Virus record (IMG/VR): IMGVR_UViG_3300010392_005355
Coordinates: 1-64,000 of that record
Length of the DNA: 64,000 nucleotides
Direction: 5' to 3' (one strand)
Origin: a virus
Shown here: positions 1 to 64,000 of the stretch, in pieces
Numbering within the stretch: the stretch's first letter is position 1
How the letters are laid out: the number at the start of each line of letters is the position of its first letter
Notes under the pieces: generated by a model
Databases searched by the model: none
What the model was told of the DNA's origin: nothing
The model's input: the letters and a program-made list of their open reading frames with translations, nothing else
Made by a program: the position numbers and the translations under genes

Positions 1-264
1 TTATGCATTCCCGGAAATTCCAAGCGCCCGGTCGATCTCCGCGAAGTCGGCGTCTTCGTCATTATCATTCTCCCCACCTGCAGGGGAGGCAGTGGGGGCA
101 ATCCCCGCCAGTTCGTCAAGCCTGCGCCGGATGGCATCGACATGGAAGACCATGCCCCGGCCAGCCCCGGTTACCGGAGGAATGCCGAACTCACGCGGGT
201 CCTTGCCCGCCAGCATGTGGCGCGCGTCTTCAAGATTGACGAGGATGGGGGCGGGGCGGTTCAT
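1..264 (-). CDS. Small phage protein, possible excisionase-like
   Basis: An 87-aa protein and the last visible gene of the leftward early operon. The first 50 residues (VNLEDARHML, then REFGIPPVTGAGRG, then DAIRRRLDELAG) have the layout of AlpA/excisionase-type winged-helix proteins: a helix-turn-helix pair, a short loop and a helix. The C-terminal third is acidic and probably disordered. In temperate phages such a gene often lies next to the integrase, which would be just left of this window. The family assignment is weak and rests on pattern and position only. It is complete: the stop codon occupies bases 1-3. Confidence 0.6.
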   Translation of the reverse strand: MNRPAPILVNLEDARHMLAGKDPREFGIPPVTGAGRGMVFHVDAIRRRLDELAGIAPTASPAGGENDNDEDADFAEIDRALGISGNA

Positions 265-268
265 GGGC

Positions 269-547
269 TCATCCGGGGTCCTTTGGGGTGGGATTCCCCC
301 AGAGCCTCGCCATCATCTCCCGATGAGCTGCTGCGCGCCTTTCCGCGTGCTCCTTGGTGATGTATCCCTCGGTACCGAACTCGCCGCCACAGACAGGGCA
401 GGGCTTTTCACCGCCGTTAGGGCAGCAGCAGAAATCGCCAGCGCAGTAACAATTCACCTCCCCATCACCGTTGCACTCGTCACAGACGACAAAGTTCTCG
501 TCGTCCTCATAGGGATCGTCGTAATAGTCGTCGTATTCGTCCTGCAT
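269..547 (-). CDS. Cysteine-rich DnaJ-type zinc-finger protein
   Basis: A 92-aa protein. An Asp/Tyr-rich acidic N-terminus is followed by three CxxC or CxC pairs (VCDECNGDGEV, CYCAGDFCCC, PCPVCGGEF). These resemble the CxxCxGxG repeats of the DnaJ zinc-binding region, so it probably binds zinc. There is no J domain, so it is not a DnaJ co-chaperone itself. The ATG at 547 overlaps the stop of the upstream gene by one base (TGATG), which implies translational coupling and supports this start over the GTG three bases earlier. Function in the phage is unknown. Confidence 0.7.
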   Translation of the reverse strand: MQDEYDDYYDDPYEDDENFVVCDECNGDGEVNCYCAGDFCCCPNGGEKPCPVCGGEFGTEGYITKEHAERRAAAHREMMARLWGNPTPKDPG

Positions 548-963
548 CACCCATCTCCCTGTTCTGCTTTGGAGATTATGGCGGGAGGCCCTGGAAGCGG
601 GCGCCAGTGGGTAATCAGCCAGCTATCCGACACGTCCTCATGCGTCTCGACAATCGGACAGCTTACGTTGCTTGGTACCATCCACCATGAATAGCGCCAC
701 TCTGGATGAGCAGGCGCCCACGCAATCGCAATGCGGGTAGCTGTGCCGACGTTATGCTGAATGTAGGCAATAAATTGCGTTCCATCTTTCGGCGCCGTTT
801 CAATCGGCCTCCACCCCTGTTCGATCACATAGCCTTCTTCCGCTATGGCGGTGAGGGCAGCTTCCAGAAACCAGCGGTCGTAGTTGATGTCGTCATTGTC
901 CGGCATTCCGGACGCGGACATGACGCGATTGAAGACGGCCTCCAGCGCTTTCTCACTCAGCAT
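547..963 (-). CDS. DUF551-like phage protein
   Basis: A 138-aa protein. The segment GWRPIETAPKDGTQFIAY and the closing THWRPLPGPP match the WxPIxxAPKDGTxxLxW...WxPLPxPP signature of the DUF551 family. That family is common in phage genomes and has no known activity. The frame is open further upstream, but the N-terminal extension is low quality. The ATG at 963 overlaps the preceding gene's stop by 11 bp and is the better start. The tryptophan-rich core suggests a compact beta fold. Confidence 0.72.
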   Translation of the reverse strand: MLSEKALEAVFNRVMSASGMPDNDDINYDRWFLEAALTAIAEEGYVIEQGWRPIETAPKDGTQFIAYIQHNVGTATRIAIAWAPAHPEWRYSWWMVPSNVSCPIVETHEDVSDSWLITHWRPLPGPPAIISKAEQGDG

Positions 964-1456
964 CAGGGCCTCCGTTGGCGTACAATGACAGTTGATCCGG
1001 TTCGTTGATCTTGCGTCTCGGGAACCCTGTGTCGGGCCAGTGAACCATCCACGGCTTAGGTGGGTCGAAGTCTCCGCGTGGTGAGAAGTTAAACCAGCCA
1101 AGCTGTCCCGGCCCTGCGATGGGCTCACAGGATTCTGGTGCATCTACTACCAGACCGCGCGGCCCAAAAAACCAACGGCTAGGGCGCTCGCTGACAACCT
1201 CGACTAGCCTAACTGATCCGATTAGTCCGCCACGCAACAATTCAGATGGGTGCGGACATTCGACCCCTAGCTTGGCCATGTGCTCCCGCGCCGACTCGTA
1301 CTCGTGGCGGGTCATACCTTTTGCCGCGTGGATCTGGATGCGCCGACCAATAAGTGAGCTTGTGCCGATGGGGGCTTTGTTTCGATTCTCGACATCCTTT
1401 CCGCCATGGATTAGCGCCCATGCCCACGGCTGCCGAACTGAAATTGCCTTACTCAT
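953..1456 (-). CDS. ASCH domain protein
   Basis: A 167-aa protein. The N-terminus SVRQPWAWALIHGGKDVENR is the signature of phage and bacterial ASCH-domain proteins: a PUA-like beta barrel with a conserved Lys near an RNA-binding cleft. Some ASCH proteins bind RNA and some hydrolyse N4-acetylcytidine; which applies here cannot be told from sequence. The conserved ENRN and IHAAKG segments are present. The gene overlaps its upstream neighbour by 8 bp and belongs to the leftward early operon. Confidence 0.85.
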   Translation of the reverse strand: MSKAISVRQPWAWALIHGGKDVENRNKAPIGTSSLIGRRIQIHAAKGMTRHEYESAREHMAKLGVECPHPSELLRGGLIGSVRLVEVVSERPSRWFFGPRGLVVDAPESCEPIAGPGQLGWFNFSPRGDFDPPKPWMVHWPDTGFPRRKINEPDQLSLYANGGPDAE

Positions 1457-2048
1457 CCCCGCCTCCGATCATGGCCAGCAGGGCGTCTGCGTTCAACATC
1501 AACTTAGATGCCGCCTGATCCCAAGCCCAAGCAGCCTCTTCGGCGGCCTCCTGACGCTCGCTTGGTGATCCCTCGTCTTCAGGATCTGCTAGCAATGCGC
1601 AGCGCGTATCCGCAGCCCTCCATGCGTCGTAAGCCCGCCTGATCTCCGCGATCTTCTCCCAATCGATGGCCGGGCGCATGGCGGAGAGGGCGGCGCGGGC
1701 TTCAAGCATCAGGCCATCGTAGATGTGATGCTGCCCTTCGCTGTTAAGATCATCGAACTCATAGCAGTTCTGTGATGTGCCAACGCGAGCGACGTACATC
1801 GCTTTCGCCACCCGCTCCACCACGTCCGCGTCCGGCTCACTGGCTGGCGGGGCAGCGGTGAGGAGGGAGGCGGCGCGGCGAAGGTTTCCAGCCAGGCGGT
1901 GTAGACCTTCTTGGACGCCATTGTGCGGCGACTTCGTGTCAATCCAATAGGCAAGATTTTCGGCCATTTCTGGCGTGAACCGCGAGATATTGTTAAGCCC
2001 TTCCTCCAGCTCAGCAATACGCTGGCGCATCTGTTCGGGGGTGTTCAT
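1449..2048 (-). CDS. Hypothetical phage protein
   Basis: A 199-aa protein starting MNTPEQMRQRIAELEEGL. It is helical and acidic, with a central VVERVAKAMYVAR segment of a kind often seen in uncharacterised prophage proteins (Glu- and Ala-rich, no enzymatic motif). The ATG at 2048 overlaps the upstream stop as ATGA, so it is chosen over the longer upstream start. I do not recognise the family. Confidence 0.7.
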   Translation of the reverse strand: MNTPEQMRQRIAELEEGLNNISRFTPEMAENLAYWIDTKSPHNGVQEGLHRLAGNLRRAASLLTAAPPASEPDADVVERVAKAMYVARVGTSQNCYEFDDLNSEGQHHIYDGLMLEARAALSAMRPAIDWEKIAEIRRAYDAWRAADTRCALLADPEDEGSPSERQEAAEEAAWAWDQAASKLMLNADALLAMIGGGDE

Positions 2049-2311
2049 ATGGATACCTCTTGAGATAGTCTTTGAAACATTTGCCAATGCGTCTCGCTGC
2101 TAAGGGGGCGAGCCTTGGGATTTGCCTCCAGCCATTTTGCTAAGCGAAGCTGACTGCGGGCATAGTCCAAGCATCGACTTGGGGATGCGGACCTTTTAGC
2201 ATGGTACCACCACCACATGGCCGACCGTCGGAAGTAGGCAGGGGACCCGAAAGGTGGCGTTGGCTGTATAGATATAGGATTGATATTCCGGTCTAATGCG
2301 CGCTCAACCAT
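2045..2311 (-). CDS. Hypothetical phage protein
   Basis: An 88-aa basic protein with an aromatic stretch (SAMWWWYHAKRS) and an Arg/Lys-rich second half. No family recognised. Its start at 2311 lies inside the end of a tiny upstream frame (2304-2375), and its stop overlaps the next start as ATGA. That coupling is the main support for it being real. Confidence 0.6.
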   Translation of the reverse strand: MVERALDRNINPISIQPTPPFGSPAYFRRSAMWWWYHAKRSASPSRCLDYARSQLRLAKWLEANPKARPLSSETHWQMFQRLSQEVSI

Positions 2312-2375
2312 CCATCTTCTCCTTCTCAGCGAGTGCCCTCAGCAGGGCGGCAAGGAGAGTTTCAGTCTTGGTCAT
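2304..2375 (-). CDS. Putative 23-aa microprotein
   Basis: A 24-codon frame (ATG at 2375, stop at 2304) encoding an amphipathic helix-like peptide that starts MTKTETLLAALLRALAEKEK. It overlaps the gene before it by 14 bp and the gene after it by 8 bp, filling the only gap in an otherwise fully overlapping operon. It may be a genuine microprotein or a coupling frame that carries ribosomes across the junction. Support is positional only. Confidence 0.3.
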   Translation of the reverse strand: MTKTETLLAALLRALAEKEKMDG

Positions 2376-2823
2376 GGGTGGGCTCCTTGAGGGCGGCGCG
2401 TACCGCACCTGCTGCTGTGTCGAAGAGTGCATTGCCTACCCCGCCGCCTAATGGCGTTCCGCTAATTAGGTACGGATACGTCCACTTGTCATCCTCTCGA
2501 TATGGGTAATGCGGATGGTCTGTTCCGGCATTGTCCAAAGCCCATTCCAAAGCCTCCCTCAGCCGCTCATTCTCCTCCCACGCTTGGCGTAGAGCTGCGG
2601 TGAGGGCGAGGACATCGGCTTTAGCGCTTTGCACAAACATAGCATCCGACTCCAAAGCAAAAATTCCGCGCATTGGCTCAGGCGGGCACTTTTCGTCATC
2701 GACCCAATCCCAGCCAAGATTAAACGAGTCACCAGACGGCGCGCCGTCTCTGCGCTGCAGCCTCCAATCGCTCGTAACCGCCCTCGCCCGTGCTTCGATC
2801 TCTTCCAGTTGTTCGGGGGTCAT
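2362..2823 (-). CDS. Hypothetical phage protein with coiled-coil centre
   Basis: A 153-aa protein from MTPEQLEEIEARARAVTSDW. This N-terminal pattern (peptide EEIEARA, then a Trp) and the central LxALxxAxxENERLREAL coiled coil are typical of a widespread class of uncharacterised early phage proteins. There is an alternative ATG five codons upstream at 2838; the one at 2823 begins one base after the preceding gene's stop codon. No catalytic motif seen. Confidence 0.7.
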   Translation of the reverse strand: MTPEQLEEIEARARAVTSDWRLQRRDGAPSGDSFNLGWDWVDDEKCPPEPMRGIFALESDAMFVQSAKADVLALTAALRQAWEENERLREALEWALDNAGTDHPHYPYREDDKWTYPYLISGTPLGGGVGNALFDTAAGAVRAALKEPTHDQD

Positions 2824-2824
2824 T

Positions 2825-3304
2825 TCACTTCCTTCCAAACTTCGGCTTACGATAGCCGGGATGCTGTTTACTTAGCGGGCTGATGTACCCGGACGGTTTC
2901 CGCCGCTTTGGAGAAGGCGCCTCAGCGTCCTCACCAGAACGCCGGACAGACATTCGATTGCCCCGGCCACGCGCCACGTTTTCCTTCGCGGCCTCGCGGG
3001 CATTGCATTCTTGTCTCCACCACCAGGTATTGCCCAGAACGTGCCCCGGAGAGTTCTTGCCCCGGCGGTAGAATTCATGCGCGACCACGGGGTATCCGGG
3101 CGGCGGGTTCTCAGCGTCCCACGGGCTCTCAAGGTCCAGAGGCTCACCGCACCCGCACTTGCAGCGGTAGCCCTGAAGGATCAGGAGGGCTTCGGCGTCA
3201 ATGTGCTCTGCCGGGATGCCGCGCTTGGCGGTCTCCGTTTGCTGGCGCTTCATGGCCTTGCGGAGGAGGGCGAGGCGGGGGGCGGGGATGGTGCGGGCGG
3301 TCAT
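2825..3304 (-). CDS. HNH-type nuclease-like protein
   Basis: A 159-aa protein. It has a cysteine pair (CKCGCGEPLD) followed by a histidine segment (VVAHEFYRRGKNSPGHV) and an Asn/Arg segment (LGNTWWWRQECNAREA). This order, Cys knuckle then H then N/H, resembles small HNH endonucleases of phages that recognise or nick DNA, often near packaging or recombination genes. The basic C-terminus is Arg/Lys/Pro-rich. The canonical HNH triad is not certain, so activity is inference. The ATG at 3304 overlaps the upstream stop as ATGA. Confidence 0.65.
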   Translation of the reverse strand: MTARTIPAPRLALLRKAMKRQQTETAKRGIPAEHIDAEALLILQGYRCKCGCGEPLDLESPWDAENPPPGYPVVAHEFYRRGKNSPGHVLGNTWWWRQECNAREAAKENVARGRGNRMSVRRSGEDAEAPSPKRRKPSGYISPLSKQHPGYRKPKFGRK

Positions 3305-3663
3305 GACCTCACCGCTCCCATCAGCATCTTGCACAGCTCTTTCATCTCAAGCTTGGAGAGCATGAAGCCCGAGCCGTCCGGCAGGACAAGACGAACGTGG
3401 TGCGGTGCACCGATGCCCTTGTCCTCTCCAATCCACGTTTCCACGCGGACAAATTCCGGCGATCCGTCTGACCAAGTGAATAGATTCTGTGCCTCTACCT
3501 CTGTAAGGTCAGGTTCTGGTGCTTTTGGGCTGTATCCGCGAATGGTCGGCTCAGACATCAGGCTCCGAAAACGCTTGGAAAACGCTTGGTGTTGCCTTTC
3601 CCCTTCCGGATCTATTGCCTCTCGGATCATGCGGGCTTGATCCTCTTTCATTTGATCGGCCAT
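3301..3663 (-). CDS. Hypothetical phage protein
   Basis: A 120-aa protein, charged and mostly helical at the N-terminus, followed by a beta-rich half (RVETWIGEDKG, VRLVLPDGSGFMLS). No family recognised. Its ATG at 3663 overlaps the upstream stop by one base (TGATG), and its own stop overlaps the next ATG, so it sits in the coupled early operon. Confidence 0.65.
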   Translation of the reverse strand: MADQMKEDQARMIREAIDPEGERQHQAFSKRFRSLMSEPTIRGYSPKAPEPDLTEVEAQNLFTWSDGSPEFVRVETWIGEDKGIGAPHHVRLVLPDGSGFMLSKLEMKELCKMLMGAVRS

Positions 3664-4178
3664 CACCCAGCCCTCCCTTGTTCACGCTCTTCATGGACGT
3701 CGAAGGCGGTGCCTTTGAGCCAGTGTGAGCGCACGTAATCCCCGGCATCAAAGCCATCGGGCTGAGGGCACGGGTCTCCAATTTCGTGAATCGCGAGAGG
3801 CTTCAGCTTCTCAACAGGATCGGCCCCGTCATCATCCGCAGTGATCGCGGATGGCCACAGTTTTACGACCCCGGACTCATTCAGAAGCCGCAGGTTTTGC
3901 TGTTCGTCATGATCAATGTAGACCAGCCACTTCCGGTCACGCCTGCCGATGACAGTTCCCATGACGCCATCGACATCAGATGGTTGGTAACCGTCGTCTT
4001 TGTCGCCTGCAGCCTTGAGATAGACGGAGACGCGCTGTCCGGGCTTGAAGAGGTTTCGATAGTCGGCGCAGCGGATTCTGGCCGAGCTGATCGGGGCGCC
4101 GCTGAGCCGTTCCTGCACAGCACGTTTGCGCTCGCACGGGTTCATGGGGCACATATTGCAAGGGGTGTAGGCCGTCAT
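3663..4178 (-). CDS. Hypothetical protein with N-terminal Cys cluster
   Basis: A 171-aa protein. The N-terminus CNMCPMNPCERKRAV is a possible metal-binding knuckle. It is followed by a beta-rich central domain (GQRVSVYLKAAG, GTVIGRRDRKWLVYIDHD) that looks like a small SH3-like or OB-like barrel. The C-terminal part is acidic. Function unknown; nucleic-acid binding is possible but unproven. Confidence 0.65.
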   Translation of the reverse strand: MTAYTPCNMCPMNPCERKRAVQERLSGAPISSARIRCADYRNLFKPGQRVSVYLKAAGDKDDGYQPSDVDGVMGTVIGRRDRKWLVYIDHDEQQNLRLLNESGVVKLWPSAITADDDGADPVEKLKPLAIHEIGDPCPQPDGFDAGDYVRSHWLKGTAFDVHEEREQGRAG

Positions 4179-4558
4179 TCCGTCACCACCACGCCGATAA
4201 CCGGCTTACCTGGGAAGATGCGCTGAATGCTTTCCATTGGGCCTTCGGTGCGCTCCTGCTGGCCGCGTGGGAGACTGACGGTCTCGCCGTAGCGTTCGAT
4301 CAGGGCGGCGCCGACAGCCTGCCAGTCTGGACCTTCACCGTCCTCATGAGGCGCTGGCATGTCCGGCAAGTGTGCGCGGATCGCTTCCGACATACGAGTC
4401 CACAAGGCCTTGTCCGCGAGTTCATGCGTCCAGACAGGATGGCCCAGAACCCATTCGGTAATCTCGCCCATGTCGCCGTAGGACATGCCTTGCTTAAGGG
4501 CCACACCGGACGAGGCAGAGCCAACGATCAGTGTATCGAATTCCTTCATCTCGGTCAT
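4175..4558 (-). CDS. Paralogue A of a duplicated phage gene
   Basis: A 127-aa protein (MTEMKEFDTLIVGSASSGVA). It is a close paralogue of the gene at 5082-5465: same length, most residues identical, and an identical central segment SLPRGQQERTEGPMES. The conserved TEWVLGHPVWTHELADKALW block gives it a defined fold that I cannot name. The two copies flank the FtsK gamma-GapR fusion gene and are joined to it by start/stop overlaps. Function unknown. Confidence 0.75.
   Translation of the reverse strand: MTEMKEFDTLIVGSASSGVALKQGMSYGDMGEITEWVLGHPVWTHELADKALWTRMSEAIRAHLPDMPAPHEDGEGPDWQAVGAALIERYGETVSLPRGQQERTEGPMESIQRIFPGKPVIGVVVTE
4233..4312. repeat. 80-bp direct repeat, left copy
   Basis: Bases 4233-4312 are identical to 5140-5219, an offset of 907 bp, and lie inside the 3' halves of the two paralogous genes. 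The flanking sequence diverges. The direct orientation means recombination between the copies would delete the intervening fusion gene and leave one hybrid paralogue. Confidence 0.95.
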
Positions 4559-5085
4559 CAGATTTCCCCCAATGCCAGCAGATACGTATCGAGCATCAGT
4601 TCCTGCTCTTCCCGGTCGGCCTTATCGATCTTCCGGAGGCGGATGACGGCGCGGAGGGCTTTTGTGTCGAATCCCAAGGCCTTGGCCTCTGCGTAGACTT
4701 CCTTGATCGCCTCAGCGACTTCCTTCTTCTCCTCTTCGAGGCGTTCGATCTTGGCGACGGTCTGGCGGAGCCTTTCGCGCCCGGGCTGTCCAAGTGCCCC
4801 AGCTAATTCAGGGGCACGGTCAGGCGCGTGGCTATTGTGCCCGGTGCCGGGGAGGGTGGGCTCATCACCATCCTCGCTCTGCTGCAGGACCTCGCGCTTT
4901 CCCGCGTGGTTCGGCGCCGATACGAGGCCGGACTTCTCCATCCGCTCGATAAGGTCGTAGGCCTTGTTGTAGCCAAGCGTCAGCTCACGCTGCAGGTAAC
5001 TGACGCTCGCGCGGCCGGATTTCAGGACGGTGGAGACGGCTCTCTCATAGAGAGCGTCCATGGTGGCTTGATCTGTGTCGGTCAT
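4558..5085 (-). CDS. FtsK gamma domain fused to GapR (DUF2312)
   Basis: A 175-aa protein of two recognisable domains. Residues about 8-68 match the FtsK/SpoIIIE gamma winged helix (ASVSYLQRELTLGYNKAYDL, IERMEKSGLVSAPNHAGKRE), which reads KOPS/SRS polarity sequences in cellular FtsK. Residues about 105-175 match GapR/DUF2312 (KIERLEEEKKEVAEAIKEVY, AEAKALGFDTKALRAVIRLR), the alphaproteobacterial nucleoid protein that clamps overtwisted DNA ahead of forks and RNA polymerase. The linker carries GTGHNSHA. There is no FtsK motor. It is inferred to be a phage chromatin or replication factor with sequence-directed targeting. Overlaps with both neighbours show coupling. Domain calls are strong; function is inference. 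Confidence 0.9.
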   Translation of the reverse strand: MTDTDQATMDALYERAVSTVLKSGRASVSYLQRELTLGYNKAYDLIERMEKSGLVSAPNHAGKREVLQQSEDGDEPTLPGTGHNSHAPDRAPELAGALGQPGRERLRQTVAKIERLEEEKKEVAEAIKEVYAEAKALGFDTKALRAVIRLRKIDKADREEQELMLDTYLLALGEI

Positions 5086-5465
5086 TCCGGCACCACCACG
5101 CCGATCACCGGCTTACCTGGGGCGATGCGCTGAAGGCTCTCCATTGGGCCTTCGGTGCGCTCCTGCTGGCCGCGTGGGAGACTGACGGTCTCGCCGTAGC
5201 GTTCGATCAGGGCGGCGCCAATGGCTTTCCAGTCAGGCTTTTCACCGTCCTCAAAGCGCCCCGGCATGTCCGGCAGGTGCGCGCGGATCGCCTCGGTCAT
5301 GCGATGCCACAGGGCCTTGTCCGCGAGTTCATGCGTCCAGACCGGGTGGCCCAGAACCCATTCCGCAACGGCTCCCATGTCACTGTAGGACATGCCTTGC
5401 TTCAAGCCTATTCCGCACGAGGCAGAGCCTACGATCAGTGTGTCGAATTCTTTCATGGTGGTCAT
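5082..5465 (-). CDS. Paralogue B of a duplicated phage gene
   Basis: A 127-aa protein (MTTMKEFDTLIVGSASCGIG). It has the same length as the gene at 4175-4558 and shares most residues, with differences concentrated in the first 75 residues. Its stop overlaps the fusion gene's ATG as ATGA, and its own start overlaps the upstream stop likewise. Retention of both copies in frame suggests each is used, or that the duplication is recent. Function unknown. Confidence 0.75.
   Translation of the reverse strand: MTTMKEFDTLIVGSASCGIGLKQGMSYSDMGAVAEWVLGHPVWTHELADKALWHRMTEAIRAHLPDMPGRFEDGEKPDWKAIGAALIERYGETVSLPRGQQERTEGPMESLQRIAPGKPVIGVVVPE
5140..5219. repeat. 80-bp direct repeat, right copy
   Basis: Perfect match to 4233-4312 in the same orientation, within the second paralogue. 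Its high identity compared with the rest of the gene suggests recent duplication or gene conversion. Confidence 0.95.
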
Positions 5466-5917
5466 GCTGCTTTCTTTCCTTCAAAAAATGCGCTCACGGC
5501 GTCGTCAAGTTCCTGGCTCTCGCAGCCGAGGACGAACCGCGCGCATATATCCACGGCCTTGTTGCAGAGCTGACTGAAGGCCGGTTCATCCAGCTTTCCG
5601 AACGAGATCGACTTCGGCACGTATTGCGTCACCCACTCGCCGGGCCGCTTTCCGGGAACGACAATCGTCGTGAAATGCCCGGTCTTTAGCTTGAGCATGT
5701 CGGAGACGGATTCCCGCGACGGGTAGTGCTCCGAGTTCTCGCTCACGACCTCGCACAGCTTCCACCACCATTTGAGCCGTTTGTAGTTGCGGGGAAGGCT
5801 GACAACCGCCTTGATCGCGCGGTTCAGTGGTAGCTCCCAGATGGCTTCCTGCGACTCCGCGTCGGCGGCGATCAGGCGTCCGTCCAATGTACGGGTGAGA
5901 TGGATTTCAGTGGCCAT
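5462..5917 (-). CDS. DUF1367-like protein
   Basis: A 151-aa protein. The segments LNRAIKAVVSLPRNYKRLKW and PKSISFGKLDEPAFSQLCNK have the spacing and sequence of DUF1367, a family of early genes in lambdoid phages with no known activity. It lies directly upstream of the SSB gene relative to the window (downstream in transcription), consistent with a role in recombination or replication. The short gap before SSB has no separate promoter that I can see. Confidence 0.7.
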   Translation of the reverse strand: MATEIHLTRTLDGRLIAADAESQEAIWELPLNRAIKAVVSLPRNYKRLKWWWKLCEVVSENSEHYPSRESVSDMLKLKTGHFTTIVVPGKRPGEWVTQYVPKSISFGKLDEPAFSQLCNKAVDICARFVLGCESQELDDAVSAFFEGKKAA

Positions 5918-5929
5918 GGTTCATATCCT

Positions 5930-6352
5930 CTAAAACGGAATCGAGTCCCCAATGTCCTGATCGAACGACTCCTGCTGTCCGCCGCTGTCACGCTCTCCGG
6001 ATGGCTTCCCATCCAGCAGCACCAGGCTGGCATTGAAGCCCTGCAGGACAACCTCGGTCGTGTACCGATCATTGCCCTCCCGGTCCTGCCACTTGCGGGT
6101 CTGAAGCTTGCCTTCAACGTAGAGCTTGGAGCCCTTCTTCACGTAGCTCTGCACGACGCGGACAAGGCCTTCGCTCATGACGGAGACGTTGTGCCATTCG
6201 GTGCGCTCTTTGCGTTCGCCCGAACTCTTGTCACGCCATGTCTCAGATGTGGCGATGGAGAAGTTCGCGACCTGGCCTCCATTTGGGAACTGGCGGACTT
6301 CAGGATCTTTTCCGACCCGCCCAAGCAATATGACCTTGTTCACGAAAGACAT
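5930..6352 (-). CDS. ssb: Single-stranded DNA-binding protein
   Basis: A 140-aa SSB with the OB-fold signature ([37 protein letters not shown]) and the acidic tail DIGDSIPF that recruits partner proteins. It is shorter than typical cellular SSBs (about 160-180 aa), with a reduced linker, as in phage versions. It coats single-stranded DNA for the annealing protein and exonuclease encoded just upstream in the same operon. Start and stop overlap the neighbouring gene as TGATG. Confidence 0.96.
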
Positions 6353-7350
6353 CAGAACCTCAGCGTTACGTTCGGGATTGATCCACTGGCGATGGCGAGG
6401 ACAGCCTTCTTGGCTGCGGTCTCGGAAATGCCCGCCGTTTCCATGAGGGCTTCCTTTGCTGACCGCATCACAGAGGATCGGTGGGCAATGTCAGCCTCTC
6501 GTTCGGCGGCGGCGCGCTCATCGTCCGCCTTCTGCTTTGCCTGACGGTCCAGCTCGGCCTGAGCCTCAGCTGCTGCCTTGTTGGCGGCGTCGATCTCTGC
6601 CTGCGCCTTGCGTTCTGCTTCGTCAGCGGCGCGCTGCGCTGCTTCCTGGGCGGCCGCGTCGATACGGGCTTGTTCGGCTTCCTCTTCCCGGCGCTTACGT
6701 TCGGCGTCAGCTGCCGCCTGTTCAGCCGCAGCCTTCTCGGCGCGAAGCCGATCCAGTTCTTCACGGTCAGCCTGTTCCTGCTTGAGACGTGCGATCTCGG
6801 AATCCAGTGCCTCGATAGCCGCGGACTGCTCCGACAGCGCGGTCTCCAGCATGTCGCCGAAGGTGTCCGCGGACAGGTTGGCACCGATCACGTCCTGGCG
6901 CTTCGCCTCGACGTCGGCGATCTCACCCCGGAAGGTCATGGCTGCAGCAAACAGAAGGCGGGTGTTGGTGACGGTCGCCTTGCGAGCGTCTTCAGCCTCT
7001 TCCCACTCCGTGAGCGGTTTGCGGGCTTTGATCTTCAAGGCGTCCAGTTCGTCCCGCATCTTGCGCCGGATGGCATCGACTTCGTTGATTGCCTTCCGGT
7101 GATCTTCGTTAAGCGCCTTGCCAGCGTCATCCAGCGGCGTCTTCCGGCGCGCGATGGAGTAGGCGAGGGACGCAATGGCCTTGCGTCCGGTCTCGGTGGA
7201 AACGTCGGGAGTGAGCGCGGCGATCTCAGCCTTCACTTCATCCAGCAGGCTTTCGAGCATGCCGGTCTCAGTGAAGAGAAGGTTCGGGTTCTCGGCGAGC
7301 ATTTCGCCGACGGCGGCAGAGTTGTGCCCGATGGTTGCTGCTTCGGTCAT
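6352..7350 (-). CDS. Long coiled-coil protein of the recombination module
   Basis: A 332-aa protein. The N-terminus begins [17 protein letters not shown], with a GHNS tag also seen in the FtsK gamma-GapR linker. A helical region (about 40-190) is followed by an Ala/Glu/Lys/Arg heptad-rich coiled coil (about 190-290) and a short C-terminal domain ending in NVTLRF. The [20 protein letters not shown] segment resembles proteins encoded beside ERF/exonuclease genes in other alphaproteobacterial phages. It is probably structural or an adaptor in recombination; no enzymatic motif seen. Confidence 0.8.
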
Positions 7351-7961
7351 GCGGCTACTCCTTCGAGGTCTGCGACCGTGTCGGTTACTTCACGGAGGAA
7401 GGCGGCCACCTCTGTTTCGAGTTCGATGATGACGCGCTGGTCACGCGGGACGCGCTTGACGAACAGCGCCAGGTGAGGCGGCAGGCGAGGATCATAGGAG
7501 ACGAAGTCGCACCATTGGCGACCGGTACAGGCCATCTGCCATTGCATCTGCGTCTCGTAGTTGCCCTTGATGGCAGCGCCGCGCAGCGTCTCGATATGCG
7601 TGGCCGTGTTCGGGCACTTGATCTCGATCAGCCCTTCTTCTCCGACGTAACCGTCAGGGCTGGCGCCCGCCATGGCGATGGTCGGATGGTCTACGAATCC
7701 AGCGGCCAAGACATCGCGGCCCGTAAGGAAGGCATAGGCGCCGCGCGCTTCAGGTTCCTTTTCGGTGCCCCAGAGCATTTCCTTGCTGGTGAAGGTCTCT
7801 TCGACCGTCCCGGTCAGGCGTTCACAGACAAGCTGGGCAGCGTAGTTCTTCCGGCTTGCAGCGGGGCCGCTTTTCGTCCTGGCGATGATGTCGGCGATCC
7901 GGCTGGCGGTGGCCTTGCCACAGCGCTGTGCGAACCACTCCGGAGTTCCTTGTTCGATCAT
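7347..7961 (-). CDS. YqaJ/lambda-type recombination exonuclease
   Basis: A 204-aa protein of the YqaJ viral recombinase family (PD-(D/E)XK fold). It has PEWFAQRCGKATASRIADI at the N-terminus, WGTEKEPEARGAYA, and the catalytic arrangement AGASPDGYVG then LIEIKCP (Asp, then E-x-K). It would resect double-stranded ends 5' to 3' to make 3' single strands for the adjacent ERF annealing protein, like lambda Exo/Bet. Typical length for the family. Its stop overlaps the downstream start (ATGA). Confidence 0.93.
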   Translation of the reverse strand: MIEQGTPEWFAQRCGKATASRIADIIARTKSGPAASRKNYAAQLVCERLTGTVEETFTSKEMLWGTEKEPEARGAYAFLTGRDVLAAGFVDHPTIAMAGASPDGYVGEEGLIEIKCPNTATHIETLRGAAIKGNYETQMQWQMACTGRQWCDFVSYDPRLPPHLALFVKRVPRDQRVIIELETEVAAFLREVTDTVADLEGVAA

Positions 7962-8752
7962 TGTTCTGTTTCCTTCTTTTGGTCCGCGAGCTTGCGCTCC
8001 AGCACCGTCTTGAGGTGGGGGAAATTCTTCATCCAGATTTCGGACATTCCTTCGACTTTGGCGTAGGCGAAGAACGCCTTCCGGTCGGATTTGGTTTGCT
8101 TCAGCAGGTCGTCGAGGACGGTCATTTCCTCTGGGCCGACAAGCGGTTCGGTCTGTGGCTTTGCGTTGTTGCCGTCGTCATCGTCAGCATCCGCAATATC
8201 GAAGGCCATCATCTTCATCGTCCGTCGGGCGAACGTGATCGTGGACTTCATTGCCTGAACCGGCGTCTTGTTGGAGTTGCCCTTCATGCCTTCGCCATCC
8301 AGTGGCCAGGGCAGGGTGAATGACTCGGAATGTCCGTCCTTGTGGATCGTGGTGCACGTCACATCGATGTGGTTGGCGCGCTCGCTCGGCACGGCGGTAA
8401 AATCCAACGTGAAGCCGTGAGCTGTGATGACGGGCGTGACAGCCTCATCGATCGCCGCAAGGTCTGCATAATTGGACTTGGTGTGGCTGTTCTTCCGCTT
8501 CTTCAGGACACGCGGGATTTCTGCCTTTGCTGCGACCTTCGCCGCCATGAAGGCCAGCTTTGCATTCTCCTGGCGTTCTTCCTTCGCCATCGCGCGGAGC
8601 CGGTCGATCATGTCGAGTGGCATGCCAGCGAAGACAGCGCGTTCAACGATGCTCGCGTTCTCCGGGAGATACTCGGTCAGATCCTTGCGGGGCGATGGCG
8701 CAGGGACCTCCTCACGCTGAACAATCTCGAAGTCTTCATTTCCATCAGCCAT
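7958..8752 (-). CDS. ERF-family single-strand annealing protein
   Basis: A 264-aa ERF superfamily protein. The core contains HTKSNYADLAAIDEAVTPVI, ITAHGFTLDF and the MKSTITFARRTMKMMAFDIA block that holds ERF family residues. It is followed by an acidic linker (DADDDDGNN) and a helical C-terminus. It anneals complementary single strands, pairing with the exonuclease encoded immediately downstream and the SSB. This set would support genome circularisation and recombination-dependent replication. Confidence 0.93.
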   Translation of the reverse strand: MADGNEDFEIVQREEVPAPSPRKDLTEYLPENASIVERAVFAGMPLDMIDRLRAMAKEERQENAKLAFMAAKVAAKAEIPRVLKKRKNSHTKSNYADLAAIDEAVTPVITAHGFTLDFTAVPSERANHIDVTCTTIHKDGHSESFTLPWPLDGEGMKGNSNKTPVQAMKSTITFARRTMKMMAFDIADADDDDGNNAKPQTEPLVGPEEMTVLDDLLKQTKSDRKAFFAYAKVEGMSEIWMKNFPHLKTVLERKLADQKKETEQ

Positions 8753-8990
8753 GGGCTGCCTCCTTTTCCTGTTGCTTCAGCCACTCATTGCGGCCGCCTG
8801 CGATATCAAATCCGGTCTTCTGCCCGTTGAGGGCGCGTTGGAGATCGCGGGCCATCTTGCGTCTCGCCTTGGCCCGGTCGGGTTCGCCAGCGACCGTGAG
8901 CCGGATGGCTTCGAGGCGAAGCATTGCGACGGCCTTCCTGCCTTCGTAGTCGAGGCGTTCGCGGTCGCGTTTTGAGCGGGGGCGGATCAT
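8745..8990 (-). CDS. Hypothetical basic phage protein
   Basis: An 81-aa Arg/Lys-rich helical protein (MIRPRSKRDRERLDYEGRKA) with no recognised family. It overlaps both neighbours by a few bases. The high positive charge suggests DNA binding, but this is inference. Confidence 0.65.
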   Translation of the reverse strand: MIRPRSKRDRERLDYEGRKAVAMLRLEAIRLTVAGEPDRAKARRKMARDLQRALNGQKTGFDIAGGRNEWLKQQEKEAAHG

Positions 8991-9601
8991 GGGTGCATGT
9001 CCCCGTACATTTTGATGTCGCGGGCCATGCAGAACTGGCGGCGCAGTTCCCCATACCGAACGAGAAACAGCGTTGCGGCATCGACAGGCGTCAGCGGATC
9101 AATGGTTTGCTTCAGCGGAGGGTACTTGCTGAGACCGTTCCACTCGTCCTGCGAGCCGCTTGTCAGGTCGCGCTGCTCAGTCCGCAGAAGACGAAGATCT
9201 GCCCGCTTGATTTCCGGGTGCGAGATGTCCTCCAGCGTGAGGCCGAACCGCGCACACACTGCTTCCTCAACGCGCTTTTCCACCACCTTGTAGTCGGGCA
9301 GCAATTGCTTCAGTGGGCCGACAATATCGCCGATATAGGCCTCAGCTGCATCGTGCATCAACGCCGCGAATTTGAGGCCGGGCGGCACGATCTCGCTGAC
9401 CAGAACCGAGTGTTGGGCTACGCTGTAGAAATTCAGGCACTGGCCACCGAAGCGGCAGGTGTGGGACAGGCCCTGCGCGATATCTTCAATATGGATTGAG
9501 GATAGCTTCGGTTCGATGAAGTCGAAATACTGTCCAGTCTTGCAGATGATGGTAGCGCCGACGACGCCGGGCTTTGACTTCAGTTGCTGTGCGGTGGTCA
9601 T
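8987..9601 (-). CDS. HD-domain phosphohydrolase
   Basis: A 204-aa HD-domain protein of the YfbR/metal-dependent nucleotidase type. A first histidine (H64, SVAQHSVLVSE), the HD pair (H83-D84, ALMHDAAEAYIGDI) and a later Asp are in the expected order for a divalent-metal site. Related phage enzymes dephosphorylate deoxynucleoside monophosphates or phosphonucleotides, adjusting nucleotide pools during infection. The exact substrate is unknown. Confidence 0.87.
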   Translation of the reverse strand: MTTAQQLKSKPGVVGATIICKTGQYFDFIEPKLSSIHIEDIAQGLSHTCRFGGQCLNFYSVAQHSVLVSEIVPPGLKFAALMHDAAEAYIGDIVGPLKQLLPDYKVVEKRVEEAVCARFGLTLEDISHPEIKRADLRLLRTEQRDLTSGSQDEWNGLSKYPPLKQTIDPLTPVDAATLFLVRYGELRRQFCMARDIKMYGDMHP

Positions 9602-9834
9602 TGTCCATTCTCCATCTGCCGGAGGATCGACTCTTCAGTCAGCTCCTCCGGCAGTCTCTCTGCGAACGCTTGGTTCATGATGGCTTGAGCTTCAGAAGCA
9701 CCAGGCAGGCCTGCCACGATGTGAGTGACGGCCATGCCTGCAGCCGCTTCAAGCTTGCGGATCGCATCGTCGCGGTTCGTCTCTTCGATGCGGGCTCTGC
9801 GCTCGGCCATGAAGTCGATGACGAAGTCGGTCAT
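9598..9834 (-). CDS. Small phage protein, first of a paralogous pair
   Basis: A 78-aa protein. It shares a plan with the product of 11577-11810: an N-terminal MT(D/N) segment with an RRAR cluster, then an Ala-rich helix, then GLPGA-EA-AI and a Glu-rich C-terminal helix. Function unknown. It is coupled by ATGA overlaps to genes on both sides. Confidence 0.65.
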   Translation of the reverse strand: MTDFVIDFMAERRARIEETNRDDAIRKLEAAAGMAVTHIVAGLPGASEAQAIMNQAFAERLPEELTEESILRQMENGQ

Positions 9835-10028
9835 TGCACCAGCCCCCAGACAGCCCCGATGGTAAGCGATGCAAAGATCGCCGCCCCGAGGGAGAGACCA
9901 GCGCCGGCGGTTCGATTGCCCTCCTCAGAATAGAGGTAGGCCAGCACCGCCCAGACGGTCGTCATGTACCCGCCAGCGAGGCCGATGATGATGATCGCCG
10001 TCCATGTGAAGAACGCTTCCGGTGTCAT
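9831..10028 (-). CDS. Small two-helix membrane protein
   Basis: A 65-aa protein with two predicted membrane helices (about residues 7-31 and 43-63), separated by a short polar loop YSEEGNRTAG. No signal peptide and no family recognised. Early-operon location argues against a holin; membrane-active host takeover or superinfection exclusion are possible. Confidence 0.7.
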   Translation of the reverse strand: MTPEAFFTWTAIIIIGLAGGYMTTVWAVLAYLYSEEGNRTAGAGLSLGAAIFASLTIGAVWGLVQ

Positions 10029-10498
10029 GCCGCCTGCTCCTCTGTCTGCTGGACCGGGAAGCGGAACATGTTGGGGCAGGTGCCGGTATGCATGTCCGGC
10101 TTGCGCAGGCCGAATTCGGACTCCACGACGACGCCGTTCTTCAGTTCGATGAAGCGTGTGCCATCGCTGTGAACGCGGCCCCGCGCGTACTCAGGACGTG
10201 TCTCCACGCTCTCCGTCACGATGAAGGCGCGCCATGGATTGCCACCGCCTTTGCGCTGCAGGAAGAGATCGCCCGCGCGAATGTCGGTGCGGTGACCAAG
10301 TTCGGAAATCTCGTAGGCCTGCAGGCGCACGGTCCACGCGCCGACCTGGTCCCGGTGCTCTTCAAGGAAGGAGCTGCGCTCAATCGGGATGCCGAGCCGG
10401 AGCAGGTAGCCTTCGAGGAAGGCCTTGTTGCTGGCGTAGCGCTTGCCGATGAGGGTGCGGGCAATGTCTGCCGGGTGGGTTGCTGTGTCGAAGGCCAT
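10025..10498 (-). CDS. Hypothetical phage protein
   Basis: A 157-aa protein starting MAFDTATHPADIARTLIGKR. It is mixed alpha/beta with conserved-looking GDLFLQRKGGGNPWRAF and a C-terminal CPNMFRFP. An upstream extension in frame is rejected because its composition is poor and the ATG at 10498 overlaps the preceding stop. No known family. Confidence 0.65.
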   Translation of the reverse strand: MAFDTATHPADIARTLIGKRYASNKAFLEGYLLRLGIPIERSSFLEEHRDQVGAWTVRLQAYEISELGHRTDIRAGDLFLQRKGGGNPWRAFIVTESVETRPEYARGRVHSDGTRFIELKNGVVVESEFGLRKPDMHTGTCPNMFRFPVQQTEEQAA

Positions 10499-10800
10499 CA
10501 GTCGTCCCCCTCTTCGCCATAGGGATTGGTATCGAGTTCGGCGGCGGTCATTTTCACCGCGAGGTCCGTGGAAGCCGTGACGAGGCCGAAGGGCACAGGC
10601 GGTTGAATGCCGCGCGCTTTGTGCCGCTCCTCCCACCGCGCATGGCGCTCGCGGTCGACATCTGCGAAGTCGCGCCGCCAGAGCCAGAAGCATCCCGGCG
10701 TAGAGCTTGTTTCCTTCCACCCATGGGCGCGAAGGTAGGATGTCCGGAGGCTGTTGAGCTCGCTCTCGGCTTCCGCGATCTGGTGAAAGTGAACGGCCAT
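10498..10800 (-). CDS. Hypothetical phage protein
   Basis: A 100-aa protein with an aromatic segment (CFWLWRRDFADVDRERHAR). No recognised domain. The ATG at 10800 overlaps the preceding stop by one base, consistent with the coupled early operon. Confidence 0.62.
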   Translation of the reverse strand: MAVHFHQIAEAESELNSLRTSYLRAHGWKETSSTPGCFWLWRRDFADVDRERHARWEERHKARGIQPPVPFGLVTASTDLAVKMTAAELDTNPYGEEGDD

Positions 10801-11297
10801 CACGCGACCTCCAGATTGCAGGCGCCGGTGAACTCGACCTCGAACGGCTTGCCGTCGCTCATCTCATTGGCGAGCTGGGCAGCGCGCTCATGGATTGCGG
10901 TGATGCATTCCTGCGTGAAGCCGTCCATGCGAAGGGCACGGTCAGTGACGACGCCATCCGTGTGCTTGATCCGGATGATGGCTAGAGCCAGACGCTCGAT
11001 GTCCGTGCCGAACATATCTTCCTTGTAGGCCTTAATGTCAGCGAGAACCTGATCGCAGAGGGCGTCGAAGTCGGTGCCTTCGTGCCGGGAGCCCCAATCC
11101 GGTCGGCCATCGGCCCGGAATTTCGTTTCGAAATCAGAGTGAATGTAGATGTCACCATCATGGTTGAGCGCCGAGAAGACGCTGACATATGCATTGGGGC
11201 GGCAGTCACGCATCGCCGCTTCAATCTCTTTCTCCCGCATCCGTTTGTGCTCAAGCGCGGCACGGATCATTTCTGATGTTAGTTCAATGTCAGCCAT
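10800..11297 (-). CDS. Hypothetical phage protein
   Basis: A 165-aa protein. A helical N-terminus (LTSEMIRAALEHKRMREKEI) precedes a beta-rich middle (YVSVFSALNHDGDIYIHSDF) and a helical end. I do not recognise it. Overlaps of one base at both ends tie it to its neighbours. Confidence 0.65.
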   Translation of the reverse strand: MADIELTSEMIRAALEHKRMREKEIEAAMRDCRPNAYVSVFSALNHDGDIYIHSDFETKFRADGRPDWGSRHEGTDFDALCDQVLADIKAYKEDMFGTDIERLALAIIRIKHTDGVVTDRALRMDGFTQECITAIHERAAQLANEMSDGKPFEVEFTGACNLEVA

Positions 11298-11584
11298 CAC
11301 GCGGCCCTTTCCAAATCGATTGCGTAAAGTTCTGCAGCCACTGCTGCGCGATACTGCCCATCCAGCCGTGCATGGAAGAATCGGGCGAGTTCCAAATCCT
11401 CATCAGAGACCGGAGCACCACGCTCTCGGGCCAGTTCCAGCTGGTCACGGTGGACGCGCTGGAATTCAAGCGACTGCTTTGCCCAGCGGAGGCGTTCTGC
11501 CGCTTCATTACCCTCGTGGGCTGCACGGGTGACAGGATCATTGATCCGGTCGCGGGTGGCTGTGTGGTGGAAGAGGTCAAACAT
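11297..11584 (-). CDS. Hypothetical phage protein
   Basis: A 95-aa helical protein (MFDLFHHTATRDRINDPVTR). The start at 11584 overlaps the preceding gene's end by 8 bp. The longer upstream frame is rejected because it is antisense-like and Trp/Pro-rich. No family recognised. Confidence 0.62.
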   Translation of the reverse strand: MFDLFHHTATRDRINDPVTRAAHEGNEAAERLRWAKQSLEFQRVHRDQLELARERGAPVSDEDLELARFFHARLDGQYRAAVAAELYAIDLERAA

Positions 11585-11810
11585 TGGAGCCTCCCTTGAT
11601 AATATCGAATATCGCATCTTCCGTGAGGTGATTTTCCTCGCCCAGAGCGCGGTCACAAATGGCGCGGGCTTCATCTGCACCGGGAAGGCCCTCAGAGATG
11701 CTGGCGGCCACGGCAGATGCCACCAGACGCAGCTGAGTGCGGGCCTTTGTGGCACGCTGCTGCTCCTCACGGGCGCGGCGCTTGGCGGCGTAGTCGATGA
11801 TGTTGGTCAT
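11577..11810 (-). CDS. Small phage protein, second of a paralogous pair
   Basis: A 77-aa protein (MTNIIDYAAKRRAREEQQRA). It has the same layout as the product of 9598-9834, including the GLPGADEARAI motif and acidic end. It is second in the leftward operon. Function unknown; a small helical adaptor is a reasonable guess only. Confidence 0.65.
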   Translation of the reverse strand: MTNIIDYAAKRRAREEQQRATKARTQLRLVASAVAASISEGLPGADEARAICDRALGEENHLTEDAIFDIIKGGSNV

Positions 11811-12145
11811 GCTGCGGCTCCGCGCGCCCGCTTGGCGTCGTCTTCAAGGGCGGAGAAGCGGGCAGACCCGTCACGCAGTCCGGCGTGATACTGGAAGGTG
11901 TCCAGCCTTTCGCCTTCGAGGGCCTCCGCAAGGCGTTCGTAAAATGCTTCGGTGAAGCTCTCTTCGAGATATTCGACCTCGCGCCACATGATGGGGAAAT
12001 CAAAGTCCTGCTCCATGCTGGCGAGCGCCATCTCAATGGCCCGGCCAATGCGGCGGCCATGATCGTAGGAACGCTGCGCCGCTTTATCGCGGGCCTCACG
12101 TTCGCGCACTTCAGCCATCCTGCAGTCTGGGGTGTTGGTCAGCAT
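11807..12145 (-). CDS. First gene of the leftward early operon
   Basis: A 112-aa helical, charged protein (MLTNTPDCRMAEVREREARD). It is preceded by a good ribosome-binding site (AGAGGA, about 8 nt from the ATG) and lies 49 bp downstream of the -35 element of the left promoter. It is expected to be the first protein made from this arm on induction. No recognised family. Confidence 0.7.
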   Translation of the reverse strand: MLTNTPDCRMAEVREREARDKAAQRSYDHGRRIGRAIEMALASMEQDFDFPIMWREVEYLEESFTEAFYERLAEALEGERLDTFQYHAGLRDGSARFSALEDDAKRARGAAA

Positions 12146-12240
12146 GTCTTGTTTCCTCTTCGATGAGGAAACAATGCATTATGCATTATGCGTAGTCAAC
12201 AGATAATTCTGCAAAACGCATAATATTCGCTTTTGTGAAA
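12146..12240 (-). promoter_or_regulatory. Left early promoter with repressor-type repeats
   Basis: On the minus strand a TTGACT -35 element (12199-12194) is followed, 17 bp on, by CATTGT (12176-12171), a weak -10. The spacer and flanks contain overlapping GCATAAT/ATTATGC units (12174-12193). There is also a distal copy CAAAACGCATAAT (12212-12224) that is the exact reverse complement of the 13-mer at 13576-13588. This mirror arrangement around the repressor gene is what CI/Cro operators OL and OR look like. Operator function is inferred. Confidence 0.65.
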
Positions 12241-12290
12241 GCTATTCGCCTTGCGCGATTTGCGAATTCAGAATCGTCAGGGAGCTTGGG

Positions 12291-12857
12291 TTATTGGGCT
12301 TCAGATGGCTCAGACGCCATGCATTGCTCCACCCAATTAGAAGCCTTTCTTGCGCCAGTCATATCGATAACAAAGGTTTCATCGAACGGCTTGGCACCCA
12401 ATAAAGACATGCGTTGGCCCGCCAAGTGAAATTCAACTTTTGCGCCGTCATAATTTACCCAGTTGGCTGAACGGAAATTGTATTGCTCGAAGAACCTTGC
12501 CCCAGAGGCGCGATACTCCTTAGCTGCTGAGGGATCGCCAGAGGTATACACGTTGGAAATTGTTCTGGACCTGACTTTCAATATTGAAACGTAGGGAGCG
12601 GGATTATCAAAAATCCCGTAGAGCGCAGGGGTAGGTATTTCGCCAGGGTCATCAGACTTTATCGCGTTGCAGACGCGTCCTGATGCGATTTCAATCTGCC
12701 AAAGGTGCCAACCCTCTACCTCCCCCCAGTGCGTGGAGTAACTGCCTGGAGAGTGCTCTCTTTCTTCCCCGTAAAGCCAGCCTTCAGGTTCGGCAAATGC
12801 GCTCAAGTGAAAACAGCTGAGCGATATTAATAGCGCTGCAGGGGGTAAAACCCTCAT
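12291..12857 (-). CDS. Secreted protein coupled to the repressor (lysogenic conversion candidate)
   Basis: A 188-aa protein with a clear Sec signal peptide (hydrophobic residues about 4-19, cleavage likely after AFA). The mature part is unrecognised and has two cysteines (VCNAIK and EQCMAS) that could form a disulfide. Its ATG at 12857 overlaps the CI repressor's stop as ATGA, so it should be co-expressed with the repressor in lysogens. That placement is typical of phage cargo that changes the lysogen's envelope or excludes other phages. Function itself is unknown. Confidence 0.78.
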   Translation of the reverse strand: MRVLPPAALLISLSCFHLSAFAEPEGWLYGEEREHSPGSYSTHWGEVEGWHLWQIEIASGRVCNAIKSDDPGEIPTPALYGIFDNPAPYVSILKVRSRTISNVYTSGDPSAAKEYRASGARFFEQYNFRSANWVNYDGAKVEFHLAGQRMSLLGAKPFDETFVIDMTGARKASNWVEQCMASEPSEAQ

Positions 12858-13507
12858 CCCAAGACCCTCCCAATCCAAATCACCCGCCCTAGAACTTCCA
12901 TACGCTCGGCATCGGTCACCGTCATTGTTTCATAAGCGGAATTGTCGGACTTCACGATAATATGCCGCGTCTGCAGATCGACTTGGCACCGCTTCACAAG
13001 CAAATCATCTTCTAAAGCGATAATGTAGATGCCGTCGCGGCCGACCTTGCGAATAGATCTATCGACAAGAACTTGATCGGCATTTGCTAGCGTTGGCTCC
13101 ATGCTGTCACCAGCAACACGAATCACGGCCAAATTCTCCTCTGCTGTTCGCGTAATTCTGCCAAGCTCCTGTTGCCTATAAGGCTGGTATCCAATTGGTT
13201 CGCCGTCTTCAGCCATCGCGCCAGGGCCCGCACTGGCTCTAATGTCGTAGATCGGAATGGTGGTAATAGCTTCCCGATGCGATGGCTTCAAAGCGGTCTG
13301 CGCACCCGTCAGCAACCATTCAATTGGCACCCGAAACGCCGTGGCGTAGCGCTTGAGAGAGTCGGCTTTGACTCCCCTCGATCCATTCTCGTGGCCTGCA
13401 TATGTGGCATATTTGAACCCAAATGCTTCGCATGCCTCCATTACGGTTTCGTACCCCGCATTGATGCGGGCTTCTCTCAATCGTGCTGCTATTGCGGAAT
13501 CAGTCAT
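12854..13507 (-). CDS. CI-type repressor with S24 autoprotease
   Basis: A 217-aa protein. An XRE-type helix-turn-helix (about 6-62) is followed by a LexA/CI S24 peptidase domain with Ser135 (GDSMEPTL), Lys172 (LLVKR) and a candidate Ala93-Gly94 cleavage site (ASAGPG). RecA-stimulated self-cleavage on DNA damage would induce the prophage. It is divergent from the Cro-like gene, with operator-like repeats in the 71-bp gap. The downstream secreted-protein gene is translationally coupled to it. Confidence 0.94.
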   Translation of the reverse strand: MTDSAIAARLREARINAGYETVMEACEAFGFKYATYAGHENGSRGVKADSLKRYATAFRVPIEWLLTGAQTALKPSHREAITTIPIYDIRASAGPGAMAEDGEPIGYQPYRQQELGRITRTAEENLAVIRVAGDSMEPTLANADQVLVDRSIRKVGRDGIYIIALEDDLLVKRCQVDLQTRHIIVKSDNSAYETMTVTDAERMEVLGRVIWIGRVLG

Positions 13508-13588
13508 ACCTAATCAGTAGCGCGTTGTATTATGCATTAGGCATTGACTTTGCAGAATGCATAACGCATAGCGGTATTATGCGTTTTG
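13508..13588 (+). promoter_or_regulatory. Right early promoter/operator, overlapping a leaderless start
   Basis: TTGACT (13544-13549), a 17-bp spacer and CATAGC (13567-13572) form a promoter whose +1 would fall about 7 bp later, at the ATG of the Cro-like gene (13579). No ribosome-binding site precedes that ATG. ATTATGC-type units occur at 13529-13535, 13556-13570 and 13576-13588. The last overlaps the start codon and is the inverted match of the left-arm copy. A repressor bound there would block both transcription start and initiation. Confidence 0.62.
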
Positions 13589-13860
13589 TGAAAGACATCT
13601 TCCAGGCATTTGGTGGGAACAGCGAGATCGCTGAAATCACGGGCGAGAAATACCCGACGGTTTCCAGCTGGCTTCTTCGCTGCAGTATTCCGCCCAAGCA
13701 CTGGGGCGCTCTCGTGGAGGCCGCATCGGCACGCGGGATCGATCTTGATTTCGCCGGGCTTGCCCAAATCGCCGCCAACCGCGCGAAGGAGAAGGCCCTC
13801 CGGTCGAAGGAGGCGCGAGCGGCACAAAGCGCGCGCGTCAGACCGGAGCCAGCCCAATGA
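13579..13860 (+). CDS. Cro-like repressor
   Basis: A 93-aa protein. The core MRFVKDIFQAFGGNSEIAEI, then TVSSWLLRCSIPPKHWGALV, is the Cro-type HTH found opposite CI genes in alphaproteobacterial phages (first helix with FGG, recognition helix then IPxxxW). The Arg/Lys-rich tail could add DNA affinity. The start is set by the homologous N-terminus; the absence of a Shine-Dalgarno sequence suggests leaderless translation. It probably represses the CI promoter and turns down early transcription. Confidence 0.82.
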   Translation: MRFVKDIFQAFGGNSEIAEITGEKYPTVSSWLLRCSIPPKHWGALVEAASARGIDLDFAGLAQIAANRAKEKALRSKEARAAQSARVRPEPAQ

Positions 13861-13916
13861 CTCCGGCCGACCGCATCCATTGTTCGTGCGCTTCGTGCGC
13901 AACGTCGAAAACGGCC

Positions 13917-14114
13917 TCAGCATCCGTCCCCCCTTATGCTGCGCGCCGGAGCAGGGCGGGCATTGCGTCCCCCACCCAGCCTGTCCGCCCTGCTCAATCT
14001 TTCCATCTGCTCGGCAAGGTCGATCTTGCGCCGTGCGCTGACGATGAGAAACGAGGCCGCCGCCAGCAAGTGGTCAACCTCGTTTCTCAGTTCTTCCGGT
14101 CTGTTGTGTTGCAT
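13917..14114 (-). CDS. Possible small minus-strand gene
   Basis: A 65-aa reading frame beginning MQHNRPEELRNEVDHLLAAA, helical with plausible composition. It lies in a 300-bp stretch that otherwise holds only a poor plus-strand frame (13857-14159, Ser/Ala/Pro/Cys-rich, coupled to the Cro-like stop). It starts with the same 11 bases, ATGCAACACAA, as the divergent gene at 14163. AGGAGG lies upstream but 13 nt or more from the ATG. Either strand could be right; I favour the minus frame modestly. Confidence 0.4.
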   Translation of the reverse strand: MQHNRPEELRNEVDHLLAAASFLIVSARRKIDLAEQMERLSRADRLGGGRNARPAPARSIRGDGC

Positions 14115-14162
14115 CTATTGCGCAAAGCCTCCTTTCCGAAACGGATATGGAGCGAATGAGCC

Positions 14163-14561
14163 ATGCAACACAATGCAGAAGATTACCAAAAATTGTCACT
14201 GGGCGAGCGGGTTCGGAAGCTCCTGCGCCAGCGATATGGGCCGAACGCCGCGAAGAAACTGGCATCCCTGACCGGGGTCGACCTTCGAACGGCCAATGGG
14301 TGGGTAACCGAGGGCAGGGAGCCGCGTGGGGCGGCCCTGCTGAAAATCATCGCGGATATGGGCCGCGACGGACTTCTGGCGCTGTTTTCGCCGGAGGTCG
14401 AGGAACATGAAGAGCGCCTGCGGAGGAAAATCAGTGAGCACACGAACGAGGTTGCGCGCCTTAAAGCGCAGCTGGCAGGCGGGGAGCCTGTCCCTGCAGG
14501 TCTGGTGGCTCAGAGCCCTGATCCGTCTCCGGAGCACGCGCATCTGGCGCAGCATGGTTAA
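14163..14561 (+). CDS. CII-like HTH regulator
   Basis: A 132-aa protein. A helix-turn-helix (RVRKLLRQRYGPNAAKKLAS, then TGVDLRTANGWVTEGREPRG) is followed by a coiled-coil segment (EEHEERLRRKISEHTNEVAR). It occupies the position of cII in the right early operon. It may activate lysogeny promoters or regulate replication genes. The assignment to CII is by place and size, not by specific similarity. Confidence 0.72.
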   Translation: MQHNAEDYQKLSLGERVRKLLRQRYGPNAAKKLASLTGVDLRTANGWVTEGREPRGAALLKIIADMGRDGLLALFSPEVEEHEERLRRKISEHTNEVARLKAQLAGGEPVPAGLVAQSPDPSPEHAHLAQHG

Positions 14562-14694
14562 TCCGGCTGCTGCAAAGCGCTGGGAACCCCTGACGATCAT
14601 TCCCGGCGCGGCCCTGAGCTGGGGCCTGATCGCGTTGATGGTGTGGGCCTGCTTCATGCTGGGCCGGACGGTTGCAGGCGAGGTGGCGAGATGA
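14554..14694 (+). CDS. 46-aa single-pass membrane protein
   Basis: Encodes MVNPAAAKRWEPLTIIPGAA followed by a hydrophobic helix (about residues 16-38) and a short basic end. Its ATG overlaps the stop of the preceding gene by 8 bp, and its own stop overlaps the next start as ATGA, so it is read in the operon. No family recognised. Confidence 0.6.
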   Translation: MVNPAAAKRWEPLTIIPGAALSWGLIALMVWACFMLGRTVAGEVAR

Positions 14695-15020
14695 CCTCCA
14701 AGCAGAAGCAGGTTCTCCAATTCATCATCGACTATCAGGCCAGACATGGGGGCGTGTCCCCCAGCTTTATGGAAATGCGTGGGTCCACGGGCGTGAACTC
14801 AAATAGCGGCGTTCACCGGGTGCTCATCTCCCTTGAAGAGCGAGGATACATACGGCGAGCGGGGGGCAGGGCACGTGAAATCACTGTCCTGAGAACCCCT
14901 GACCAGCTGCCGAAACTGAGCCGTTCCGAGAACATCCTCGCCCTCAGCGACTACCTCTCCAGCAAGCTGGATGTGGACGCAGCACATGTTCGTAAGGCGC
15001 TGATGGATCTGCCGTCATGA
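14691..15020 (+). CDS. LexA-type winged-helix protein without protease domain
   Basis: A 109-aa protein. Residues 1-65 (LTSK-like start TSKQKQVLQFIIDYQARHGG, SPSFMEM, VHRVLISLEERGYIRRAGG) match the LexA N-terminal DNA-binding domain. The S24 peptidase is absent and replaced by a 40-residue helical tail. It could bind SOS-like boxes or act as a simple phage regulator. ATGA overlap with the preceding gene. Confidence 0.85.
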   Translation: MTSKQKQVLQFIIDYQARHGGVSPSFMEMRGSTGVNSNSGVHRVLISLEERGYIRRAGGRAREITVLRTPDQLPKLSRSENILALSDYLSSKLDVDAAHVRKALMDLPS

Positions 15021-15775
15021 CCGCCACCACCAAACATAATCCGGGGGCAATCCTCCCAACCACTGAGCCGGGCAACAGACTGGTCAATGGGAATCCTGCC
15101 TCGAAAGCCGTGAGTGCAAGCACGGCCCAAGAGGTCAAATCCGTGCCCCCGGCACCTGAGGGCGTCCCTCAGTCGCTCGATGACGGTGCTTATATTGCGG
15201 TCAAGGATTCCAACCCGGCGTCTGTTTTCAGCGGGCTTCGTCCGTTTTCGTATGATCTGATCGTTGCGGATCCGCCATGGACGTTTGAGACATATTCAGA
15301 CAAGGGCCATGGTAAGGCTGCGCAGGCGCAATACGACTGCATGCCTCTCGACCAGATCAAGGCACTTCCGGTGGGTGAACTCGCCGCCGGTGATTCCCTA
15401 TTATGGCTGTGGGCCACGAATCCAATGCTACCGCAGGCGTTCGAAGTCATCGCTGCCTGGGGCTTTCGGTTCGTCACGGCCGGCACATGGGTCAAGACCA
15501 CGGCCAAGGGCAAGCTCGCCTTCGGAACCGGCTATCGCTTGCGCAGCGCCAATGAGCCCTTCCTGATCGCCACGAATGGTAATCCTCAAACCGCGAAGAA
15601 TGTCCGCTCCGTAATTATGGCAGAGGCGCGAGAGCATTCACGCAAGCCCGACGAGGCTTTCGCTGCGGCTGAGGCGCTGGTGCCCAATGCCCGTCGGCTT
15701 GAACTGTTCAGCAGGCAGTCTCGGGAGGGTTGGGATACCTGGGGCTTTGAAGCGGGGAAATTCGATGACCTGTGA
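15017..15775 (+). CDS. MT-A70 family adenine methyltransferase
   Basis: A 252-aa protein. After a disordered 70-residue N-terminus it has the MT-A70 core: catalytic DPPW (residues 85-88, VADPPWTFETYS), then WLWATNPMLPQAFEVI and REHSRKPDE, typical of prokaryotic N6-adenine methyltransferases of this class. It may methylate phage or host DNA to evade restriction or alter gene control. The recognition site is unknown. It is coupled to the LexA-like gene by ATGA. Confidence 0.92.
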   Translation: MTATTKHNPGAILPTTEPGNRLVNGNPASKAVSASTAQEVKSVPPAPEGVPQSLDDGAYIAVKDSNPASVFSGLRPFSYDLIVADPPWTFETYSDKGHGKAAQAQYDCMPLDQIKALPVGELAAGDSLLWLWATNPMLPQAFEVIAAWGFRFVTAGTWVKTTAKGKLAFGTGYRLRSANEPFLIATNGNPQTAKNVRSVIMAEAREHSRKPDEAFAAAEALVPNARRLELFSRQSREGWDTWGFEAGKFDDL

Positions 15776-15956
15776 AGACTGCGCTTTCCACGACATCACC
15801 ACCCCGGCCACCAAGGTCGTAAGATCATGGACGTGGAACAACACGGACGATTTCCGCCATGTGTGTAACCGCCACTTTGACCTGCAGTTTGAGCTGACAA
15901 AGCGGCTGAACGCGGCGGGGCTGGGCGGGCATCAGGGACGCGAGGTGAGGGTATGA
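15765..15956 (+). CDS. Small Cys/His-containing protein
   Basis: A 63-aa protein (MTCEDCAFHDITTP) with a CxxC, a later CNRH pair and His residues that could bind one zinc ion. The start at 15765 overlaps the methyltransferase's end by 11 bp, and its stop overlaps the next ATG. Function unknown. Confidence 0.62.
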   Translation: MTCEDCAFHDITTPATKVVRSWTWNNTDDFRHVCNRHFDLQFELTKRLNAAGLGGHQGREVRV

Positions 15957-16843
15957 GCAGGTTCGCAGCCGTCCCAACCGCTGCTTTGGATGACCCTCGC
16001 CTTGAGGCGATGCACATTCGTGTTCTTACGTCCCTGTGCAGCTTTGCCGACAAGGACGGGTGGTGCCGGGTCGGACAGGACAAGATTGCCGAAAGGGCGC
16101 GTACAAATAACGCGCGCGTATCAAGCTCGCTTTCCGACCTCTGCAAGTGGGGATGGGTCAACAAAAAACGCATCGGAAAAATGAAGGCGAATGTCTATCA
16201 GGTTTTGATGGATAGGGAGCTTGATGAGAGCCTTCCGATGCCTGATGAGAATGAGTGTTTTGCTGACACGGCAAAACATGTGAATTGCCAAGACAGCAAA
16301 TCAGAATTGCCACCAGAGCAAATCACGTTTGCTCACACGGCAAATCCATTAGGAACACCGTTCTCTAACACCGTTCTTAACACCAATATTGTTGGCGCGC
16401 AGAGCGCGCAACCACCCCCGGAGCCAGACCAACCGAAACGGAAATCCGTCCCGAGAGGGTCAGCACGCGGAGCGCGCATCCCTGAAAACTGGTCACCCAC
16501 CACGAAAGACTACGCCTTTGCCGCAGAGCAGGGCCTCAGCCGTGAGGAAATCAACCATGAGCACGAACAATTCCGGGACCACTGGGTTTCGGCCACTGGC
16601 AAGGGTTCTACCAAGCGAGACTGGTCAGCAGCGTGGCGAACCTGGGTCCGAAACACGATCAAATGGCGCACTGAGCGTGCAGCCAGATCGGCTTCTCGCC
16701 CGCAGCCCGCAGGACAATCTCGCGGCGGCGGTCTCGTCGCTGCAGGCCTGCGGAGTATCCGTGAAACACGAGGTTACGGGGAGCAGGTTTCCGAAGAAGG
16801 GCGGGTGGGAGCCCATCATGGACCTGACCGTGAAGCTGGCTGA
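15953..16843 (+). CDS. Lambda O-like replication initiator (helix-turn-helix)
   Basis: A 296-aa protein. The N-terminal winged helix (AMHIRVLTSLCSFADKDGWC, VGQDKIAERARTNNARVSSS) resembles phage replication proteins with an O/DnaD-like HTH. The Pro/Ser-rich linker and a DnaT-like segment (FRDHWVSATGKGSTKRDWSA, AWRTWVRNTIKW) are typical of initiator or primosome proteins. The final 60 residues are Gly/Arg-rich and overlap the next reading frame. It probably marks the origin region; no iterons were obvious in the gene. Confidence 0.82.
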   Translation: MSRFAAVPTAALDDPRLEAMHIRVLTSLCSFADKDGWCRVGQDKIAERARTNNARVSSSLSDLCKWGWVNKKRIGKMKANVYQVLMDRELDESLPMPDENECFADTAKHVNCQDSKSELPPEQITFAHTANPLGTPFSNTVLNTNIVGAQSAQPPPEPDQPKRKSVPRGSARGARIPENWSPTTKDYAFAAEQGLSREEINHEHEQFRDHWVSATGKGSTKRDWSAAWRTWVRNTIKWRTERAARSASRPQPAGQSRGGGLVAAGLRSIRETRGYGEQVSEEGRVGAHHGPDREAG

Positions 16844-17177
16844 TCAGGTTGATGTTGACCGCGTAAATGGCGTGCTCAAGGGACTGTCTGCACCCGCACC
16901 AAAGAGCAAGATTATCGAGTGGCTAACGATCTGTGCAGTGAAGACCGGGCACGCAAAGCAGGACGATATGTCCAGCGAGTTGAAGCTGAAGGTTTATGCT
17001 GACGATCTGTCCAAATTTCCCGGCGATATTGTGCGGCACGTTCTGGCCGAGTGGCCCAGCAAGAGTAGCTGGTTTCCCCACTGGAAGGAACTGGAGGACG
17101 AGATTGCCTCGCTCTCCGGCATCCGACCTCAGATCATAAGCCGCGTCAGCGCACGGATACAGGAGGCCCGCTCATGA
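16677..17177 (+). CDS. Phage replication-associated protein, start uncertain
   Basis: The frame is open from 16389, but only the part after about 16,677 (in-frame GTG) looks like protein. An ATG at 16818 with a fair GGGAG site gives a 119-aa form. Conserved-looking segments are SKIIEWLTICAVKTG, LKLKVYADDLSKFPGDIVRH and SWFPHWKELEDEI. These resemble small proteins encoded beside phage initiators and DnaA-like genes, possibly helicase-loading factors. It overlaps the initiator gene; the stop overlaps the next ATG. Confidence 0.68.
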   Translation: MQPDRLLARSPQDNLAAAVSSLQACGVSVKHEVTGSRFPKKGGWEPIMDLTVKLADQVDVDRVNGVLKGLSAPAPKSKIIEWLTICAVKTGHAKQDDMSSELKLKVYADDLSKFPGDIVRHVLAEWPSKSSWFPHWKELEDEIASLSGIRPQIISRVSARIQEARS

Positions 17178-17536
17178 CGCTTTCACCCAAACTCGCAGAG
17201 GCCTGCCGTGTAGCAGACATCTCTCTGGAAGACCTGCGTTCAACGTCAAAGCTGAAGCGCCTCACAGACAAGCGCGCTGTCGCCTATCACTATCTGTGCG
17301 TTGTCCGGGGCATGAGCTGGCCGTCAGCCGCCCGTCTCGTTCGCCGTGATCACTCAACCCTGATCTACGGGGCACAGAAGCATTCGCATGAGGCTTACGG
17401 CACGCGCCCCAAGGCGACAACTCAGGAAATGCGGGACGCTTTCGAGGCGAAAGAGGCGGCCGCTCTGAAGGCATGCCCATGGGTTCAGGCCTATGACCTC
17501 AACACACAGCCAGCAAAGGAGACTGCTGATGTTTAA
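17174..17536 (+). CDS. Stand-alone DnaA domain IV-like DNA-binding protein
   Basis: A 120-aa protein. The centre (DKRAVAYHYLCVVRGMSWPS, then VRRDHSTLIYGAQKH) is the DnaA C-terminal helix-turn-helix with the RDHST signature loop that contacts DnaA boxes. The AAA+ ATPase is absent. It may bind DnaA boxes in the phage origin or compete with host DnaA. It is directly coupled to the replication gene before it. Confidence 0.88.
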   Translation: MTLSPKLAEACRVADISLEDLRSTSKLKRLTDKRAVAYHYLCVVRGMSWPSAARLVRRDHSTLIYGAQKHSHEAYGTRPKATTQEMRDAFEAKEAAALKACPWVQAYDLNTQPAKETADV

Positions 17537-17876
17537 GCTTGGGGAACTTGTTATCTGCATTGATGACAGTCCGGACACTGGCTGCCCATGCAATGTGAAG
17601 AAGGGGGCGGTTTACACCGTCAAGGCTTTCTACCCGGCTGGGTTCGGCTTCCCGCTTGGGTACACAGCGAACAGGGATTTGCTCGGCGTTGGTGTTCCCA
17701 ACGAGGCGCTCAAGAAGCATTGGGACTGCAAGGGTCTAAGCGACGGCCCAGTCGATCTATGGGATAGCACCCGTTTTCAGCGCCTAGAGCGCAACGAGGA
17801 CTCTATCCAGCAATCCAAGACCATATTCCGCAAGATGGCGGATGACGTCAAAGCTTTGGAGGTGGTCGGGAAATGA
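17529..17876 (+). CDS. Hypothetical phage protein
   Basis: A 115-aa protein (MFKLGELVICIDDSPDTGCP). The N-terminal half looks like a small beta barrel of the kind seen in phage proteins with GxVYTV motifs (KKGAVYTVKAFYPAG). The C-terminus is helical. No named family. The start overlaps the previous stop by 8 bp. Confidence 0.68.
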   Translation: MFKLGELVICIDDSPDTGCPCNVKKGAVYTVKAFYPAGFGFPLGYTANRDLLGVGVPNEALKKHWDCKGLSDGPVDLWDSTRFQRLERNEDSIQQSKTIFRKMADDVKALEVVGK

Positions 17877-18268
17877 GCTGGAGAGAGTACGAGCCCGCAA
17901 CTAGCCAACATCATGAGCGATATGGCGTGTGGGTCAGCTGTGAAAAGAATTCTAAATCCCAGCACAAACCCATCATTGTCATCAGGATTTATCCAGACGT
18001 CCTTGAGAAAGCAGAAATACTGACAGAGGGGTCTGCCGTTCGCGTATTCTTTGGTGAGGGAGAGCACGTAGGTAAGCTTCGCATCGAGACAGACAGAAGC
18101 GCCAAGCTGAAGCTGCGCAGAGAAACCAAGCTCAAGACCTATGCACTCTATGTTAGAGTGCGACACCCAGACTTTAGAGAAAAATTCCCGTACAGAAATG
18201 TTCAGTACACCGTGAACGCCCCTGATCGAATTACCCTAGATCTTGGTACCGATGGAGGGGCATCATGA
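17873..18268 (+). CDS. Hypothetical phage protein
   Basis: A 131-aa, mostly beta-strand protein rich in Lys, Arg and Tyr (IIVIRIYPDVLEKAEI, KLKLRRETKLKTYALYVRVR). No family recognised. ATGA overlaps at both ends place it in the right early operon between the DnaA-IV-like and GcrA-like genes. Confidence 0.68.
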   Translation: MSWREYEPATSQHHERYGVWVSCEKNSKSQHKPIIVIRIYPDVLEKAEILTEGSAVRVFFGEGEHVGKLRIETDRSAKLKLRRETKLKTYALYVRVRHPDFREKFPYRNVQYTVNAPDRITLDLGTDGGAS

Positions 18269-18774
18269 GCGCCTGGACGCCAGCCGAGGACCGGCTTCTC
18301 AAAAACGAGTGGATCGCAGGAAAGCGTGCGCTGGATGTGATGGCATCAATCAATCGGGAGTTCGGGACCAACCGTAGCCGGAACTCCGTCCTGGGGAGGG
18401 TTCATCGTCTCGGCCTGTCTGGCCGCGCGAAGACGCCCACACGCCCCGTTCGGGTGAAACCGCCCCGCAAGCCGCGACAAACCAACCGCCAGCGCCCGAA
18501 AGCGGCCCAGTCCTTGCCACCGGCCCCAAAACCACAAAAGCCGGCTCCCGAGCCAATCGCTGCCGACATGCTGCTGGTAGAGATCACGGAGCTGACCCGG
18601 AACCAATGCCGATGGCCGGTGGATGAGCGCACCGATGGCACGCACCTGTTCTGTGGCCTGAGGCAAGCGGAGGGGGCGTCATATTGCGCCGGTCATCTGG
18701 CCAAAAGCATATCCCCCCTCTCTGAATCGACCTTGAAGCGTGCACCCGTCAGCATGAAGAAGGCCATGTCATGA
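18265..18774 (+). CDS. GcrA family cell-cycle regulator homologue
   Basis: A 169-aa protein of the GcrA family. The N-terminal HTH (WTPAEDRLLKNEWIAGKRAL, TNRSRNSVLGRVHRLGLSGR) matches GcrA's DNA-binding region. The C-terminal CRWPVDERTDGTHLFCG, then SYCAGH, matches the conserved Cys/His segment that contacts sigma-70. Between them is a long Pro/Lys/Arg linker. Cellular GcrA acts with sigma-70 at promoters carrying CcrM-methylated GANTC. The phage copy could redirect host sigma-70 or activate late phage promoters. Family call is strong. Confidence 0.94.
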   Translation: MSAWTPAEDRLLKNEWIAGKRALDVMASINREFGTNRSRNSVLGRVHRLGLSGRAKTPTRPVRVKPPRKPRQTNRQRPKAAQSLPPAPKPQKPAPEPIAADMLLVEITELTRNQCRWPVDERTDGTHLFCGLRQAEGASYCAGHLAKSISPLSESTLKRAPVSMKKAMS

Positions 18775-18986
18775 AGAAGCCAGCCCCTGTGGATGTGAGA
18801 AGCCGCAAGGCCATGATCCAGCGTGAGGAGCGTCTTGCCTTCAAGATACGGGCCTTCTGGAATGCGCGAAATTACGAGGTCACGACCCGGATTGAAGACG
18901 CCGGTTTCAGCAACAAGGGCGGGCAGGCCCTCGTGATGGTTCGTTCAGACATGATCAATGGCCTGCCGGTTGCGAGGGTGAAGTAA
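18771..18986 (+). CDS. Hypothetical phage protein
   Basis: A 71-aa basic protein (KAMIQREERLAFKIRAFWNA). It has some resemblance to small winged-helix-like phage proteins but no clear family. It overlaps the GcrA-like stop (ATGA) and the next start (TAATG). Confidence 0.65.
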   Translation: MKKPAPVDVRSRKAMIQREERLAFKIRAFWNARNYEVTTRIEDAGFSNKGGQALVMVRSDMINGLPVARVK

Positions 18987-19525
18987 TGGCAAAGCGACTG
19001 AAAAGCCGTGCCGGACGAAAACGCAGGCAGGCTGTGGCCAGAGAGCCAAGCGGCCGCGTTGCCAAGCGTGCACGTACGCCGCTTCAGGATACCAGGCCTA
19101 CGCCGGAAATCCGGAAACGCCGCGAAATACTGCTCGGCTCTCATGATGCGCAGGGGGAGCTTGAGTGCATCCTTGATGTTCTTGCGGCCCCGTCACGCCG
19201 CCTGATCACATCAAAGCAGGCCGAGGCAGGCAGGCGCTACGCCATGGCCAAGCTCGCCCTTCAGCGTTCGATAGGCATCAGCCCGGACCCGGTTACTCCA
19301 AGTCTTTCCGAGTGGATCGACAATGGCCAAACGATTGGAGATGGCGCCGATGATGGTCTGGCCGCCTTCCGGTGGCGCAAGGCGTGGCTGTGCGTTCATG
19401 ACTGCGGCGCTGATGTTAAGCGCATCATGGAGGCCGTGTGCATCGATAACCAGCCCCCAAAGACGCATCAGGTGACCAAGCTGAGGATTGGCTTGGATGC
19501 ACTGATCAGGATGTGGAGGCTGTGA
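18986..19525 (+). CDS. Basic protein, candidate late antiterminator
   Basis: A 179-aa protein. The first 50 residues are strongly basic (RLKSRAGRKRRQAVAREPSG). The C-terminal 60 residues form a helical domain with two cysteines (WLCVHDCGADVKRIMEAVCI). I do not recognise a family. It lies at the end of the early arm, followed by a promoter-hairpin region that precedes the late genes, which is where lambda-like phages place their Q gene. The antiterminator role is inference from position only. Confidence 0.6.
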   Translation: MAKRLKSRAGRKRRQAVAREPSGRVAKRARTPLQDTRPTPEIRKRREILLGSHDAQGELECILDVLAAPSRRLITSKQAEAGRRYAMAKLALQRSIGISPDPVTPSLSEWIDNGQTIGDGADDGLAAFRWRKAWLCVHDCGADVKRIMEAVCIDNQPPKTHQVTKLRIGLDALIRMWRL

Positions 19526-19737
19526 TGTCGCTACCTGACGAATGCCAACCAGGCCGCAGCTTTGACGTGTACTATGGGGACGGAAACCCACATAATCGCC
19601 TTTGGCATGTCCGCGCCATTGTGGATGGTCTTGCCGTCTGTCGCACATGGAGCCGGAACAAGCAGTACTGGCGATATGATTGCTTGGAGCCCGCATATTT
19701 CCACGCCTTCAGATCTCACATCAAGTGGAGGCTGTGA
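19525..19737 (+). CDS. Hypothetical phage protein
   Basis: A 70-aa aromatic-rich protein (SFDVYYGDGNPHNRLWHVRA), beta-rich. Its ATG shares one base with the preceding stop (TGATG), and the next gene overlaps its stop in the same way. No family recognised. Confidence 0.62.
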   Translation: MSLPDECQPGRSFDVYYGDGNPHNRLWHVRAIVDGLAVCRTWSRNKQYWRYDCLEPAYFHAFRSHIKWRL

Positions 19738-19901
19738 TGGAAGGGTTTAAATCCAAGGGGACAGTTTACAGCTATAGCGCAAAGGAAAACACCTCTGTTT
19801 GCTTCCAGATTTCATCGCCAGAATATGTGATCCGAGACTTCAACCGCCTTCGTAGGCTGTACCCTATCCGGCACAAGATGCGCCCAGGAAGCCGCAAGTA
19901 A
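19737..19901 (+). CDS. Small basic phage protein
   Basis: A 54-aa protein (MEGFKSKGTVYSYSAKENTS) with a basic C-terminus. It is the last gene of the right early operon before the 463-bp late leader region. No family recognised. Overlap with the preceding stop (TGATG) supports expression. Confidence 0.6.
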   Translation: MEGFKSKGTVYSYSAKENTSVCFQISSPEYVIRDFNRLRRLYPIRHKMRPGSRK

Positions 19902-19925
19902 TCCACAGCATCTTGATGGGATCGC

Positions 19926-19954
19926 TTGACACGCGAAATAACTCGCCCCATAAG
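19926..19954 (+). promoter_or_regulatory. Putative late promoter
   Basis: TTGACA (19926-19931), a 17-bp spacer and CATAAG (19949-19954) are close to the sigma-70 consensus. There is no other promoter of this quality between the early arm and the packaging genes. Transcription starting near 19961 would cross a strong hairpin 20 nt later, then run into the head and tail genes. This resembles the pR'-tR' arrangement of lambda. Confidence 0.65.
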
Positions 19955-19981
19955 TGTCCTCGAAATTCAGAATCGAAAGTT

Positions 19982-20008
19982 GCGCCCGTAGGTCACCCCT
20001 GCGGGCGC
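19982..20008 (+). terminator. Strong hairpin in the late leader
   Basis: An 11-bp stem with one G-U pair (GCGCCCGTAGG / CCTGCGGGCGC) and a 5-base loop, followed by TTCTGATT rather than a clean T run. It could be a pause/terminator that needs antitermination, or an RNA processing or stability element. The stretch 20009-20364 holds no convincing gene and no other strong signal. Confidence 0.55.
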
Positions 20009-20364
20009 TTCTGATTCCTGCGGCGGCGTGGATAGACACGCAGTCGAGAACCTGTGACGAGATGACGTGGCGACACCCCACCAGAAAAACGGGGCAAGCG
20101 GCGTCGGCTTGAGAGTAGGTGAGTGACGACTATCGCCCCTGTCGTGTGTCCGTATCCAGAATTTGAAGTCTGGTTGGTGCATCACGGGGAATGAGCGGCC
20201 ACTGCTCAAGAAAATCATCTCTAGCCGGTAACCAGCCCGGCCCGCAGGAAGCCACCCCCCGCGCAGCGTGCTGCCGGGTCTCTGCCACTCGCGGAGCATT
20301 CGGCCCCGGCCTCTTCCCGTCTCAAACACGGGTACGCCGGGGCTATCTATTTCAGGGGATATCC

Positions 20365-20403
20365 ATGTGCAGTCATTGCTTGGTAGAGGGAATGCTCGAC
20401 TGA
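20365..20403 (+). CDS. Putative 12-aa leader peptide with CxxC
   Basis: ATG at 20365 preceded by AGGGGAT at good spacing encodes MCSHCLVEGMLD. Its TGA (20401-20403) overlaps the next gene's ATG at 20403 by one base. It may be a coupling leader or a functional micropeptide. The evidence is the ribosome-binding site and the exact overlap. Confidence 0.4.
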   Translation: MCSHCLVEGMLD

Positions 20404-20597
20404 TGGCTAGTGACCGCCCCCTCTTGGTTCACCTCCGCATTGACCAAGCCTCGATGGAGGCCGCCATCCATGACCTGGAGCGCCACTACCTGAAATACGG
20501 CGATCCCCCGCAGCCCCACATGAAAGCGGAAGCCGAGCGCAACATGGCCCGCATTGTGAACTGCATCCACCAGTCGTGCTTTGACACCGAGATCTAA
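20403..20597 (+). CDS. Hypothetical phage protein
   Basis: A 64-aa acidic, helical protein (SMEAAIHDLERHYLKYGDPP). It is the first full-sized gene of the late transcript, coupled to the 12-codon leader. No family recognised. Confidence 0.62.
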   Translation: MASDRPLLVHLRIDQASMEAAIHDLERHYLKYGDPPQPHMKAEAERNMARIVNCIHQSCFDTEI

Positions 20598-20687
20598 CCC
20601 CCTTCACCGCCCGGCCCTGAAGCCGGCCCTCACCTTTCCTCCCTTGATAGAGGCCCTGAGCATCTGAGACGCCGGGCGGTGATCACT

Positions 20688-21311
20688 ATGACCCAAAGAC
20701 CTAAACCACCAGAAACGCTATTCGATATCGAGAATATCGGAACATTCACCCCAGCCCCCGAGATTATTGACTGGGCGAGGCAGACCTTAATCAATGAGGG
20801 CGCCTCGCTTCATAATCCGGAGCATGCCCATCTTGAGCACGCAATTATCGGCGCCCTCTGGACCAATGTTCCTAATTCCAAGAATGGCCGCGTCATTCTT
20901 GCCCAAGCCGAACCTGGCGATCCGATGGCAATGGGCAAGTGGGCTAAAGCCCGTGCACGACAACAAGTCGAGCAATGGTTCGGCAATATCCCCGACTTCA
21001 TCCTGACCTTTGATGCGGGGTATGCCGCGACCTGCAGTGACATCGAGTTTTGCGCTCTTGTTGATCACGAGCTTATGCACTGTGCTCAAGCAACAGACGA
21101 GTATGGGCAGCCCAAATTCAGCAGGACCACCGGCCTTCCAATATGGGCCATGAGAGGCCACGACATAGAGGAGTTTACCTCAATCGTTCGGCGATACGGT
21201 GCTGAGGCAGCTCATGCTGATGCGTTCATACAAGCCGCAAGGCAGGGGCCGGAGATCGGCGAGGCCAGTATCGCGCGCGCATGTGGTGTTTGCCTCCCTC
21301 GCGCCGCATGA
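20688..21311 (+). CDS. Putative phage metallopeptidase
   Basis: A 207-aa protein of the phage-associated metallopeptidase type. The segment FCALVDHELMHCAQ contains an HExxH zinc site (HELMH), preceded by DFILTFDAGYAA, and followed by GHDIEEFTSIVRRYG, whose Glu residues could supply the third ligand. Such genes lie beside terminase genes in several phages, with unproven substrates. An in-frame GTG at 20679 is the alternative start. Confidence 0.8.
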   Translation: MTQRPKPPETLFDIENIGTFTPAPEIIDWARQTLINEGASLHNPEHAHLEHAIIGALWTNVPNSKNGRVILAQAEPGDPMAMGKWAKARARQQVEQWFGNIPDFILTFDAGYAATCSDIEFCALVDHELMHCAQATDEYGQPKFSRTTGLPIWAMRGHDIEEFTSIVRRYGAEAAHADAFIQAARQGPEIGEASIARACGVCLPRAA

Positions 21312-21338
21312 GGCTTAGACGAGGTATAGACTGAATCA

Positions 21339-21821
21339 ATGGCAGAGCAGAAGTTAACCGACTCCGAAAAGGCCTTTATCGTCCAGCAGCTGGCCTGCTT
21401 TGACAGCCCCCTGACTGTCGCCAAGGCGGTCAAGGATGAGTTCGGCAAGGATATCAGCCGCCAACTTGTCGAAAGCCATGATCCAACAAAGAAGGCCGGA
21501 CAATCCACAGCTAAGAAGTGGAAGGAGCTTTTCCAACAGACACGGAAGGCTTTTCTGGAGGACACTGCGGAGATCGGGATCAGCCACCGCTCTGTAAGAC
21601 TGCGGGCCATCCAGCGCATGGCCGACAAGGCTGAAAGCATGGGTAACATGGTCCTTGCTGCATCACTTCTGGAGCAGGCCGCCAAGGAAATGGGCGAGAG
21701 CTACACTAACCGCCGCCTACACGAGCACTCCGGTAAGGATGGCGGCCCCATCCATACAGAGAACCGCACATGGCGAGACGTTCTGAGGCAGGAGGATCAG
21801 ACAGAGGGCGAGAACAGCTAA
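21339..21821 (+). CDS. terS: Terminase small subunit (DUF2280 type)
   Basis: A 160-aa protein with the DUF2280 pattern: SEKAFIVQQLACFDSPLTVA, then FGKDISRQLVESHDPTKKAG, and the later ALxxRIQRMADKAESMGN-like helix. It is the DNA-recognition subunit of the packaging motor and precedes the large subunit, whose start overlaps its end by 52 bp. Length is normal for this class. Confidence 0.9.
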   Translation: MAEQKLTDSEKAFIVQQLACFDSPLTVAKAVKDEFGKDISRQLVESHDPTKKAGQSTAKKWKELFQQTRKAFLEDTAEIGISHRSVRLRAIQRMADKAESMGNMVLAASLLEQAAKEMGESYTNRRLHEHSGKDGGPIHTENRTWRDVLRQEDQTEGENS

Positions 21822-23224
21822 AAGGCAGCACCTACCTTACCAACCCGAACCTGTGGGATTTCTGGGAGGAAGTCTTTCTGGGCGGTATTGATACGGCTGT
21901 TTTGCATGGCGGTCGTTCCAGCTCAAAAACGCGGGACACGGCCTGTCAGCTGGTCCGCCTGGTCAACCATGTTCGTGTGAAGATGAGGGTGCTCTGCATC
22001 CGGCGCTTCCAGAACCGCATTCAGGACTCAGTCTACACAGAGCTGAAATGGGCTATTGGGCACCTTGGCTTGAAGGATGAGTTCGAGGTCCAGAAGACCA
22101 CAATCATTCACCGGGCAACCGGATCTGAGTTCCTGTTCTACGGCATCGAACGGAACCTCGAAGAGATCAAGGGCATGTCCGATGTGGACATCCTCTGGAT
22201 CGAGGAAGCGGAAAAGCTCACTGAAGACCAGTGGATGGTGATCGGGCCGACGATCCGTAAGGAAGGCAGTCTGGTCATCCTGCTGTTCAACCCGAAACTC
22301 GTCACCGATTACGTCTGGAAGAACTTCGTGGTGAACCCGCCGCCTCACACGGTGGTCCGGAAGATCGACTATACGGAAAACCCGTTCCTTTCCAAGAAGG
22401 CCTTGCGTGACATCGCAGCGATGCAAGAGCGCGACCCGGAGATGTTCGAGCACGTCTATGGCGGCGTTCCGCTCGGAGACAGTGAGCTCTCGATATTCAA
22501 GCGCCGCTGGCTGGACGCCTGCGTTGATGCTCACAAGGTGCTCAATCTGGAGCTGACAGGCCGGAACGTGGTCGGCTTTGACCCTGCAGATGGCGGGGAA
22601 GACAAGGCGGCTACGGCCAGCAAGGTTGACGGCGTCTTCACGGACTCTGACGACTGGCAGACAGACAAGGACGAGCTGGTTCAGAACACCCGAAAGGTCT
22701 GGGCAAAGGCGAGGCTGATCAATGCGACGGTCTCCTACGACACAGTCGGCATCGGTTCGTTTATCGGCGGGTATGTCGATGAGCTTAACCAGGCAGAGGG
22801 CGCGAGTGTCGAGCACTACGCCTTTCATGCTGGCGGCGGCGTCATGGACCCGGATCAGCCCAGCGACGCCTTGAACGACAACAGCCCGCTCAACAAAGAC
22901 GAGTACCTGAACCTGAAAGCGCAGGCTTGGGCGAACACGGCCCGGCGCGCCATGCTGACGTTCAACGCGGTCACACGTGGCCAGTCCATCAAGCCAGAGG
23001 ATGTGCTGTCTTTCTCTTCCGAAATGGGCGAGCGCAAACTGGACGCGCTGTTCACGGAGCTCTGTGTACCCTGGTGGGTTGAGAGCGAGGGCAAGAAGCG
23101 CGTGGTACCAAAGCTGAAGCTGAAGAAAGACCTCGGCGTCAAGTCGCACAACCTCGCTGATGCGGTCATCGCCGCTGACAATATCAACATCGCCAAGACC
23201 GGCTATGACTGGGATAATTTCTGA
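21770..23224 (+). CDS. terL: Terminase large subunit
   Basis: A 484-aa packaging motor of the PBSX/XtmB-like class. The Walker A variant GGRSSSKT, Walker B VDILWIEEAE and a coupling segment LVILLFNP are present. The nuclease part has Asp residues at GFDPADGGEDK, VSYDTVGIGSF and HNLADAVIAAD, fitting the RNase H-like metal site. It cuts and translocates DNA into the prohead through the portal encoded next. Confidence 0.96.
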   Translation: MARRSEAGGSDRGREQLKGSTYLTNPNLWDFWEEVFLGGIDTAVLHGGRSSSKTRDTACQLVRLVNHVRVKMRVLCIRRFQNRIQDSVYTELKWAIGHLGLKDEFEVQKTTIIHRATGSEFLFYGIERNLEEIKGMSDVDILWIEEAEKLTEDQWMVIGPTIRKEGSLVILLFNPKLVTDYVWKNFVVNPPPHTVVRKIDYTENPFLSKKALRDIAAMQERDPEMFEHVYGGVPLGDSELSIFKRRWLDACVDAHKVLNLELTGRNVVGFDPADGGEDKAATASKVDGVFTDSDDWQTDKDELVQNTRKVWAKARLINATVSYDTVGIGSFIGGYVDELNQAEGASVEHYAFHAGGGVMDPDQPSDALNDNSPLNKDEYLNLKAQAWANTARRAMLTFNAVTRGQSIKPEDVLSFSSEMGERKLDALFTELCVPWWVESEGKKRVVPKLKLKKDLGVKSHNLADAVIAADNINIAKTGYDWDNF

Positions 23225-25071
23225 TGAGTGATGTGACCCGGACATATGACAGCCAGCAAAACGTCATCAGTGGACTGGGCACGGCGAGAGACAAGTCCGC
23301 CACAAACACCTTCGTCTTCACCGAGATGGACGAGGCCGAAATTGACGCCATGTATCGCGGCAACTGGATGGCTGCCAAAGCGGTCGATATCCCGGCATTT
23401 GACAGTATCCGGGCATGGCGAAACTGGCAGGCCAGCAATGACCAGATCGAGGCAATTGAAGAGGAAGAGAAGCGGCTGAACCTGAAGGGCAAGGTCAAGG
23501 AAGCCTTGATCTTCGGGCGGCAGTATGGCGGCGGAGCGCTCGTCATTGGCCTGAAGGGCGACAATCCATCAGAGCCTCTCAATCTCGACGCAATCTCAAA
23601 GGGCGATCTTTCCTATGTGCACGCCTGCACCCGCTATGAGCTGACGCCCTCTGAAATGCGGCTAAATCCGGAAGACGAATGGTACGGCCAACCCGTCTAC
23701 TGGACGCTGAACACGGAGTCAGCGTTTCAGCTTAACATCCACCCGTCACGTGTGGTCGTGTTTCGTGGCAACCCTGTCAGCTCTCGCACGCGCCGCCAGA
23801 CACCATGGGGTGACAGTGTGCTGCAGAGTATCAGGGACGCTGTCGCAAACGCGGCCCGGTCATCCAGTGTCATCGCCCAGCTGCTCGAAGAGGCGAAGGT
23901 TGACGTGGTGCGGATTCCGGAACTTGCCGAAAGATGGCTCGCCTCAAAGGAAACATCCCTGCGCCTGGCTGACCGTTTTACGGACGCCATGACGATCAAG
24001 TCGATCACGAACGCCCTTATTCTCGACGGCAAGGACGAATATGACCAGAAGCAGCTGAGCTTTGCCCAGCTTCCGGAAGTGCTGCAGCAATACATGGTGA
24101 TCGTCTGCGGAGCGGCTGACGTTCCTGCGACCCGGTTCCTCAGTCAGTCTCCTGCCGGCATGAACGCCACAGGCGAGAGCGACCTCAAGAACTACTATGA
24201 CCGCCTGGGAGCTGACCAGGAGCTGACCCTTACACCAACGCTTGCCCCGCTGGATGAAGTGCTGATCCGGTCTGCTACGGGCGAACGTGACAAGTCCATC
24301 CACTATGCGTGGGCCCCATTGTTCCAGAAGGACGCCAAGGAACTGGCGGAGATCGAAGAGAAGCGCGCGAACACGTTTGGCAAGATCGCGGCGACTGGAT
24401 TGATCAATGACGGCGTGCTCGCCAAGGCGCTTGAAAACGCCATGATCGAGTCCGGGCAGTATCCGGGCATCGAGAACGCAATTGAAGAGTTCGGCTCTAC
24501 CACAGAGGGGTTTGACCCTTCAGCGGGCGACCCGAACGATCCTGAGCAGAACCCGGAGCCGGAGATTGACCCGGAAACCGGCGAGCCCGTCCAGGACGCT
24601 GCGCCGCACACGCTGTATGTTTATCGAAAGGTTCTCAACGCAAAAGCACTTGTGGCGTGGGCTAAGCGCAATGGGTTCAAGTCCACCCTTAAGGCCAGTG
24701 ACATGCATGTCACCATCGCCTTCAGCCGCAAACCTGTCGACTGGATTAAGGCGGGCACAACTTGGGCGAGCGATGAAGACGGGAACCTGACCATCAAGCC
24801 GGGCGGACCCCGTATTGTGGAGCCTCTGGGCCCGAAAGGTGCGGTTGTCCTTCACTTTGCCAGCAATGACCTCGTCTGGCGGCACGAGGATATCCGGAGA
24901 AGTACCGGCGCGAGCTGGGATTGGGACGATTACCAGCCACACATCACGATTACCTATGAGGGCGCCGATGACGTCGATCTCAGCCAGATCAAGCCATTTT
25001 CAGGCAAGATCGAACTCGGCCCTGAGGTGTTCGAAGAGGTCGTTGAAGACTGGGAGAAGGGAAAAGGGTGA
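23224..25071 (+). CDS. Portal protein with C-terminal Acb1-like anti-CBASS domain
   Basis: A 615-aa protein. Residues about 1-440 are a DUF1073-type portal (YRGNWMAAKAVDIPAFDSIR, the ATRFLSQSPAGMNATGESDL segment). After an acidic linker, residues about 462-615 form a 2H phosphoesterase-like domain with HVT at 495-497 and HIT at 573-575, as in Acb1, the phage enzyme that degrades CBASS cyclic nucleotides. Acb1 of T4 is a separate protein of similar length to this domain. Whether the enzyme is active in the virion or cleaved free is unknown. Portal call very strong; Acb1 call strong on motif and order. Confidence 0.92.
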   Translation: MSDVTRTYDSQQNVISGLGTARDKSATNTFVFTEMDEAEIDAMYRGNWMAAKAVDIPAFDSIRAWRNWQASNDQIEAIEEEEKRLNLKGKVKEALIFGRQYGGGALVIGLKGDNPSEPLNLDAISKGDLSYVHACTRYELTPSEMRLNPEDEWYGQPVYWTLNTESAFQLNIHPSRVVVFRGNPVSSRTRRQTPWGDSVLQSIRDAVANAARSSSVIAQLLEEAKVDVVRIPELAERWLASKETSLRLADRFTDAMTIKSITNALILDGKDEYDQKQLSFAQLPEVLQQYMVIVCGAADVPATRFLSQSPAGMNATGESDLKNYYDRLGADQELTLTPTLAPLDEVLIRSATGERDKSIHYAWAPLFQKDAKELAEIEEKRANTFGKIAATGLINDGVLAKALENAMIESGQYPGIENAIEEFGSTTEGFDPSAGDPNDPEQNPEPEIDPETGEPVQDAAPHTLYVYRKVLNAKALVAWAKRNGFKSTLKASDMHVTIAFSRKPVDWIKAGTTWASDEDGNLTIKPGGPRIVEPLGPKGAVVLHFASNDLVWRHEDIRRSTGASWDWDDYQPHITITYEGADDVDLSQIKPFSGKIELGPEVFEEVVEDWEKGKG

Positions 25072-26822
25072 CCTATGATCTCCGCCAGCTTGCCCGTCAG
25101 GCTGGTCTTCGCCGCAATGTGACGCTGCGGCCCATCGAGATCACCGGCGCGCTCAAGCGCTCGCTCTATGGGCTCTGCGTCAGGCCCGTGCAGGCTTGGG
25201 AGCAAGAGGTCAGAGAGCGCATCCTGCCCGCATATGGCAGAGCCCTATCATCGCTGACGCAGGACGATGAGTCCGATGACATAGAGCAGATCATCAAAAT
25301 TTCAGAGGCACTGGTTGAGGGCCGCACGATACAGGTCAGCGCCGAGGTCGAGGATTGGCTGAAGACCGCTACGAAATGGCATGAAAAGCGCTGGGCCGAC
25401 TCCATCAGGGCCGGAGCGGGCGTCGACGTGTTCCCGTTCATCAACCGCACTGAGAGCCTTCCAAAGGTCAATATCTTCCAGAAGCAGATCAGCGGGCTGA
25501 TCAAGGATATCGATGCCACGGCCCGCAAGGATATAGAGCAGGCCATCTGGCGCGGGCTCACGGAGCAGACGCCCCGCAAGGAAATGGGCAAACAGATTGC
25601 TGAGCGCCTGGGCATCCAGCGCCGCCGCGCCAACCGGATCGCTGTTGATCAGGCCCAGAAGCTGAATGGTGAACTCACCCGCCTTCGCATGGGCGAGGCA
25701 GGCCTCAAGAAGTACAAGTGGCGACACTCCGGAAAGGTCAATTACCGCAAGGAGCACAAGGCCCGGAACGACAAGGTGTACGAGCTGGGCAAGCCTGCGG
25801 GGGATCAACCCGGGATGAAAATTTTCTGCGCGTGCGTGGCGATGCCAATCATTGACGTGCAGGAAGTCGAGGCCGTTGCAGAAAACCCATATGTGGGACT
25901 TTCGCCAAAGGATCTGGATGAGCGACTTTCCAGCACCTTTGTGGAGAACAAGTTGTCGCCGGAGCGAAAGGTTGGGATCGCTGCCGAGATAATATCAACA
26001 GGCAAGCTGACCAAGACGGCCTTGTCATTCCATAGGCCGAAATTCCTGCAGATTGCTGTACTCAACCGGCTTGATATTCCTCCGGTGCTACGGGTTGCTC
26101 CAACGCTTCCCAAGAAGTTTGGAGACAAGCTGAGCGCGCGCATTGCAGAAATGGCCCCCAAGTTCGGCGTCAGCGAAAGCAGGGTTCGCAGCTCGGTCGG
26201 CATGGTTCGCGGAGTTCTTTTTGAGGGAATGCCAGAATCCAGCCTGGCAATGATTGAGAGCAGGTCTGCCGCCGCAGTCAACCGCGTCCTGAAGAAGTGG
26301 GCGAAAGTCAAAGACGAGATTGATTTTGAAGACGCTGTTGCCCTGAACTTCTGGACCAAGACGGGTAATGATATTCTGCAGCGCGGGATTCGTAGCGGAC
26401 GTCCGTCCCCGGCAGTTCTTGAATTCAAGGAGCAACTGCAAAGCGCCCTCGCAAAATGGAACGCATCTGGACAACCAGTCGCGGCCACCTATCGTGGCCT
26501 CGAAAGCGCAAACTATGTTGGCCGATCATGGAAGAAGGGCAGCATTATTGAACTGGATGCGTTCGAGGCAACATCCATGTCACGGTCGATTTCAGATTTC
26601 TTTGGCTTGGAACAGGCTGGCTGGAATGCCAATACTGCAATCATCGAGTATCGCGGAATCAGATACGGGCGGAGCCTAAACCCGATCTCAGAGTTTGCGG
26701 GCGAGAGCGAGGTCTTGCTTCCGCCTGGAACCCGCTTCCGGGTGATTGATATCACGAAGACCGATCCAGATCCTTTGTTCGGGACTGAAACGAAGATCGT
26801 TGTGGAGCTGCTTTATGACTGA
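25068..26822 (+). CDS. MuF-type minor head protein with C-terminal ADP-ribosyltransferase
   Basis: A 584-aa protein starting at GTG 25068 (GTGA overlap with the portal). Residues about 150-275 are the MuF domain (KKYKWRHSGKVNYRKEHKAR, FCACVAMPII). The C-terminal 115 residues carry R476 (TYRGL), a TSMS segment (502-505) and ExE (546-548, AGESEVLLPPGTRF), the order of R-S-E mono-ADP-ribosyltransferases. MuF proteins with toxin domains are known from temperate phages. It could modify a host protein on DNA entry or act between bacteria. The target is unknown. Confidence 0.9.
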   Translation: MTYDLRQLARQAGLRRNVTLRPIEITGALKRSLYGLCVRPVQAWEQEVRERILPAYGRALSSLTQDDESDDIEQIIKISEALVEGRTIQVSAEVEDWLKTATKWHEKRWADSIRAGAGVDVFPFINRTESLPKVNIFQKQISGLIKDIDATARKDIEQAIWRGLTEQTPRKEMGKQIAERLGIQRRRANRIAVDQAQKLNGELTRLRMGEAGLKKYKWRHSGKVNYRKEHKARNDKVYELGKPAGDQPGMKIFCACVAMPIIDVQEVEAVAENPYVGLSPKDLDERLSSTFVENKLSPERKVGIAAEIISTGKLTKTALSFHRPKFLQIAVLNRLDIPPVLRVAPTLPKKFGDKLSARIAEMAPKFGVSESRVRSSVGMVRGVLFEGMPESSLAMIESRSAAAVNRVLKKWAKVKDEIDFEDAVALNFWTKTGNDILQRGIRSGRPSPAVLEFKEQLQSALAKWNASGQPVAATYRGLESANYVGRSWKKGSIIELDAFEATSMSRSISDFFGLEQAGWNANTAIIEYRGIRYGRSLNPISEFAGESEVLLPPGTRFRVIDITKTDPDPLFGTETKIVVELLYD

Positions 26823-26967
26823 TGATTGGAAGTCGGTTTCGGCAGAAGACAGAAAGCTGGTGAGGCCGGAACTGCTCAAATACTCATTTGCGAAAATCGA
26901 CTGGATGTGTCGCGTGTGGAATCTGCAGCTCACATATGATGAGCGAAGGATCGTGTTCGAGCTATGA
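26815..26967 (+). CDS. 50-aa protein, possible antidote of the ADP-ribosyltransferase
   Basis: A 50-aa charged protein (MTDDWKSVSAEDRKLVRPEL). It overlaps the toxin-domain gene by 8 bp and is transcribed with it. Small immunity genes directly follow polymorphic toxin genes, so this is a candidate. It is shorter than usual immunity proteins and has no family match that I recognise, so a plain structural role is equally possible. Confidence 0.6.
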   Translation: MTDDWKSVSAEDRKLVRPELLKYSFAKIDWMCRVWNLQLTYDERRIVFEL

Positions 26968-27242
26968 CCCTTGAGGACCTTGCCACGCTTTTGTCAAAAG
27001 GCCTGAGCGCCCAGATGACAGAGAGCAGTGGATACATGGCCCCGCTGGATGAGGCGGGCCACGCCATTGAGTACGAGGGCCATATCGATTTGAGGGCGAT
27101 GGCCACGCATATTATCCGGCATATTCCCCAGACGGATGGCGCAGAAGCCCGGACTCCGGAGCCGCTTGGTGCTGTCGAGATTGATGAAACCGGCGGCCTG
27201 CGCATCACGATTTCACCAGCGGCCCTGAAACAGATTGGGTGA
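26964..27242 (+). CDS. Hypothetical phage protein
   Basis: A 92-aa protein (LATLLSKGLSAQMTESSGYM). The C-terminal half looks beta-rich (LGAVEIDETGGLRITISPAA). ATGA overlap with the preceding gene. No family recognised. Confidence 0.68.
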   Translation: MTLEDLATLLSKGLSAQMTESSGYMAPLDEAGHAIEYEGHIDLRAMATHIIRHIPQTDGAEARTPEPLGAVEIDETGGLRITISPAALKQIG

Positions 27243-27245
27243 TAC

Positions 27246-27548
27246 ATGGAACTACTGGACACAAAAGACCTGCTCGCCAAGGCACTCAAATCTGACGAGA
27301 AGGTCGACGCTCTCGCTTCCCTTATCGCGCAGGAACAAGCTGCACCGGTCTCCATGGATCAGATTATCGATCGCATGGCAGAGGCCATCTACAATGAAGA
27401 GGGCCGTGCTCGCAGAACCCACAAGTGGGAAACGGTCATGGCCAACGCCGAAGCCGGCAAAGAGGGCGCCATGTCCAAAATCGCCAAGTATCGACGCATG
27501 GCGCGCAAGGCGCACCGGACCTATCACGCGGCGCTGGAGGGAAAGTGA
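27246..27548 (+). CDS. Hypothetical phage protein
   Basis: A 100-aa helical protein (IIDRMAEAIYNEEGRARRTH), basic at the end. Coupled to the next gene by a TGATG overlap. No family recognised. Confidence 0.68.
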   Translation: MELLDTKDLLAKALKSDEKVDALASLIAQEQAAPVSMDQIIDRMAEAIYNEEGRARRTHKWETVMANAEAGKEGAMSKIAKYRRMARKAHRTYHAALEGK

Positions 27549-28156
27549 TGCACCTGCCGCCTGACCTCTTCCAGGGTGAGGTGGTCCACATTCTTGGCGG
27601 CGGCCCCAGCCTGAATACATTAGAGCCCGCAGACCTTGGCCTTGACGCCGTCATCGCCGTGAATAATGCGGGCCTCGATTTCTTCCCGGATGCTGACATC
27701 CTGTTCGTCATGGATCGCCGCTGGTGGACATGGAACCGCAGCAGGCTCGACCAGAATCGCAGCGAGTACCGGGTCGCCCGGCAATTCCACGGCCCTGAAT
27801 TCGATGCGCCATGGCCGGTCATCGAGATCGGTCATGACAAGTTCGGGGACCTCAGCGAAAGCCATGACAGGCTGGCTGGCACATCCGGCGGGGCAATGGC
27901 GCTGAACCTCGCCTATCTGCTCGGCGCTGCCACCATCTTCCTGCATGGCTTCGACATGCGCCCGACCGGCAACTATCACGAGGATCATCAGATCCCCACC
28001 CATACCCACCTTTACGAGAGCGAGTTCATCCCGTCGCTTGAACGCATGGCCGCGAGACTGGCGGGCAAGTGCACCGTCATCAACGCCACGCCAGACTCAG
28101 CGTTGAAGTGCTTTCCAACCCCGGAGACAGCCCCTCATGCTGGAGATCGAAAATGA
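27548..28156 (+). CDS. DUF115/glycosyltransferase-like phage protein
   Basis: A 202-aa protein. HILGGGPSLN at the N-terminus, IAVNNAGLDFFPDADILFVM and a later GTSGGAMALNLAYLLGA form the Rossmann-like pattern of phage proteins related to the DUF115 motif, thought to act on sugars or sugar nucleotides. With the two genes after it, it makes a small sugar-modification cassette inside the head gene cluster. Substrate unknown. Confidence 0.75.
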   Translation: MHLPPDLFQGEVVHILGGGPSLNTLEPADLGLDAVIAVNNAGLDFFPDADILFVMDRRWWTWNRSRLDQNRSEYRVARQFHGPEFDAPWPVIEIGHDKFGDLSESHDRLAGTSGGAMALNLAYLLGAATIFLHGFDMRPTGNYHEDHQIPTHTHLYESEFIPSLERMAARLAGKCTVINATPDSALKCFPTPETAPHAGDRK

Positions 28157-28340
28157 ACGGCCAAGGCCCACTCCAAATGAAATCGCTGAATGGGTAACAG
28201 CCCGGCTTGATGAGGGTTATGTGCCCCTGAGAGCCCCCACCCGCGACGACAAGAGCGGAAAACGGGGCAGTCCAGTCCCCACGCATCAGCTATCCGTCGC
28301 TGCCATCTTAGGCGGTCCGGTGATGGTAAGGAAAGGTTGA
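28137..28340 (+). CDS. Small hypothetical phage protein
   Basis: A 67-aa protein (PNEIAEWVTARLDEGYVPLR) overlapping the previous gene by 20 bp. No family recognised. Confidence 0.55.
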   Translation: MLEIENERPRPTPNEIAEWVTARLDEGYVPLRAPTRDDKSGKRGSPVPTHQLSVAAILGGPVMVRKG

Positions 28341-28343
28341 GGT

Positions 28344-28910
28344 ATGATCCATCCAGACGCCTTCATCCACCCGAAGGCCCATGTGGAAGGGGCAATGATT
28401 GGTGCGCGCTCGAAGGTCTGGCAGTTCGCCTCCGTCATTCGCGGCGCTGTGGTTGGGGAGGATTGCAACCTCGCCACTGGTGCGTGCCTGGATGGCTCGA
28501 CCATCGGTGACCGCACAATCATCTGCCACAATGTGGCCATGGGACCGGGGTTTCGGGTTGGCGATGACGTCTTCATCGGACCACAGGTGACGCTGTGTAA
28601 TGACCGCTGGCCAAGGGCTCACAAGACGGGATTTGACATAGACCGGTATCGCGGCGACGACATGGCGGTCATCATTGAGGATGGCGCCAGCATCGGGGCG
28701 GGCGCGGTCATCCTTCCCGGCGTTCATATCGGAGAGGGCGCCATGATCGGCGCGAATTCCGTGGTGACGGGAAATGTTCCGGCCCATCACGTCTGGATCG
28801 GAAACGGCCGCATCATCCCAATCAGAAACGAGGGCCGGGAACGCATTCGGTTCGCCCGGTCCGGACTTGATGACAGTCGCCAGTACATGGCAGAGCGTGG
28901 CTTTGGCTAG
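28344..28910 (+). CDS. Left-handed beta-helix acyltransferase (WbpD-like)
   Basis: A 188-aa protein built of hexapeptide repeats ([I/V]G-[A/D]-x-x-x), for example VVGEDCNLATGACLDGSTIG, and IIEDGASIGAGAVILPGVHI. It resembles N-acetyltransferases that act on UDP-amino sugars (WbpD/WlbB type). It may modify host surface polysaccharide during lysogeny or infection, or modify a virion glycan. The catalytic His is likely in ICHNVAMGP. Confidence 0.85.
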   Translation: MIHPDAFIHPKAHVEGAMIGARSKVWQFASVIRGAVVGEDCNLATGACLDGSTIGDRTIICHNVAMGPGFRVGDDVFIGPQVTLCNDRWPRAHKTGFDIDRYRGDDMAVIIEDGASIGAGAVILPGVHIGEGAMIGANSVVTGNVPAHHVWIGNGRIIPIRNEGRERIRFARSGLDDSRQYMAERGFG

Positions 28911-29520
28911 GCTGGCGGTCTGCACCCTTCTATGGGACAGCAACAAACACAGCCGCAGCTTCTCTCAGGCCTATAACGAAACATGGGTGGAGCGCCTCTA
29001 TCGCGGGTTTTCCAGAAACCTGACTGCCCCGTTTGATTTCATCTGCTTCACGGACAGGCTTCGGACATTCAGCGAGAGCATCAGCCAGCTGCGCCTGTCA
29101 TCCGACCAGCCTGACTATGGGCATTGTATCGAACCCTATACGCTGGGCCGCCCCATGATCCTGGTAGGCCTCGACACAATCGTCACGGGGAATGTCGACC
29201 ATCTGGCAAACTACTGCCTGAGCGCAGAGAAATTCGCCCTTCCGCTTGACCCATACAATCCATCGCAGTGCTGCAACGGTGTGGCGCTGGTGCCGGAGGG
29301 CCACGGACATATCGGCACAAACTGGCGTGGCCAGAATGACATGGTCTGGGTCCGGCGCTTTGACCATGCCGTGATTGACCAGCTCTTTCCGGGGCAGGTG
29401 GTCTCCTACAAGGGTCACGTAAAGCAAAACGGCCTGGGGGACGCGCGGGTGGTGTATTTTCACGGCGATTCCAAGCCGCACGAGCTCGACGAGCGCTGGA
29501 TCGACCAGCACTGGAGATGA
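28897..29520 (+). CDS. Glycosyltransferase-like protein
   Basis: About 207 aa from a GTG at 28897; the frame is open further upstream, but the acetyltransferase gene covers that part. Features such as AVCTLLWDSNKHSRSF, DFICFTDRL, MILVGLDTIVTGNVDHL and the C-terminal RVVYFHGDSKPHEL follow the plan of GT8-like or alpha-1,4-galactosyltransferase-like enzymes with a DxD-like segment replaced by LDT. Start and activity are uncertain. Confidence 0.72.
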   Translation: MALARLAVCTLLWDSNKHSRSFSQAYNETWVERLYRGFSRNLTAPFDFICFTDRLRTFSESISQLRLSSDQPDYGHCIEPYTLGRPMILVGLDTIVTGNVDHLANYCLSAEKFALPLDPYNPSQCCNGVALVPEGHGHIGTNWRGQNDMVWVRRFDHAVIDQLFPGQVVSYKGHVKQNGLGDARVVYFHGDSKPHELDERWIDQHWR

Positions 29521-29521
29521 C

Positions 29522-29836
29522 ATGACAACCAAGTTCACAGACGCAGCCCCGATCTCGGGGACGCGGCGCACCGAGGATCACAGCATTGATAGAGTCGACG
29601 TTGATGGTGATTATGAGCCCGGCAATGTCAGATGGGCGACAAGAAGCGAGCAGGCCAGAAACACCAGAAATGCGAGAACCGTGAATTTGGCGGGCCGCAC
29701 TTATCATGTAAGCGATATCGCTGAAAAATGCGGTCTACCTGCGGACGTGATAGCCGATAGATCGCGGCGTGGCTGGTCGGATGAAGACATCATTTCGGTT
29801 CCGCTGGGCGGCAAGCGGGCGCGCTCCCGGCGCTGA
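29522..29836 (+). CDS. HNH/AP2-type protein, N-terminally truncated
   Basis: A 104-aa protein. SIDRVDVDGDYEPGNVRWAT followed by a Q-x-x-N pattern is the second half of phage HNH endonucleases. The usual first half with its W-x-x-M and Cys segments is missing and replaced by a short unrelated N-terminus. The C-terminal 50 residues look like a small HTH (YHVSDIAEKCGLPADVIADR). It is likely a decayed or repurposed homing-type gene between head genes. Confidence 0.75.
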   Translation: MTTKFTDAAPISGTRRTEDHSIDRVDVDGDYEPGNVRWATRSEQARNTRNARTVNLAGRTYHVSDIAEKCGLPADVIADRSRRGWSDEDIISVPLGGKRARSRR

Positions 29837-29848
29837 ACGGAGAATATA

Positions 29849-30970
29849 ATGAAAATCACAGACAGTGTAACGCTCGGCGACGCCCGAGTGAACGATCGCG
29901 GCTATCTCGAAGCCAACGCGCGCACCGCCCGTACAGGCGTGCAGACTTATCTTGGCAGCGAGATGGGCAGGCCGGAACTCGACCGCGTGAACGTCTACCG
30001 TGACGAGGCGGAAGTCTTCTCCAAGACCTCGCTGGAGAGTTTTTCGAAAATCCCGATCACGCTCGACCATCCTGCCTCTGGGGTCAATGCGGAGAATTGG
30101 TCGAGGCTCGCTAAAGGCACGACTGGCGACGAAGTTCTCCGTGATGGCGAGTATCTTAAGATCGGCCTGAAGATTACAGATGCCGACGCCGTGAAAGCCG
30201 TGAAAGACGGCAAGCGTGAGCTTTCTGTCGGCTACTCAACGAACATCGTCTGGGAAGACGGCGTAGCCCCAGACGGTACCCCTTATCAAGCGCGGCAGAC
30301 CGCGATTGTGGCTGATCATATTGCCATAGTCAGTCGCGGCCGTGCTGGCTCGGAATGCAGGATCGGCGATGGCGATCCGCATAACTGGGGCGCCAGCCCC
30401 GTAGTGGAAGACCACAAAGGAAAGGAATCGGTCATGACCGACAAGACCACTCAAATCGTAAGGGACGGCCTTCCGGTCAATGTGCCGGAAGCGCAGGCCC
30501 CTGTAATCCAGAAATGGCTTGCCGATGCCGACAAGGCCCTCGCTGCCAAGCAGGCCGAACTCGACAAGGCGCTAGCCGACGCAAAGGCAAAGGACACCGA
30601 GCTCGGCAAGAAAGATGCTGAAATCGAAGACCTGAAGTCCAAGCAGTTTGACGACGCCAAGCTCGACCAGATGGCATCTGACCGCGCCGAGATCGTCGCC
30701 AAGGCGAAAACCATTGCCCCGCAGCTGAAGACGGATGGTGTGAAAAACGCCGAAATCAAGAAGCAGGCGGTGGCCGCAAAACTCGGTGACGAGAAGGTCG
30801 CGGACAAGTCCGAGGAATATATCTCCGCTCTGTTCGACCACCTGACGCCGGACACCAAGCAGTCCAATCCTCTGTCTGACGCTATCGAAAGCTCTACCCC
30901 ATCCAGCCCGGACGGCTGGGGCGGCAAAGTCTTTGATAGCGCTGGCGTTCCCATGAAGAAAGGAGCCTAA
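29849..30970 (+). CDS. Prohead protease/scaffold (DUF2213)
   Basis: A 373-aa protein. The N-terminal 175 residues match DUF2213 (YLEANARTARTGVQTYLGSE, IPITLDHPASGVNAEN, KRELSVGYSTNIVWEDG, ADHIAIVSRGRAG). This is a herpes-assemblin-like fold with likely catalytic His and Ser. The remainder is a Lys/Ala/Asp coiled coil that would serve as scaffold before cleavage. It precedes decoration and capsid genes as expected. Confidence 0.88.
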   Translation: MKITDSVTLGDARVNDRGYLEANARTARTGVQTYLGSEMGRPELDRVNVYRDEAEVFSKTSLESFSKIPITLDHPASGVNAENWSRLAKGTTGDEVLRDGEYLKIGLKITDADAVKAVKDGKRELSVGYSTNIVWEDGVAPDGTPYQARQTAIVADHIAIVSRGRAGSECRIGDGDPHNWGASPVVEDHKGKESVMTDKTTQIVRDGLPVNVPEAQAPVIQKWLADADKALAAKQAELDKALADAKAKDTELGKKDAEIEDLKSKQFDDAKLDQMASDRAEIVAKAKTIAPQLKTDGVKNAEIKKQAVAAKLGDEKVADKSEEYISALFDHLTPDTKQSNPLSDAIESSTPSSPDGWGGKVFDSAGVPMKKGA

Positions 30971-30973
30971 TCC

Positions 30974-31354
30974 ATGGCCGCTCTTACCGAAGGCGCACGT
31001 AACGCGCAGTTCATTGTCTCGGAAGCCAATGGCTACCGCTCCCGCGCAAAAGGCACGGTTACAGTACCAGCCAACAGCACGATTCCTGCGGGCGCCATCC
31101 TTGGCTATGACACGTCCGAAGAAAAGTACGTGAACCCTGACTTCAGCTTCGCTTCCGGCGATCTGCAGAACCAGGCGCTACTTTACGAGACGCTTGTCAA
31201 TGAAACAGGCTCCGCCGTTGATCATGAGGTCACTCTGTTCATCCGTGACGCCGAAGTCACTGGCGCACACCTCACCTATGCGACGGGCGCAGATGACGCA
31301 GCCAAGGCTGCGGCGAACACTGCGCTTGCGTCTCTGGGAATCATCGTTCGCTAG
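30974..31354 (+). CDS. Head decoration protein (lambda gpD-like)
   Basis: A 126-aa protein with the gpD-like beta pattern (ITV-type strand SRAKGTVTVPANSTIPAGAI, then LGYDTSEEKYVN). It should trimerise on the capsid surface to stabilise it. Position between protease/scaffold and capsid is standard in lambda-like heads. Confidence 0.88.
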   Translation: MAALTEGARNAQFIVSEANGYRSRAKGTVTVPANSTIPAGAILGYDTSEEKYVNPDFSFASGDLQNQALLYETLVNETGSAVDHEVTLFIRDAEVTGAHLTYATGADDAAKAAANTALASLGIIVR

Positions 31355-31419
31355 CATAGCCTGGCTCCACAAATTGGCCCGCTGAGAAGCGCGCCCTTCC
31401 CATAGAAGGATCTTTTACC

Positions 31420-32439
31420 ATGGCATCCATGGATATCTTCAACAGCTCCGCCTTCAACATGGTTTCGTTGACAGGCGCAGTGGAAAAAATCGACTACAAG
31501 CCCCAGCTTCTGGGTGAGCTTGGCATCTTTGAGGACATGCCGGTGCGTACCCGCACAGTCTTCATTGATGAGCGCAATGGACAGCTCGCGCTGATCCCGT
31601 CATCTCCAACAGGGGCTCCGCCGGAAGAGCTGGTCAAGGATAACCGCTCTGCGCGGCCGTTCCAGACCACGCGTCTTGCGAAGGGCTTCACGCTCTATGC
31701 GGAAGAACTGCAGGGCATCCGTGCCTTTGGCTCTGAAACAGAGCTGATGCAGGTGCAGGCAGAGTACATGCGCCGCATGGCTCGCGTCATTGACGACATG
31801 GAACTGACCCATGAGTTTCACCGCCTCGGCGCCCTGCAAGGCAAGCTGCTGGACGCTGATGGCACTTCGGTTCTGTATAACTACTTTACCGAGTTCGGAA
31901 TCTCTGAGCCTTCAGCCATTGACTTCGCCTTGACGACAGATGCCACTGATGTTCGCGGCAAATGCCACGCGCTTACACGCAGCATGGCGCGGTCTTCCAA
32001 GGGCGCCTTCACCCCGCAAACGGAAGTCCACGCTCTTGCCGGAGATACCTTCTACGACAACTTGATTAAGCATCCGAATGTCGAGAAGACCTATCTGAAC
32101 TGGGCGGCAGCTGCAGAGCTGCGCGAGAACAGCGCCTTCGGAATGTTCCGCTTTGGCGGAATCGTGTGGCACAACTATCGCGGCACGGACGACAACTCGA
32201 CGGTCGCAATTGCGCCCAACGAGGCGAAGTTCTTCCCGGTCAATGCGCGAGGCGTCTTCAAGAAAGCGATGGCCCCGGCAGAGTTCGGACCATACATCAA
32301 CACGCTGGGTCGCAACACTTACGCGATCAACGTGCTTGACCGTGATCGCCAGGCATGGACCCGTGGCGAGCAGTACAGCTATCCGCTGTATATGTGCGCC
32401 CGTCCGGACGTGCTGCGCAAGGCCGTTGGCAACACCTGA
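31420..32439 (+). CDS. Major capsid protein (lambda gpE type)
   Basis: A 339-aa protein of the phage capsid E family. TRTVFIDERNGQLALIPSSP, then EELQGIRAFGSE, and the C-terminal GEQYSYPLYMCARPDVLRKA are typical. It has an HK97 fold without the HK97 N-terminal delta domain; the scaffold comes from the DUF2213 protein. A good AGAAGGAT ribosome-binding site precedes it. This is unrelated to the GTA capsid at 63,485. Confidence 0.95.
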   Translation: MASMDIFNSSAFNMVSLTGAVEKIDYKPQLLGELGIFEDMPVRTRTVFIDERNGQLALIPSSPTGAPPEELVKDNRSARPFQTTRLAKGFTLYAEELQGIRAFGSETELMQVQAEYMRRMARVIDDMELTHEFHRLGALQGKLLDADGTSVLYNYFTEFGISEPSAIDFALTTDATDVRGKCHALTRSMARSSKGAFTPQTEVHALAGDTFYDNLIKHPNVEKTYLNWAAAAELRENSAFGMFRFGGIVWHNYRGTDDNSTVAIAPNEAKFFPVNARGVFKKAMAPAEFGPYINTLGRNTYAINVLDRDRQAWTRGEQYSYPLYMCARPDVLRKAVGNT

Positions 32440-32449
32440 TGAAACCATG

Positions 32450-32472
32450 AGCGGGGGCTACTAGCCCCCGCT
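32450..32472 (+). terminator. Perfect hairpin after the capsid gene
   Basis: An 11-bp perfect stem (AGCGGGGGCTA / TAGCCCCCGCT) around a single central base, without a following T run. It begins 10 bp after the capsid stop. It probably shields the capsid mRNA 3' end or attenuates readthrough rather than terminating fully. Confidence 0.6.
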
Positions 32473-32493
32473 CCCTATCCGGAGACAGAAATC

Positions 32494-32772
32494 ATGAAGT
32501 ACGAAATTACCAATGGCGCGTCATGCGGCAAGGTCTTCAAGGTATTTGGCGGCACTTACGAGGTGAAGCGCGGAAAGACCGAAATTGTTGATGTTGAGGG
32601 CGGCCTTACGAAAGCGCAAATTGAGTATCACAAGGCGTCTGGTGTCGAGATTGTCGAGGCACCAGACGAGGACTCCAAGCAGTCCAAGCCTGCCAAAGAC
32701 GACAAATCGTCCTCTGACACCAAGGACGATGCAAAATCGTCTACCTCGAAAAGCTCCGGCACTGGAAAATAG
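32494..32772 (+). CDS. Small head/connector protein with Lys/Ser-rich tail
   Basis: A 92-aa protein. A compact N-terminal half (VFKVFGGTYEVKRGKTEIVD) is followed by a disordered Lys/Ser/Asp tail of about 35 residues. Similar small genes sit after capsid genes in many phages. No named family. Confidence 0.72.
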   Translation: MKYEITNGASCGKVFKVFGGTYEVKRGKTEIVDVEGGLTKAQIEYHKASGVEIVEAPDEDSKQSKPAKDDKSSSDTKDDAKSSTSKSSGTGK

Positions 32773-32775
32773 GCC

Positions 32776-33144
32776 ATGGCTTACACCGCCGCCACAGCCG
32801 CCACGTTCAAGGCGCGCTTTCCGGTCTTTGTGGATGTCGATGACGCGATCATCACGTCTGCTTTGGACCGGGCGCGCCTTGTCGTGGATGACAGCTGGAT
32901 AGAGGCCTACCGTCAGGAAGCAGAGCACCTCCACGCCGCCCATGAGCTGACACTTGATGGCCTTGGGGCCACGCGAGACGCACAGCTGCAGGGGTTCCGG
33001 CGCCTGAAACTCGGCTCTCTGGAGCTTGAGCGTGAATCCGGTTCAAGCAGCACATCAACGACATACGCTCTCACCACATATGGCCAGAGGTTCCGCGATC
33101 TTCTTCAGCGCAATCATCCTGGCGTTTTGGCACTGGGGGGCTGA
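32776..33144 (+). CDS. Head-tail connector (DUF4054)
   Basis: A 122-aa protein with the DUF4054 features TFKARFPVFVDVDDAIITSA, AYRQEAEHLHAAHELTLDGL and a C-terminal TTYGQRFRDLLQR. It forms part of the head-completion ring between portal and tail. Confidence 0.85.
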   Translation: MAYTAATAATFKARFPVFVDVDDAIITSALDRARLVVDDSWIEAYRQEAEHLHAAHELTLDGLGATRDAQLQGFRRLKLGSLELERESGSSSTSTTYALTTYGQRFRDLLQRNHPGVLALGG

Positions 33145-33145
33145 C

Positions 33146-33511
33146 ATGGGCTTGCTGGACGGTGACCTCAAGGAAGTGTTTGGCTCTGTTTTTGCTCCAC
33201 TTCTTCTGGATGCGACCATCTCCAATACCGGCCTCGTCCCTGACGGCAAGGGCGGCTGGACAGAGGGCGCTGAAAACTCGTCGGCAGCGAAAGGCATGGT
33301 CGAGGAGTACAAGGCGTATGAGCGGGCCCAGGCCAACATCCCCAGCACGGACGTCAAGCTGATCATCCTGCAGAAGGATGTCACTGTCACGCCCACTCTG
33401 GACAGCGTTATCACCATCCGGAGCCAGACATATTCCGTGCAAGCCATTGATCAGGACCCGGCGCAAGCCTCTTGGACAATCCAGGGAAGGCCGGTCAAAA
33501 ATGCGGATTAA
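33146..33511 (+). CDS. Head-tail joining protein
   Basis: A 121-aa protein starting MGLLDGDLKEVFGSVFAPLL. Beta-rich, with KLIILQKDVTVTPTLDSVIT. It occupies the head-tail stopper position between the DUF4054 connector and the gp10-like protein. Family not certain. A longer in-frame start overlaps the previous gene and looks spurious. Confidence 0.75.
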   Translation: MGLLDGDLKEVFGSVFAPLLLDATISNTGLVPDGKGGWTEGAENSSAAKGMVEEYKAYERAQANIPSTDVKLIILQKDVTVTPTLDSVITIRSQTYSVQAIDQDPAQASWTIQGRPVKNAD

Positions 33512-33908
33512 GGGCGCCGAGAGTCACAAGCGCCGCCTTCGCAAGATGCGGGGCCGGGAGCTGGTCACCGCTTTGACAAGAGACACATTCATCGCCGCAG
33601 ATAGCGTGCGCGGCGTGGCGCAATTTCTGATCTCTCAAGGCTCCATACAGGGCAAGGGGCATGTCCCCTCAAAGCCCGGTGAGCCGCCCAATCTCGATAC
33701 AGGCGTCCTGTCTGCCGGGATTACCGCGCGTATTACAGGCCCGCTCAAAGCGGTTGCCGAGAGCGCCGCCCCCTACGCCGTGCCGCTTGAAGTCGGCACA
33801 TCAAAAATGGCTGAGCGCCCTTACATGGCCCCGGCGGCACAGAAGGTCCGCAAGGAATACACCGTCAACGTCCGCGCGACGGTCAACCGCGTCAACAGGA
33901 AAGGATAG
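33501..33908 (+). CDS. HK97 gp10-like tail completion protein
   Basis: A 135-aa basic protein. SKPGEPPNLDTGVLSAGITA followed by APYAVPLEVGTSKMAERPYM is the HK97 gp10/minor tail completion signature. It seals the tail tube before joining. The start at 33501 overlaps the previous stop by 11 bp. Confidence 0.86.
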   Translation: MRIKGAESHKRRLRKMRGRELVTALTRDTFIAADSVRGVAQFLISQGSIQGKGHVPSKPGEPPNLDTGVLSAGITARITGPLKAVAESAAPYAVPLEVGTSKMAERPYMAPAAQKVRKEYTVNVRATVNRVNRKG

Positions 33909-33912
33909 CCCT

Positions 33913-34167
33913 ATGGTTTGGGTCAGATTCACCGAAGACTATGATTTTCGCGCCACCAAACGCGCCACAGTCAGCTACAAGGCTGGCACTAAAATGAACG
34001 TCACACGCGAGTGTGCAGACCGTGCGATCGCAGCTGGCAAGGCTTTCCCTGAGGGACGCAAAGAAGAGCCCGCGACAGATTTTGAGGCAGATGAAGGCAC
34101 GTCCGTCTTCCTGACGGAAGTCTCCAAAGTCGAAGAGACGGCGGAAACAGATGCTGAAGCCGACTGA
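33913..34167 (+). CDS. Small hypothetical head-tail region protein
   Basis: An 84-aa protein (MVWVRFTEDYDFRATKRATV) with a compact N-terminal half and an acidic tail. Small proteins of this type, with an FTxDFD-like start, are common in this position of phage head-tail clusters, with no assigned role. Confidence 0.7.
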   Translation: MVWVRFTEDYDFRATKRATVSYKAGTKMNVTRECADRAIAAGKAFPEGRKEEPATDFEADEGTSVFLTEVSKVEETAETDAEAD

Positions 34168-34570
34168 CCACACGCTGCCCCTGCGGCGCGCCATCATCAT
34201 GAAGCTATTGGCGACCAGCGCGGTCACAGACCTGCTTGGCACGCGCTTTTACGGAATGCGCACACCAGATAGCCCTGAATGGCCTTTCGGCAGGTATGGC
34301 GCGCCGGACACGCGGCCCTATGAGGCAACAGGTCTTGGCGGAAGTGACAGCGATATCACGCTGCACGTGTTTGCGCGCGGTCCGGATGAGGGGCCATGCG
34401 CCACGATTGCGGACACCATCGTGGATGCACTCTCAGACGACATGCTTCCGCTTGAGGGCGGGGTCGGACTCGTCTCCCTCGATTGGCAGGGAACCCAGAT
34501 CATCGAAGATGGCGGGGAGTCCACGGACTATCACGCGATCATACGGTTTTCAGTGATCACCACTGAATAA
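34151..34570 (+). CDS. Tail terminator/completion protein (DUF3168)
   Basis: A 139-aa protein. LLATSAVTDLLGTRFYGMRT, ITLHVFARGPDE and the C-terminal YHAIIRFSVIT match DUF3168, the gpU-like tail terminator. It overlaps the preceding gene by 17 bp. Confidence 0.86.
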   Translation: MLKPTDHTLPLRRAIIMKLLATSAVTDLLGTRFYGMRTPDSPEWPFGRYGAPDTRPYEATGLGGSDSDITLHVFARGPDEGPCATIADTIVDALSDDMLPLEGGVGLVSLDWQGTQIIEDGGESTDYHAIIRFSVITTE

Positions 34571-34672
34571 AGGCTCCGCCCGGCCCAGGTGGATGAATTC
34601 AAACATGGGGTGTGGGCAACCCCGTGACGCACCGTCGTGAGACGGCGCAGCCCAATAGAAGGATGCCCATTT

Positions 34673-35125
34673 ATGGCACAAGCAAAGACCATGAAGTTCG
34701 GCGCAGCAATGATTATGCTGGGCGACGGAGCTTCCTCTGAAACGTTCGCCGCGCCCTGCGGGTTCACCGAACTGACCATGACGGTGAACATCGAGAGCAA
34801 CACGACAAATATCCCTGACTGTGCAGACCCGGACTTTCCGGCCTGGCTGATCTCTGATGTCGTGTCCAAGCAGATGACCCTGCAGGGCTCTGGTGTCCTC
34901 GATACCGACGCCATGCAGACGTGGCAGGACTGGTGGTTCGGCAATGAGTCCGAGATCAATGTCCGTTGGTTCCGTGACCTCAGCTCTGCCGAAGGTGGCG
35001 GCTATTTCGAGGCCCCGGCGATCCTGACCTCCTATGAGGAAACCGGCTCACGTGGCCAGCGCTGGCAGGTCAGTGTCGCCATCGCAATGAACGGCAAGCC
35101 GACTTTCACGCCCGGTAACTCTTAA
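34673..35125 (+). CDS. Major tail tube protein
   Basis: A 150-aa protein (MAQAKTMKFGAAMIMLGDGA) of the phage tail tube type. Its NIPDCADPDFPAWLISDVVS and SYEETGSRGQRWQVSVAIAM segments resemble tail tube proteins of lambda-like siphoviruses and gene transfer agents. A good ribosome-binding site (AGAAGGAT) suits a highly expressed structural gene. The 102 bp before it contain small hairpins only. Confidence 0.82.
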   Translation: MAQAKTMKFGAAMIMLGDGASSETFAAPCGFTELTMTVNIESNTTNIPDCADPDFPAWLISDVVSKQMTLQGSGVLDTDAMQTWQDWWFGNESEINVRWFRDLSSAEGGGYFEAPAILTSYEETGSRGQRWQVSVAIAMNGKPTFTPGNS

Positions 35126-35562
35126 TGCCGGGACCGTACCGAAGCTGTGAGGTCGAACTGACCTTTGCAGATGCCGACTATACCTTCCGGCTCCCGATCA
35201 AACGGATCGCGGAGCTGGAAGAGAAGTGCCAAGCCCCCATTGGTACGATCTGGAAGCGCGTTCTGACAAGTGAATATCACGCCGTTGATCTGGTCGAGAC
35301 CGTCCGTATCGGCTTGATCGGCGGCGGCCTTGAGGCCCAGGAAGCGCGCACTCTGATCGAGCGGTATTGCGATGTCTGGCCGCTCGAAATCTGGCATGCC
35401 CACGCAACCGCGATCCTGTCGGCCTGCATCATTGGATATGAGGCTGGGGAGGAAAGCGACGCCCCAAAGGACGAGGCGGCGGGGGAGGATACTTCAACCT
35501 CGCCGCAGCCTACGCGGTCGGCCTCGAAAAAGGCATCAGCCCGAAAGAAATCGGCAACCTGA
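35125..35562 (+). CDS. Tail assembly chaperone, short form (gpG-like)
   Basis: A 145-aa protein of the GTA-type tail chaperone family (ELTFADADYTFRLPIKRIAE, LEEKCQAPIGTIWKRVLTSE). After a conserved domain of about 112 residues the zero frame runs into a Lys/Ser/Ala-rich tail, while the -1 frame carries a conserved-looking second domain (see 35442-35705). It prevents early tail tube polymerisation on the tape measure. Confidence 0.88.
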   Translation: MPGPYRSCEVELTFADADYTFRLPIKRIAELEEKCQAPIGTIWKRVLTSEYHAVDLVETVRIGLIGGGLEAQEARTLIERYCDVWPLEIWHAHATAILSACIIGYEAGEESDAPKDEAAGEDTSTSPQPTRSASKKASARKKSAT

Positions 35563-35705
35563 CGCTTTGGGAGTGGCAGGGAATGGTGGCTGAGCACAGC
35601 CGCATGATGAAGCCCGCTGGCCAGTCTGATCCGCCTACGGATGCGGAGTTTGAGGCCATGAAAGACCGCATTCGGGGCATGAATCTGCCGGATGTGAAGA
35701 TCTGA
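35442..35705 (+). CDS. Frameshift domain of the tail chaperone (gpT-like)
   Basis: The -1 frame relative to the chaperone gene is open from 35442 to the stop at 35703-35705, without a usable start before its conserved part (GYFNLAAAYAVGLEKGISPK, LTLWEWQGMVAEHSR). Codons GCG-GGG-GAG at 35479-35487 give a G5 run (35481-35485). A -1 slip there joins residue 120 of the short form to GYFNLAAAY. The predicted long form is about 194 aa. This reproduces the lambda G/GT arrangement. Confidence 0.82.
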   Translation, partial: GWGGKRRPKGRGGGGGYFNLAAAYAVGLEKGISPKEIGNLTLWEWQGMVAEHSRMMKPAGQSDPPTDAEFEAMKDRIRGMNLPDVKI

Positions 35706-35712
35706 CACTGAG

Positions 35713-35736
35713 GCCGCCCTTCGGGGCGGCTTTTTC
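35713..35736 (+). terminator. Intrinsic terminator before the tape measure gene
   Basis: GCCGCCC-TTCG-GGGCGGC followed by TTTTTC: a 7-bp GC stem with a stable UUCG loop and a T run. It lies 8 bp after the chaperone stop and 23 bp before the tape measure ATG, so late transcription must read through it. Confidence 0.9.
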
Positions 35737-35758
35737 TTTGAGATGAAAGAGCGCTGAC

Positions 35759-38700
35759 ATGGCCATTACTGCAGACCGCGTCATCGTTGAGCTTCAGGCC
35801 AAGCTGGACAAATACCAGCGCGACATTGCGGCGGGTGAGCGCACCTTTGATCGCAGCATGAAGAATGTCCGCAAGCAGGCCGGGATCACGGAAGCGCAGG
35901 CGACGAAATCCCTGAATGCAATTGGCCGGGCTGGTCGGTCCATGGCGGACTCGCTTCGTTCTTCGGCGCTCGCGCTCGCCACAGTTGCGGGTGCCACGGC
36001 GGGCGTTCGTGTGCTTGCGGACTTTGCGCAGGCCATGTCCACGGTCAAGGCTGTGTCGCAGGCCACAGAAAGCCAGTTTGAAGCGCTTGAGGCGCGTGCG
36101 CGATCCCTTGGGGCAACGACCCGTTTCAGCGCCACTCAGGCCGCAGAGGGCATGCTGTTCCTTGCTCGCGCCGGTTTCGAGACCGACGAAATCCTGGGCT
36201 CCATTGAAGGCACCCTGAAGCTGGCACAGGCCGGCAATCTGGATCTGGGCCGCGCGGCCGACATCGCCTCGAACGTCTTGCAGGGATTCCGTCTGGAAGT
36301 CTCGGAGACAGCTCGCGTTGTCGATGTGCTTGCCCTGGCGGCCAATTCGTCCAACACGGATGTCGGCCAGCTTGGCGAGGCCATGAAATATGCCGCGCCC
36401 GTCGCTGCGGGCCTTGGCGTTGGCGTCGAAGACACGGCGGCTGCCGTCTCCGCACTTTCAGATGCCGGCCTGCAAGCCGAAATGGCGGGCACCGGGCTCC
36501 GCCGCGTCATGATCGGCCTCGAAAAGCAATCCAGCCAGGGCGAGAAGGTGCTGAAGAAGTACGGACTCACCATGGAGGACGTATCGCTCTCTGCCACGGG
36601 CTCGCTTGCCAACTCTCTAGAGCGGCTGGCCGAGGCCGGGGTCACGACCGCAGACGCCATTACCCTGTTCGGACTTCGCGGCGGACCCGCATTCGAGGTG
36701 CTGCAATCCTCTATCCCCAAAGTGCGCGAGCTGACCGGCGCCTATGAAGAGGCAGGCGGCACAGCCAGCCGCATTGCGGAAATCATGGACGAGAACCTCA
36801 ACGGTGCGCTGCTGGCCACCCGGTCACGCCTTGAGGAGCTGGTTCTTGCGCTGGGTGATGCGGGCGCTGAGGATGGCCTCATCATCGCGCTGGAGGGCCT
36901 ACAGCAGTTGCTGGTGATCGCCGCAGAGAATGCGGACGTCCTCAGCATTGCCCTGATTGCGCTGACGATCAAGGCTCTGCTTCCGATGGCGGCATCTATT
37001 GGCGGGCGTGTGCTGCCCCTGCTCGGCACCCTCAGCACCAGCCTGCAGCTGCTCACGGTGCGCGGTGGCGCGGCGCTGGTCACGACACAGGCGCTGGCTG
37101 GTGGAATGTCGCTGCTTGCCGCTTCACTTCCCACTTTGGCCATTATCGCTGCGGCGGGTGCGTTCATCGCGCTGGCGAGAGACGCACGCGAGGGCCGGGA
37201 GGTCATTGACGACGCCAAGCGGGCAATCGAGGGCATGAACGCAGCGCTCGAACAGACTGAGAAGTATACCTCATTTGCCGATCTATCAAAGGATGCCAAT
37301 TTTGCGCTTCCGGTCATGAACAGACTGAAAGGCGCAATCGAGGGGATCGCTGAAGCCATCCGTGATGTCACGACCGCATCCCTTGTGCAGGATCTGAACT
37401 CTATCAATGCCCAAATTCAAGAGGGCGAGGCCGCCCTTGAGCGGCTCAGGAAGCGGCGTGATGAAGAGGTTCGCACCGTTGCTGGCGTAACGGGCGACCA
37501 GGCCGGTGCCGAGGCACGCATCGACAACAGTGATCTGGGGCGGGAAATCCTTGCCGCAGAGCAGAAGGTCTCATATCTCCGAAGCCAGCTCAAGGAAAGC
37601 GCCAAAGTCGCCTTCGGAGATGGCGGCGTCAATATCGTCAAGGCGTTTCAAGACGGGGGCGTCGAGGCGGTAGAAAAGGCGCTGAACAAGCGCTTCACCG
37701 AGATCACGAATGCGGGCCTTATTGAGAAGGAACTGGAGCGCATCAAGGCGCTTTCCGAGTCCCTCGAAGACGCGAAGTCGAAAGGGCTCGACCGGGCCTC
37801 AGCTCGCTTTGAACAGCAGATCGCCATCGCTGAAGAGACTATTCGCCTTCTTCAGGCGGGTCTCGATGAGGCCACAGCACGCCAAGAGGCGCAGGCGACT
37901 GTGCGTGAGGGGGGGCGGGGCGGTGACGGCCTGGACAAGCGCACCAAGAAGGCTCTTGATGAAATCAGGTCCGCCTATAACGACACGTTTGAAACCGAGC
38001 GTGAGCAGATCGTCCGCATCCGTGATGAGCGGTTGGCGGCGATCGATGCGGCAAAGGTCGGGCAGGCGGAAGCCGACGAACTGCGCCGCCAGGCAAACGA
38101 GACCTATAAGCAACAGCTCAGCGAGATCCGCGCTGCTGAGTTTGATGACTTCAACGAGTATCTGGCAGAGCAGGAAGCCAAGGCCGACAAGGAGCGCGAC
38201 CTTGTTGAGGAGATCACGCGCGCCCGCGACGAAATGCTGGGGCGAACGTCCGCCCTGCTCGAACGCGAATACCAGCTCAAGCGCGCTCTCATCGATAAGG
38301 AAATCGAGGATGAGACCCGCAAGAATGAGGCTATCGCCGCGCTCGATGAGGAGTATGCCGCCCGGCGCCAAGAGCTTGAGGACAAGGCGCTCGGCAAGGG
38401 GGAGTATTCTGATAGCGCAATAGAGCAGGTTCGTGCCCGTCAGGAAGAGGAACTGCAGCTTCTTGAAGAATGGTTTCAGGATAAGCTGGACCGTGAAGCC
38501 GAATACCTTGAGCGGCGCAAAGAGATCAATGCTGATGCCGAGGCCGCGATTACGGCCATCAAGCAGGAGGCAGCAGTTGCCCAGCTGGATGCCGCAGAGC
38601 GTGGATTCGACGCAGCAGCGGACCTTGCGAAGAAGTTCGCCGGCGAAAACAAGGGCATCTATAAGGCCCTGTTCCTGGCCGAGAAGGCCGCGGCACTCGC

Positions 38701-39247
38701 CAGCGCATACGTTCAGATGAACCTAGCCGTGGCCAAGGCCGCCGCCGCCGCCCCACCGCCTTTGAATGCCCCTCTGATTGCGTCTGCCAAGGTGACTGGT
38801 CTGGCCACAATTGCCGGCATTGCCGCCTCTGCCATCTCCGGCTTCAAAGATGGTGTTGTCGACCTTCAGGGGCCTGGGTCCCACCGGTCAGACAGTATTC
38901 CGGCACGCCTGTCACGCGGCGAAAGTGTCATGACAGCGGACGCGACCAGAAAGAATGAAGACCTGCTTCGCGCGATGAACCAAGGCGTTGATGTAGAGGC
39001 CCAGCTGGCACGGATCACGCAGCCCGTCAGTGTGGCTCCGTCCTTCTTCACCGGAGGCGGCCGGCAGGTGAATGTCGCTGGCGCTCAGCTCAATTTCAAC
39101 GGCCCTGTTGATCGGGACACCCTTCCTGACCTCAAGGCCATGATTGATCAGATGCGGCGTGAGCAGGAAGACACCATTCGATCCGTGATCGCCAGCGAGC
39201 AGACCGCAACCACCCCGCGCTACCGGCGCGACCGCTTCATCAGGTGA
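35759..39247 (+). CDS. Tail tape measure protein (TP901 family)
   Basis: A 1162-aa protein. The N-terminus is coiled coil. The TP901 core (about 90-290) has FAQAMSTVKAVSQATESQFE, GATTRFSATQAAEGM and a hydrophobic membrane-like region at about 385-475. Long coiled coils (about 660-990) follow, then an Ala-rich end. Length sets tail length; with roughly 0.15 nm per residue, as in lambda, this predicts a tail near 170 nm (inference). It marks the phage as a siphovirus. Confidence 0.95.
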   Translation: MAITADRVIVELQAKLDKYQRDIAAGERTFDRSMKNVRKQAGITEAQATKSLNAIGRAGRSMADSLRSSALALATVAGATAGVRVLADFAQAMSTVKAVSQATESQFEALEARARSLGATTRFSATQAAEGMLFLARAGFETDEILGSIEGTLKLAQAGNLDLGRAADIASNVLQGFRLEVSETARVVDVLALAANSSNTDVGQLGEAMKYAAPVAAGLGVGVEDTAAAVSALSDAGLQAEMAGTGLRRVMIGLEKQSSQGEKVLKKYGLTMEDVSLSATGSLANSLERLAEAGVTTADAITLFGLRGGPAFEVLQSSIPKVRELTGAYEEAGGTASRIAEIMDENLNGALLATRSRLEELVLALGDAGAEDGLIIALEGLQQLLVIAAENADVLSIALIALTIKALLPMAASIGGRVLPLLGTLSTSLQLLTVRGGAALVTTQALAGGMSLLAASLPTLAIIAAAGAFIALARDAREGREVIDDAKRAIEGMNAALEQTEKYTSFADLSKDANFALPVMNRLKGAIEGIAEAIRDVTTASLVQDLNSINAQIQEGEAALERLRKRRDEEVRTVAGVTGDQAGAEARIDNSDLGREILAAEQKVSYLRSQLKESAKVAFGDGGVNIVKAFQDGGVEAVEKALNKRFTEITNAGLIEKELERIKALSESLEDAKSKGLDRASARFEQQIAIAEETIRLLQAGLDEATARQEAQATVREGGRGGDGLDKRTKKALDEIRSAYNDTFETEREQIVRIRDERLAAIDAAKVGQAEADELRRQANETYKQQLSEIRAAEFDDFNEYLAEQEAKADKERDLVEEITRARDEMLGRTSALLEREYQLKRALIDKEIEDETRKNEAIAALDEEYAARRQELEDKALGKGEYSDSAIEQVRARQEEELQLLEEWFQDKLDREAEYLERRKEINADAEAAITAIKQEAAVAQLDAAERGFDAAADLAKKFAGENKGIYKALFLAEKAAALASAYVQMNLAVAKAAAAAPPPLNAPLIASAKVTGLATIAGIAASAISGFKDGVVDLQGPGSHRSDSIPARLSRGESVMTADATRKNEDLLRAMNQGVDVEAQLARITQPVSVAPSFFTGGGRQVNVAGAQLNFNGPVDRDTLPDLKAMIDQMRREQEDTIRSVIASEQTATTPRYRRDRFIR

Positions 39248-39251
39248 CATT

Positions 39252-39866
39252 ATGAGCGCAGGCGAACAGGCACCGTGCCTCGGTATCATCGAGGCGCGCT
39301 GGACCCCTATTGAAAATCAGACGGCAGTCACCTCGAACAGCGGAGAGGCCGATGTCATCGAGATCGGCGATCCGTTCTGGATGATCGAGGTAGGTGTCAA
39401 CATCATCAACCGCGCCCACTTCGATGAGTGGGACACGTTTCTTACGCGCCGCCGCCTGGCTGATCTCACGTTTACCATGTGGCGGTCCATGCGTCCGAAC
39501 CCGCGCGACCCGGCAATCACGTCGGATGCCGTGCTTTCCATCGTCAGCATTGACAGCGCCAACTCCACCGTAACTGTCAGCGATGCCCTGAGCGTGGGCC
39601 GCAAGGCCTATCCCGGAGACATGATTTCCTACCGGACCCTGAACAATGGCTACTGGATCGGGCAGGTTTTGGCAGAGGCAACCTATAACGGGTCCGGCCA
39701 GGCAACTTTGTCCGTGTGGCCGCGCCCTGTCACACCCCACGCCAGCGTCACTGCACCCCGCAGGATTGCCGCCCTTGGAGAGTTCCGCCTGACGGAGACC
39801 CCGCGCGTGCGTGAGGGATTCAAGCGCTGGGATGTCCAGTTCAAGGCTGAGCAGGTGCTGCGATGA
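39252..39866 (+). CDS. Distal tail protein, hypothetical
   Basis: A 204-aa protein between the tape measure and the hub. Contains MIEVGVNIINRAHFDEWDTF and a beta-rich centre (NSTVTVSDALSVGRKAYPGD), consistent with a Dit-like or lambda gpL-region protein. Family not recognised with certainty. Stop overlaps the hub gene start as ATGA. Confidence 0.75.
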   Translation: MSAGEQAPCLGIIEARWTPIENQTAVTSNSGEADVIEIGDPFWMIEVGVNIINRAHFDEWDTFLTRRRLADLTFTMWRSMRPNPRDPAITSDAVLSIVSIDSANSTVTVSDALSVGRKAYPGDMISYRTLNNGYWIGQVLAEATYNGSGQATLSVWPRPVTPHASVTAPRRIAALGEFRLTETPRVREGFKRWDVQFKAEQVLR

Positions 39867-42800
39867 CGCGTATTTCACGCTGGTTCCTTGAAATCACGCT
39901 GGATAGCGAGACGCTGCGCTGGTGCAATGGCCGCGACAGCCTCACGCTTGATGATAATACCTATACGCCGCTGGGAACGCGCTGGACGCCGCCAGACCGC
40001 CTGAAGCGCAGAGCAGGCCTGAAATCAGAGAAGTTCGAACTGGACTTTGACAGCTCTCGTCAGTCTGACAACACAGATCCTGTCGGCGCGCTTCTAGATA
40101 AGACATGGAGGCGGAGACAAATCCGCTTGCGCCGCATTGTCTGGAATTCCGGGCAGGTGCCGGATGACGGCACGGTTCTGGAAGATGAGCGCGGAAGGCT
40201 TCGTAACCTGTCCGACAGCCTGAAGGCCGGGCAAGCTGCCCGCCTGACCATGGAGATTGAAAGCGGCGCTCTGGCCTATCTTGAGCGGCGCATGGAGACC
40301 CGGACACCTGCAAGCCAAAATGCTGCCTACCCCGGAGACAAGGGCTTTGACCTGATTGCCCAGTTGGAAGGGGTTACGCTGCCGTGGCGGACAAAGTTCA
40401 AGAAGTCTGGCACAGTCCAGCTTGAACTTCAGGAAGAGTACGAGCCGTATCCGCGTGAATTGGCACTTGGCCGATTTGTAACGTCCGGCAGCTTTGTGGC
40501 TGCGTTCACAAATGGGCAACAGCGCAAGTACATGCAGCGCGTTTACGCTATCGCCGATCACAAGATCAACAAGCTGGACAAGGTATGGATAAATGGTTAC
40601 CAGGTGCGCAATTCTGCGCTGACCCATGGTGTGCGAACCCTTGTTTACCTTGAGGGCAATAGCGAGCAGCGCTGCTGGATTACCTTCCACCAAGGCGGAC
40701 ATGGGCAGACAGCGGACGCTTACCTTCAGGCTGCTGCGTCTGAATGGACTGCAGATCACCGCCTGCGCGGTGTCGCTTATGTGGTGATTGAACACCTCTG
40801 GGATAGCGACCTCCCGGAAAGCTTCGACTATCGCTTCAGCGGCGAGGGCGCGCTTCTTTATGACCGCAGAAAAGACAGCACCGCAGGCGGGTCAGGTTCG
40901 CACCGATGGAGCAACCCGACGACTTGGGAGTATTCAACAAACGCAATGGTCGCGGCGGATCATTATCGCAGCGGGATTAGGGTCACGTTTGATTCTGACG
41001 TCATGTGGTTCGGCGTCGGGGAGGCTGTTGACGCGGTTCCATACGCTGAATTCAAGGCCCTCGCGGACCTGTGCGATCAGAATGTTGCGCTAAAGGGCGG
41101 CGGCACGCAGAAGCGTTATGAGGTTAACGGAATTCTTTCCGCTGCTGAAAGCCATGATAAAAACCTGCAGAGGCTGGCAGACCAAATGGCGGCCCGTGCG
41201 ATTGACCAGGGAGGGCGCATTTCCTTCAGGCCCCCGATTGTCCGCACGCCCGTCATCACCCTGACGGATGATGATATGGTGCGTGACAGCGAAAGCCGTG
41301 CCGATCCGGGTGGTGGTCTCGATGACATGCTCAATGGTATTGAGGGACGGTTTATTAATCCCGCCAACGACTACAAGAAGGACGACTATCCGCGCGTCCA
41401 GATCGCCGCCTACATTGGTGATGACAATGGCGAGATCACAGACACGCTGAACCTCGATCTTGAGATCAACGCGGAACGCTGTCAGCGTATCGCCAAGCTC
41501 AAGATTGAAGACAGCCGACGCATCTTCTATCTCGAAGAAACCTACAAGACCGCTGCGCGCGTGATCGAGCCGGGCGAGTGGTATGTGCGGAAAAGTGTGA
41601 TTCGCGGGTTCCCGTCCGGCAAAACCTTTGTGGCGGAAGAGGTGGAGCGCTTCATTGACGGCTCTATCCGGGTGCGCGGATCAGAGGTCTACCCCGATGA
41701 GCTGGTCTGGGACGAAACCACGGCTGTGGACTTGTCTGTTCCGCCTGCCTTCCCGTCCACCAATCGGGATGCCTTGGCCAATCCAGATGTGACGATAACC
41801 CCCGGGCAGGTGGGTGACTCCGGGGATGTGACATGGCCGGGGCTGAAACTTGAATTTGATTATGGCACTGATCCGGTTCCATCTGAAACGCAAATCGAGG
41901 TGGCGAGGGACGACGGAACGGGGCAGCCCGACTATAGTTATGAGGTTCAGGCAGAAACTGTTCCCGCAGGGGCTGCTTATGTCTGGTTGAGCAGCATTTT
42001 GCAGCCCGGCGTTAATTATGTGATCCGGGTTAGATCTGTCTATGATGGCCGACATAGTGAATGGTCTGACTGGGTCCAATTCACGGCTACCAGTGAATTT
42101 ACCTCTAAGTCCTCGCTATATGCTGAGCAGCTATCAGCAGAGGCCTTGGCTGCTCTAAACACGCTCGTAAACGATTTGGTAGACGCCGAAGCGGAGGCGC
42201 GCGAGACGGCGGACGATCTGCTCTCGCAGGGGCTCGGCATTGCTCAACAGGCAGGCTACACCAACTGGTACAGAGACCCGCTGATTACGCTTGGCACGCT
42301 TGAGGGCTATGGCTCGAATGGTCTTCCGCTTTACATGCTCACAGGTGCGACCTATCGCTCTGCCGGGGTGGAGCGTGATAGCGGTGCAGATGGTCAGGAG
42401 ATGATCCTCTACCTGCCGGGCAATCATCCGATCCAGCCCGGCGCGCGGGGGCAGGCATCTGTCACCATTGAGGAAGTGCTGAATACTGCCGCCCTCGAAT
42501 TGCGCGCCTATTATTACGATGATGCGGGCGACCCTGTTACGCCAGCATTTCATGCAGTCGCGTCCGGGGCGTCAGGTCGCATTGGCGGGTTTTTTGGTCT
42601 GGACGGGACGGATGCCGGAGCTATCCCGGCAGGGACAGCTTCCTGCAAGATTGCGGTACGGACCATTGCCGATGGCACAGGGGACGCGCGCTTTGCCGTG
42701 TCCCAGATGCTTGGGGCTTTCGCTGGCCTGAACGACACGGCACTTGCCGAGTTTGTTGACCCGGCAGATGAGCAGGTCGCTCGCCAGCTCGACTACGCCG

Positions 42801-43918
42801 TGACCGATATTCAGAATTCGTACCAGCTGCGCGGCCTCTCGTGGGAGCAGGGAGAGGCCCGCTCGGAGATCACGCGTCTCGATACGGTTCAGCAGGATCA
42901 GGCATCGACACTTACCACTCTGCAGACCAGCTATGGCGAGGTCAGCGCGAACGCGACCTTCCGGATGGTCACAGGCTACACGCCATCAGCCGGATGGGAC
43001 GCCAGAATTGGACTGCAGGCACGGGTTTCGACCGGATCAGTTTACCGGGATGGCGGCCTGTATCTGGAAGTCACTGAAAGTGCAAGTCGCCTGATCCTGA
43101 ATGCGGATCAGGTGGCCATTACAGACGGGGACAACGTCTCAGCCTTATTCCAGAGCGGGACGACATATCTGAATGCAGCCATTATTCAGTCATTAAGTGC
43201 TGACAAGATTTCTGCAGGAATCATCCGCAACTTCGACAATTCAATGCAGATAGACCTGCAAAATTATCGCATCCATTTTGACAACGGATCGATCATGAAG
43301 GTCGACGGCCTTGGCTTTGGAACAAGCAACCAATTCATTGAATGGGTGGGGCCTTCGAAGGCTATCAGCCTCTGCGATGAGGCCTCTGCTATTCGTTACG
43401 TGAAGACCAATGGAGACGCCTATTTTGGCGGGTCCTTGTCAGCGGGTGTTCTGAACACGTCCATATCGACATCAAGCATCGCCCAATACCCGACGGTTGA
43501 GACGCCAGTTTTTGGCTCAAACGGCAATATCATAAGTGTGACATCGGGGTTCAACTCCGTCTACGCGGAGAGCGCGTATCAGCCGACGCCCCCAGGAGTC
43601 CCCATCGGGTCTGAAATCGACAGCGGCTCGGCTCCATGCCAAATCAAGCTCTACCGATCCGTTGCAGGCGGAGCTTACAGCTTGGTGGCCACCTATGATG
43701 GCACGTGGGAGTGGAGTCGAACCTTCGTGGAATACGATCCAAGCGATGGATATCTGGTCTCATCTGATGGCGCGGTATCAATATCGGCCACATACACAGA
43801 CTCTCTGGAAGTCGCCAGCGATAGGCAATTCAAGCTGGAGGTTTCTGTCCGGGGTTATGGCGGTAGTCCCTTCACCCAAAACTATCAGCGCCTCAGTATT
43901 GTCTGCGTCGAGGAGTAG
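39863..43918 (+). CDS. Central tail hub/tip attachment protein (gpJ-like)
   Basis: A 1351-aa protein. The N-terminal 640 residues form the tail hub part (EKFELDFDSSRQSDNTDPVG, then the GGGLDDMLNGIEGRFINPAN region). A fibronectin III-like module (about 655-745) follows, then a helical connector and a DUF1983-like part (about 980-1080: QDQASTLTTLQTSYGEVSAN). The last 200 residues are probably the receptor-binding tip. This protein determines host range. Confidence 0.9.
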   Translation: MTRISRWFLEITLDSETLRWCNGRDSLTLDDNTYTPLGTRWTPPDRLKRRAGLKSEKFELDFDSSRQSDNTDPVGALLDKTWRRRQIRLRRIVWNSGQVPDDGTVLEDERGRLRNLSDSLKAGQAARLTMEIESGALAYLERRMETRTPASQNAAYPGDKGFDLIAQLEGVTLPWRTKFKKSGTVQLELQEEYEPYPRELALGRFVTSGSFVAAFTNGQQRKYMQRVYAIADHKINKLDKVWINGYQVRNSALTHGVRTLVYLEGNSEQRCWITFHQGGHGQTADAYLQAAASEWTADHRLRGVAYVVIEHLWDSDLPESFDYRFSGEGALLYDRRKDSTAGGSGSHRWSNPTTWEYSTNAMVAADHYRSGIRVTFDSDVMWFGVGEAVDAVPYAEFKALADLCDQNVALKGGGTQKRYEVNGILSAAESHDKNLQRLADQMAARAIDQGGRISFRPPIVRTPVITLTDDDMVRDSESRADPGGGLDDMLNGIEGRFINPANDYKKDDYPRVQIAAYIGDDNGEITDTLNLDLEINAERCQRIAKLKIEDSRRIFYLEETYKTAARVIEPGEWYVRKSVIRGFPSGKTFVAEEVERFIDGSIRVRGSEVYPDELVWDETTAVDLSVPPAFPSTNRDALANPDVTITPGQVGDSGDVTWPGLKLEFDYGTDPVPSETQIEVARDDGTGQPDYSYEVQAETVPAGAAYVWLSSILQPGVNYVIRVRSVYDGRHSEWSDWVQFTATSEFTSKSSLYAEQLSAEALAALNTLVNDLVDAEAEARETADDLLSQGLGIAQQAGYTNWYRDPLITLGTLEGYGSNGLPLYMLTGATYRSAGVERDSGADGQEMILYLPGNHPIQPGARGQASVTIEEVLNTAALELRAYYYDDAGDPVTPAFHAVASGASGRIGGFFGLDGTDAGAIPAGTASCKIAVRTIADGTGDARFAVSQMLGAFAGLNDTALAEFVDPADEQVARQLDYAVTDIQNSYQLRGLSWEQGEARSEITRLDTVQQDQASTLTTLQTSYGEVSANATFRMVTGYTPSAGWDARIGLQARVSTGSVYRDGGLYLEVTESASRLILNADQVAITDGDNVSALFQSGTTYLNAAIIQSLSADKISAGIIRNFDNSMQIDLQNYRIHFDNGSIMKVDGLGFGTSNQFIEWVGPSKAISLCDEASAIRYVKTNGDAYFGGSLSAGVLNTSISTSSIAQYPTVETPVFGSNGNIISVTSGFNSVYAESAYQPTPPGVPIGSEIDSGSAPCQIKLYRSVAGGAYSLVATYDGTWEWSRTFVEYDPSDGYLVSSDGAVSISATYTDSLEVASDRQFKLEVSVRGYGGSPFTQNYQRLSIVCVEE

Positions 43919-43926
43919 AAGAAAAA

Positions 43927-44589
43927 ATGGCCACCAAGACATACTATTTCAAATCTGCTTTCTCGACGACAGACCCCGTCACGGGACAGGTCATTGCCTG
44001 GAGGCCAGGCATTGTGGATAGAATAACTAATATAGACTTGCAGGACGTTCTTGATGCCGCAACAGGCGCCTATGGCGAAAAGGTCGCAATCGACCTCGGA
44101 GCAACCTTTGTAGAGGACACGGACTTTAATTCATGGCCACTTTCGGCAGATGTCCTCAGCTTCCTCGCGCAGGCGAACAAGGCCGCAATGCTCGCCACGG
44201 GGCTTGGCGGCGGGGCCTCTGGCGTCGCCGCGTTCCAAGCAGCTGATCGCTATAATTTCCTCGGCAATAGCGGGCTTCGATATGGGCCTGTGACAGTCGG
44301 GATCGGAGCGGCGGTGTCGTTCCCTTTGCGGCAATCGGGCGGCCGTCATATCGTGATGGTCAATGGGTCTGGCGGCGCTTTCGGGATCGTCCTCGTCCGC
44401 GCCCTTTCTGGGGGCCTGGCGGCCGATGCTGTTGCAAGCTTCTCCAACTTCACTGCGCAGACGGGCGCACTGACAGGCAGCACGGGACCGAACGGCAATA
44501 TCAATTTCGGCGTCAGCGCAGGGCTTGGCTATCTGGAAAACCGGGGCGCCTATCCGAACCCGTTGCAGGCCGTGATCTTCGAAGGATAG
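43927..44589 (+). CDS. Tail fibre tip protein, hypothetical
   Basis: A 220-aa protein, Gly/Ala-rich with short beta segments (LGGGASGVAAFQAADRYNFL, GGRHIVMVNGSGGAFGIVLV). It has the low-complexity look of fibre tips or receptor-binding domains. It follows the hub gene and precedes a likely fibre assembly gene. No named family. Confidence 0.7.
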   Translation: MATKTYYFKSAFSTTDPVTGQVIAWRPGIVDRITNIDLQDVLDAATGAYGEKVAIDLGATFVEDTDFNSWPLSADVLSFLAQANKAAMLATGLGGGASGVAAFQAADRYNFLGNSGLRYGPVTVGIGAAVSFPLRQSGGRHIVMVNGSGGAFGIVLVRALSGGLAADAVASFSNFTAQTGALTGSTGPNGNINFGVSAGLGYLENRGAYPNPLQAVIFEG

Positions 44590-44593
44590 GAAC

Positions 44594-45073
44594 ATGACGA
44601 CATCTCTTGATAATCTCTGGACAATTGATGGCCAGCGCTTTGCGCTCGACGCTTCCGTCACGACGCAGGCCGAAGCAGATGCCTGGTATGCGGCGAACAC
44701 CGCGAACGGGCCGCCTCCACCACAGCCGTCCGACGTCTATGCCGAGCGTGACCGACGCTTGTCGCTGGGCTTCGATTACGATTTCGAAGATGAGCGCGGC
44801 GTCCACCGGATCGGCACGACAGACGCTGACATGCGCAGCTGGAACGAAGTGACCACGGCATTCAATGCCGCTGACAAGCTCGGCCACCCGCTCCAGCTCC
44901 AGATCATGACGGATACAGGCCCGGCTCAGGTCAACAGTGCGGAGTGGGCGGCCATACTTTTGCGCTCAGCGCAGGTTCGTCAGGACATATGGAAGGCCAG
45001 CTTTGTGCTTCAGTCTGCTGATCCGATCCCGGAGGACTTCGCAGATGACCAATATTGGACCGCCCCTGAATAA
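44594..45073 (+). CDS. Tail fibre-associated protein (DUF4376-like)
   Basis: A 159-aa protein. YAERDRRLSLGFDYDFEDER, RGVHRIGTTDADMRSWNEVT has the pattern of DUF4376 domains in phage fibre or fibre-assembly proteins. It probably assists or belongs to the fibre. The stop is 28 bp before a terminator. Confidence 0.78.
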   Translation: MTTSLDNLWTIDGQRFALDASVTTQAEADAWYAANTANGPPPPQPSDVYAERDRRLSLGFDYDFEDERGVHRIGTTDADMRSWNEVTTAFNAADKLGHPLQLQIMTDTGPAQVNSAEWAAILLRSAQVRQDIWKASFVLQSADPIPEDFADDQYWTAPE

Positions 45074-45101
45074 GGCGTCCGAAATGATCCGCCATTTGTC
45101 C

Positions 45102-45127
45102 GCCACGTTCACAGCGTGGCTTTTTTT
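45102..45127 (+). terminator. Intrinsic terminator before the endolysin gene
   Basis: GCCACG / CGTGGC stem with a 7-base loop followed by seven Ts. It sits between the last fibre gene and the endolysin ATG at 45150, so lysis genes need readthrough or a separate start of transcription. Confidence 0.88.
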
Positions 45128-45149
45128 GTACCTGAAACCGGAGCCCCCA

Positions 45150-45710
45150 ATGTCCGACCCCAGCGTTTTTGACCGCCTTATAGATCCCCTTCTCGACCGC
45201 GAAGGCGGCTATGTGGACCATCCGTCTGACCCTGGCGGCGCCACCAGATACGGGATCACGGAGCGTGTCGCGCGCCGCCATGGATACCGCGGGCACATGC
45301 GCGACCTGCCACGCGAAGTGGCAAAGCATATCTACGCCGTGGACTATTGGGATGGGCCCGGATTTGCGGGCGTTGCCGCCCTGGCAGAAGACGTTGCGGC
45401 CGAGATGTTCGATACCGGCGTCAACATGGGTGTGGGTGTGGCGTCCACTTTCCTGCAGCGCGCCCTGAATGGCTTCAATCTACGGGGCAAGCTGTATCCG
45501 GATATCGTGGAGGACGGCAATGTCGGCCCCGCCACACTCTCTGCACTGAAGGCCTACCTTAAAAATCGTGGTGTCGATGCCGAGCGCGTGCTCGTCTCGG
45601 CCCTGAACTGCTTTCAGGGTGAGCGCTACTTCCTGATCTGCGAGGGCAGGGAGCCGAGTGAAGACTTCCTCTATGGCTGGATGCGCACCCGAGTCGCTGA
45701 CCCGGCCTGA
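45150..45710 (+). CDS. GH108 endolysin (N-acetylmuramidase)
   Basis: A 186-aa protein. DREGGYVDHPSDPGGATRYG is the glycosyl hydrolase 108 signature, with the catalytic Glu in DREGG. The C-terminal part (FLQRALNGFNLRGKLYPDIV, then EDGNVGPATL) matches the paired peptidoglycan-binding domain of the family. There is no signal peptide, so it would need a holin. The ATG at 45150 has a GGAG site 6-7 nt upstream. Confidence 0.94.
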   Translation: MSDPSVFDRLIDPLLDREGGYVDHPSDPGGATRYGITERVARRHGYRGHMRDLPREVAKHIYAVDYWDGPGFAGVAALAEDVAAEMFDTGVNMGVGVASTFLQRALNGFNLRGKLYPDIVEDGNVGPATLSALKAYLKNRGVDAERVLVSALNCFQGERYFLICEGREPSEDFLYGWMRTRVADPA

Positions 45711-45747
45711 TCCCGAACACCAGAATGCCCGGCTGTGTACTGGCCGG

Positions 45748-46107
45748 TCACTCCTCTGCAGGAATGCCGCTCTGTAAGGCGACGAGCGCTGCAGTATTTT
45801 CGGCAACACGCAGGCTTGGCCATTCAGAGGCCCGCCCATAGCTGCCGAAGTCGAGGCTTTCGGGTGGCTCGCCATGCGCGTCGGCCAGCTCGTCTATCAG
45901 GTCAAGCGCCTCATCGGCGGCGGCAAGCTGCTGCTGATGCAGGCTCGACAAAGCGGCCCAAACATCCGGATGCGCTTTCGAGCGACCAGAAGACATGTCT
46001 TTGATGGTCTGCAGCGAGACGGACCGGCACAGCTGGTCACTCAACCAGTCGGCGGCCTCCGGCTGCGACAGGCCCGTCAGGCGCAGGGCGGCGGCGAAAA
46101 GGCTCAT
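45748..46107 (-). CDS. Putative HTH regulator, minus-strand accessory gene
   Basis: A 119-aa protein. The first 60 residues (LRLTGLSQPEAADWLSDQLC, then VSLQTIKDMSSGRSKAHPDV) look like a helix-turn-helix of the type seen in small phage or host regulators; the rest is helical and acidic. It opposes the late operon. It could control the palindromic promoter at 46,492-46,520, but that link is inference. Confidence 0.7.
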   Translation of the reverse strand: MSLFAAALRLTGLSQPEAADWLSDQLCRSVSLQTIKDMSSGRSKAHPDVWAALSSLHQQQLAAADEALDLIDELADAHGEPPESLDFGSYGRASEWPSLRVAENTAALVALQSGIPAEE

Positions 46108-46129
46108 TGGGAAAATCCTGTTCGGGAAG

Positions 46130-46160
46130 AAAAAAGCGGCAGGCCAAACCGCCTGCCGCT
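46130..46160 (-). terminator. Minus-strand intrinsic terminator
   Basis: On the minus strand: AGCGGCAGG / CCTGCCGCT with an 8-base loop, followed by TTTTTT (46135-46130). It lies 9 bp after the stop of the gene at 46169-46441 and separates it from the HTH gene. Confidence 0.88.
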
Positions 46161-46168
46161 ATCGATAA

Positions 46169-46441
46169 TTACGAGATCACAATTGCGCTGTCTTTCCCGC
46201 CGCGACCGCGACCGCTCATGTCATTGGTGTAGTGAGCCATTTTAACCTCGCCAACGCAGCCGTGGCGGCGAGCATAGCGCAGTGCGGTTTCCGCTTTCCA
46301 GTGACCGCTAAGCGCGACTGAGAAGTTGTAAGGCTTGTTGCGTTCAACTTGGGCGAACCGCTCCTCGGTCATCGGCTCGGCGGTCGGCTCGATGTAGCCT
46401 TGCTTGTGACCGGTGATGATTGTGCATTTCGAGTAAGCCAT
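46169..46441 (-). CDS. Hypothetical minus-strand accessory protein
   Basis: A 90-aa protein (MAYSKCTIITGHKQGYIEPT). The middle VALSGHWKAETALRYARRHG is helical; the end is Gly/Arg-rich. The ATG at 46441 has an AGGAGA site. It has its own promoter and terminator, the features of a phage moron expressed from the prophage. Function unknown. Confidence 0.72.
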   Translation of the reverse strand: MAYSKCTIITGHKQGYIEPTAEPMTEERFAQVERNKPYNFSVALSGHWKAETALRYARRHGCVGEVKMAHYTNDMSGRGRGGKDSAIVIS

Positions 46442-46491
46442 TTGTCTCTCCTGTGAGTGGACGATGGAGCCAATCCCCGTGTCCATGAGTT

Positions 46492-46520
46492 CAATATATA
46501 CACTTTTAGTGTATCGTCAA
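46492..46520 (-). promoter_or_regulatory. Promoter with palindromic operator in its spacer
   Basis: On the minus strand TTGACG (46520-46515), a 16-bp spacer, then TATATT (46498-46493). The spacer is filled by ATACACT-3-AGTGTAT (46498-46514), a perfect 7-bp inverted repeat. A dimeric repressor bound there would occlude both promoter elements. It drives the gene at 46169-46441. Confidence 0.78.
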
Positions 46521-46580
46521 GAGACTTTTTTAAAATAATCCAGATGCCCGCCCGTGCGTAATTGCGGGCGGTCAGCGTAC

Positions 46581-46614
46581 CCCGCCCCGCCATGTCAGGC
46601 AGGCGGGTTTTTTT
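46581..46614 (+). terminator. Intrinsic terminator before the lipoprotein gene
   Basis: CCCGCC...GGCGGG stem with an inner GCC/GGC extension and a short loop, then seven Ts. It ends about 30 bp before the lipoprotein ATG and would stop late transcripts that had passed the endolysin gene. Confidence 0.8.
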
Positions 46615-46644
46615 GTGTCTACAACCCCCGAAAGGACAAGTCCC

Positions 46645-47109
46645 ATGTTTGGATTCCTTAAGAAGCACGCGACACTCGCGACGGCATGCGCCGCCCTTGT
46701 GCTGTCTGCTTGCAATACCTTCACGGATCTTCGGCCGATGCCGGACATCTACGAAAACGCATCTGCCCCTGCCGACAAGGCGCTCGTCACGCTGAAGGCC
46801 TTCGGTGCCGCTCAGGATACGGTTCTAACCACCTGTGAGCCCGCTGAAGTCGGCACCGACCTGGCCAAGATGTGTGTTCCGCTCCTGAAAGCAGAGCAGA
46901 CCCTTCGGCCCGGCGTGAATGCTGCCGGCCTGATTGCTGCAGAATATGCAGACGTCGACGCCCGCATTCGCGAGGTTGGCCCGGATGCTCCGGCTGAATG
47001 GCTGGCACTCTCCGCAGAGCTGGCCGGTCGCCTGGCCACCTCCTACGCGCCGATCAAGGCAGAAATCGATGACTTCATCGCCAAAGCAGGAGACCTGACC
47101 AATGGCTAA
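46645..47109 (+). CDS. Phage lipoprotein
   Basis: A 154-aa protein starting MFGFLKKHATLATACAALVL, with lipobox LSAC (Cys24). The mature part is helical. It lies in the region of lysis and superfamily accessory genes and overlaps the next gene by 8 bp. It may act at the outer membrane in lysis (o-spanin-like but long) or in superinfection exclusion. No family recognised. Confidence 0.78.
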   Translation: MFGFLKKHATLATACAALVLSACNTFTDLRPMPDIYENASAPADKALVTLKAFGAAQDTVLTTCEPAEVGTDLAKMCVPLLKAEQTLRPGVNAAGLIAAEYADVDARIREVGPDAPAEWLALSAELAGRLATSYAPIKAEIDDFIAKAGDLTNG

Positions 47110-47416
47110 TCTCACAACAATTCTGGCGACAGCAGAGCGCACCCTCGGCGTGCTCAAGATGCTGGAGCCAATCCTTTCTGACACTCCATATGTCTCTGAT
47201 GTCCTGGGCGTAATTGCCCGCGTCCTCGACGGTGCCCGCACCGGTAAGGTCGCATACGAGACGCTCGTGACGGAGCTGGAAGAACTGAATGTCGAGATGG
47301 AGGCGATCCGCGCGCGCGGTGAAGTCACCGGTGACGACATTCGTGACGAGGTTTCTGCCATCAAGCAGCGCGGCGAGCGTATCGACGCCCTGCTGGCACG
47401 CCTCGACGCCGAATGA
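47102..47416 (+). CDS. Hypothetical helical phage protein
   Basis: A 104-aa all-helical protein (ILATAERTLGVLKMLEPILS, then TELEELNVEMEAIRARGEVT). Coupled to the lipoprotein gene. The acidic coiled coil suggests a structural or adaptor role. No family recognised. Confidence 0.72.
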   Translation: MANLTTILATAERTLGVLKMLEPILSDTPYVSDVLGVIARVLDGARTGKVAYETLVTELEELNVEMEAIRARGEVTGDDIRDEVSAIKQRGERIDALLARLDAE

Positions 47417-47557
47417 CGCCTGACTAATCCGGCGTCGGAGTGTGGCCGGGCAGGGGCTTGGGGGCTTGTTTGCCCGGCCACACTCAACTCTCAACGGAGG
47501 ATGCCATGCTGCATGCGGGACTCATCAGCGGCAATGGCGCTAAAGACGGGGTGTCAT

Positions 47558-47974
47558 ATGCCACCAATCAAATTCGTAGCCTATGGCATCAATCTGGCGA
47601 TTGGGGCCACGGCAGGCGCAGCCGCGCCAACATTTCCCTCGATGGTGGTTGCGGCCGCATGCGCCGGTTCTGCCTCTGCCATCGCATTCAACGCATTCAA
47701 CGGCAAGGACAGGCCGGTAGAGACAATCGTCTGGCGTGTGGTCAAGTCCTTCATCTTCTTTCTGATCGGTGTGGCGTTTGGTCTGTTCATGGGCAACTCA
47801 ATCGCCGGGATGCTGCCGGGTGTGGATCTGATCGGCGGAACCTTTCTAGGCGGCCTGCTTGGCTACGCGCTGACGGCCGTGCTTCTGAGCGGAAAGATAA
47901 GGGAGGCATATTTGGAAGCCATTCTGGCCGTCCTGCGTATTATGTCAAAGGACAAGCCAAATGACGATCACTGA
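47558..47974 (+). CDS. Polytopic membrane protein, holin candidate
   Basis: A 138-aa protein from MPPIKFVAYGINLAIGATAG with four hydrophobic segments (about 5-22, 25-45, 62-83, 88-112) and a charged C-terminus. Size, helices and neighbourhood fit a holin, but it lies 1.8 kb after the endolysin and no holin family is recognised. The start at 47558 is chosen because the preceding frame is Cys/Met-rich and unlikely. Confidence 0.7.
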   Translation: MPPIKFVAYGINLAIGATAGAAAPTFPSMVVAAACAGSASAIAFNAFNGKDRPVETIVWRVVKSFIFFLIGVAFGLFMGNSIAGMLPGVDLIGGTFLGGLLGYALTAVLLSGKIREAYLEAILAVLRIMSKDKPNDDH

Positions 47975-48383
47975 TCTGATTAACGCCCATGAGAGCCCGC
48001 TCGTGATGGTCGCCTGCTTTGTTCAGGTGATCTTCGCGTTCTCAATCCTGTTTGCAACGGCAGAGCAGCCCGCCATGACGCCGCACATGCCATGGGTGGG
48101 CCGGGGGCATGTGAGGATTCCGCTGCGCCGTATGCTGCGCTTTGTCCTGTGCCTCGGCTGGGTTGGCGTCATTTTCGGCGCGATGCTGTCCGGCATCGGA
48201 ATTCTTTCCGATCTGTCGCACTGGTCCGGCCCGGTCATCAGCCAGGCTCAAAACGATTTCGGGGTGATGGTCTCGCGTATATCCGGCGCGATCATCCTGC
48301 CCCATGTGAGCTACATTGTCTGGAAGCTCGCAACTGTCTGGGTGAGCTGTGGATTTCACATCCACGGCCCTCACCGGAAGTAA
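47961..48383 (+). CDS. Three-helix membrane protein
   Basis: A 140-aa protein (MTITDLINAHESPLVMVACF) with three membrane helices (about 13-32, 57-82, 104-128). It overlaps the preceding membrane gene by 14 bp, so the two may work together, for example as holin and antiholin. No family recognised. Confidence 0.7.
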   Translation: MTITDLINAHESPLVMVACFVQVIFAFSILFATAEQPAMTPHMPWVGRGHVRIPLRRMLRFVLCLGWVGVIFGAMLSGIGILSDLSHWSGPVISQAQNDFGVMVSRISGAIILPHVSYIVWKLATVWVSCGFHIHGPHRK

Positions 48384-48448
48384 CCGCGTAGAGTTCGTTA
48401 CCCCCACAATTTGACCCCCAAACTCAGGCCTGCAAAGGAGACTATCCC

Positions 48449-48871
48449 ATGCCTGTTACTCACTATCCCGTTCCAGATCAGGAATCCGCTAAGCGCCAAC
48501 TTACAATTGCTGAAGCGATCTATCAGCTTCGCGCAGAGCGTGAGCAGCACGCCAATCGCATTGACGAGATCGACGCGGAAGAACCGGCCCTGATCAAGGA
48601 GTACCTCGAACTGCAAGCTGCCCAGACATACGCCCTGATCGGCAAGGTTATTGAGCTGGAAGACCCCAAGCCCGAACCGGAGCCGGAGATTGACCCGGTC
48701 GAAGACCCGGCCCCTGACACGCCAGCTGAAGGCAGCGAAACACCAGAGGCCGAAGCAGAGGGAACGTCTGAAGCTGAGGTCACAGACGGCGAAGAAGCCG
48801 CAGAAACGCCCACTGATGGCGAAAGCGGCGATCCGGCACCAGAACAGCCGGAGACTGCAGAAACGGCCTGA
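48449..48871 (+). CDS. Protein with acidic Pro/Glu-rich tail
   Basis: A 140-aa protein. Residues 1-70 are helical (TIAEAIYQLRAEREQHANRI). The second half is an extended Glu/Pro/Ala/Thr tail, strongly acidic. A good AAGGAG site precedes the ATG. It ends the plus-strand late genes before a convergent pair of terminators. Function unknown. Confidence 0.72.
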   Translation: MPVTHYPVPDQESAKRQLTIAEAIYQLRAEREQHANRIDEIDAEEPALIKEYLELQAAQTYALIGKVIELEDPKPEPEPEIDPVEDPAPDTPAEGSETPEAEAEGTSEAEVTDGEEAAETPTDGESGDPAPEQPETAETA

Positions 48872-48903
48872 CGCGCCACGACATCGCGATTATTCGCTAT
48901 TTG

Positions 48904-48937
48904 CTCCCCCCTGGCCGTGTGGCTGGGGGGGAGTTTT
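48904..48937 (+). terminator. Plus-strand intrinsic terminator
   Basis: CTCCCCCCTGGCC-GTGT-GGCTGGGGGGGAG followed by five Ts. It closes the late plus-strand transcription unit. Confidence 0.9.
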
Positions 48938-48952
48938 TGCGTTTCTGAGCAC

Positions 48953-48986
48953 AAAAAAAGCCCCCGCGTCCGGAGACAACGGGGGC
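48953..48986 (-). terminator. Minus-strand intrinsic terminator
   Basis: On the minus strand GCCCCCG (48986-48980) pairs with CGGGGGC (48966-48960), followed by seven Ts. It ends the leftward unit that includes the 271-aa membrane protein. It forms a convergent terminator pair with the previous entry. Confidence 0.9.
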
Positions 48987-48990
48987 AAGT

Positions 48991-49806
48991 TTACGCCGCA
49001 GCGCGGCTATCCATCCACTTCACGAAGTCAAATACCTCGCTTTCGAACTCGTCCATGGTTTGCTCAAGCTGGTCGAGTTCTTCCTCGGCGCTCATCTTTT
49101 TGCCAACCATGAGCGGCAGTCCGATGGCCGAGGCGGCCATAGAGAGCGAAGAAAGCAGGAAGGCGATAAGCCATGCAAATCCTTCTGCGTGCTCTCCGGG
49201 GGCTTCAGGGCGGCCCTGTGAGGTGGTCTTTACTGCCTCGGACTCCTGATCTCCCAAATCCTTCAGTGTGGCGACAAGCGCCGCTCCAAAGTCATTCATG
49301 GCCTGTTCTGTTTTTCCGCCTGCTATCCCGTCCAGTTTGCCGAGATAGAGCCCTTTGCCCTTCAAGAGGCGCTGGGCCTTCAGGATATCATCGCCGGTGA
49401 CTATGGCGAGTTCTTCCTTGGCGGTTGCGATACGCTGCCGAATGACTGGCAGGGCATCGGTAGCAGAGTCGTACGCGGCCTGGCTCTCAATGGCGGCGTC
49501 CCGGTTCGCCTTGATCTCTCCGACCGTGGCGAGTGAGTTGCCGTAGACGTCGCCCGCGTAACAGACCACCGCCATGACGGCGGCAATGATCGCAACGTCT
49601 TTCATTCCGATCCTGCTGGCAACGCCGATAGCGCCTGCGCAGAGGAAGGCGAGACCGGCAATGCCGATCCCGATAAGTCCGGCCCCAGAGAGGCCGTCGA
49701 ACGCGCGTTCATATCCCTGATAGGACATGCTCGCTGAGTTCAGGAGCACGAGACAACCGCAAGCGGTGATCGCGGCTCCGATGATGATACGGATAAAGCC
49801 GTTCAT
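48991..49806 (-). CDS. Membrane protein with peptidoglycan-binding-like segment
   Basis: A 271-aa protein. Four membrane helices are predicted (about 5-25, 42-62, 70-86 and 209-230). Between the third and fourth is a helical region with LLKGKGLYLGKLDGIAGGKT, which resembles the PG_binding_1 repeat (G-Y-x-G-x-x-D-G-x-x-G-x-x-T). The C-terminus is acidic. It may alter the envelope of the lysogen. No family recognised. Confidence 0.75.
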   Translation of the reverse strand: MNGFIRIIIGAAITACGCLVLLNSASMSYQGYERAFDGLSGAGLIGIGIAGLAFLCAGAIGVASRIGMKDVAIIAAVMAVVCYAGDVYGNSLATVGEIKANRDAAIESQAAYDSATDALPVIRQRIATAKEELAIVTGDDILKAQRLLKGKGLYLGKLDGIAGGKTEQAMNDFGAALVATLKDLGDQESEAVKTTSQGRPEAPGEHAEGFAWLIAFLLSSLSMAASAIGLPLMVGKKMSAEEELDQLEQTMDEFESEVFDFVKWMDSRAAA

Positions 49807-49882
49807 TTCGTCGCTCCTTTCGTATGCTGACGGGGAAGCCCACCCTCAGAAAGAATGGGCTCTGCCGGTCAGCACCGGCTGG

Positions 49883-50074
49883 CTAGTTTGCTGCATTTGC
49901 CGACTCTGGCTGCGTAGTGATCAGCGACAGGTCTTCATTGAAGGTCTCGATCTCTTCGGCGCGACGGTCGAAGTAATCGGCTGTCAGTTGATCCGTGACC
50001 TGGATCGCTGCCCGAATGCGGGCGAAGCGGGCTTTGAGGTCAGCAGCGCGTTGAGCCTTGTTTGCTTTAGCCAT
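49883..50074 (-). CDS. Small helical phage protein
   Basis: A 63-aa protein (MAKANKAQRAADLKARFARI) with an AGGAGA site 7 nt upstream of the ATG at 50074. Third gene of the leftward microprotein operon. Basic first half, acidic second half; no family recognised. Confidence 0.7.
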   Translation of the reverse strand: MAKANKAQRAADLKARFARIRAAIQVTDQLTADYFDRRAEEIETFNEDLSLITTQPESANAAN

Positions 50075-50114
50075 GGTATTCTCCTGATTGTCAAAGAACT
50101 CCGGGAGGGTTCCC

Positions 50115-50150
50115 GGCACCCCAAAACCCGGCCTGATTTCTCAGGTCCGG
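50115..50150 (-). terminator. Minus-strand hairpin with conserved tail (copy 1)
   Basis: On the minus strand a CCCGG-A-CCTGA / TCAGG-CCGGG stem with a GAAA loop, then TTTTGGGGTGCC. The 15 bases GGCACCCCAAAACCC (50115-50129, plus-strand sense) recur exactly at 50287-50301. It lies between the 36-aa and 63-aa genes. Confidence 0.65.
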
Positions 50151-50159
50151 GCGGTTGGT

Positions 50160-50270
50160 CTATTTTCTGCGCTTCGTTCGCAGTTGTATTTCGTACATTA
50201 TTGAGCTGAAGATTGACCCAGCCACTGAGCCGATGATCAGCCCGCAAATCACGCCAAGTTCGTAGTCCAT
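50160..50270 (-). CDS. 36-aa single-pass membrane microprotein
   Basis: A 37-codon frame from ATG 50270 with an AAGGAGAAT site 6 nt upstream. It encodes MDYELGVICGLIIGSVAGSI followed by a short basic tail (RTKRRK). One membrane helix (about 5-24), positive end probably cytoplasmic. It is the second gene of the leftward microprotein operon. Support: ribosome-binding site, membrane topology and the repeated terminator module on each side. Confidence 0.65.
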   Translation of the reverse strand: MDYELGVICGLIIGSVAGSIFSSIMYEIQLRTKRRK

Positions 50271-50286
50271 TTGAATTCTCCTTTTT

Positions 50287-50327
50287 GGCACCCCAAAACC
50301 CCACCGCCATGACGCGAAGTGGGGCTG
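50287..50327 (-). terminator. Minus-strand hairpin with conserved tail (copy 2)
   Basis: On the minus strand CCCCAC...GTGGGG then TTTTGGGGTGCC. It lies between the 28-aa and 36-aa genes and shares its 15-bp tail with the hairpin at 50115. Possibly a partial terminator that sets graded expression of the operon. Confidence 0.6.
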
Positions 50328-50349
50328 GTTGGGCGAGGGCCTTGGCCCT

Positions 50350-50436
50350 CTATTTCCCGGTTCTGAAGCACTTGCGGCCGAAGTATCTGGGCTTCTCTTC
50401 GGTGGGCTCTTGGGTCGGCGTTTGGTCTTCGTTCAT
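50350..50436 (-). CDS. 28-aa microprotein with YFGRK-x-FRTG tail
   Basis: ATG at 50436, with AAGGAGA 6-7 nt upstream, and only about 22 nt from the predicted transcription start. It encodes an acidic, Pro/Thr-rich N-terminus (MNEDQTPTQEPTEEK) and the C-terminus PRYFGRKCFRTGK. The last 11 residues match, with 9 identities in 10 over YFGRKxFRTG, the extreme C-terminus of the host ParA-partner protein at 59925-60410. First gene from a near-consensus promoter. Function unknown; mimicry of that tail is a hypothesis. Confidence 0.7.
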   Translation of the reverse strand: MNEDQTPTQEPTEEKPRYFGRKCFRTGK

Positions 50437-50458
50437 CGGGGTCTCCTTTGCTTCCGAT

Positions 50459-50511
50459 ACGTGTGATATACGTGTTACCTACGGCATTGTCAACGTGTTA
50501 TTTGCGTGTTA
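50459..50511 (-). promoter_or_regulatory. Near-consensus promoter overlapped by four phased repeats
   Basis: Minus strand TTGACA (50493-50488), 17-bp spacer, TATATC (50470-50465). Plus-sense repeats ACGTGT(TA) start at 50459, 50470 and 50493, with GCGTGTTA at 50504: two pairs, each spaced 11 bp, the pairs 34 bp apart. This helical phasing is typical of cooperative repressor sites, here covering the promoter of the microprotein operon and the 5' region of the divergent gene at 50540. Confidence 0.8.
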
Positions 50512-50539
50512 CCGAGAAAAAAGATGCAGAGGAGCCCGC

Positions 50540-50794
50540 ATGGCGAAGAAATCGCGATCACAGGTAACAGCTGAGTATGAGGCCAGGGTCTCAGAGAAGG
50601 GGGGCGGGCGCTTCCCGACTATGACCTTGCAGCCGGACGAAATGGCGGCGTGGGAACGCGCTATGGCGCAGGATACCGGGCCGGATCGTGGCAAGGCGAA
50701 GCGAACGTTGATGCGCGCATTGGCGGCGCTTGAGCAGCGCAATGAGCCATCGAACGCCGAAATCATCGAGATGTTGAAGGCGCGCCTGAAATGA
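50540..50794 (+). CDS. Small regulator candidate, divergent from the microprotein operon
   Basis: An 84-aa protein. A basic N-terminus (MAKKSRSQVTAEYEARVSEK) precedes a strand-helix-helix pattern (RFPTMTLQPDEMAAWERAMA, then KRTLMRALAALEQ) that could be a ribbon-helix-helix fold. It faces the phased repeats, so autoregulation is likely. The assignment is by pattern. The ATG at 50540 has an AGAGGAG site. Confidence 0.72.
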   Translation: MAKKSRSQVTAEYEARVSEKGGGRFPTMTLQPDEMAAWERAMAQDTGPDRGKAKRTLMRALAALEQRNEPSNAEIIEMLKARLK

Positions 50795-50830
50795 CGCGCA
50801 AACTGTAGTAACTATCGAAGGAGTAGCCGG

Positions 50831-51130
50831 ATGAAAGAGTCGTCAAAATGTCTCCACATGGCAGTCCTGACTTCGCCAGAGACGGCTGCGCGAATGGCCG
50901 AAGCCGAGCGAATCAATAGGTATATGGCCACCGACGATTTCAGCGATGAGGAGGTGGCACGAGTCGATGATCTCGCTCTAACAACGCGCTTGAGCCGCCT
51001 TGAGGCGTACTATCGTGTGCGGGCGGAGCGCCACATGACGCCTGCGCAAGTTCAGGCTTTCGATGAGTTGACCCGGAAGACGGGGATGAGGCTTGACGAT
51101 TTTCTAGAGGTTACGGGCGGCAAACTGTAA
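50831..51130 (+). CDS. Hypothetical protein at the prophage right end
   Basis: A 99-aa helical acidic protein (MAEAERINRYMATDDFSDEE). An AAGGAG site lies 8 nt before the ATG at 50831. It follows the putative regulator by 36 bp and may be its partner. It is the last phage-like gene before the tRNA. No family recognised. Confidence 0.68.
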   Translation: MKESSKCLHMAVLTSPETAARMAEAERINRYMATDDFSDEEVARVDDLALTTRLSRLEAYYRVRAERHMTPAQVQAFDELTRKTGMRLDDFLEVTGGKL

Positions 51131-51205
51131 TCAGGGCGAGCGATCCGTCCCCGCGAGTGAGGATGTGATCACGTATGGCGCGGGGGAGAACGTCCCGGCA
51201 ACGTC

Positions 51206-51229
51206 TTGGAAAAACAGTTGGAAAAACAG
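51206..51229. repeat. Perfect 12-bp tandem repeat near the tRNA
   Basis: TTGGAAAAACAG occurs twice in direct tandem. It lies 57 bp before the tRNA-Gly gene in the 156-bp gap after the last phage-like gene. Such short tandem copies beside a tRNA could be integrase arm sites, though no integrase is in the window to compare. Confidence 0.7.
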
Positions 51230-51286
51230 CACCGCAAAAACGGGGTTGCGATTGGGGCGGATCACCAGTAGTTACTGCACTTCGGC

Positions 51287-51360
51287 GCGGGTATAGCACA
51301 ATGGTAGTGCAGCAGCCTTCCAAGCTGAGTATGTCGGTTCGATTCCGTCTACCCGCTCCA
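51287..51360 (+). tRNA. tRNA-Gly (anticodon TCC)
   Basis: A 74-base cloverleaf with acceptor GCGGGTA/TACCCGC, D-stem GCAC/GTGC, anticodon loop CTTCCAA (TCC), T-loop TTCGATT and encoded CCA. The T-stem (GTCGG/CCGTC) has one T-T mismatch. It reads GGA and, by wobble, other glycine codons. As a tRNA at a prophage edge it is a candidate attachment site, but a second copy of its end is not in the window. Confidence 0.95.
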
Positions 51361-51460
51361 AGCCTTTCTCTCTCACATCGATAAGTTTTTCCGCAGGACC
51401 ATCAGCAGGGCCTCGATCAGGCCGATGGCGATTCGAGCCCTCGCCTCACCCTCAAGCACG

Positions 51461-51481
51461 CCGCCCTGCCGGGCGGTTTTT
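51461..51481 (+). terminator. Intrinsic terminator after the tRNA
   Basis: CCGCCC-TGCC-GGGCGG followed by five Ts. It is about 100 bp after the tRNA and would end its transcript. The rest of 51361-51578 contains only the promoter listed next. Confidence 0.85.
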
Positions 51482-51520
51482 GGGGTGAAGAAAGTGTGAA
51501 TGAAAGGTTTTGGAGTGACT

Positions 51521-51550
51521 TTGAATTATTGGTCCATTTAGGAGTAAAAT
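51521..51550 (+). promoter_or_regulatory. Putative promoter of the diguanylate cyclase gene
   Basis: TTGAAT (51521-51526), an 18-bp spacer, then TAAAAT (51545-51550), 28 bp before the ATG. Moderate match to the sigma-70 consensus in a locally AT-rich patch. Confidence 0.5.
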
Positions 51551-51578
51551 TAATTCCGCTTCCCGTAAGATAGACGTC

Positions 51579-53402
51579 ATGCGTTTATCGACCATCACCA
51601 ATGTCGCCTATGTCACCACGGTAGCGCTTTCCATGATTGCGGGCGCCGCCATGCTGATGGCCTCCAATTCCATGCGAGCCGAGCGCGCCGCCGTGCAGCA
51701 GCGCCATGTGCTGGACAAGGCCACGTCAGGGCTGGACCGCGAGATATTCTACCAGTCTGAAAAGGCCCGGGAATATGTCATCTCCGGCAATTCGGAATAT
51801 CTGGAAGACTTCAAGGCAGGCGTCGTCAATCTGAATGACACGCAGGCCATGCTGAGCCGTGTCACAGATGCGGGGGCGAGCCAGGAAGAATTGTCCACTT
51901 TGGTGACGGCAGTCGACATGGCGAAGACGCTGGTCAACGACCAGCAGCGCGCCATTGAGGCCTTTCAGGCCGGTGACATTGAAACGGCACGCAAGATGCT
52001 GTTTAGCGACCATTATGAAGGCGAACTGGGCCTGATCGATTCCACCATTCTGCGCTTTCAGAGCCTGCTGGACCAGCGCACACAGGCGGAGGTGGAGGAG
52101 TCCATCCGCCGCTCGCACTTCTGGCGGGTGCTGTCTGAAGTGGTTCTGGCCGTAACGGCCCTGATGTTCCTGTGTGTTCTGTATTTCATCCTGAAGCGCC
52201 GTATCCTGCGCCCGGTGGTCAAGCTGAGCGATGTGGTCACCCGTCTGGCGGCGGAGGATTACACCGTCGAGATGAGTGAATTCCACCAGATGGACGAGAT
52301 CGGCGACATGGCCGAGGCGGTGAAGGTCTTCCGCGAAAACGGCCTGGAGCGCCTGCGCCTTGAGAAGAAGCTGGAACGGGATCTGAAGCTGCGCAATCTG
52401 CTGAGCCGCATGACGCACCGGATGCAGGCGTGTGAGAGCAAGCAGGAGGTGGCCAATGTTGTGCGCCTGTTCCTGCCGGTTATCCTGCCGGGCTATGCGG
52501 GCAGGATGTACCTGTTTGACGAGAGCGATACCGTCATGCGCCAGGTTTGCGACTGGCTTGAGCCGGTCGGCTCGGCAGCGACATTCGCTCCCGGTGACTG
52601 CTGGGCGATCCGGCGAGGCGCGCCGCATCGTCAGGGCGGGGATCAAACCGACATGCCCTGCCAGCATATGTTCTCGCCGGGCCATGTGGAGGGCGAACTG
52701 GAAAACAATGTCGCCACACTCTGTGTTCCGCTGACAGCGCAGCGCGAGGTGATCGGCCTGTTGTATTGCGAGATCCCGGAAGGCCTGATCAGCATCGAGG
52801 AAGAGCACTATGTGTTCATGATGGCAGAGAATATCTCCCTGTCGCTGGCCAACATGCATCTGCGTGAGGAGCTGCAAGAGCAGGCCATGGAAGACGCCCT
52901 GACGGGCCTGTCCAATCGCCGCAAGATGGAGCAGCGCCTCGGCACATTATTGTATGATGCGCGCGAAACCGGCCAGCCGGTCAGCTGTATCATGCTGGAT
53001 GTGGATAATTTCAAATCCTTCAACGACACATATGGCCACGAAATGGGCGACCGTGTGCTGAAGGAAGTGGCCAATGTGCTGACATCCCATACGCGGGAAG
53101 ACGGCCTGGCTTTCCGCTATGGCGGGGAGGAGTTTGTCATCCTGCTGCCAGGCGTCGAGCCGGGCGATGCGGTGCGCCGGGCCGAGAGCATGCGCAAGGC
53201 TATTGCTGCGCTGCACTTCAATTTCAACGACACGCCTGTCGACAAGGTCACCGCCTCTTTCGGGGTCGCAACTTCGCCTAATCACTGTTCTGGCAACAGG
53301 CTGATCATGACGGCGGATGCGGCGCTGTACGAGTCCAAGGAACAGGGCCGTAACCGCGTTACCAAGGCCCTGCTCAGCGCGAATGAGGGCATGGTGGCGT
53401 AA
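51579..53402 (+). CDS. Membrane diguanylate cyclase (sensor-HAMP-GAF-GGDEF)
   Basis: A 607-aa protein. Membrane helices at about 8-27 and 183-204 enclose a helical periplasmic sensor domain (CHASE3-like). A HAMP domain (about 205-260) follows, then a GAF-like domain (about 285-430) and a GGDEF domain (about 440-600) with active-site RYGGEEF. It should make cyclic di-GMP. The position of the inhibitory RxxD site reads REDG (TREDGLAFRYGGEEF), so product feedback at that site is probably lost. Confidence 0.94.
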   Translation: MRLSTITNVAYVTTVALSMIAGAAMLMASNSMRAERAAVQQRHVLDKATSGLDREIFYQSEKAREYVISGNSEYLEDFKAGVVNLNDTQAMLSRVTDAGASQEELSTLVTAVDMAKTLVNDQQRAIEAFQAGDIETARKMLFSDHYEGELGLIDSTILRFQSLLDQRTQAEVEESIRRSHFWRVLSEVVLAVTALMFLCVLYFILKRRILRPVVKLSDVVTRLAAEDYTVEMSEFHQMDEIGDMAEAVKVFRENGLERLRLEKKLERDLKLRNLLSRMTHRMQACESKQEVANVVRLFLPVILPGYAGRMYLFDESDTVMRQVCDWLEPVGSAATFAPGDCWAIRRGAPHRQGGDQTDMPCQHMFSPGHVEGELENNVATLCVPLTAQREVIGLLYCEIPEGLISIEEEHYVFMMAENISLSLANMHLREELQEQAMEDALTGLSNRRKMEQRLGTLLYDARETGQPVSCIMLDVDNFKSFNDTYGHEMGDRVLKEVANVLTSHTREDGLAFRYGGEEFVILLPGVEPGDAVRRAESMRKAIAALHFNFNDTPVDKVTASFGVATSPNHCSGNRLIMTADAALYESKEQGRNRVTKALLSANEGMVA

Positions 53403-53422
53403 CAGCCCGCCAGACATGAAAA

Positions 53423-53447
53423 CGCCCCCCGAATTCGTCGGAGGGCG
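53423..53447. terminator. Bidirectional terminator
   Basis: CGCCCCCCGA / TCGGAGGGCG with a 5-base loop; TTTC follows on the plus side and TTTTC on the minus side. It separates the convergent diguanylate cyclase and phytase genes. Confidence 0.85.
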
Positions 53448-53479
53448 CTTTCTGCAAGACTGCGATATCTGAAAGCCGT

Positions 53480-54511
53480 TTACGGACGGTCGTTCAGGCG
53501 CGCGGCGGCTTCGATGTCGACCCAGTCGATAATCTTGAAGTTCTGGTCGACTTCCGATTCCGGATTGGCGTCATCCTGAACGATCATCACGCCTTTCGGG
53601 AAACCGGGCAGAGGCGTGGAATTGACGTCCAGGCCATCGGTATGGGTCACGCCGTCCACGCTGCCATCCGGGCTGGCAACGATGGTGATGACGCCGACTC
53701 GGGCATGCGGAGGTTCCAGATCATAGATGACATAGCGGTCAGCGGCCTGGGCGGAGGCGACGAGATAGCCATAGCCTTCCTCACCCTTCCAGATGCTGAT
53801 GCCTTCGACATCCGCGACAAGACCCTGACGGGCGGCGATCGTATCTACGGAGAGGGCGATGCTCTCATCATTGACGAGATCCAGCTTCCAGATGCCGTGC
53901 TCTTCCTCGCCGACAAAGACCTGGCGGCCATCATCTTCCACGACGCAGCCTTCCAGCTGGCTGTCGAATTTGTAGGTGCGGACCAGCTCTGCATTCAGGC
54001 CTTTGGCTTCGGCATAGGGCAGGGACCAGATCTGGATCGTGCCGTCCTTGTAGGTCGGCATGGCCAGGAAATTGCCATCGATCAGGCCGGCGCAGATGCC
54101 GTAGGGCTCATCCTTCAGGGTGGGCGTGTCACCGATATGCGTTACGGTCTGCGTCGCCGGATCGATGGAGAACCAGCTGACGGACTTCGTTTCGTCATTG
54201 GAGGCAATAGCAATATTGCCGCGCACATCCACATTGTTGATGCGGCCGGTATCGACGAATTGCGTCTTCTTGCCGGTCAGATCGTAGACATAGAGGCCTT
54301 CATCCTTGTTGGTGCCGAGGATCAGGCTTTTGGAGGCGTCCAGCGGATTGACCCACAGGGCCGGATCATCGGCGGTGTCGCCCCGGGTCGGCATCGGGTC
54401 TGTTTCGAAGGCGGCATAGACGTTTGCCGTCTCGACTTCGTAGATGTCCTGCGCTGGCTCGGTCGCACATGCGGCGACCAGCAGGGCGGCGAGGGGAAGA
54501 TAGCGTTTCAT
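53480..54511 (-). CDS. Beta-propeller phytase lipoprotein
   Basis: A 343-aa protein with a lipoprotein signal (MKRYLPLAALLVAAC). The mature part matches beta-propeller (3-)phytases: DTADDPALWVNPLDASKSLI, LGTNKDEGLYVYDLTGK, NNVDVRG and EGCVVEDDGRQVFVGEEEHG. The acidic loops bind calcium and phytate. It would release phosphate from phytate at the outer membrane. The TonB receptor gene lies just upstream on the same strand. Confidence 0.95.
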   Translation of the reverse strand: MKRYLPLAALLVAACATEPAQDIYEVETANVYAAFETDPMPTRGDTADDPALWVNPLDASKSLILGTNKDEGLYVYDLTGKKTQFVDTGRINNVDVRGNIAIASNDETKSVSWFSIDPATQTVTHIGDTPTLKDEPYGICAGLIDGNFLAMPTYKDGTIQIWSLPYAEAKGLNAELVRTYKFDSQLEGCVVEDDGRQVFVGEEEHGIWKLDLVNDESIALSVDTIAARQGLVADVEGISIWKGEEGYGYLVASAQAADRYVIYDLEPPHARVGVITIVASPDGSVDGVTHTDGLDVNSTPLPGFPKGVMIVQDDANPESEVDQNFKIIDWVDIEAAARLNDRP

Positions 54512-54544
54512 GACGTGTCAGCTCCTTGAGGAGGGGAAAAGGAA

Positions 54545-54577
54545 GAGGCCGGGCAAGGGTGTGTCCTGCCCGGCCTC
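54545..54577 (-). terminator. Hairpin between TonB receptor and phytase genes
   Basis: An 11-bp perfect stem (GAGGCCGGGCA / TGCCCGGCCTC) with an 11-base loop; on the minus strand it is followed by TTCCTTTTCC. A partial terminator or processing site could lower phytase expression relative to the receptor. Confidence 0.6.
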
Positions 54578-54602
54578 AGAGATCAAGCTCTATCCGAGCG
54601 AA

Positions 54603-57401
54603 CTAGTAGGTGTAGCGGACGCCGAAGACGTAGCGGGAACCGAACTCGTCATACTGGGACAGACGGTTCTTGGAGCCGTGATAGTAGTATTCCGGCTCGT
54701 CCGTCAGGTTCTTGCCTTCGACATAGACCTGCAGATGGTCGTTCACGTCATATTTGGCAGACGCTTCGACGCTCATATGGTCGTCTGTGTAACGGTCGAT
54801 GCCTGCGCCGAACAACTCGTCCAGATAAGCAGAGCGGTAGTTGGCAGAGACGCGGATGTCCCACGGGCCCTTGTCGTAGCCGATGGCGACGTTCCAGACG
54901 CGGTCATTCTGCTTCAGCATCGGGACATCGCGGGTCTTGGCGGCGTCTTCCTCATCCTGGACGGAGGTTTCGGAGTCGGCCAGGGTGAGGTTGCCGGAGA
55001 CCAGCAGGCCTTCCCAGGCCTCGCCGAGGAAATCGAGCTGCTGGACATAGTTGAACTCAATCCCCTTCACCGTGGCGCTGCCGCCATTGATATAGGTGGT
55101 GACTTCTTCCAGCGAACCCAGCGTTTCAGCATCCAGGAAGGACAGGTCAACCGAGCTTGGCAGCTGGTCGATATCATAGGTCGCCTCGAAGATCGGGTTG
55201 GAGATGTCCTTGTAGAACAGGCCGGCCGACAGCACGGACAATTTCGTCGGATAGTATTCGATGGAAAGATCGAAATTGTTGGCTTCGTACGGATCGAGTG
55301 CCGGGTTGCCGAGCTCTGCCTCGTCGCGGTCTTCATTCAGGGCGATGGTCGGGCGCATTTCGCCAAAGGCAGGGCGCACGATGGAGGCATAATACGCCGC
55401 GCGGCCGATGAGGTTGTCCGCAAAGGCATATTTCAGGTTCAGGCTGGGCAGGAAGTGGGCATATTCATCATCATACTGACGTGTGCCAACATTTGCCGGA
55501 TCGTCTTCCTCAGCGAAGATGTTACCCTTGGCGGAGACATCGGTGGCCTCGATACGGGCACCTGCCACAACGGTCAGGTTCTGCATCTGGAACGTACCCA
55601 TGCCGTAACCGGCGATGATCATCTCATCGATCGTGTAGTCTTCGGCCAGGCTGTCAAAGTTCGAACCATCCTCATCCAGCTCGTCTGCCGTAAAGGTGCC
55701 GCGCAGGGCATTAGTCAGTCCTGCAGACGGCCACTGGAACATCGGATTGGCCATGCGCCAGCCGGAGATCTGGGAGTTTGCGGTGATGTAGTCTGTCAGC
55801 AGAACGTCGTCACGCTCATAGATTTTCAGGTTCACATCCCGCACCTTTTCGCGGTCACGCACCTTCACACCCATTTTCCAGGTGACCGGTGTGTTACCCA
55901 GGACGGTATCGTTGGTCAGGTCCAGCTTGTAGGCCCATTCGGTGTCTTCATTGGTGGTAAATTCCCGTTCGAAGGAATCCATCGTGTAGTTGGACGGGTC
56001 GAGCAGGAAGTCATAGCCGGTGCCGGAGAATTTCGGCTTTTGGGGGTCCGAATTATCCCAGACCAGGATGCCGTCACCTTCCAGATCATCAGAGCGGAAG
56101 GTCACATCGTGATTGTTGGAGTCGTCTTCTTCGGCATAGGCGTAGGAGACTTCGTAATCGAACGTCCAGTTGCCAGCATAGGTCTTGCCGCCGAGGGCGT
56201 AGGTCTGGATGTTGCGAACTTCTTCGCGCTGGCGCACTTCGGCATCGGCCTCGGCATAGTCGAAGCTGAAGCCCGTATCGGTGACGGTCGGGTCTTCTTC
56301 GTCCAGGCTGCGGATTTCGAACTTGTTGCGAACTTCGTCATCCTTGTAGCGATTGTACAGGGTGCGGAGGTAAAGCTCTGTATTCTCTGTGGCCTTGTAG
56401 TCCACATTGAAGACAAGACCGACGCGCTCGCGGGTCAGATCGTACCAGCGCATTTCGTAGTCATCGTCCGGAATGATGGCGCCGACATCTTCGTTGAAGC
56501 CCCAGCCGCCGGTTTCGTTATTGTGGGCCTGGATCTGCAGATCCTGATAGTTGATGGAGGCGGCGACACCCAGTTTTTCGCCGAACACGTTGGAATAGGT
56601 CAGCGTGGCTTTCGGGGAAATCTCTTCGGTGATTTCGTTGTAGGAGCCCTCGACCTTGGCGCGGATGAACTGGCCATCGCGGTCAAAGGCGGAGATGGTT
56701 TTCAGATTGATCACACCACCGATGGTGTCGGCGTCGACATTCGGGGTCAGGGATTTCTGAACCTCGATACCGTCGAGAAGGTCAGACGGCACACCATCCA
56801 GCAGAACGCCGCGGCGGTCTTCCGGGGAGGGGGTGCGCACGCCGTTGATGGTGGCGGAGATGAGGTCTGTGTTGATGCCGCGGATGGAGACGTAGCGGCC
56901 TTCGCCCTGGTCGTTCTCGATGGACAGGCCCGGCACGCGGGAAAGGCTGTCAGCAACGGTCGTGTCGGGGAAGTTGCCGAGGCCGTCGGAGTCGATCACG
57001 TTGATGATGGCATCGGAGGCGCGCTGCTGGTTGATGGCGCCGGCCTGGGCCGCAGCAGAGCCGACGACCAGAACGTTGTCGAGATAGCGCACATCGCCGC
57101 CGAGCACGATGTCATAGGTGGAGTCGCCGGAGATGTTCACCGTGTCCGTGACCGTGTCTGCGCCGACATAGGAGATCGAAAGCGTGTAGTCGCCAGCCGG
57201 AATGCTGGTGAAGCGGTATGCGCCAAAACGGTCTGAGGAGGCGCTGCGGCCGAGTTCCTCAATCGTCACAATGGCGCCCTGCAGCGGCGCTTCGCCGGTC
57301 GCGTCGGTGACAACACCTTTGAGGATGTCGGCGGAAGCAGCCTGGACCAGGGTGGCCGTGGCGGCACCCAGGAGCAATAGCTTGCGGGTGGTTGAAGTCA
57401 T
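54603..57401 (-). CDS. TonB-dependent receptor
   Basis: A 932-aa outer-membrane receptor. A signal peptide (MTSTTRKLLLLGAATATLVQ), then a carboxypeptidase-like beta domain (about 28-105: GEAPLQGAIVTIEELGRSAS), a plug (about 120-240) and a beta barrel ending in an aromatic residue (YVFGVRYTY). It pairs with the phytase gene, so import of phytate-derived inositol phosphate or released product is likely, but the ligand is not shown by sequence. The ATG at 57401 gives the intact signal peptide; longer frames are not credible. Confidence 0.95.
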   Translation of the reverse strand: MTSTTRKLLLLGAATATLVQAASADILKGVVTDATGEAPLQGAIVTIEELGRSASSDRFGAYRFTSIPAGDYTLSISYVGADTVTDTVNISGDSTYDIVLGGDVRYLDNVLVVGSAAAQAGAINQQRASDAIINVIDSDGLGNFPDTTVADSLSRVPGLSIENDQGEGRYVSIRGINTDLISATINGVRTPSPEDRRGVLLDGVPSDLLDGIEVQKSLTPNVDADTIGGVINLKTISAFDRDGQFIRAKVEGSYNEITEEISPKATLTYSNVFGEKLGVAASINYQDLQIQAHNNETGGWGFNEDVGAIIPDDDYEMRWYDLTRERVGLVFNVDYKATENTELYLRTLYNRYKDDEVRNKFEIRSLDEEDPTVTDTGFSFDYAEADAEVRQREEVRNIQTYALGGKTYAGNWTFDYEVSYAYAEEDDSNNHDVTFRSDDLEGDGILVWDNSDPQKPKFSGTGYDFLLDPSNYTMDSFEREFTTNEDTEWAYKLDLTNDTVLGNTPVTWKMGVKVRDREKVRDVNLKIYERDDVLLTDYITANSQISGWRMANPMFQWPSAGLTNALRGTFTADELDEDGSNFDSLAEDYTIDEMIIAGYGMGTFQMQNLTVVAGARIEATDVSAKGNIFAEEDDPANVGTRQYDDEYAHFLPSLNLKYAFADNLIGRAAYYASIVRPAFGEMRPTIALNEDRDEAELGNPALDPYEANNFDLSIEYYPTKLSVLSAGLFYKDISNPIFEATYDIDQLPSSVDLSFLDAETLGSLEEVTTYINGGSATVKGIEFNYVQQLDFLGEAWEGLLVSGNLTLADSETSVQDEEDAAKTRDVPMLKQNDRVWNVAIGYDKGPWDIRVSANYRSAYLDELFGAGIDRYTDDHMSVEASAKYDVNDHLQVYVEGKNLTDEPEYYYHGSKNRLSQYDEFGSRYVFGVRYTY

Positions 57402-57679
57402 GGGAGGAAGTCCTTCTCTCTGGATGGCGGCCCGTTCCCACGGCTCCGTTACGCCTGAATGACAGATGCGTAATGTTTTTGTGACGCTCCCCGGTTTCAT
57501 TAGGTTTTTGGGCCAAGCCCCGGTCATGCGGGGAGAAATTCGTGCTTTTCCTGCAACACATCTGTGTCCGGATGGGCGGCCGCGCGGGAGAATCATACGG
57601 GATTCATGAAGTCTACCCACGCGCGAATCCGATGGGGACGGGCATGGGGGAAACTGCCCTCATGAGACGGGAGGGACGC

Positions 57680-58498
57680 ATGTCACATCATCCGAAGAGG
57701 GAACGTTTGAAGCGCCAGATCCGGCTCTGCTGGCTGCTCGGCTGGAGCGTTACGCGCATTGCGGCGCAGGTGGGGCTGCACCGCACAAGCGTCTACCGCC
57801 TGATGCGCGAACATGAGCTGAACGAGCCGGAAAAGCCGCTGGAGCGCCTGCAGCTGGCCATGGATGAAGCGCAGGACCAGGCGACGGAACAGATGCTGGC
57901 CGCCGCCGCGGCGGGCGAGGACATCGCGCCGAGAGTGACGCAGCTGGTGCGGGTCAGCACGGAAGTGCGCCAGCTGGAAATGGCAGGAATCAAGGTCGGG
58001 GGGATCGCCCATGAACGGGAGGCCGCAAATCAAGCCGCAGACGAGGAAGAGGACATCTATGCCTTCCTCTCCGATGAAGGGGCCCAGACGGGCGGCCATG
58101 AGAGGAAAGGGCGACCAGCTGATGGATCCGGACTTCCGCCGAAAGGTGCGCCGGGCCTGCGAGACGGGGGACTGGAGCGACCTGCCGCCGAAGACGGGCG
58201 AACTGGTGGCGGAGAATCCGTGGTTGCGCCTGGCCCGCGATACACAGGTTCCACCGCGGGCGGGCTGGCGGACATGTCTGTTCATGGGCGGACGCGGCGC
58301 TGGCAAGACACGGGCCGGGGCGGAATGGCTGCGCTGGAGCCTGCTGCACGGCGGGCGGAGGCGTGCGGCGCTGGTGGGCCCGGCCCTGCACGATGTGCGC
58401 GAAGTGATGATCGACGGACCGAGCGGCCTGAAATGGATCGAGCCCAGGCAGGATCTTCGCCCGGTCTATCATGCGAGCCGGCGTATCCTGCGCTTTGA
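57680..58498 (+). CDS. GTA TerS-like protein (gp1)
   Basis: Starts at ATG 57680 after a strong GGAGG site. Residues 1-140 are gene-like: an HTH (LCWLLGWSVTRIAAQVGLHR, TSVYRLMREHELNEPE), then a helical oligomerisation region. This fits the small terminase/gp1 of GTA clusters. After about residue 140 the frame runs on without a stop, over 488 bp of the large-subunit gene, giving a Gly/Arg/Pro-rich tail. Relatives end near 58,090, so the tail is probably an artefact of a lost stop or a true extension. Confidence 0.72.
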   Translation: MSHHPKRERLKRQIRLCWLLGWSVTRIAAQVGLHRTSVYRLMREHELNEPEKPLERLQLAMDEAQDQATEQMLAAAAAGEDIAPRVTQLVRVSTEVRQLEMAGIKVGGIAHEREAANQAADEEEDIYAFLSDEGAQTGGHERKGRPADGSGLPPKGAPGLRDGGLERPAAEDGRTGGGESVVAPGPRYTGSTAGGLADMSVHGRTRRWQDTGRGGMAALEPAARRAEACGAGGPGPARCARSDDRRTERPEMDRAQAGSSPGLSCEPAYPAL

Positions 58499-59420
58499 CA
58501 ATGGCGCAGAGGCGCATGTCTTCTCCGCCGAAGACCCGGACAGTCTGCGCGGCCCGCAATTCGATGTCGCCTGGTGTGACGAGATTGCCGCCTGGGCGAA
58601 GGGAGAGGCAGTGTGGGACACGCTGCAGATGGGTCTGCGCCTGGGGGCGGCTCCGCGCTGCTTTGCGTCCACGACGCCGCGGGCGGTGGGCCTGATGCGC
58701 CGCCTGCTGTCTGCGGGAGAGGATGAGGCCGTGCATGTGCTGCGCGCCGGGACGCAGGAGAATGCCGGCAATCTGTCACCGGATTTCCTGCGCGCCATGA
58801 AGGCCGCCTATGGCGATAGCCAGCTGGCTCGGCAGGAGCTGAACGGCGAATTCATGGAAGACCCCGAAGGCGCCTTGTTCCGTAGGGGGATGATTGACGG
58901 CGCCCGTGTCGATGCCCCGCCCATGATGGAGGATGTGATCGTCGCGGTCGACCCGCCGGCGACCAGCGGTCCGGCGGCGGATGCGTGCGGCATCATCGCG
59001 GCGGGCGTGCGCAGCGGCCATGCCTATGTGCTGGCGGATGCGTCTGCGCCGGGGCTGAAGCCGCTGGACTGGGCCCGGCGCGCGGTGGCGGTTTGCCGCG
59101 AGACCGGCGCGCGGGAGATTATCGCGGAGGCCAATCAGGGCGGCGAAATGGTGCGGCAGATTTTGGAGAGCGCCGGGGCGGGCGTGCCGGTGCGGCTGGT
59201 GCATGCGCGGCTGGGCAAGCGGGCGCGGGCGGCCCCGGTGGCAACATTGTACGCACAGGGACGGGTCAGCCATGTCGGCCTGCTGCCCACGCTGGAAGAC
59301 CAGATGTGCCGGTTTGGCGCGGAAGGGTTCCGCGGCTCACCGGACCGCGTGGACGCGCTGGTCTGGGCGGTGTGGGCGTTGGTGCTGGAAGGTGCCGGGC
59401 CATGGGTGCGGGTGTTGTGA
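58011..59420 (+). CDS. GTA terminase large subunit (gp2)
   Basis: Up to 469 aa. Walker A GGRGAGKT, Walker B FDVAWCDEIAAW, and nuclease-site Asp residues at VAVDPPATSG and RVDALVWAVWAL. It is similar to gp2 of RcGTA-type clusters. The ATG at 58011 has a GGGGGGA site, but starts at 58074, 58098 or 58122 are also possible since conservation begins near MDPDF. It packages random host DNA if the GTA is functional. Confidence 0.93.
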   Translation: MNGRPQIKPQTRKRTSMPSSPMKGPRRAAMRGKGDQLMDPDFRRKVRRACETGDWSDLPPKTGELVAENPWLRLARDTQVPPRAGWRTCLFMGGRGAGKTRAGAEWLRWSLLHGGRRRAALVGPALHDVREVMIDGPSGLKWIEPRQDLRPVYHASRRILRFDNGAEAHVFSAEDPDSLRGPQFDVAWCDEIAAWAKGEAVWDTLQMGLRLGAAPRCFASTTPRAVGLMRRLLSAGEDEAVHVLRAGTQENAGNLSPDFLRAMKAAYGDSQLARQELNGEFMEDPEGALFRRGMIDGARVDAPPMMEDVIVAVDPPATSGPAADACGIIAAGVRSGHAYVLADASAPGLKPLDWARRAVAVCRETGAREIIAEANQGGEMVRQILESAGAGVPVRLVHARLGKRARAAPVATLYAQGRVSHVGLLPTLEDQMCRFGAEGFRGSPDRVDALVWAVWALVLEGAGPWVRVL

Positions 59421-59436
59421 GGGGGGAGTCCGCAGG

Positions 59437-59536
59437 AACCCCCTCTGTCTCCCCCTTTTCAAGGGGGAGGACGCAGATAGCAGGCGCCTTGCTTGGGGAC
59501 ACTCTCCCCCCTGCAAGGGGGGAGTTGGAGGGGGTT
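59437..59536. repeat. ~100-bp palindromic repeat element, intergenic copy
   Basis: Two C/G-rich inverted repeats (CTCCCCCTT...AAGGGGGAG and CTCCCCCCTGCAAGGGGGGAG) enclose a core with GCGCCTTGCTTG. Its reverse complement aligns along its whole length with 62931-63032. The element sits between terL and the DUF559 gene and may act as a terminator for both. Confidence 0.85.
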
Positions 59537-59555
59537 AAGCGGAGGTTCGGGAAGG

Positions 59556-59921
59556 TTAGTCTTGCTGGCGCAGGCGCGACTCCACCTCTCGCTTGATCGT
59601 GTCAGCCACGGCATCCAGAGAGTCGTCTATATAGGAGACAGGGATGCGCAGGACGGTGATGCCCTTGCTGGCGAGGAAGGCATCGCGGCGGGCGTCTGCG
59701 GCCTCATCATGCCAGTCGCCATCGACCTCGACGGCGAGCTTCAGGGAGGGGCAGTAATAATCGAGGAAATAGGGGCCGACAGGATGTTGGCGGCGGAAGG
59801 AAGCGCCCATTTGCCCGCGGCTGAGTACAGGCCAAAGACGGCGCTCTGTCTGAGTGGCGGATTGGCGAAGTGCACGGGCGCGGCGTGTCTGTTCAGGCTT
59901 GCGCGAGAACGGCGCCGCCAT
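59556..59921 (-). CDS. DUF559 endonuclease-like protein
   Basis: A 121-aa protein of the DUF559 (Vsr-like, PD-(D/E)XK) family. RRLWPVLSRGQMGASFRRQH, then FLDYYCPSLKLAVEVDGDWH, has the Asp and E-V-D-G core. It is a presumed DNA nuclease of unknown role. Minus strand within the GTA region, directly following the ParA-partner gene by 3 bp. Confidence 0.9.
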   Translation of the reverse strand: MAAPFSRKPEQTRRARALRQSATQTERRLWPVLSRGQMGASFRRQHPVGPYFLDYYCPSLKLAVEVDGDWHDEAADARRDAFLASKGITVLRIPVSYIDDSLDAVADTIKREVESRLRQQD

Positions 59922-59924
59922 GCA

Positions 59925-60410
59925 TCAGCCCCCCGTGCGGAAGGCTTTGCGGCCGAAATAGGCGTTTTTGGGGGGCGTGGGTTTGTCGTCGTCGGAGGCC
60001 GTTTCCTCCGTGGACGTTTCTTCTGCTGCGGTTTCCGCCTCTGCCGGTTTGGCTTCCGCTGCGGATTCTAGCGGGGCGGGCATGTTGCCGGTCATCAGGC
60101 CGCGAATCCAGGCGCAGGCGGCGCCGGCGGTGGAGACTTCGATGTCCGGGACGGTCTTGTCCATGCGGCGGGCGAGCTGGCGCGCCTGGTGGGCGGTCAG
60201 GGATTTCAGCACCTTGTCGAAGATCTCCGGCCCGACTGTTTCGCGGAGGGCCTTCATGTCTTCCGTGGTCTGACCCGCGGAGACCATCAGTCTCTTGACG
60301 AGAATTTCTGTGGCGGCGGAGAAGTCTTTCTCCCCCAGCTTGCCGAAGCGGTCTTTCTGGCCGAGCAGGGCGCCGAGGGCGTTGGCGCTGTCCTTGGGGG
60401 CGTCGGTCAT
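59925..60410 (-). CDS. ParA-partner protein with disordered tail ending YFGRKAFRTGG
   Basis: A 161-aa protein. Residues about 1-105 are helical (KDFSAATEILVKRLMVSAGQ, LTAHQARQLARRMDKTVPDI). Residues about 110-145 are an acidic Ala/Glu/Thr linker. The final 11 residues, YFGRKAFRTGG, form a distinct basic-aromatic tail. The ATG overlaps the ParA stop (ATGA), the usual arrangement of a ParA-type ATPase with its adaptor. No ParB family similarity seen. The tail is nearly shared with a 28-aa prophage protein at 50350-50436. Confidence 0.8.
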   Translation of the reverse strand: MTDAPKDSANALGALLGQKDRFGKLGEKDFSAATEILVKRLMVSAGQTTEDMKALRETVGPEIFDKVLKSLTAHQARQLARRMDKTVPDIEVSTAGAACAWIRGLMTGNMPAPLESAAEAKPAEAETAAEETSTEETASDDDKPTPPKNAYFGRKAFRTGG

Positions 60411-61291
60411 TGGATTTTCTCCCGCACTTCCTTGAGAAGGCTTTCCACAACGCCGAGCGCTTCGCCTGGCCATTTTGCCTTCAGGGTCGGTTCCGGGCCG
60501 AGCTCGATCGGGTTTGTGGCAAAGCCCTGTTTCATCGGCACAACGGTCTTGAACATGGTGAATTCGGTTTCCTTGGCGTTCGCCGCCTCGCGCATGGCAT
60601 TGAGGACCACTTGCTGGTGCGGTGTGCCATCATAGCGAGTCGCCAGAACGCAGGGGAGGCTGTCAATGTCCCGCCCGCGCAGATTGCGCATGATGTCGCC
60701 TGTGAAGAGGTCGAGGCCGAGTGTGGACATGAAGTCCGGAATGGTGGGCACGATGATCAGGTGGCTGGCGGCCAGGACGGTTTCGGTCATCACGGAAATG
60801 CCGGGCGGGCAGTCACAGATGATGACGTCATAATCGGCTTTCAGCTTTTCAAAGTCATCGCGCATGCGGCGGCCGACCTGGCCCTGCAGGGCCTCCATGG
60901 AATAGCCCTTGGCGGTCAGCTCATAGATCAGCTCGCGCTCTGTCTTGCGCAGGCGCGGTGAGGAGGGGATCAGGTCCAGCTCCAGCGGCTTGCCATTGTA
61001 GGAGACATCGGACGCGTCGGTGACGATGAAGTCTGAGAGGCGCTTGTGCTCACCGGCGAAGAAATTCTCCAGCAGCCAGTCAGAAATCGTGACGTATTCA
61101 TTGATCGCGCGGAACAGATGTTCGTCGCCCTCATGGCCGAAAACGAGCAGCGAGGCGTTGGCCTGCGTATCCAGATCCACGACCAGCGTGCGGAAGCCAT
61201 TGGCGGCAAATGCCTCTGCAAGGCTGACACAAGTGGTGGTTTTGCCGACCCCGCCCTTGGAGTTGGCAATGGAAATGACACGTGCTGACAT
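60407..61291 (-). CDS. ParA-family ATPase
   Basis: A 294-aa protein starting MSARVISIANSKGGVGKTTT: deviant Walker A KGGVGKTT with the signature Lys, Walker A' VVDLDTQANAS and Walker B YDVIICDCPP. Orphan ParA proteins of this kind position plasmids, protein clusters or organelles by surfing the nucleoid, with a small partner encoded next to them. The cargo here is unknown. An in-frame extension upstream is rejected. Between it and the portal gene is a 217-bp divergent gap. Confidence 0.93.
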   Translation of the reverse strand: MSARVISIANSKGGVGKTTTCVSLAEAFAANGFRTLVVDLDTQANASLLVFGHEGDEHLFRAINEYVTISDWLLENFFAGEHKRLSDFIVTDASDVSYNGKPLELDLIPSSPRLRKTERELIYELTAKGYSMEALQGQVGRRMRDDFEKLKADYDVIICDCPPGISVMTETVLAASHLIIVPTIPDFMSTLGLDLFTGDIMRNLRGRDIDSLPCVLATRYDGTPHQQVVLNAMREAANAKETEFTMFKTVVPMKQGFATNPIELGPEPTLKAKWPGEALGVVESLLKEVREKIQ

Positions 61292-61508
61292 TCTGTTAGC
61301 TCCCTGGCGCCTGATAGTTCGGCGAAAAAGCAGATTTGCGCCGGTCTGGCTATGCCTGCACGGGAATAAAATACAGGGAAAAATTCGGCGCTTTCCCTGA
61401 TGTTTTAGCGGTAGGCCGCTGTTTTTGGAAGGGTTTTCCAAACTGAATCCGATGGGGATGTCAGGGATTTAATTTCTGCTCATCGAACGAAACAGAGCGG
61501 AGCCCTTC

Positions 61509-62675
61509 ATGAAACCCATCTGGCCTTTCCGATTGCCCCAGCGCGAGGCGAAAGCGGCGGTGCCTCTGGTCGCGCTATCAGAAATCGGGACGGCCAGATG
61601 GGGCGCCCGCGATGGCGCGGCGTTGACGCGGGACGGGTATCTGCAGAATGCCGTGGCCTATCGCGCGGTGCGCATGGTGGCCGAGGCGGCGGCGTCCGTT
61701 CCGCTGGTGACGGCGCACGATGGCGCGGCGCGGCTGATCCGCAGGCCGCAGCCGGACGGCGTGGCGGCGGAACTGTTCGAGGCGGTCTATTCCCAGCTTC
61801 AGCTGACCGGCAATGCCTTTCTGGAAGGCGTCTGCCTGGAGGCTGTGGGGGCGGCGGCCAGTGGGGCGGCCAGTGGGGCGGATGGGGCGGGGGTGTCTGC
61901 GCTGTATGCGCTGGCCCCGTCCGCCATGCGGCCGCTGAAGGATGCGCGCGGCTGGGTGGAGGCCTGGGCCGTGAAGGAACGCCATGGCGAGCGGGTGATC
62001 CGCCGCGATGCAGAGACGGGCTGGAGCCCGGTGCTGCACCTGAAACTGTTCAACCCGGTGAATGACACGTTGGGCCTGGCCCCGCTGGGCGCGGCGCGGC
62101 GGGCGCTGGACCTGCACAATGCGAGCGCGGACTGGGCGAAGGCGCTGATCGATAATTCGGCCAAGCCCTCCGGCGCGCTGGTCTATGGCGGGCATGGGCG
62201 GATGCCGCCGGACCAGTTCGAGGCGCTGAAGACGGAGCTGGAGAGCATGTATTCCGGCGCCAGCAATGCGGGGCGGCCCCTGCTGCTGGAGGGCGGGTTG
62301 GAGTGGCGGCCGATGTCTCTGTCGCCAGCGGAGATGGATTTTCTGGAGGCGCGGCATGGCGCGGCGCGGGAGATTGCGCTGGCGCTGGGCGTGCCGCCCA
62401 TGCTGTTGGGGATTCCGGGGGATAATACGTATTCGAACTATAAGGAGGCGAACCTCGCCTTCTGGCGGATGACGATTTTGCCGCTGGTGCAGAAATTCGC
62501 GGGCGCGCTGTCGGCCTGGCTGGATGTGCCATTCGGGCAGGATGTGGAGATCCGCGCAGACATTGACCGCGTGCCGGCCCTGTCGGCCGAGAGGGATGCG
62601 CTGTGGGCGCGGCTGGAAGGCGCGAGCTTTGCGACCGCAGAGGAGAAGCGACGTCTGGCGGGGCTGCAATCATGA
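61509..62675 (+). CDS. GTA portal protein (gp3)
   Basis: A 388-aa HK97-type portal. LTRDGYLQNAVAYRAVRMVA, LQLTGNAFLEG, LGLAPLGAARRALDLHNASA and LGIPGDNTYSNYKEANLAFW are characteristic. A short GAASGAASGADGAG low-complexity insert (about 116-130) is unusual. It is similar to gp3 of RcGTA-type clusters and distinct from the DUF1073 portal of the prophage. Confidence 0.95.
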   Translation: MKPIWPFRLPQREAKAAVPLVALSEIGTARWGARDGAALTRDGYLQNAVAYRAVRMVAEAAASVPLVTAHDGAARLIRRPQPDGVAAELFEAVYSQLQLTGNAFLEGVCLEAVGAAASGAASGADGAGVSALYALAPSAMRPLKDARGWVEAWAVKERHGERVIRRDAETGWSPVLHLKLFNPVNDTLGLAPLGAARRALDLHNASADWAKALIDNSAKPSGALVYGGHGRMPPDQFEALKTELESMYSGASNAGRPLLLEGGLEWRPMSLSPAEMDFLEARHGAAREIALALGVPPMLLGIPGDNTYSNYKEANLAFWRMTILPLVQKFAGALSAWLDVPFGQDVEIRADIDRVPALSAERDALWARLEGASFATAEEKRRLAGLQS

Positions 62676-62902
62676 AGATGGAGCAGAAAGTGACGGCAGG
62701 CTTTGTGCTGGCCGTGATGGTGCAGACCGGCGGCGCGCTGGTCTGGGCCGGGGCAGCGGCGGAGCGGATTTCGCACCTGGAGCAAACCGTCCGGGAACGG
62801 CGCACAATGGTGGAACGGCTGGCGCGCCTGGAAGAGGGCGTCGACCGGATGGAAAGCCAGCTGGACCGGATAGAGCGGAAGATGGAGGCGGGGGATGAGT
62901 AG
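62672..62902 (+). CDS. GTA small membrane/coiled-coil protein (gp3.5-like)
   Basis: A 76-aa protein from MKMEQKVTAGFVLAVMVQTG: one N-terminal membrane helix (about 8-26), then a coiled coil (LARLEEGVDRMESQLDRIER). It has the size and place of gp3.5 in GTA clusters. The start overlaps the portal stop as ATGA. Confidence 0.82.
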   Translation: MKMEQKVTAGFVLAVMVQTGGALVWAGAAAERISHLEQTVRERRTMVERLARLEEGVDRMESQLDRIERKMEAGDE

Positions 62903-63446
62903 GCGTTTTTGCGAAGATGCGCGTGCGCATTACCCCCCTCTACCTCCCCCCTTTCAGGGGGGAGAATGGCCCTCAAGCAAGGCGGCTGCTGTTCGGGTTC
63001 CTCCCCCTGCAAGGGAGAGGACAGGTGGGGGTCATGATACGAGACGCGACCTCCTCATCGAAGGCTATGCCTCTCTCTTCGGGGTACCGGATGCGAGCGG
63101 GGATGTGGTGCGGGCCGGAGCGTTTACGCGGAGCCTGCAGCGGGCGGCGCGTGTGCCGATGCTGTTGCAGCACAGGCCGGGCGCGATTGCCGGGCGCTGG
63201 GTGCGCATGGTGGAGGATGGACGCGGGCTGTACGTGCGTGGGCTGATCGAAAGCGAGGCGGCGCGCAGCATGGCGAAGAGCGGCCTGAGCGGCCTGTCCA
63301 TCGGCTTTCGCCCGCGTATCTGGAACCGTTTGAGGGCGGACGGGCGGGAACTGATCGAGGTGGATCTGGTGGAAGTGTCCCTGGTGGGCAGCCCGATGCA
63401 GGCCCGTGCCCGGTTTGCCCTGATGGGCGCGGCGGTGGCGGCGTGA
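62895..63446 (+). CDS. GTA prohead protease (gp4) with repeat-derived N-terminus
   Basis: A 183-aa HK97-family prohead protease. The conserved part begins near residue 53 (LLIEGYASLFGVPDASGDVV) and continues with the catalytic region LLQHRPGAIAGRW, LSGLSIGFRPR and a DLVEVSLVGSPMQ end. Residues about 13-46 are encoded by the palindromic repeat at 62931-63032, whose translation is Pro/Gly/Arg-rich and not typical of the family. It is removed or tolerated only if the protein folds from residue 50 on. Confidence 0.88.
   Translation: MSRRFCEDARAHYPPLPPPFQGGEWPSSKAAAVRVPPPARERTGGGHDTRRDLLIEGYASLFGVPDASGDVVRAGAFTRSLQRAARVPMLLQHRPGAIAGRWVRMVEDGRGLYVRGLIESEAARSMAKSGLSGLSIGFRPRIWNRLRADGRELIEVDLVEVSLVGSPMQARARFALMGAAVAA
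62931..63032. repeat. ~100-bp palindromic repeat element, in-gene copy
   Basis: Aligns over its full length with the reverse complement of 59437-59536, including CTCCCCCCTT-CAGGGGGGAG, the core CAAGCAAGGCG-CTGCT and the second CTCCCCCT hairpin. It lies inside the 5' part of the prohead protease frame and keeps it open. It resembles palindromic elements that spread into coding regions, such as those of Rickettsia. Confidence 0.85.
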
Positions 63447-63484
63447 GGGATGACAAGCGGATGAGTAGTTTAACAGGAGAGAGC

Positions 63485-64000
63485 ATGACCAAGGAAACGA
63501 AAATGGCGGGCGGGTCTGATACGGCCGAGCTGATGGCGGCATTTGCGGCCTATACAGAGGCCAATGATGCGCGCCTTGCAGAGATGGAACAGAAGGGCGA
63601 AAGCGATCCGCTGACGGATGAGCGCCTGGCGCGAATTGATCGCCGCCTTGAGGCGCTGAGCCTGAAGATGGCGAGGCCGGAGGCGGGGAATGTGAAGAGT
63701 GCGGACGAAGACGCCCGTAGTGACGCCTGGACGCGTTACCTGCGCAGCGGCGATGATAGCGGGCTAGCCCGGCTGGACGTGAAAGCGCTGAATACGGGTA
63801 CGGACGAGCAGGGCGGCTATATTGCGCCGCCGGAGCTGGACCGGCTGATCGAGTCCCGCCTGATGGCGGCGAGCCCGATGCGCCAGATTGCGACCGTGCG
63901 ACAAACCTCTGCCGGGGTGTATCGCAAGCCGGTGGGCCTTGGCGCGGCGGCAAGCTGGGTGGGCGAACAGGCGGCGCGGACGGAGACGGCTCATTCCGGT
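63485..64000 (+). CDS. GTA major capsid protein (gp5), partial
   Basis: An HK97-fold capsid cut by the window end after 172 codons. The ATG at 63485 has a strong AGGAGAG site. A helical delta domain (about 10-75) is followed by LNTGTDEQGGYIAPPELDRL and SPMRQIATVRQTSAGVYRKP, typical of HK97/GTA capsids. The delta domain is the expected substrate of the protease before it. Confidence 0.95.
   Translation, partial: MTKETKMAGGSDTAELMAAFAAYTEANDARLAEMEQKGESDPLTDERLARIDRRLEALSLKMARPEAGNVKSADEDARSDAWTRYLRSGDDSGLARLDVKALNTGTDEQGGYIAPPELDRLIESRLMAASPMRQIATVRQTSAGVYRKPVGLGAAASWVGEQAARTETAHSG

Follow-up and report, generated by a model that had tools for sequence, protein, structure and literature searches.

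In this study, we describe a predicted 28-residue phage product that ends in nearly the same peptide as a small host protein encoded beside a ParA-type ATPase. The two open reading frames lie in one window (the whole stretch of DNA analyzed, 64,000 nucleotides), where both tails, first noticed in an initial annotation of this DNA, were recovered at the same positions, on the minus strand (Table 1). Over YFGRKxFRTG, the phage microprotein and the ParA-partner are identical at 9 of 10 residues. The phage tail is encoded by TAC TTC GGC CGC AAG TGC TTC AGA ACC GGG and the host tail by TAT TTC GGC CGC AAA GCC TTC CGC ACG GGG; these 30-base stretches are unlike at several synonymous positions, and therefore recent DNA copying does not explain the likeness, as that annotation had argued. 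Its view that the resemblance exceeds chance was also borne out: in the 73.6-kb record, a degenerate form of the pattern with up to two mismatches matched at these two sites and nowhere else.

Table 1. Features of the microprotein region and the ParA locus in the window, and microproteins of the other phages
Feature	Position	Strand	Details
Membrane protein, 271 aa, last gene of the leftward operon	48991..49806	-	Weak peptidoglycan-binding match
ORF, 62 aa, leftward operon	49883..50071	-	No family match
ORF, 36 aa, downstream of the microprotein	50160..50270	-	No family match
Phage microprotein, 28 aa	50350..50436	-	Acidic/polar N-terminal half and C-terminal YFGRKCFRTGK; translation MNEDQTPTQEPTEEKPRYFGRKCFRTGK
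Control region, divergent, between microprotein and regulator	50437..50539	.	Direct repeats and promoter-like pair
Divergent protein, 84 aa, putative small DNA-binding regulator	50540..50794	+	No family match
GTA large terminase, flanks the ParA pair	58011..59420	+	
Host ParA-partner, 161 aa	59925..60410	-	Helical core, acidic/Pro linker, tail YFGRKAFRTGG; C-terminal end, in two excerpts, DDDKPTPPKNAYFGRKAFRTGG and KPTPPKNAYFGRKAFRTGG
Shared tail motif in the partner	59928..59960	-	YFGRKAFRTGG
ParA-type ATPase, 294 aa	60407..61291	-	AAA_31, E 1.6e-33
GTA portal protein, flanks the ParA pair	61509..62675	+	
Protease, after the GTA portal	62895-63446		
G1 microprotein			IMG/VR 2788500472_000002; MKEDQTPTETEEKPTNPYFGRKCFRTGK
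G4 microprotein			Hyphomonas MAG; MMTDQKETEQQEPEQQTNPYFGRKCFRTS
G107 microprotein			IMG/VR 3300021417_000001; MTDSKTAEHQPDHEHEKEAPKYFGRKCFRTS

Distribution and conservation of the tail

When approximately 85,000 species genomes were scanned for exact YFGRKxFRTG, 25 stretches matched. All but one (24 of 25) were the extreme C-terminus of a ParA-partner family from Hyphomonas and its close relatives, some of the bins being otherwise named; the other (L019), from an unrelated metagenome bin, was internal. From how degenerate the pattern is, we estimate that the 257-Gb collection should contain one or two matches to the exact pattern by chance.

Within Hyphomonas, the partner was detected by protein search in 41 of 42 genomes, and the tail pattern, at two or fewer mismatches, in 37 of 42. 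Four genomes had a partner and no match to the pattern: three of these have a variant tail, YFGRRSFRT, and the fourth (L117) has its tail out of frame with the core, an apparent frameshift. In this last genome (L117, G031; positions 4749-5636), the partner core and the tail YFGRRSFRT occupy separate reading frames of a gene that is otherwise conserved. Sister genera of the family (12 genomes) have YLGRK[AS]FRTGR or YIGRKAFRTGR at the same C-terminal end. Outside Hyphomonas and these sister genera, a single weak match was obtained among 398 genomes of the order, and no relative of the partner was found in the plasmid records searched.

The host consensus, Y[FLI]GR[KR][AS]FRT, closes nearly all Hyphomonas ParA-partners as well as those of the 12 sister-genus genomes. 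At the DNA level the host tail occurs in 45 distinct versions, which yield ten peptides, and Y, G, R, F, and R are invariant at positions 1, 3, 4, 7, and 8 in all 45; position 5 is occupied by K or R, position 6 by A or S, and position 9 by T or A. The variable position is always Cys in the phages and Ala or Ser in the hosts, and every intact copy of the tail stands at the extreme C-terminus. On the evidence of these sequences, the host tail is under strong protein-level constraint.

The initial annotation had allowed that such a tail might occur in many unrelated proteins by composition; the genome scans did not find this, and genus and family searches returned the tail solely in the partner and the phage peptide. 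The tail is essentially exclusive to these two kinds of protein. The same searches bear on a further explanation, namely, that the tail is a cellular handling signal (a degradation, processing, or modification site or similar) that lies outside the ParA circuit and is carried by proteins otherwise unrelated in function. C-terminal motifs frequently have such roles, and the use of Cys in phages versus Ala or Ser in hosts suggests that the constraint is not fully identical on the two sides; however, a general signal should recur in other host proteins, and we therefore regard this explanation as quite unlikely.

The phage microprotein and its surroundings

An AAGGAG ribosome-binding site lies upstream of the microprotein in the window. 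Three further phage contigs encode a microprotein ending YFGRKCFRT (Table 1), which brings the total to four phages, and in each of the four an AGGAG-type ribosome-binding site is located a few bases 5' of the ATG. The products are 28 to 31 residues long, with low-complexity N-terminal halves that can barely be aligned between phages. The first nine codons of the window tail, in contrast, differ from those of the other phage copies solely at synonymous positions; because this nine-codon core has accumulated several synonymous changes and no nonsynonymous changes, the phage tails appear to be selected as protein. Together, the ribosome-binding sites and the synonymous-only tail changes in four phages provide indirect support for translation of the 28-codon frame, and, judged by sequence, the gene is genuine. 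It is true that an open reading frame of just 28 codons could be fortuitous, but given these features in four phages, and given that the sole unrelated match in a collection expected to hold one or two chance matches was internal, it is very improbable that the shared tail is a coincidence or that the frame is unexpressed.

The four phages represent at least two types. The window phage and G107 have a terminase in common (79 percent identity), and structural genes are common to G1 and G4; the likeness between the window phage and G1 lies chiefly in the lysis-side genes and the microprotein. The hosts of the window, G1, and G4 phages are close Hyphomonas relatives. The window and G1 prophages differ from each other but occupy one site, and their hosts are near-identical, with a shared flank that matches at 99.9 percent over 12.9 kb and includes the gene transfer agent (GTA) genes and the ParA pair. 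Both prophages end at the same place (51125-51360), approximately 160 bp before a tRNA-Gly gene, and the G4 prophage likewise ends near a similar tRNA gene. The four microproteins may have a common origin by transfer. The microprotein is missing from two related prophages that share the lysis-side genes, and it is thus an accessory gene.

Relatives of the prophage lysis region in viral contigs were matched by using an alignment of three homologues as the query; single lysis-region proteins used as queries against the viral contigs gave no matches. Two C-terminal patterns used to look for additional microproteins returned only the known ones and chance frames. Among the candidates, the 14-residue frame VNYLGRKNFRTGIR (L121) was set aside as chance, and YLGRKCFRKSN (G010) and YFGRKIFSP (G106) were rejected since both lie inside other frames. 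A search of GenBank phage records for relatives of the G107 microprotein was negative.

In all four phages, the microprotein is the first open reading frame of a leftward cluster whose final gene encodes a membrane protein; the position of the 271-residue protein of the window is occupied by a membrane-protein gene in the other phages. Beside the microprotein, a small gene resembling a regulator is divergently oriented, and the leftward cluster faces two convergent membrane-protein genes that run rightward. In the window, the 36-residue open reading frame is a possible second gene of the leftward operon. Within the control region, two 21-nucleotide direct repeats (50459-50479 and 50493-50513) overlap a promoter-like pair on the minus strand, TTGACA-17-TATATC. 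We infer that this pair is a promoter, although a consensus scanner gave no promoter there, and the repeats (50459-50513) are likely to be an operator for the divergent small regulator. The 84-residue divergent protein is probably that small DNA-binding regulator of the microprotein operon; at the same place, G1 and G4 have different ribbon-helix-helix-like genes and G107 has a gene that is helix-turn-helix-like by eye.

Several other elements were observed in the phage DNA. An identical 15-nucleotide element, GGCACCCCAAAACCC, occurs at 50115-50129 and 50287-50301, between the small leftward genes, and stable hairpins are predicted in the stretch 3' of the microprotein. A 90-bp double hairpin between convergent genes (48907-48996), likely a two-way terminator, recurs at 97 percent identity in a Hyphomonas prophage that is otherwise different (L046, 7401-7489). 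A glycosyltransferase-like moron gene (28774-29520) is flanked by the phage portal and head protease genes.

The place of the microprotein at the head of a conserved leftward cluster that includes membrane proteins might suggest that it is a recruiter or localization tag, which takes a phage product to the receptor of the tail, for instance through its acidic N-terminal half or as a subunit alongside other proteins of the operon. That N-terminal half is not conserved between the phages, however, and there is scant space for another binding surface in 28 residues; such a role is unlikely.

The host ParA pair and its gene transfer agent setting

The deviant Walker A motif of the host ATPase, NSKGGVGKTTT, which contains the signature lysine (KGGVGKT), was invariant in 18 sequences, and the top matches in a fold search were Soj/ParA structures. 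The stop codon of the ParA gene overlaps the start codon of the partner gene (ATGA), and the two genes are adjacent in essentially every locus with enough flanking sequence. An AlphaFold2 model of the partner has a confident helical core, with helices between residues 5 and 107, and low confidence in the linker and tail. The linker is rich in Asp, Glu, Pro, and Thr, cannot be aligned between clades, and is highly variable in length. The partner had no match in Pfam, NCBIfam, PADLOC, or the PDB, by sequence or by fold, and neither Pfam nor NCBIfam detected a ParB N-terminal (Srx) domain in it. The earlier suggestion that these genes constitute an undescribed positioning system fits the absence of the partner from these four resources; the positioning part of the suggestion follows from the ParA-type ATPase only. 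A reading as a defense system was discarded, as PADLOC gave just weak generic ATPase matches for ParA.

The ParA pair lies antisense between the large terminase (TerL) and the portal of an RcGTA-type GTA. After the portal and protease come the capsid, tail tube, DUF2460, and megatron genes, those from the capsid to the megatron being at or beyond the end of the window (L189). The RcGTA-type identity is supported by a GTA_megatron score of 1301 bits against a cut-off of 800 and by DUF2460, capsid, and other matches, with the genes in order. Like other clusters of this type, the locus comprises a terminase, portal, protease, capsid, DUF2460, and GTA TIM-barrel megatron; unlike them, it has an antisense ParA gene and partner inserted between the terminase and portal. 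The same arrangement is found in the sister genera, whereas many genomes of the family have the GTA portal and no partner.

Conversely, at least 17 Hyphomonas genomes, some of them incomplete assemblies, have the partner and no GTA portal match at an E value of 1e-20, and several partner loci have long flanks without a portal or with portal fragments only. Dependence on the GTA was accordingly rejected as the sole role of the ParA pair: its retention in these genomes, without a recognizable GTA portal, indicates a host function that resides in the GTA cluster and often outlives it. The neighbors of the ParA pair include GTA genes, phytase, GGDEF, and a 908-residue open reading frame without a Pfam match.

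A proposed docking tail and a possible decoy

In ParA-type systems, the partner has one segment for ParA and another for cargo. ParB contacts ParA through a short, disordered N-terminal motif that is hydrophobic and basic, and the free peptide stimulates ParA (PMC12462528); similarly, it is the N-terminus of McdB that serves McdA (PMC12204374). The McdB C-terminal motif contains an invariant tryptophan, R(V/I)WPD in alpha-McdB, and the last 10 residues of alpha-McdB from one species suffice to bind carboxysome cargo (PMC11321042).

The Hyphomonas pair is reminiscent of McdAB in that a ParA-type ATPase gene stands beside that of a small, partly disordered partner with a short, conserved, aromatic extreme C-terminus. 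Unlike McdB, however, the Hyphomonas partner has a folded core domain, and its tails (YFGRKxFRTG or variants) lack Trp and are therefore not an McdB motif; moreover, the pair is located in a GTA cluster, no carboxysome genes were seen among the neighboring genes listed above, and a phage copy of the tail exists. ParABS systems likewise use a short motif at a disordered terminus, with hydrophobic and basic residues, and the free ParB peptide alone is active on ParA (PMC12462528), but here the motif is C-terminal, no ParB domain was detected in the partner, and the host ParB has a separate canonical LGRGLSALIGE (ParA-binding motif of the host's own ParB, KPSRLGRGLSALIGE).

Based on its constraint, its recurrence in phages, and its near exclusivity to two kinds of protein, a shared binding partner for the two tails, as envisaged in the initial annotation, is a natural inference, and the phage peptide probably uses the same docking site as the host partner; the additional step to competition or recruitment outruns the data. 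We propose that the tail is a docking motif and that the phage peptide is a free copy of it, which would act as a competitive decoy and uncouple the host adaptor; we consider this proposal to have a little less than an even chance of being correct. Conservation of the tail next to a linker that cannot be aligned was counted in favor of a docking motif, as were the contrast in the AlphaFold2 model between the confident core and the low-confidence linker and tail, the extreme C-terminal position, the near exclusivity of the tail, the existence of four phage microproteins with a conserved operon position and regulatory layout and a tail core selected as protein, and the sufficiency of free peptides for contacts of this kind in McdB and ParB (PMC11321042, PMC12462528).

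It can be envisioned that the host tail closes a small adaptor-like protein, paired through gene overlap with the ParA-type ATPase, in which a disordered linker, variable in length, joins the folded helical core to the tail. If McdB and ParB are a guide, this partner would touch nucleoid-bound ParA with one segment and hold cargo with another. The phage product, in effect a piece of linker plus the tail, could occupy the receptor of the tail and yet could not bridge; a competitive decoy would therefore be its simplest function. Such a scheme supposes a protein receptor for the tail, the same receptor for both tails, and uncoupling as the result. We have a small preference for cargo or another non-ParA host factor as the receptor, with ParA being the main alternative. 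In favor of cargo, the tail resembles that of McdB in being C-terminal and aromatic, and the N-terminal helix of the partner may serve as its contact with ParA.

If ParA were the receptor, the tail would itself be the ParA contact, located C-terminally where such contacts are normally N-terminal, and the phage peptide, in the manner of the isolated ParB peptide, would bind the ParA dimer everywhere, either stimulating its ATPase or blocking the partner, so that the ParA gradient collapses. Contacts with ParA are made by short, disordered terminal stretches, hydrophobic and basic in character, that are active as free peptides (PMC12462528, PMC12204374), and the composition of the tail (Y; F, L, or I; F; two invariant R residues; and one K or R) would suit such a contact. 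Furthermore, the first 17 residues of several Hyphomonas partners contain no basic residue, which means that the canonical basic N-terminal contact is absent there and that its conserved basic residue is not maintained across Hyphomonas partners; the N-termini of sister-genus partners mostly have GR or GK. The known ParA contacts are N-terminal, however, and the extreme C-terminus of McdB binds cargo (PMC11321042). In addition, the sister-genus N-terminus GRxALSAIL is loosely like the GRGLSALI of ParB, which would leave the tail for another role, although that match is not significant. When the ends of the partners were compared with the host ParB motif in a shuffle test, P values were 0.01 to 0.76 for the N-termini and 0.18 to 0.42 for the host tails; because this resemblance is unconvincing against shuffles, no receptor was assigned on the strength of it. 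On balance, a direct ParA contact is possible but doubtful.

The proposed docking decoy may also be compared with DicB, another tiny prophage protein directed at a host system of spatial organization. To our knowledge, DicB does not imitate a host partner's tail, whereas the Hyphomonas phage peptide reproduces a host C-terminal motif almost exactly. DicB, from the Qin prophage, acts through MinC (PMC4967827).

In conclusion, we tentatively suggest that Hyphomonas and its relatives have a ParA-type positioning system, hitherto undescribed, in which the adaptor docks by its nearly invariant C-terminal tail, and that a free tail copy of 28 to 31 residues, encoded by temperate phages, disconnects this adaptor. 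If this is correct, a phage would target a bacterial positioning system by means of a copied docking tail alone, and the 28-residue peptide would be a bait for the cargo of an uncharacterized ParA system. The motif is short, exact, and common to host and virus, which makes the idea directly testable. The ParA pair itself represents a host function, housed within GTA clusters and often outliving them.
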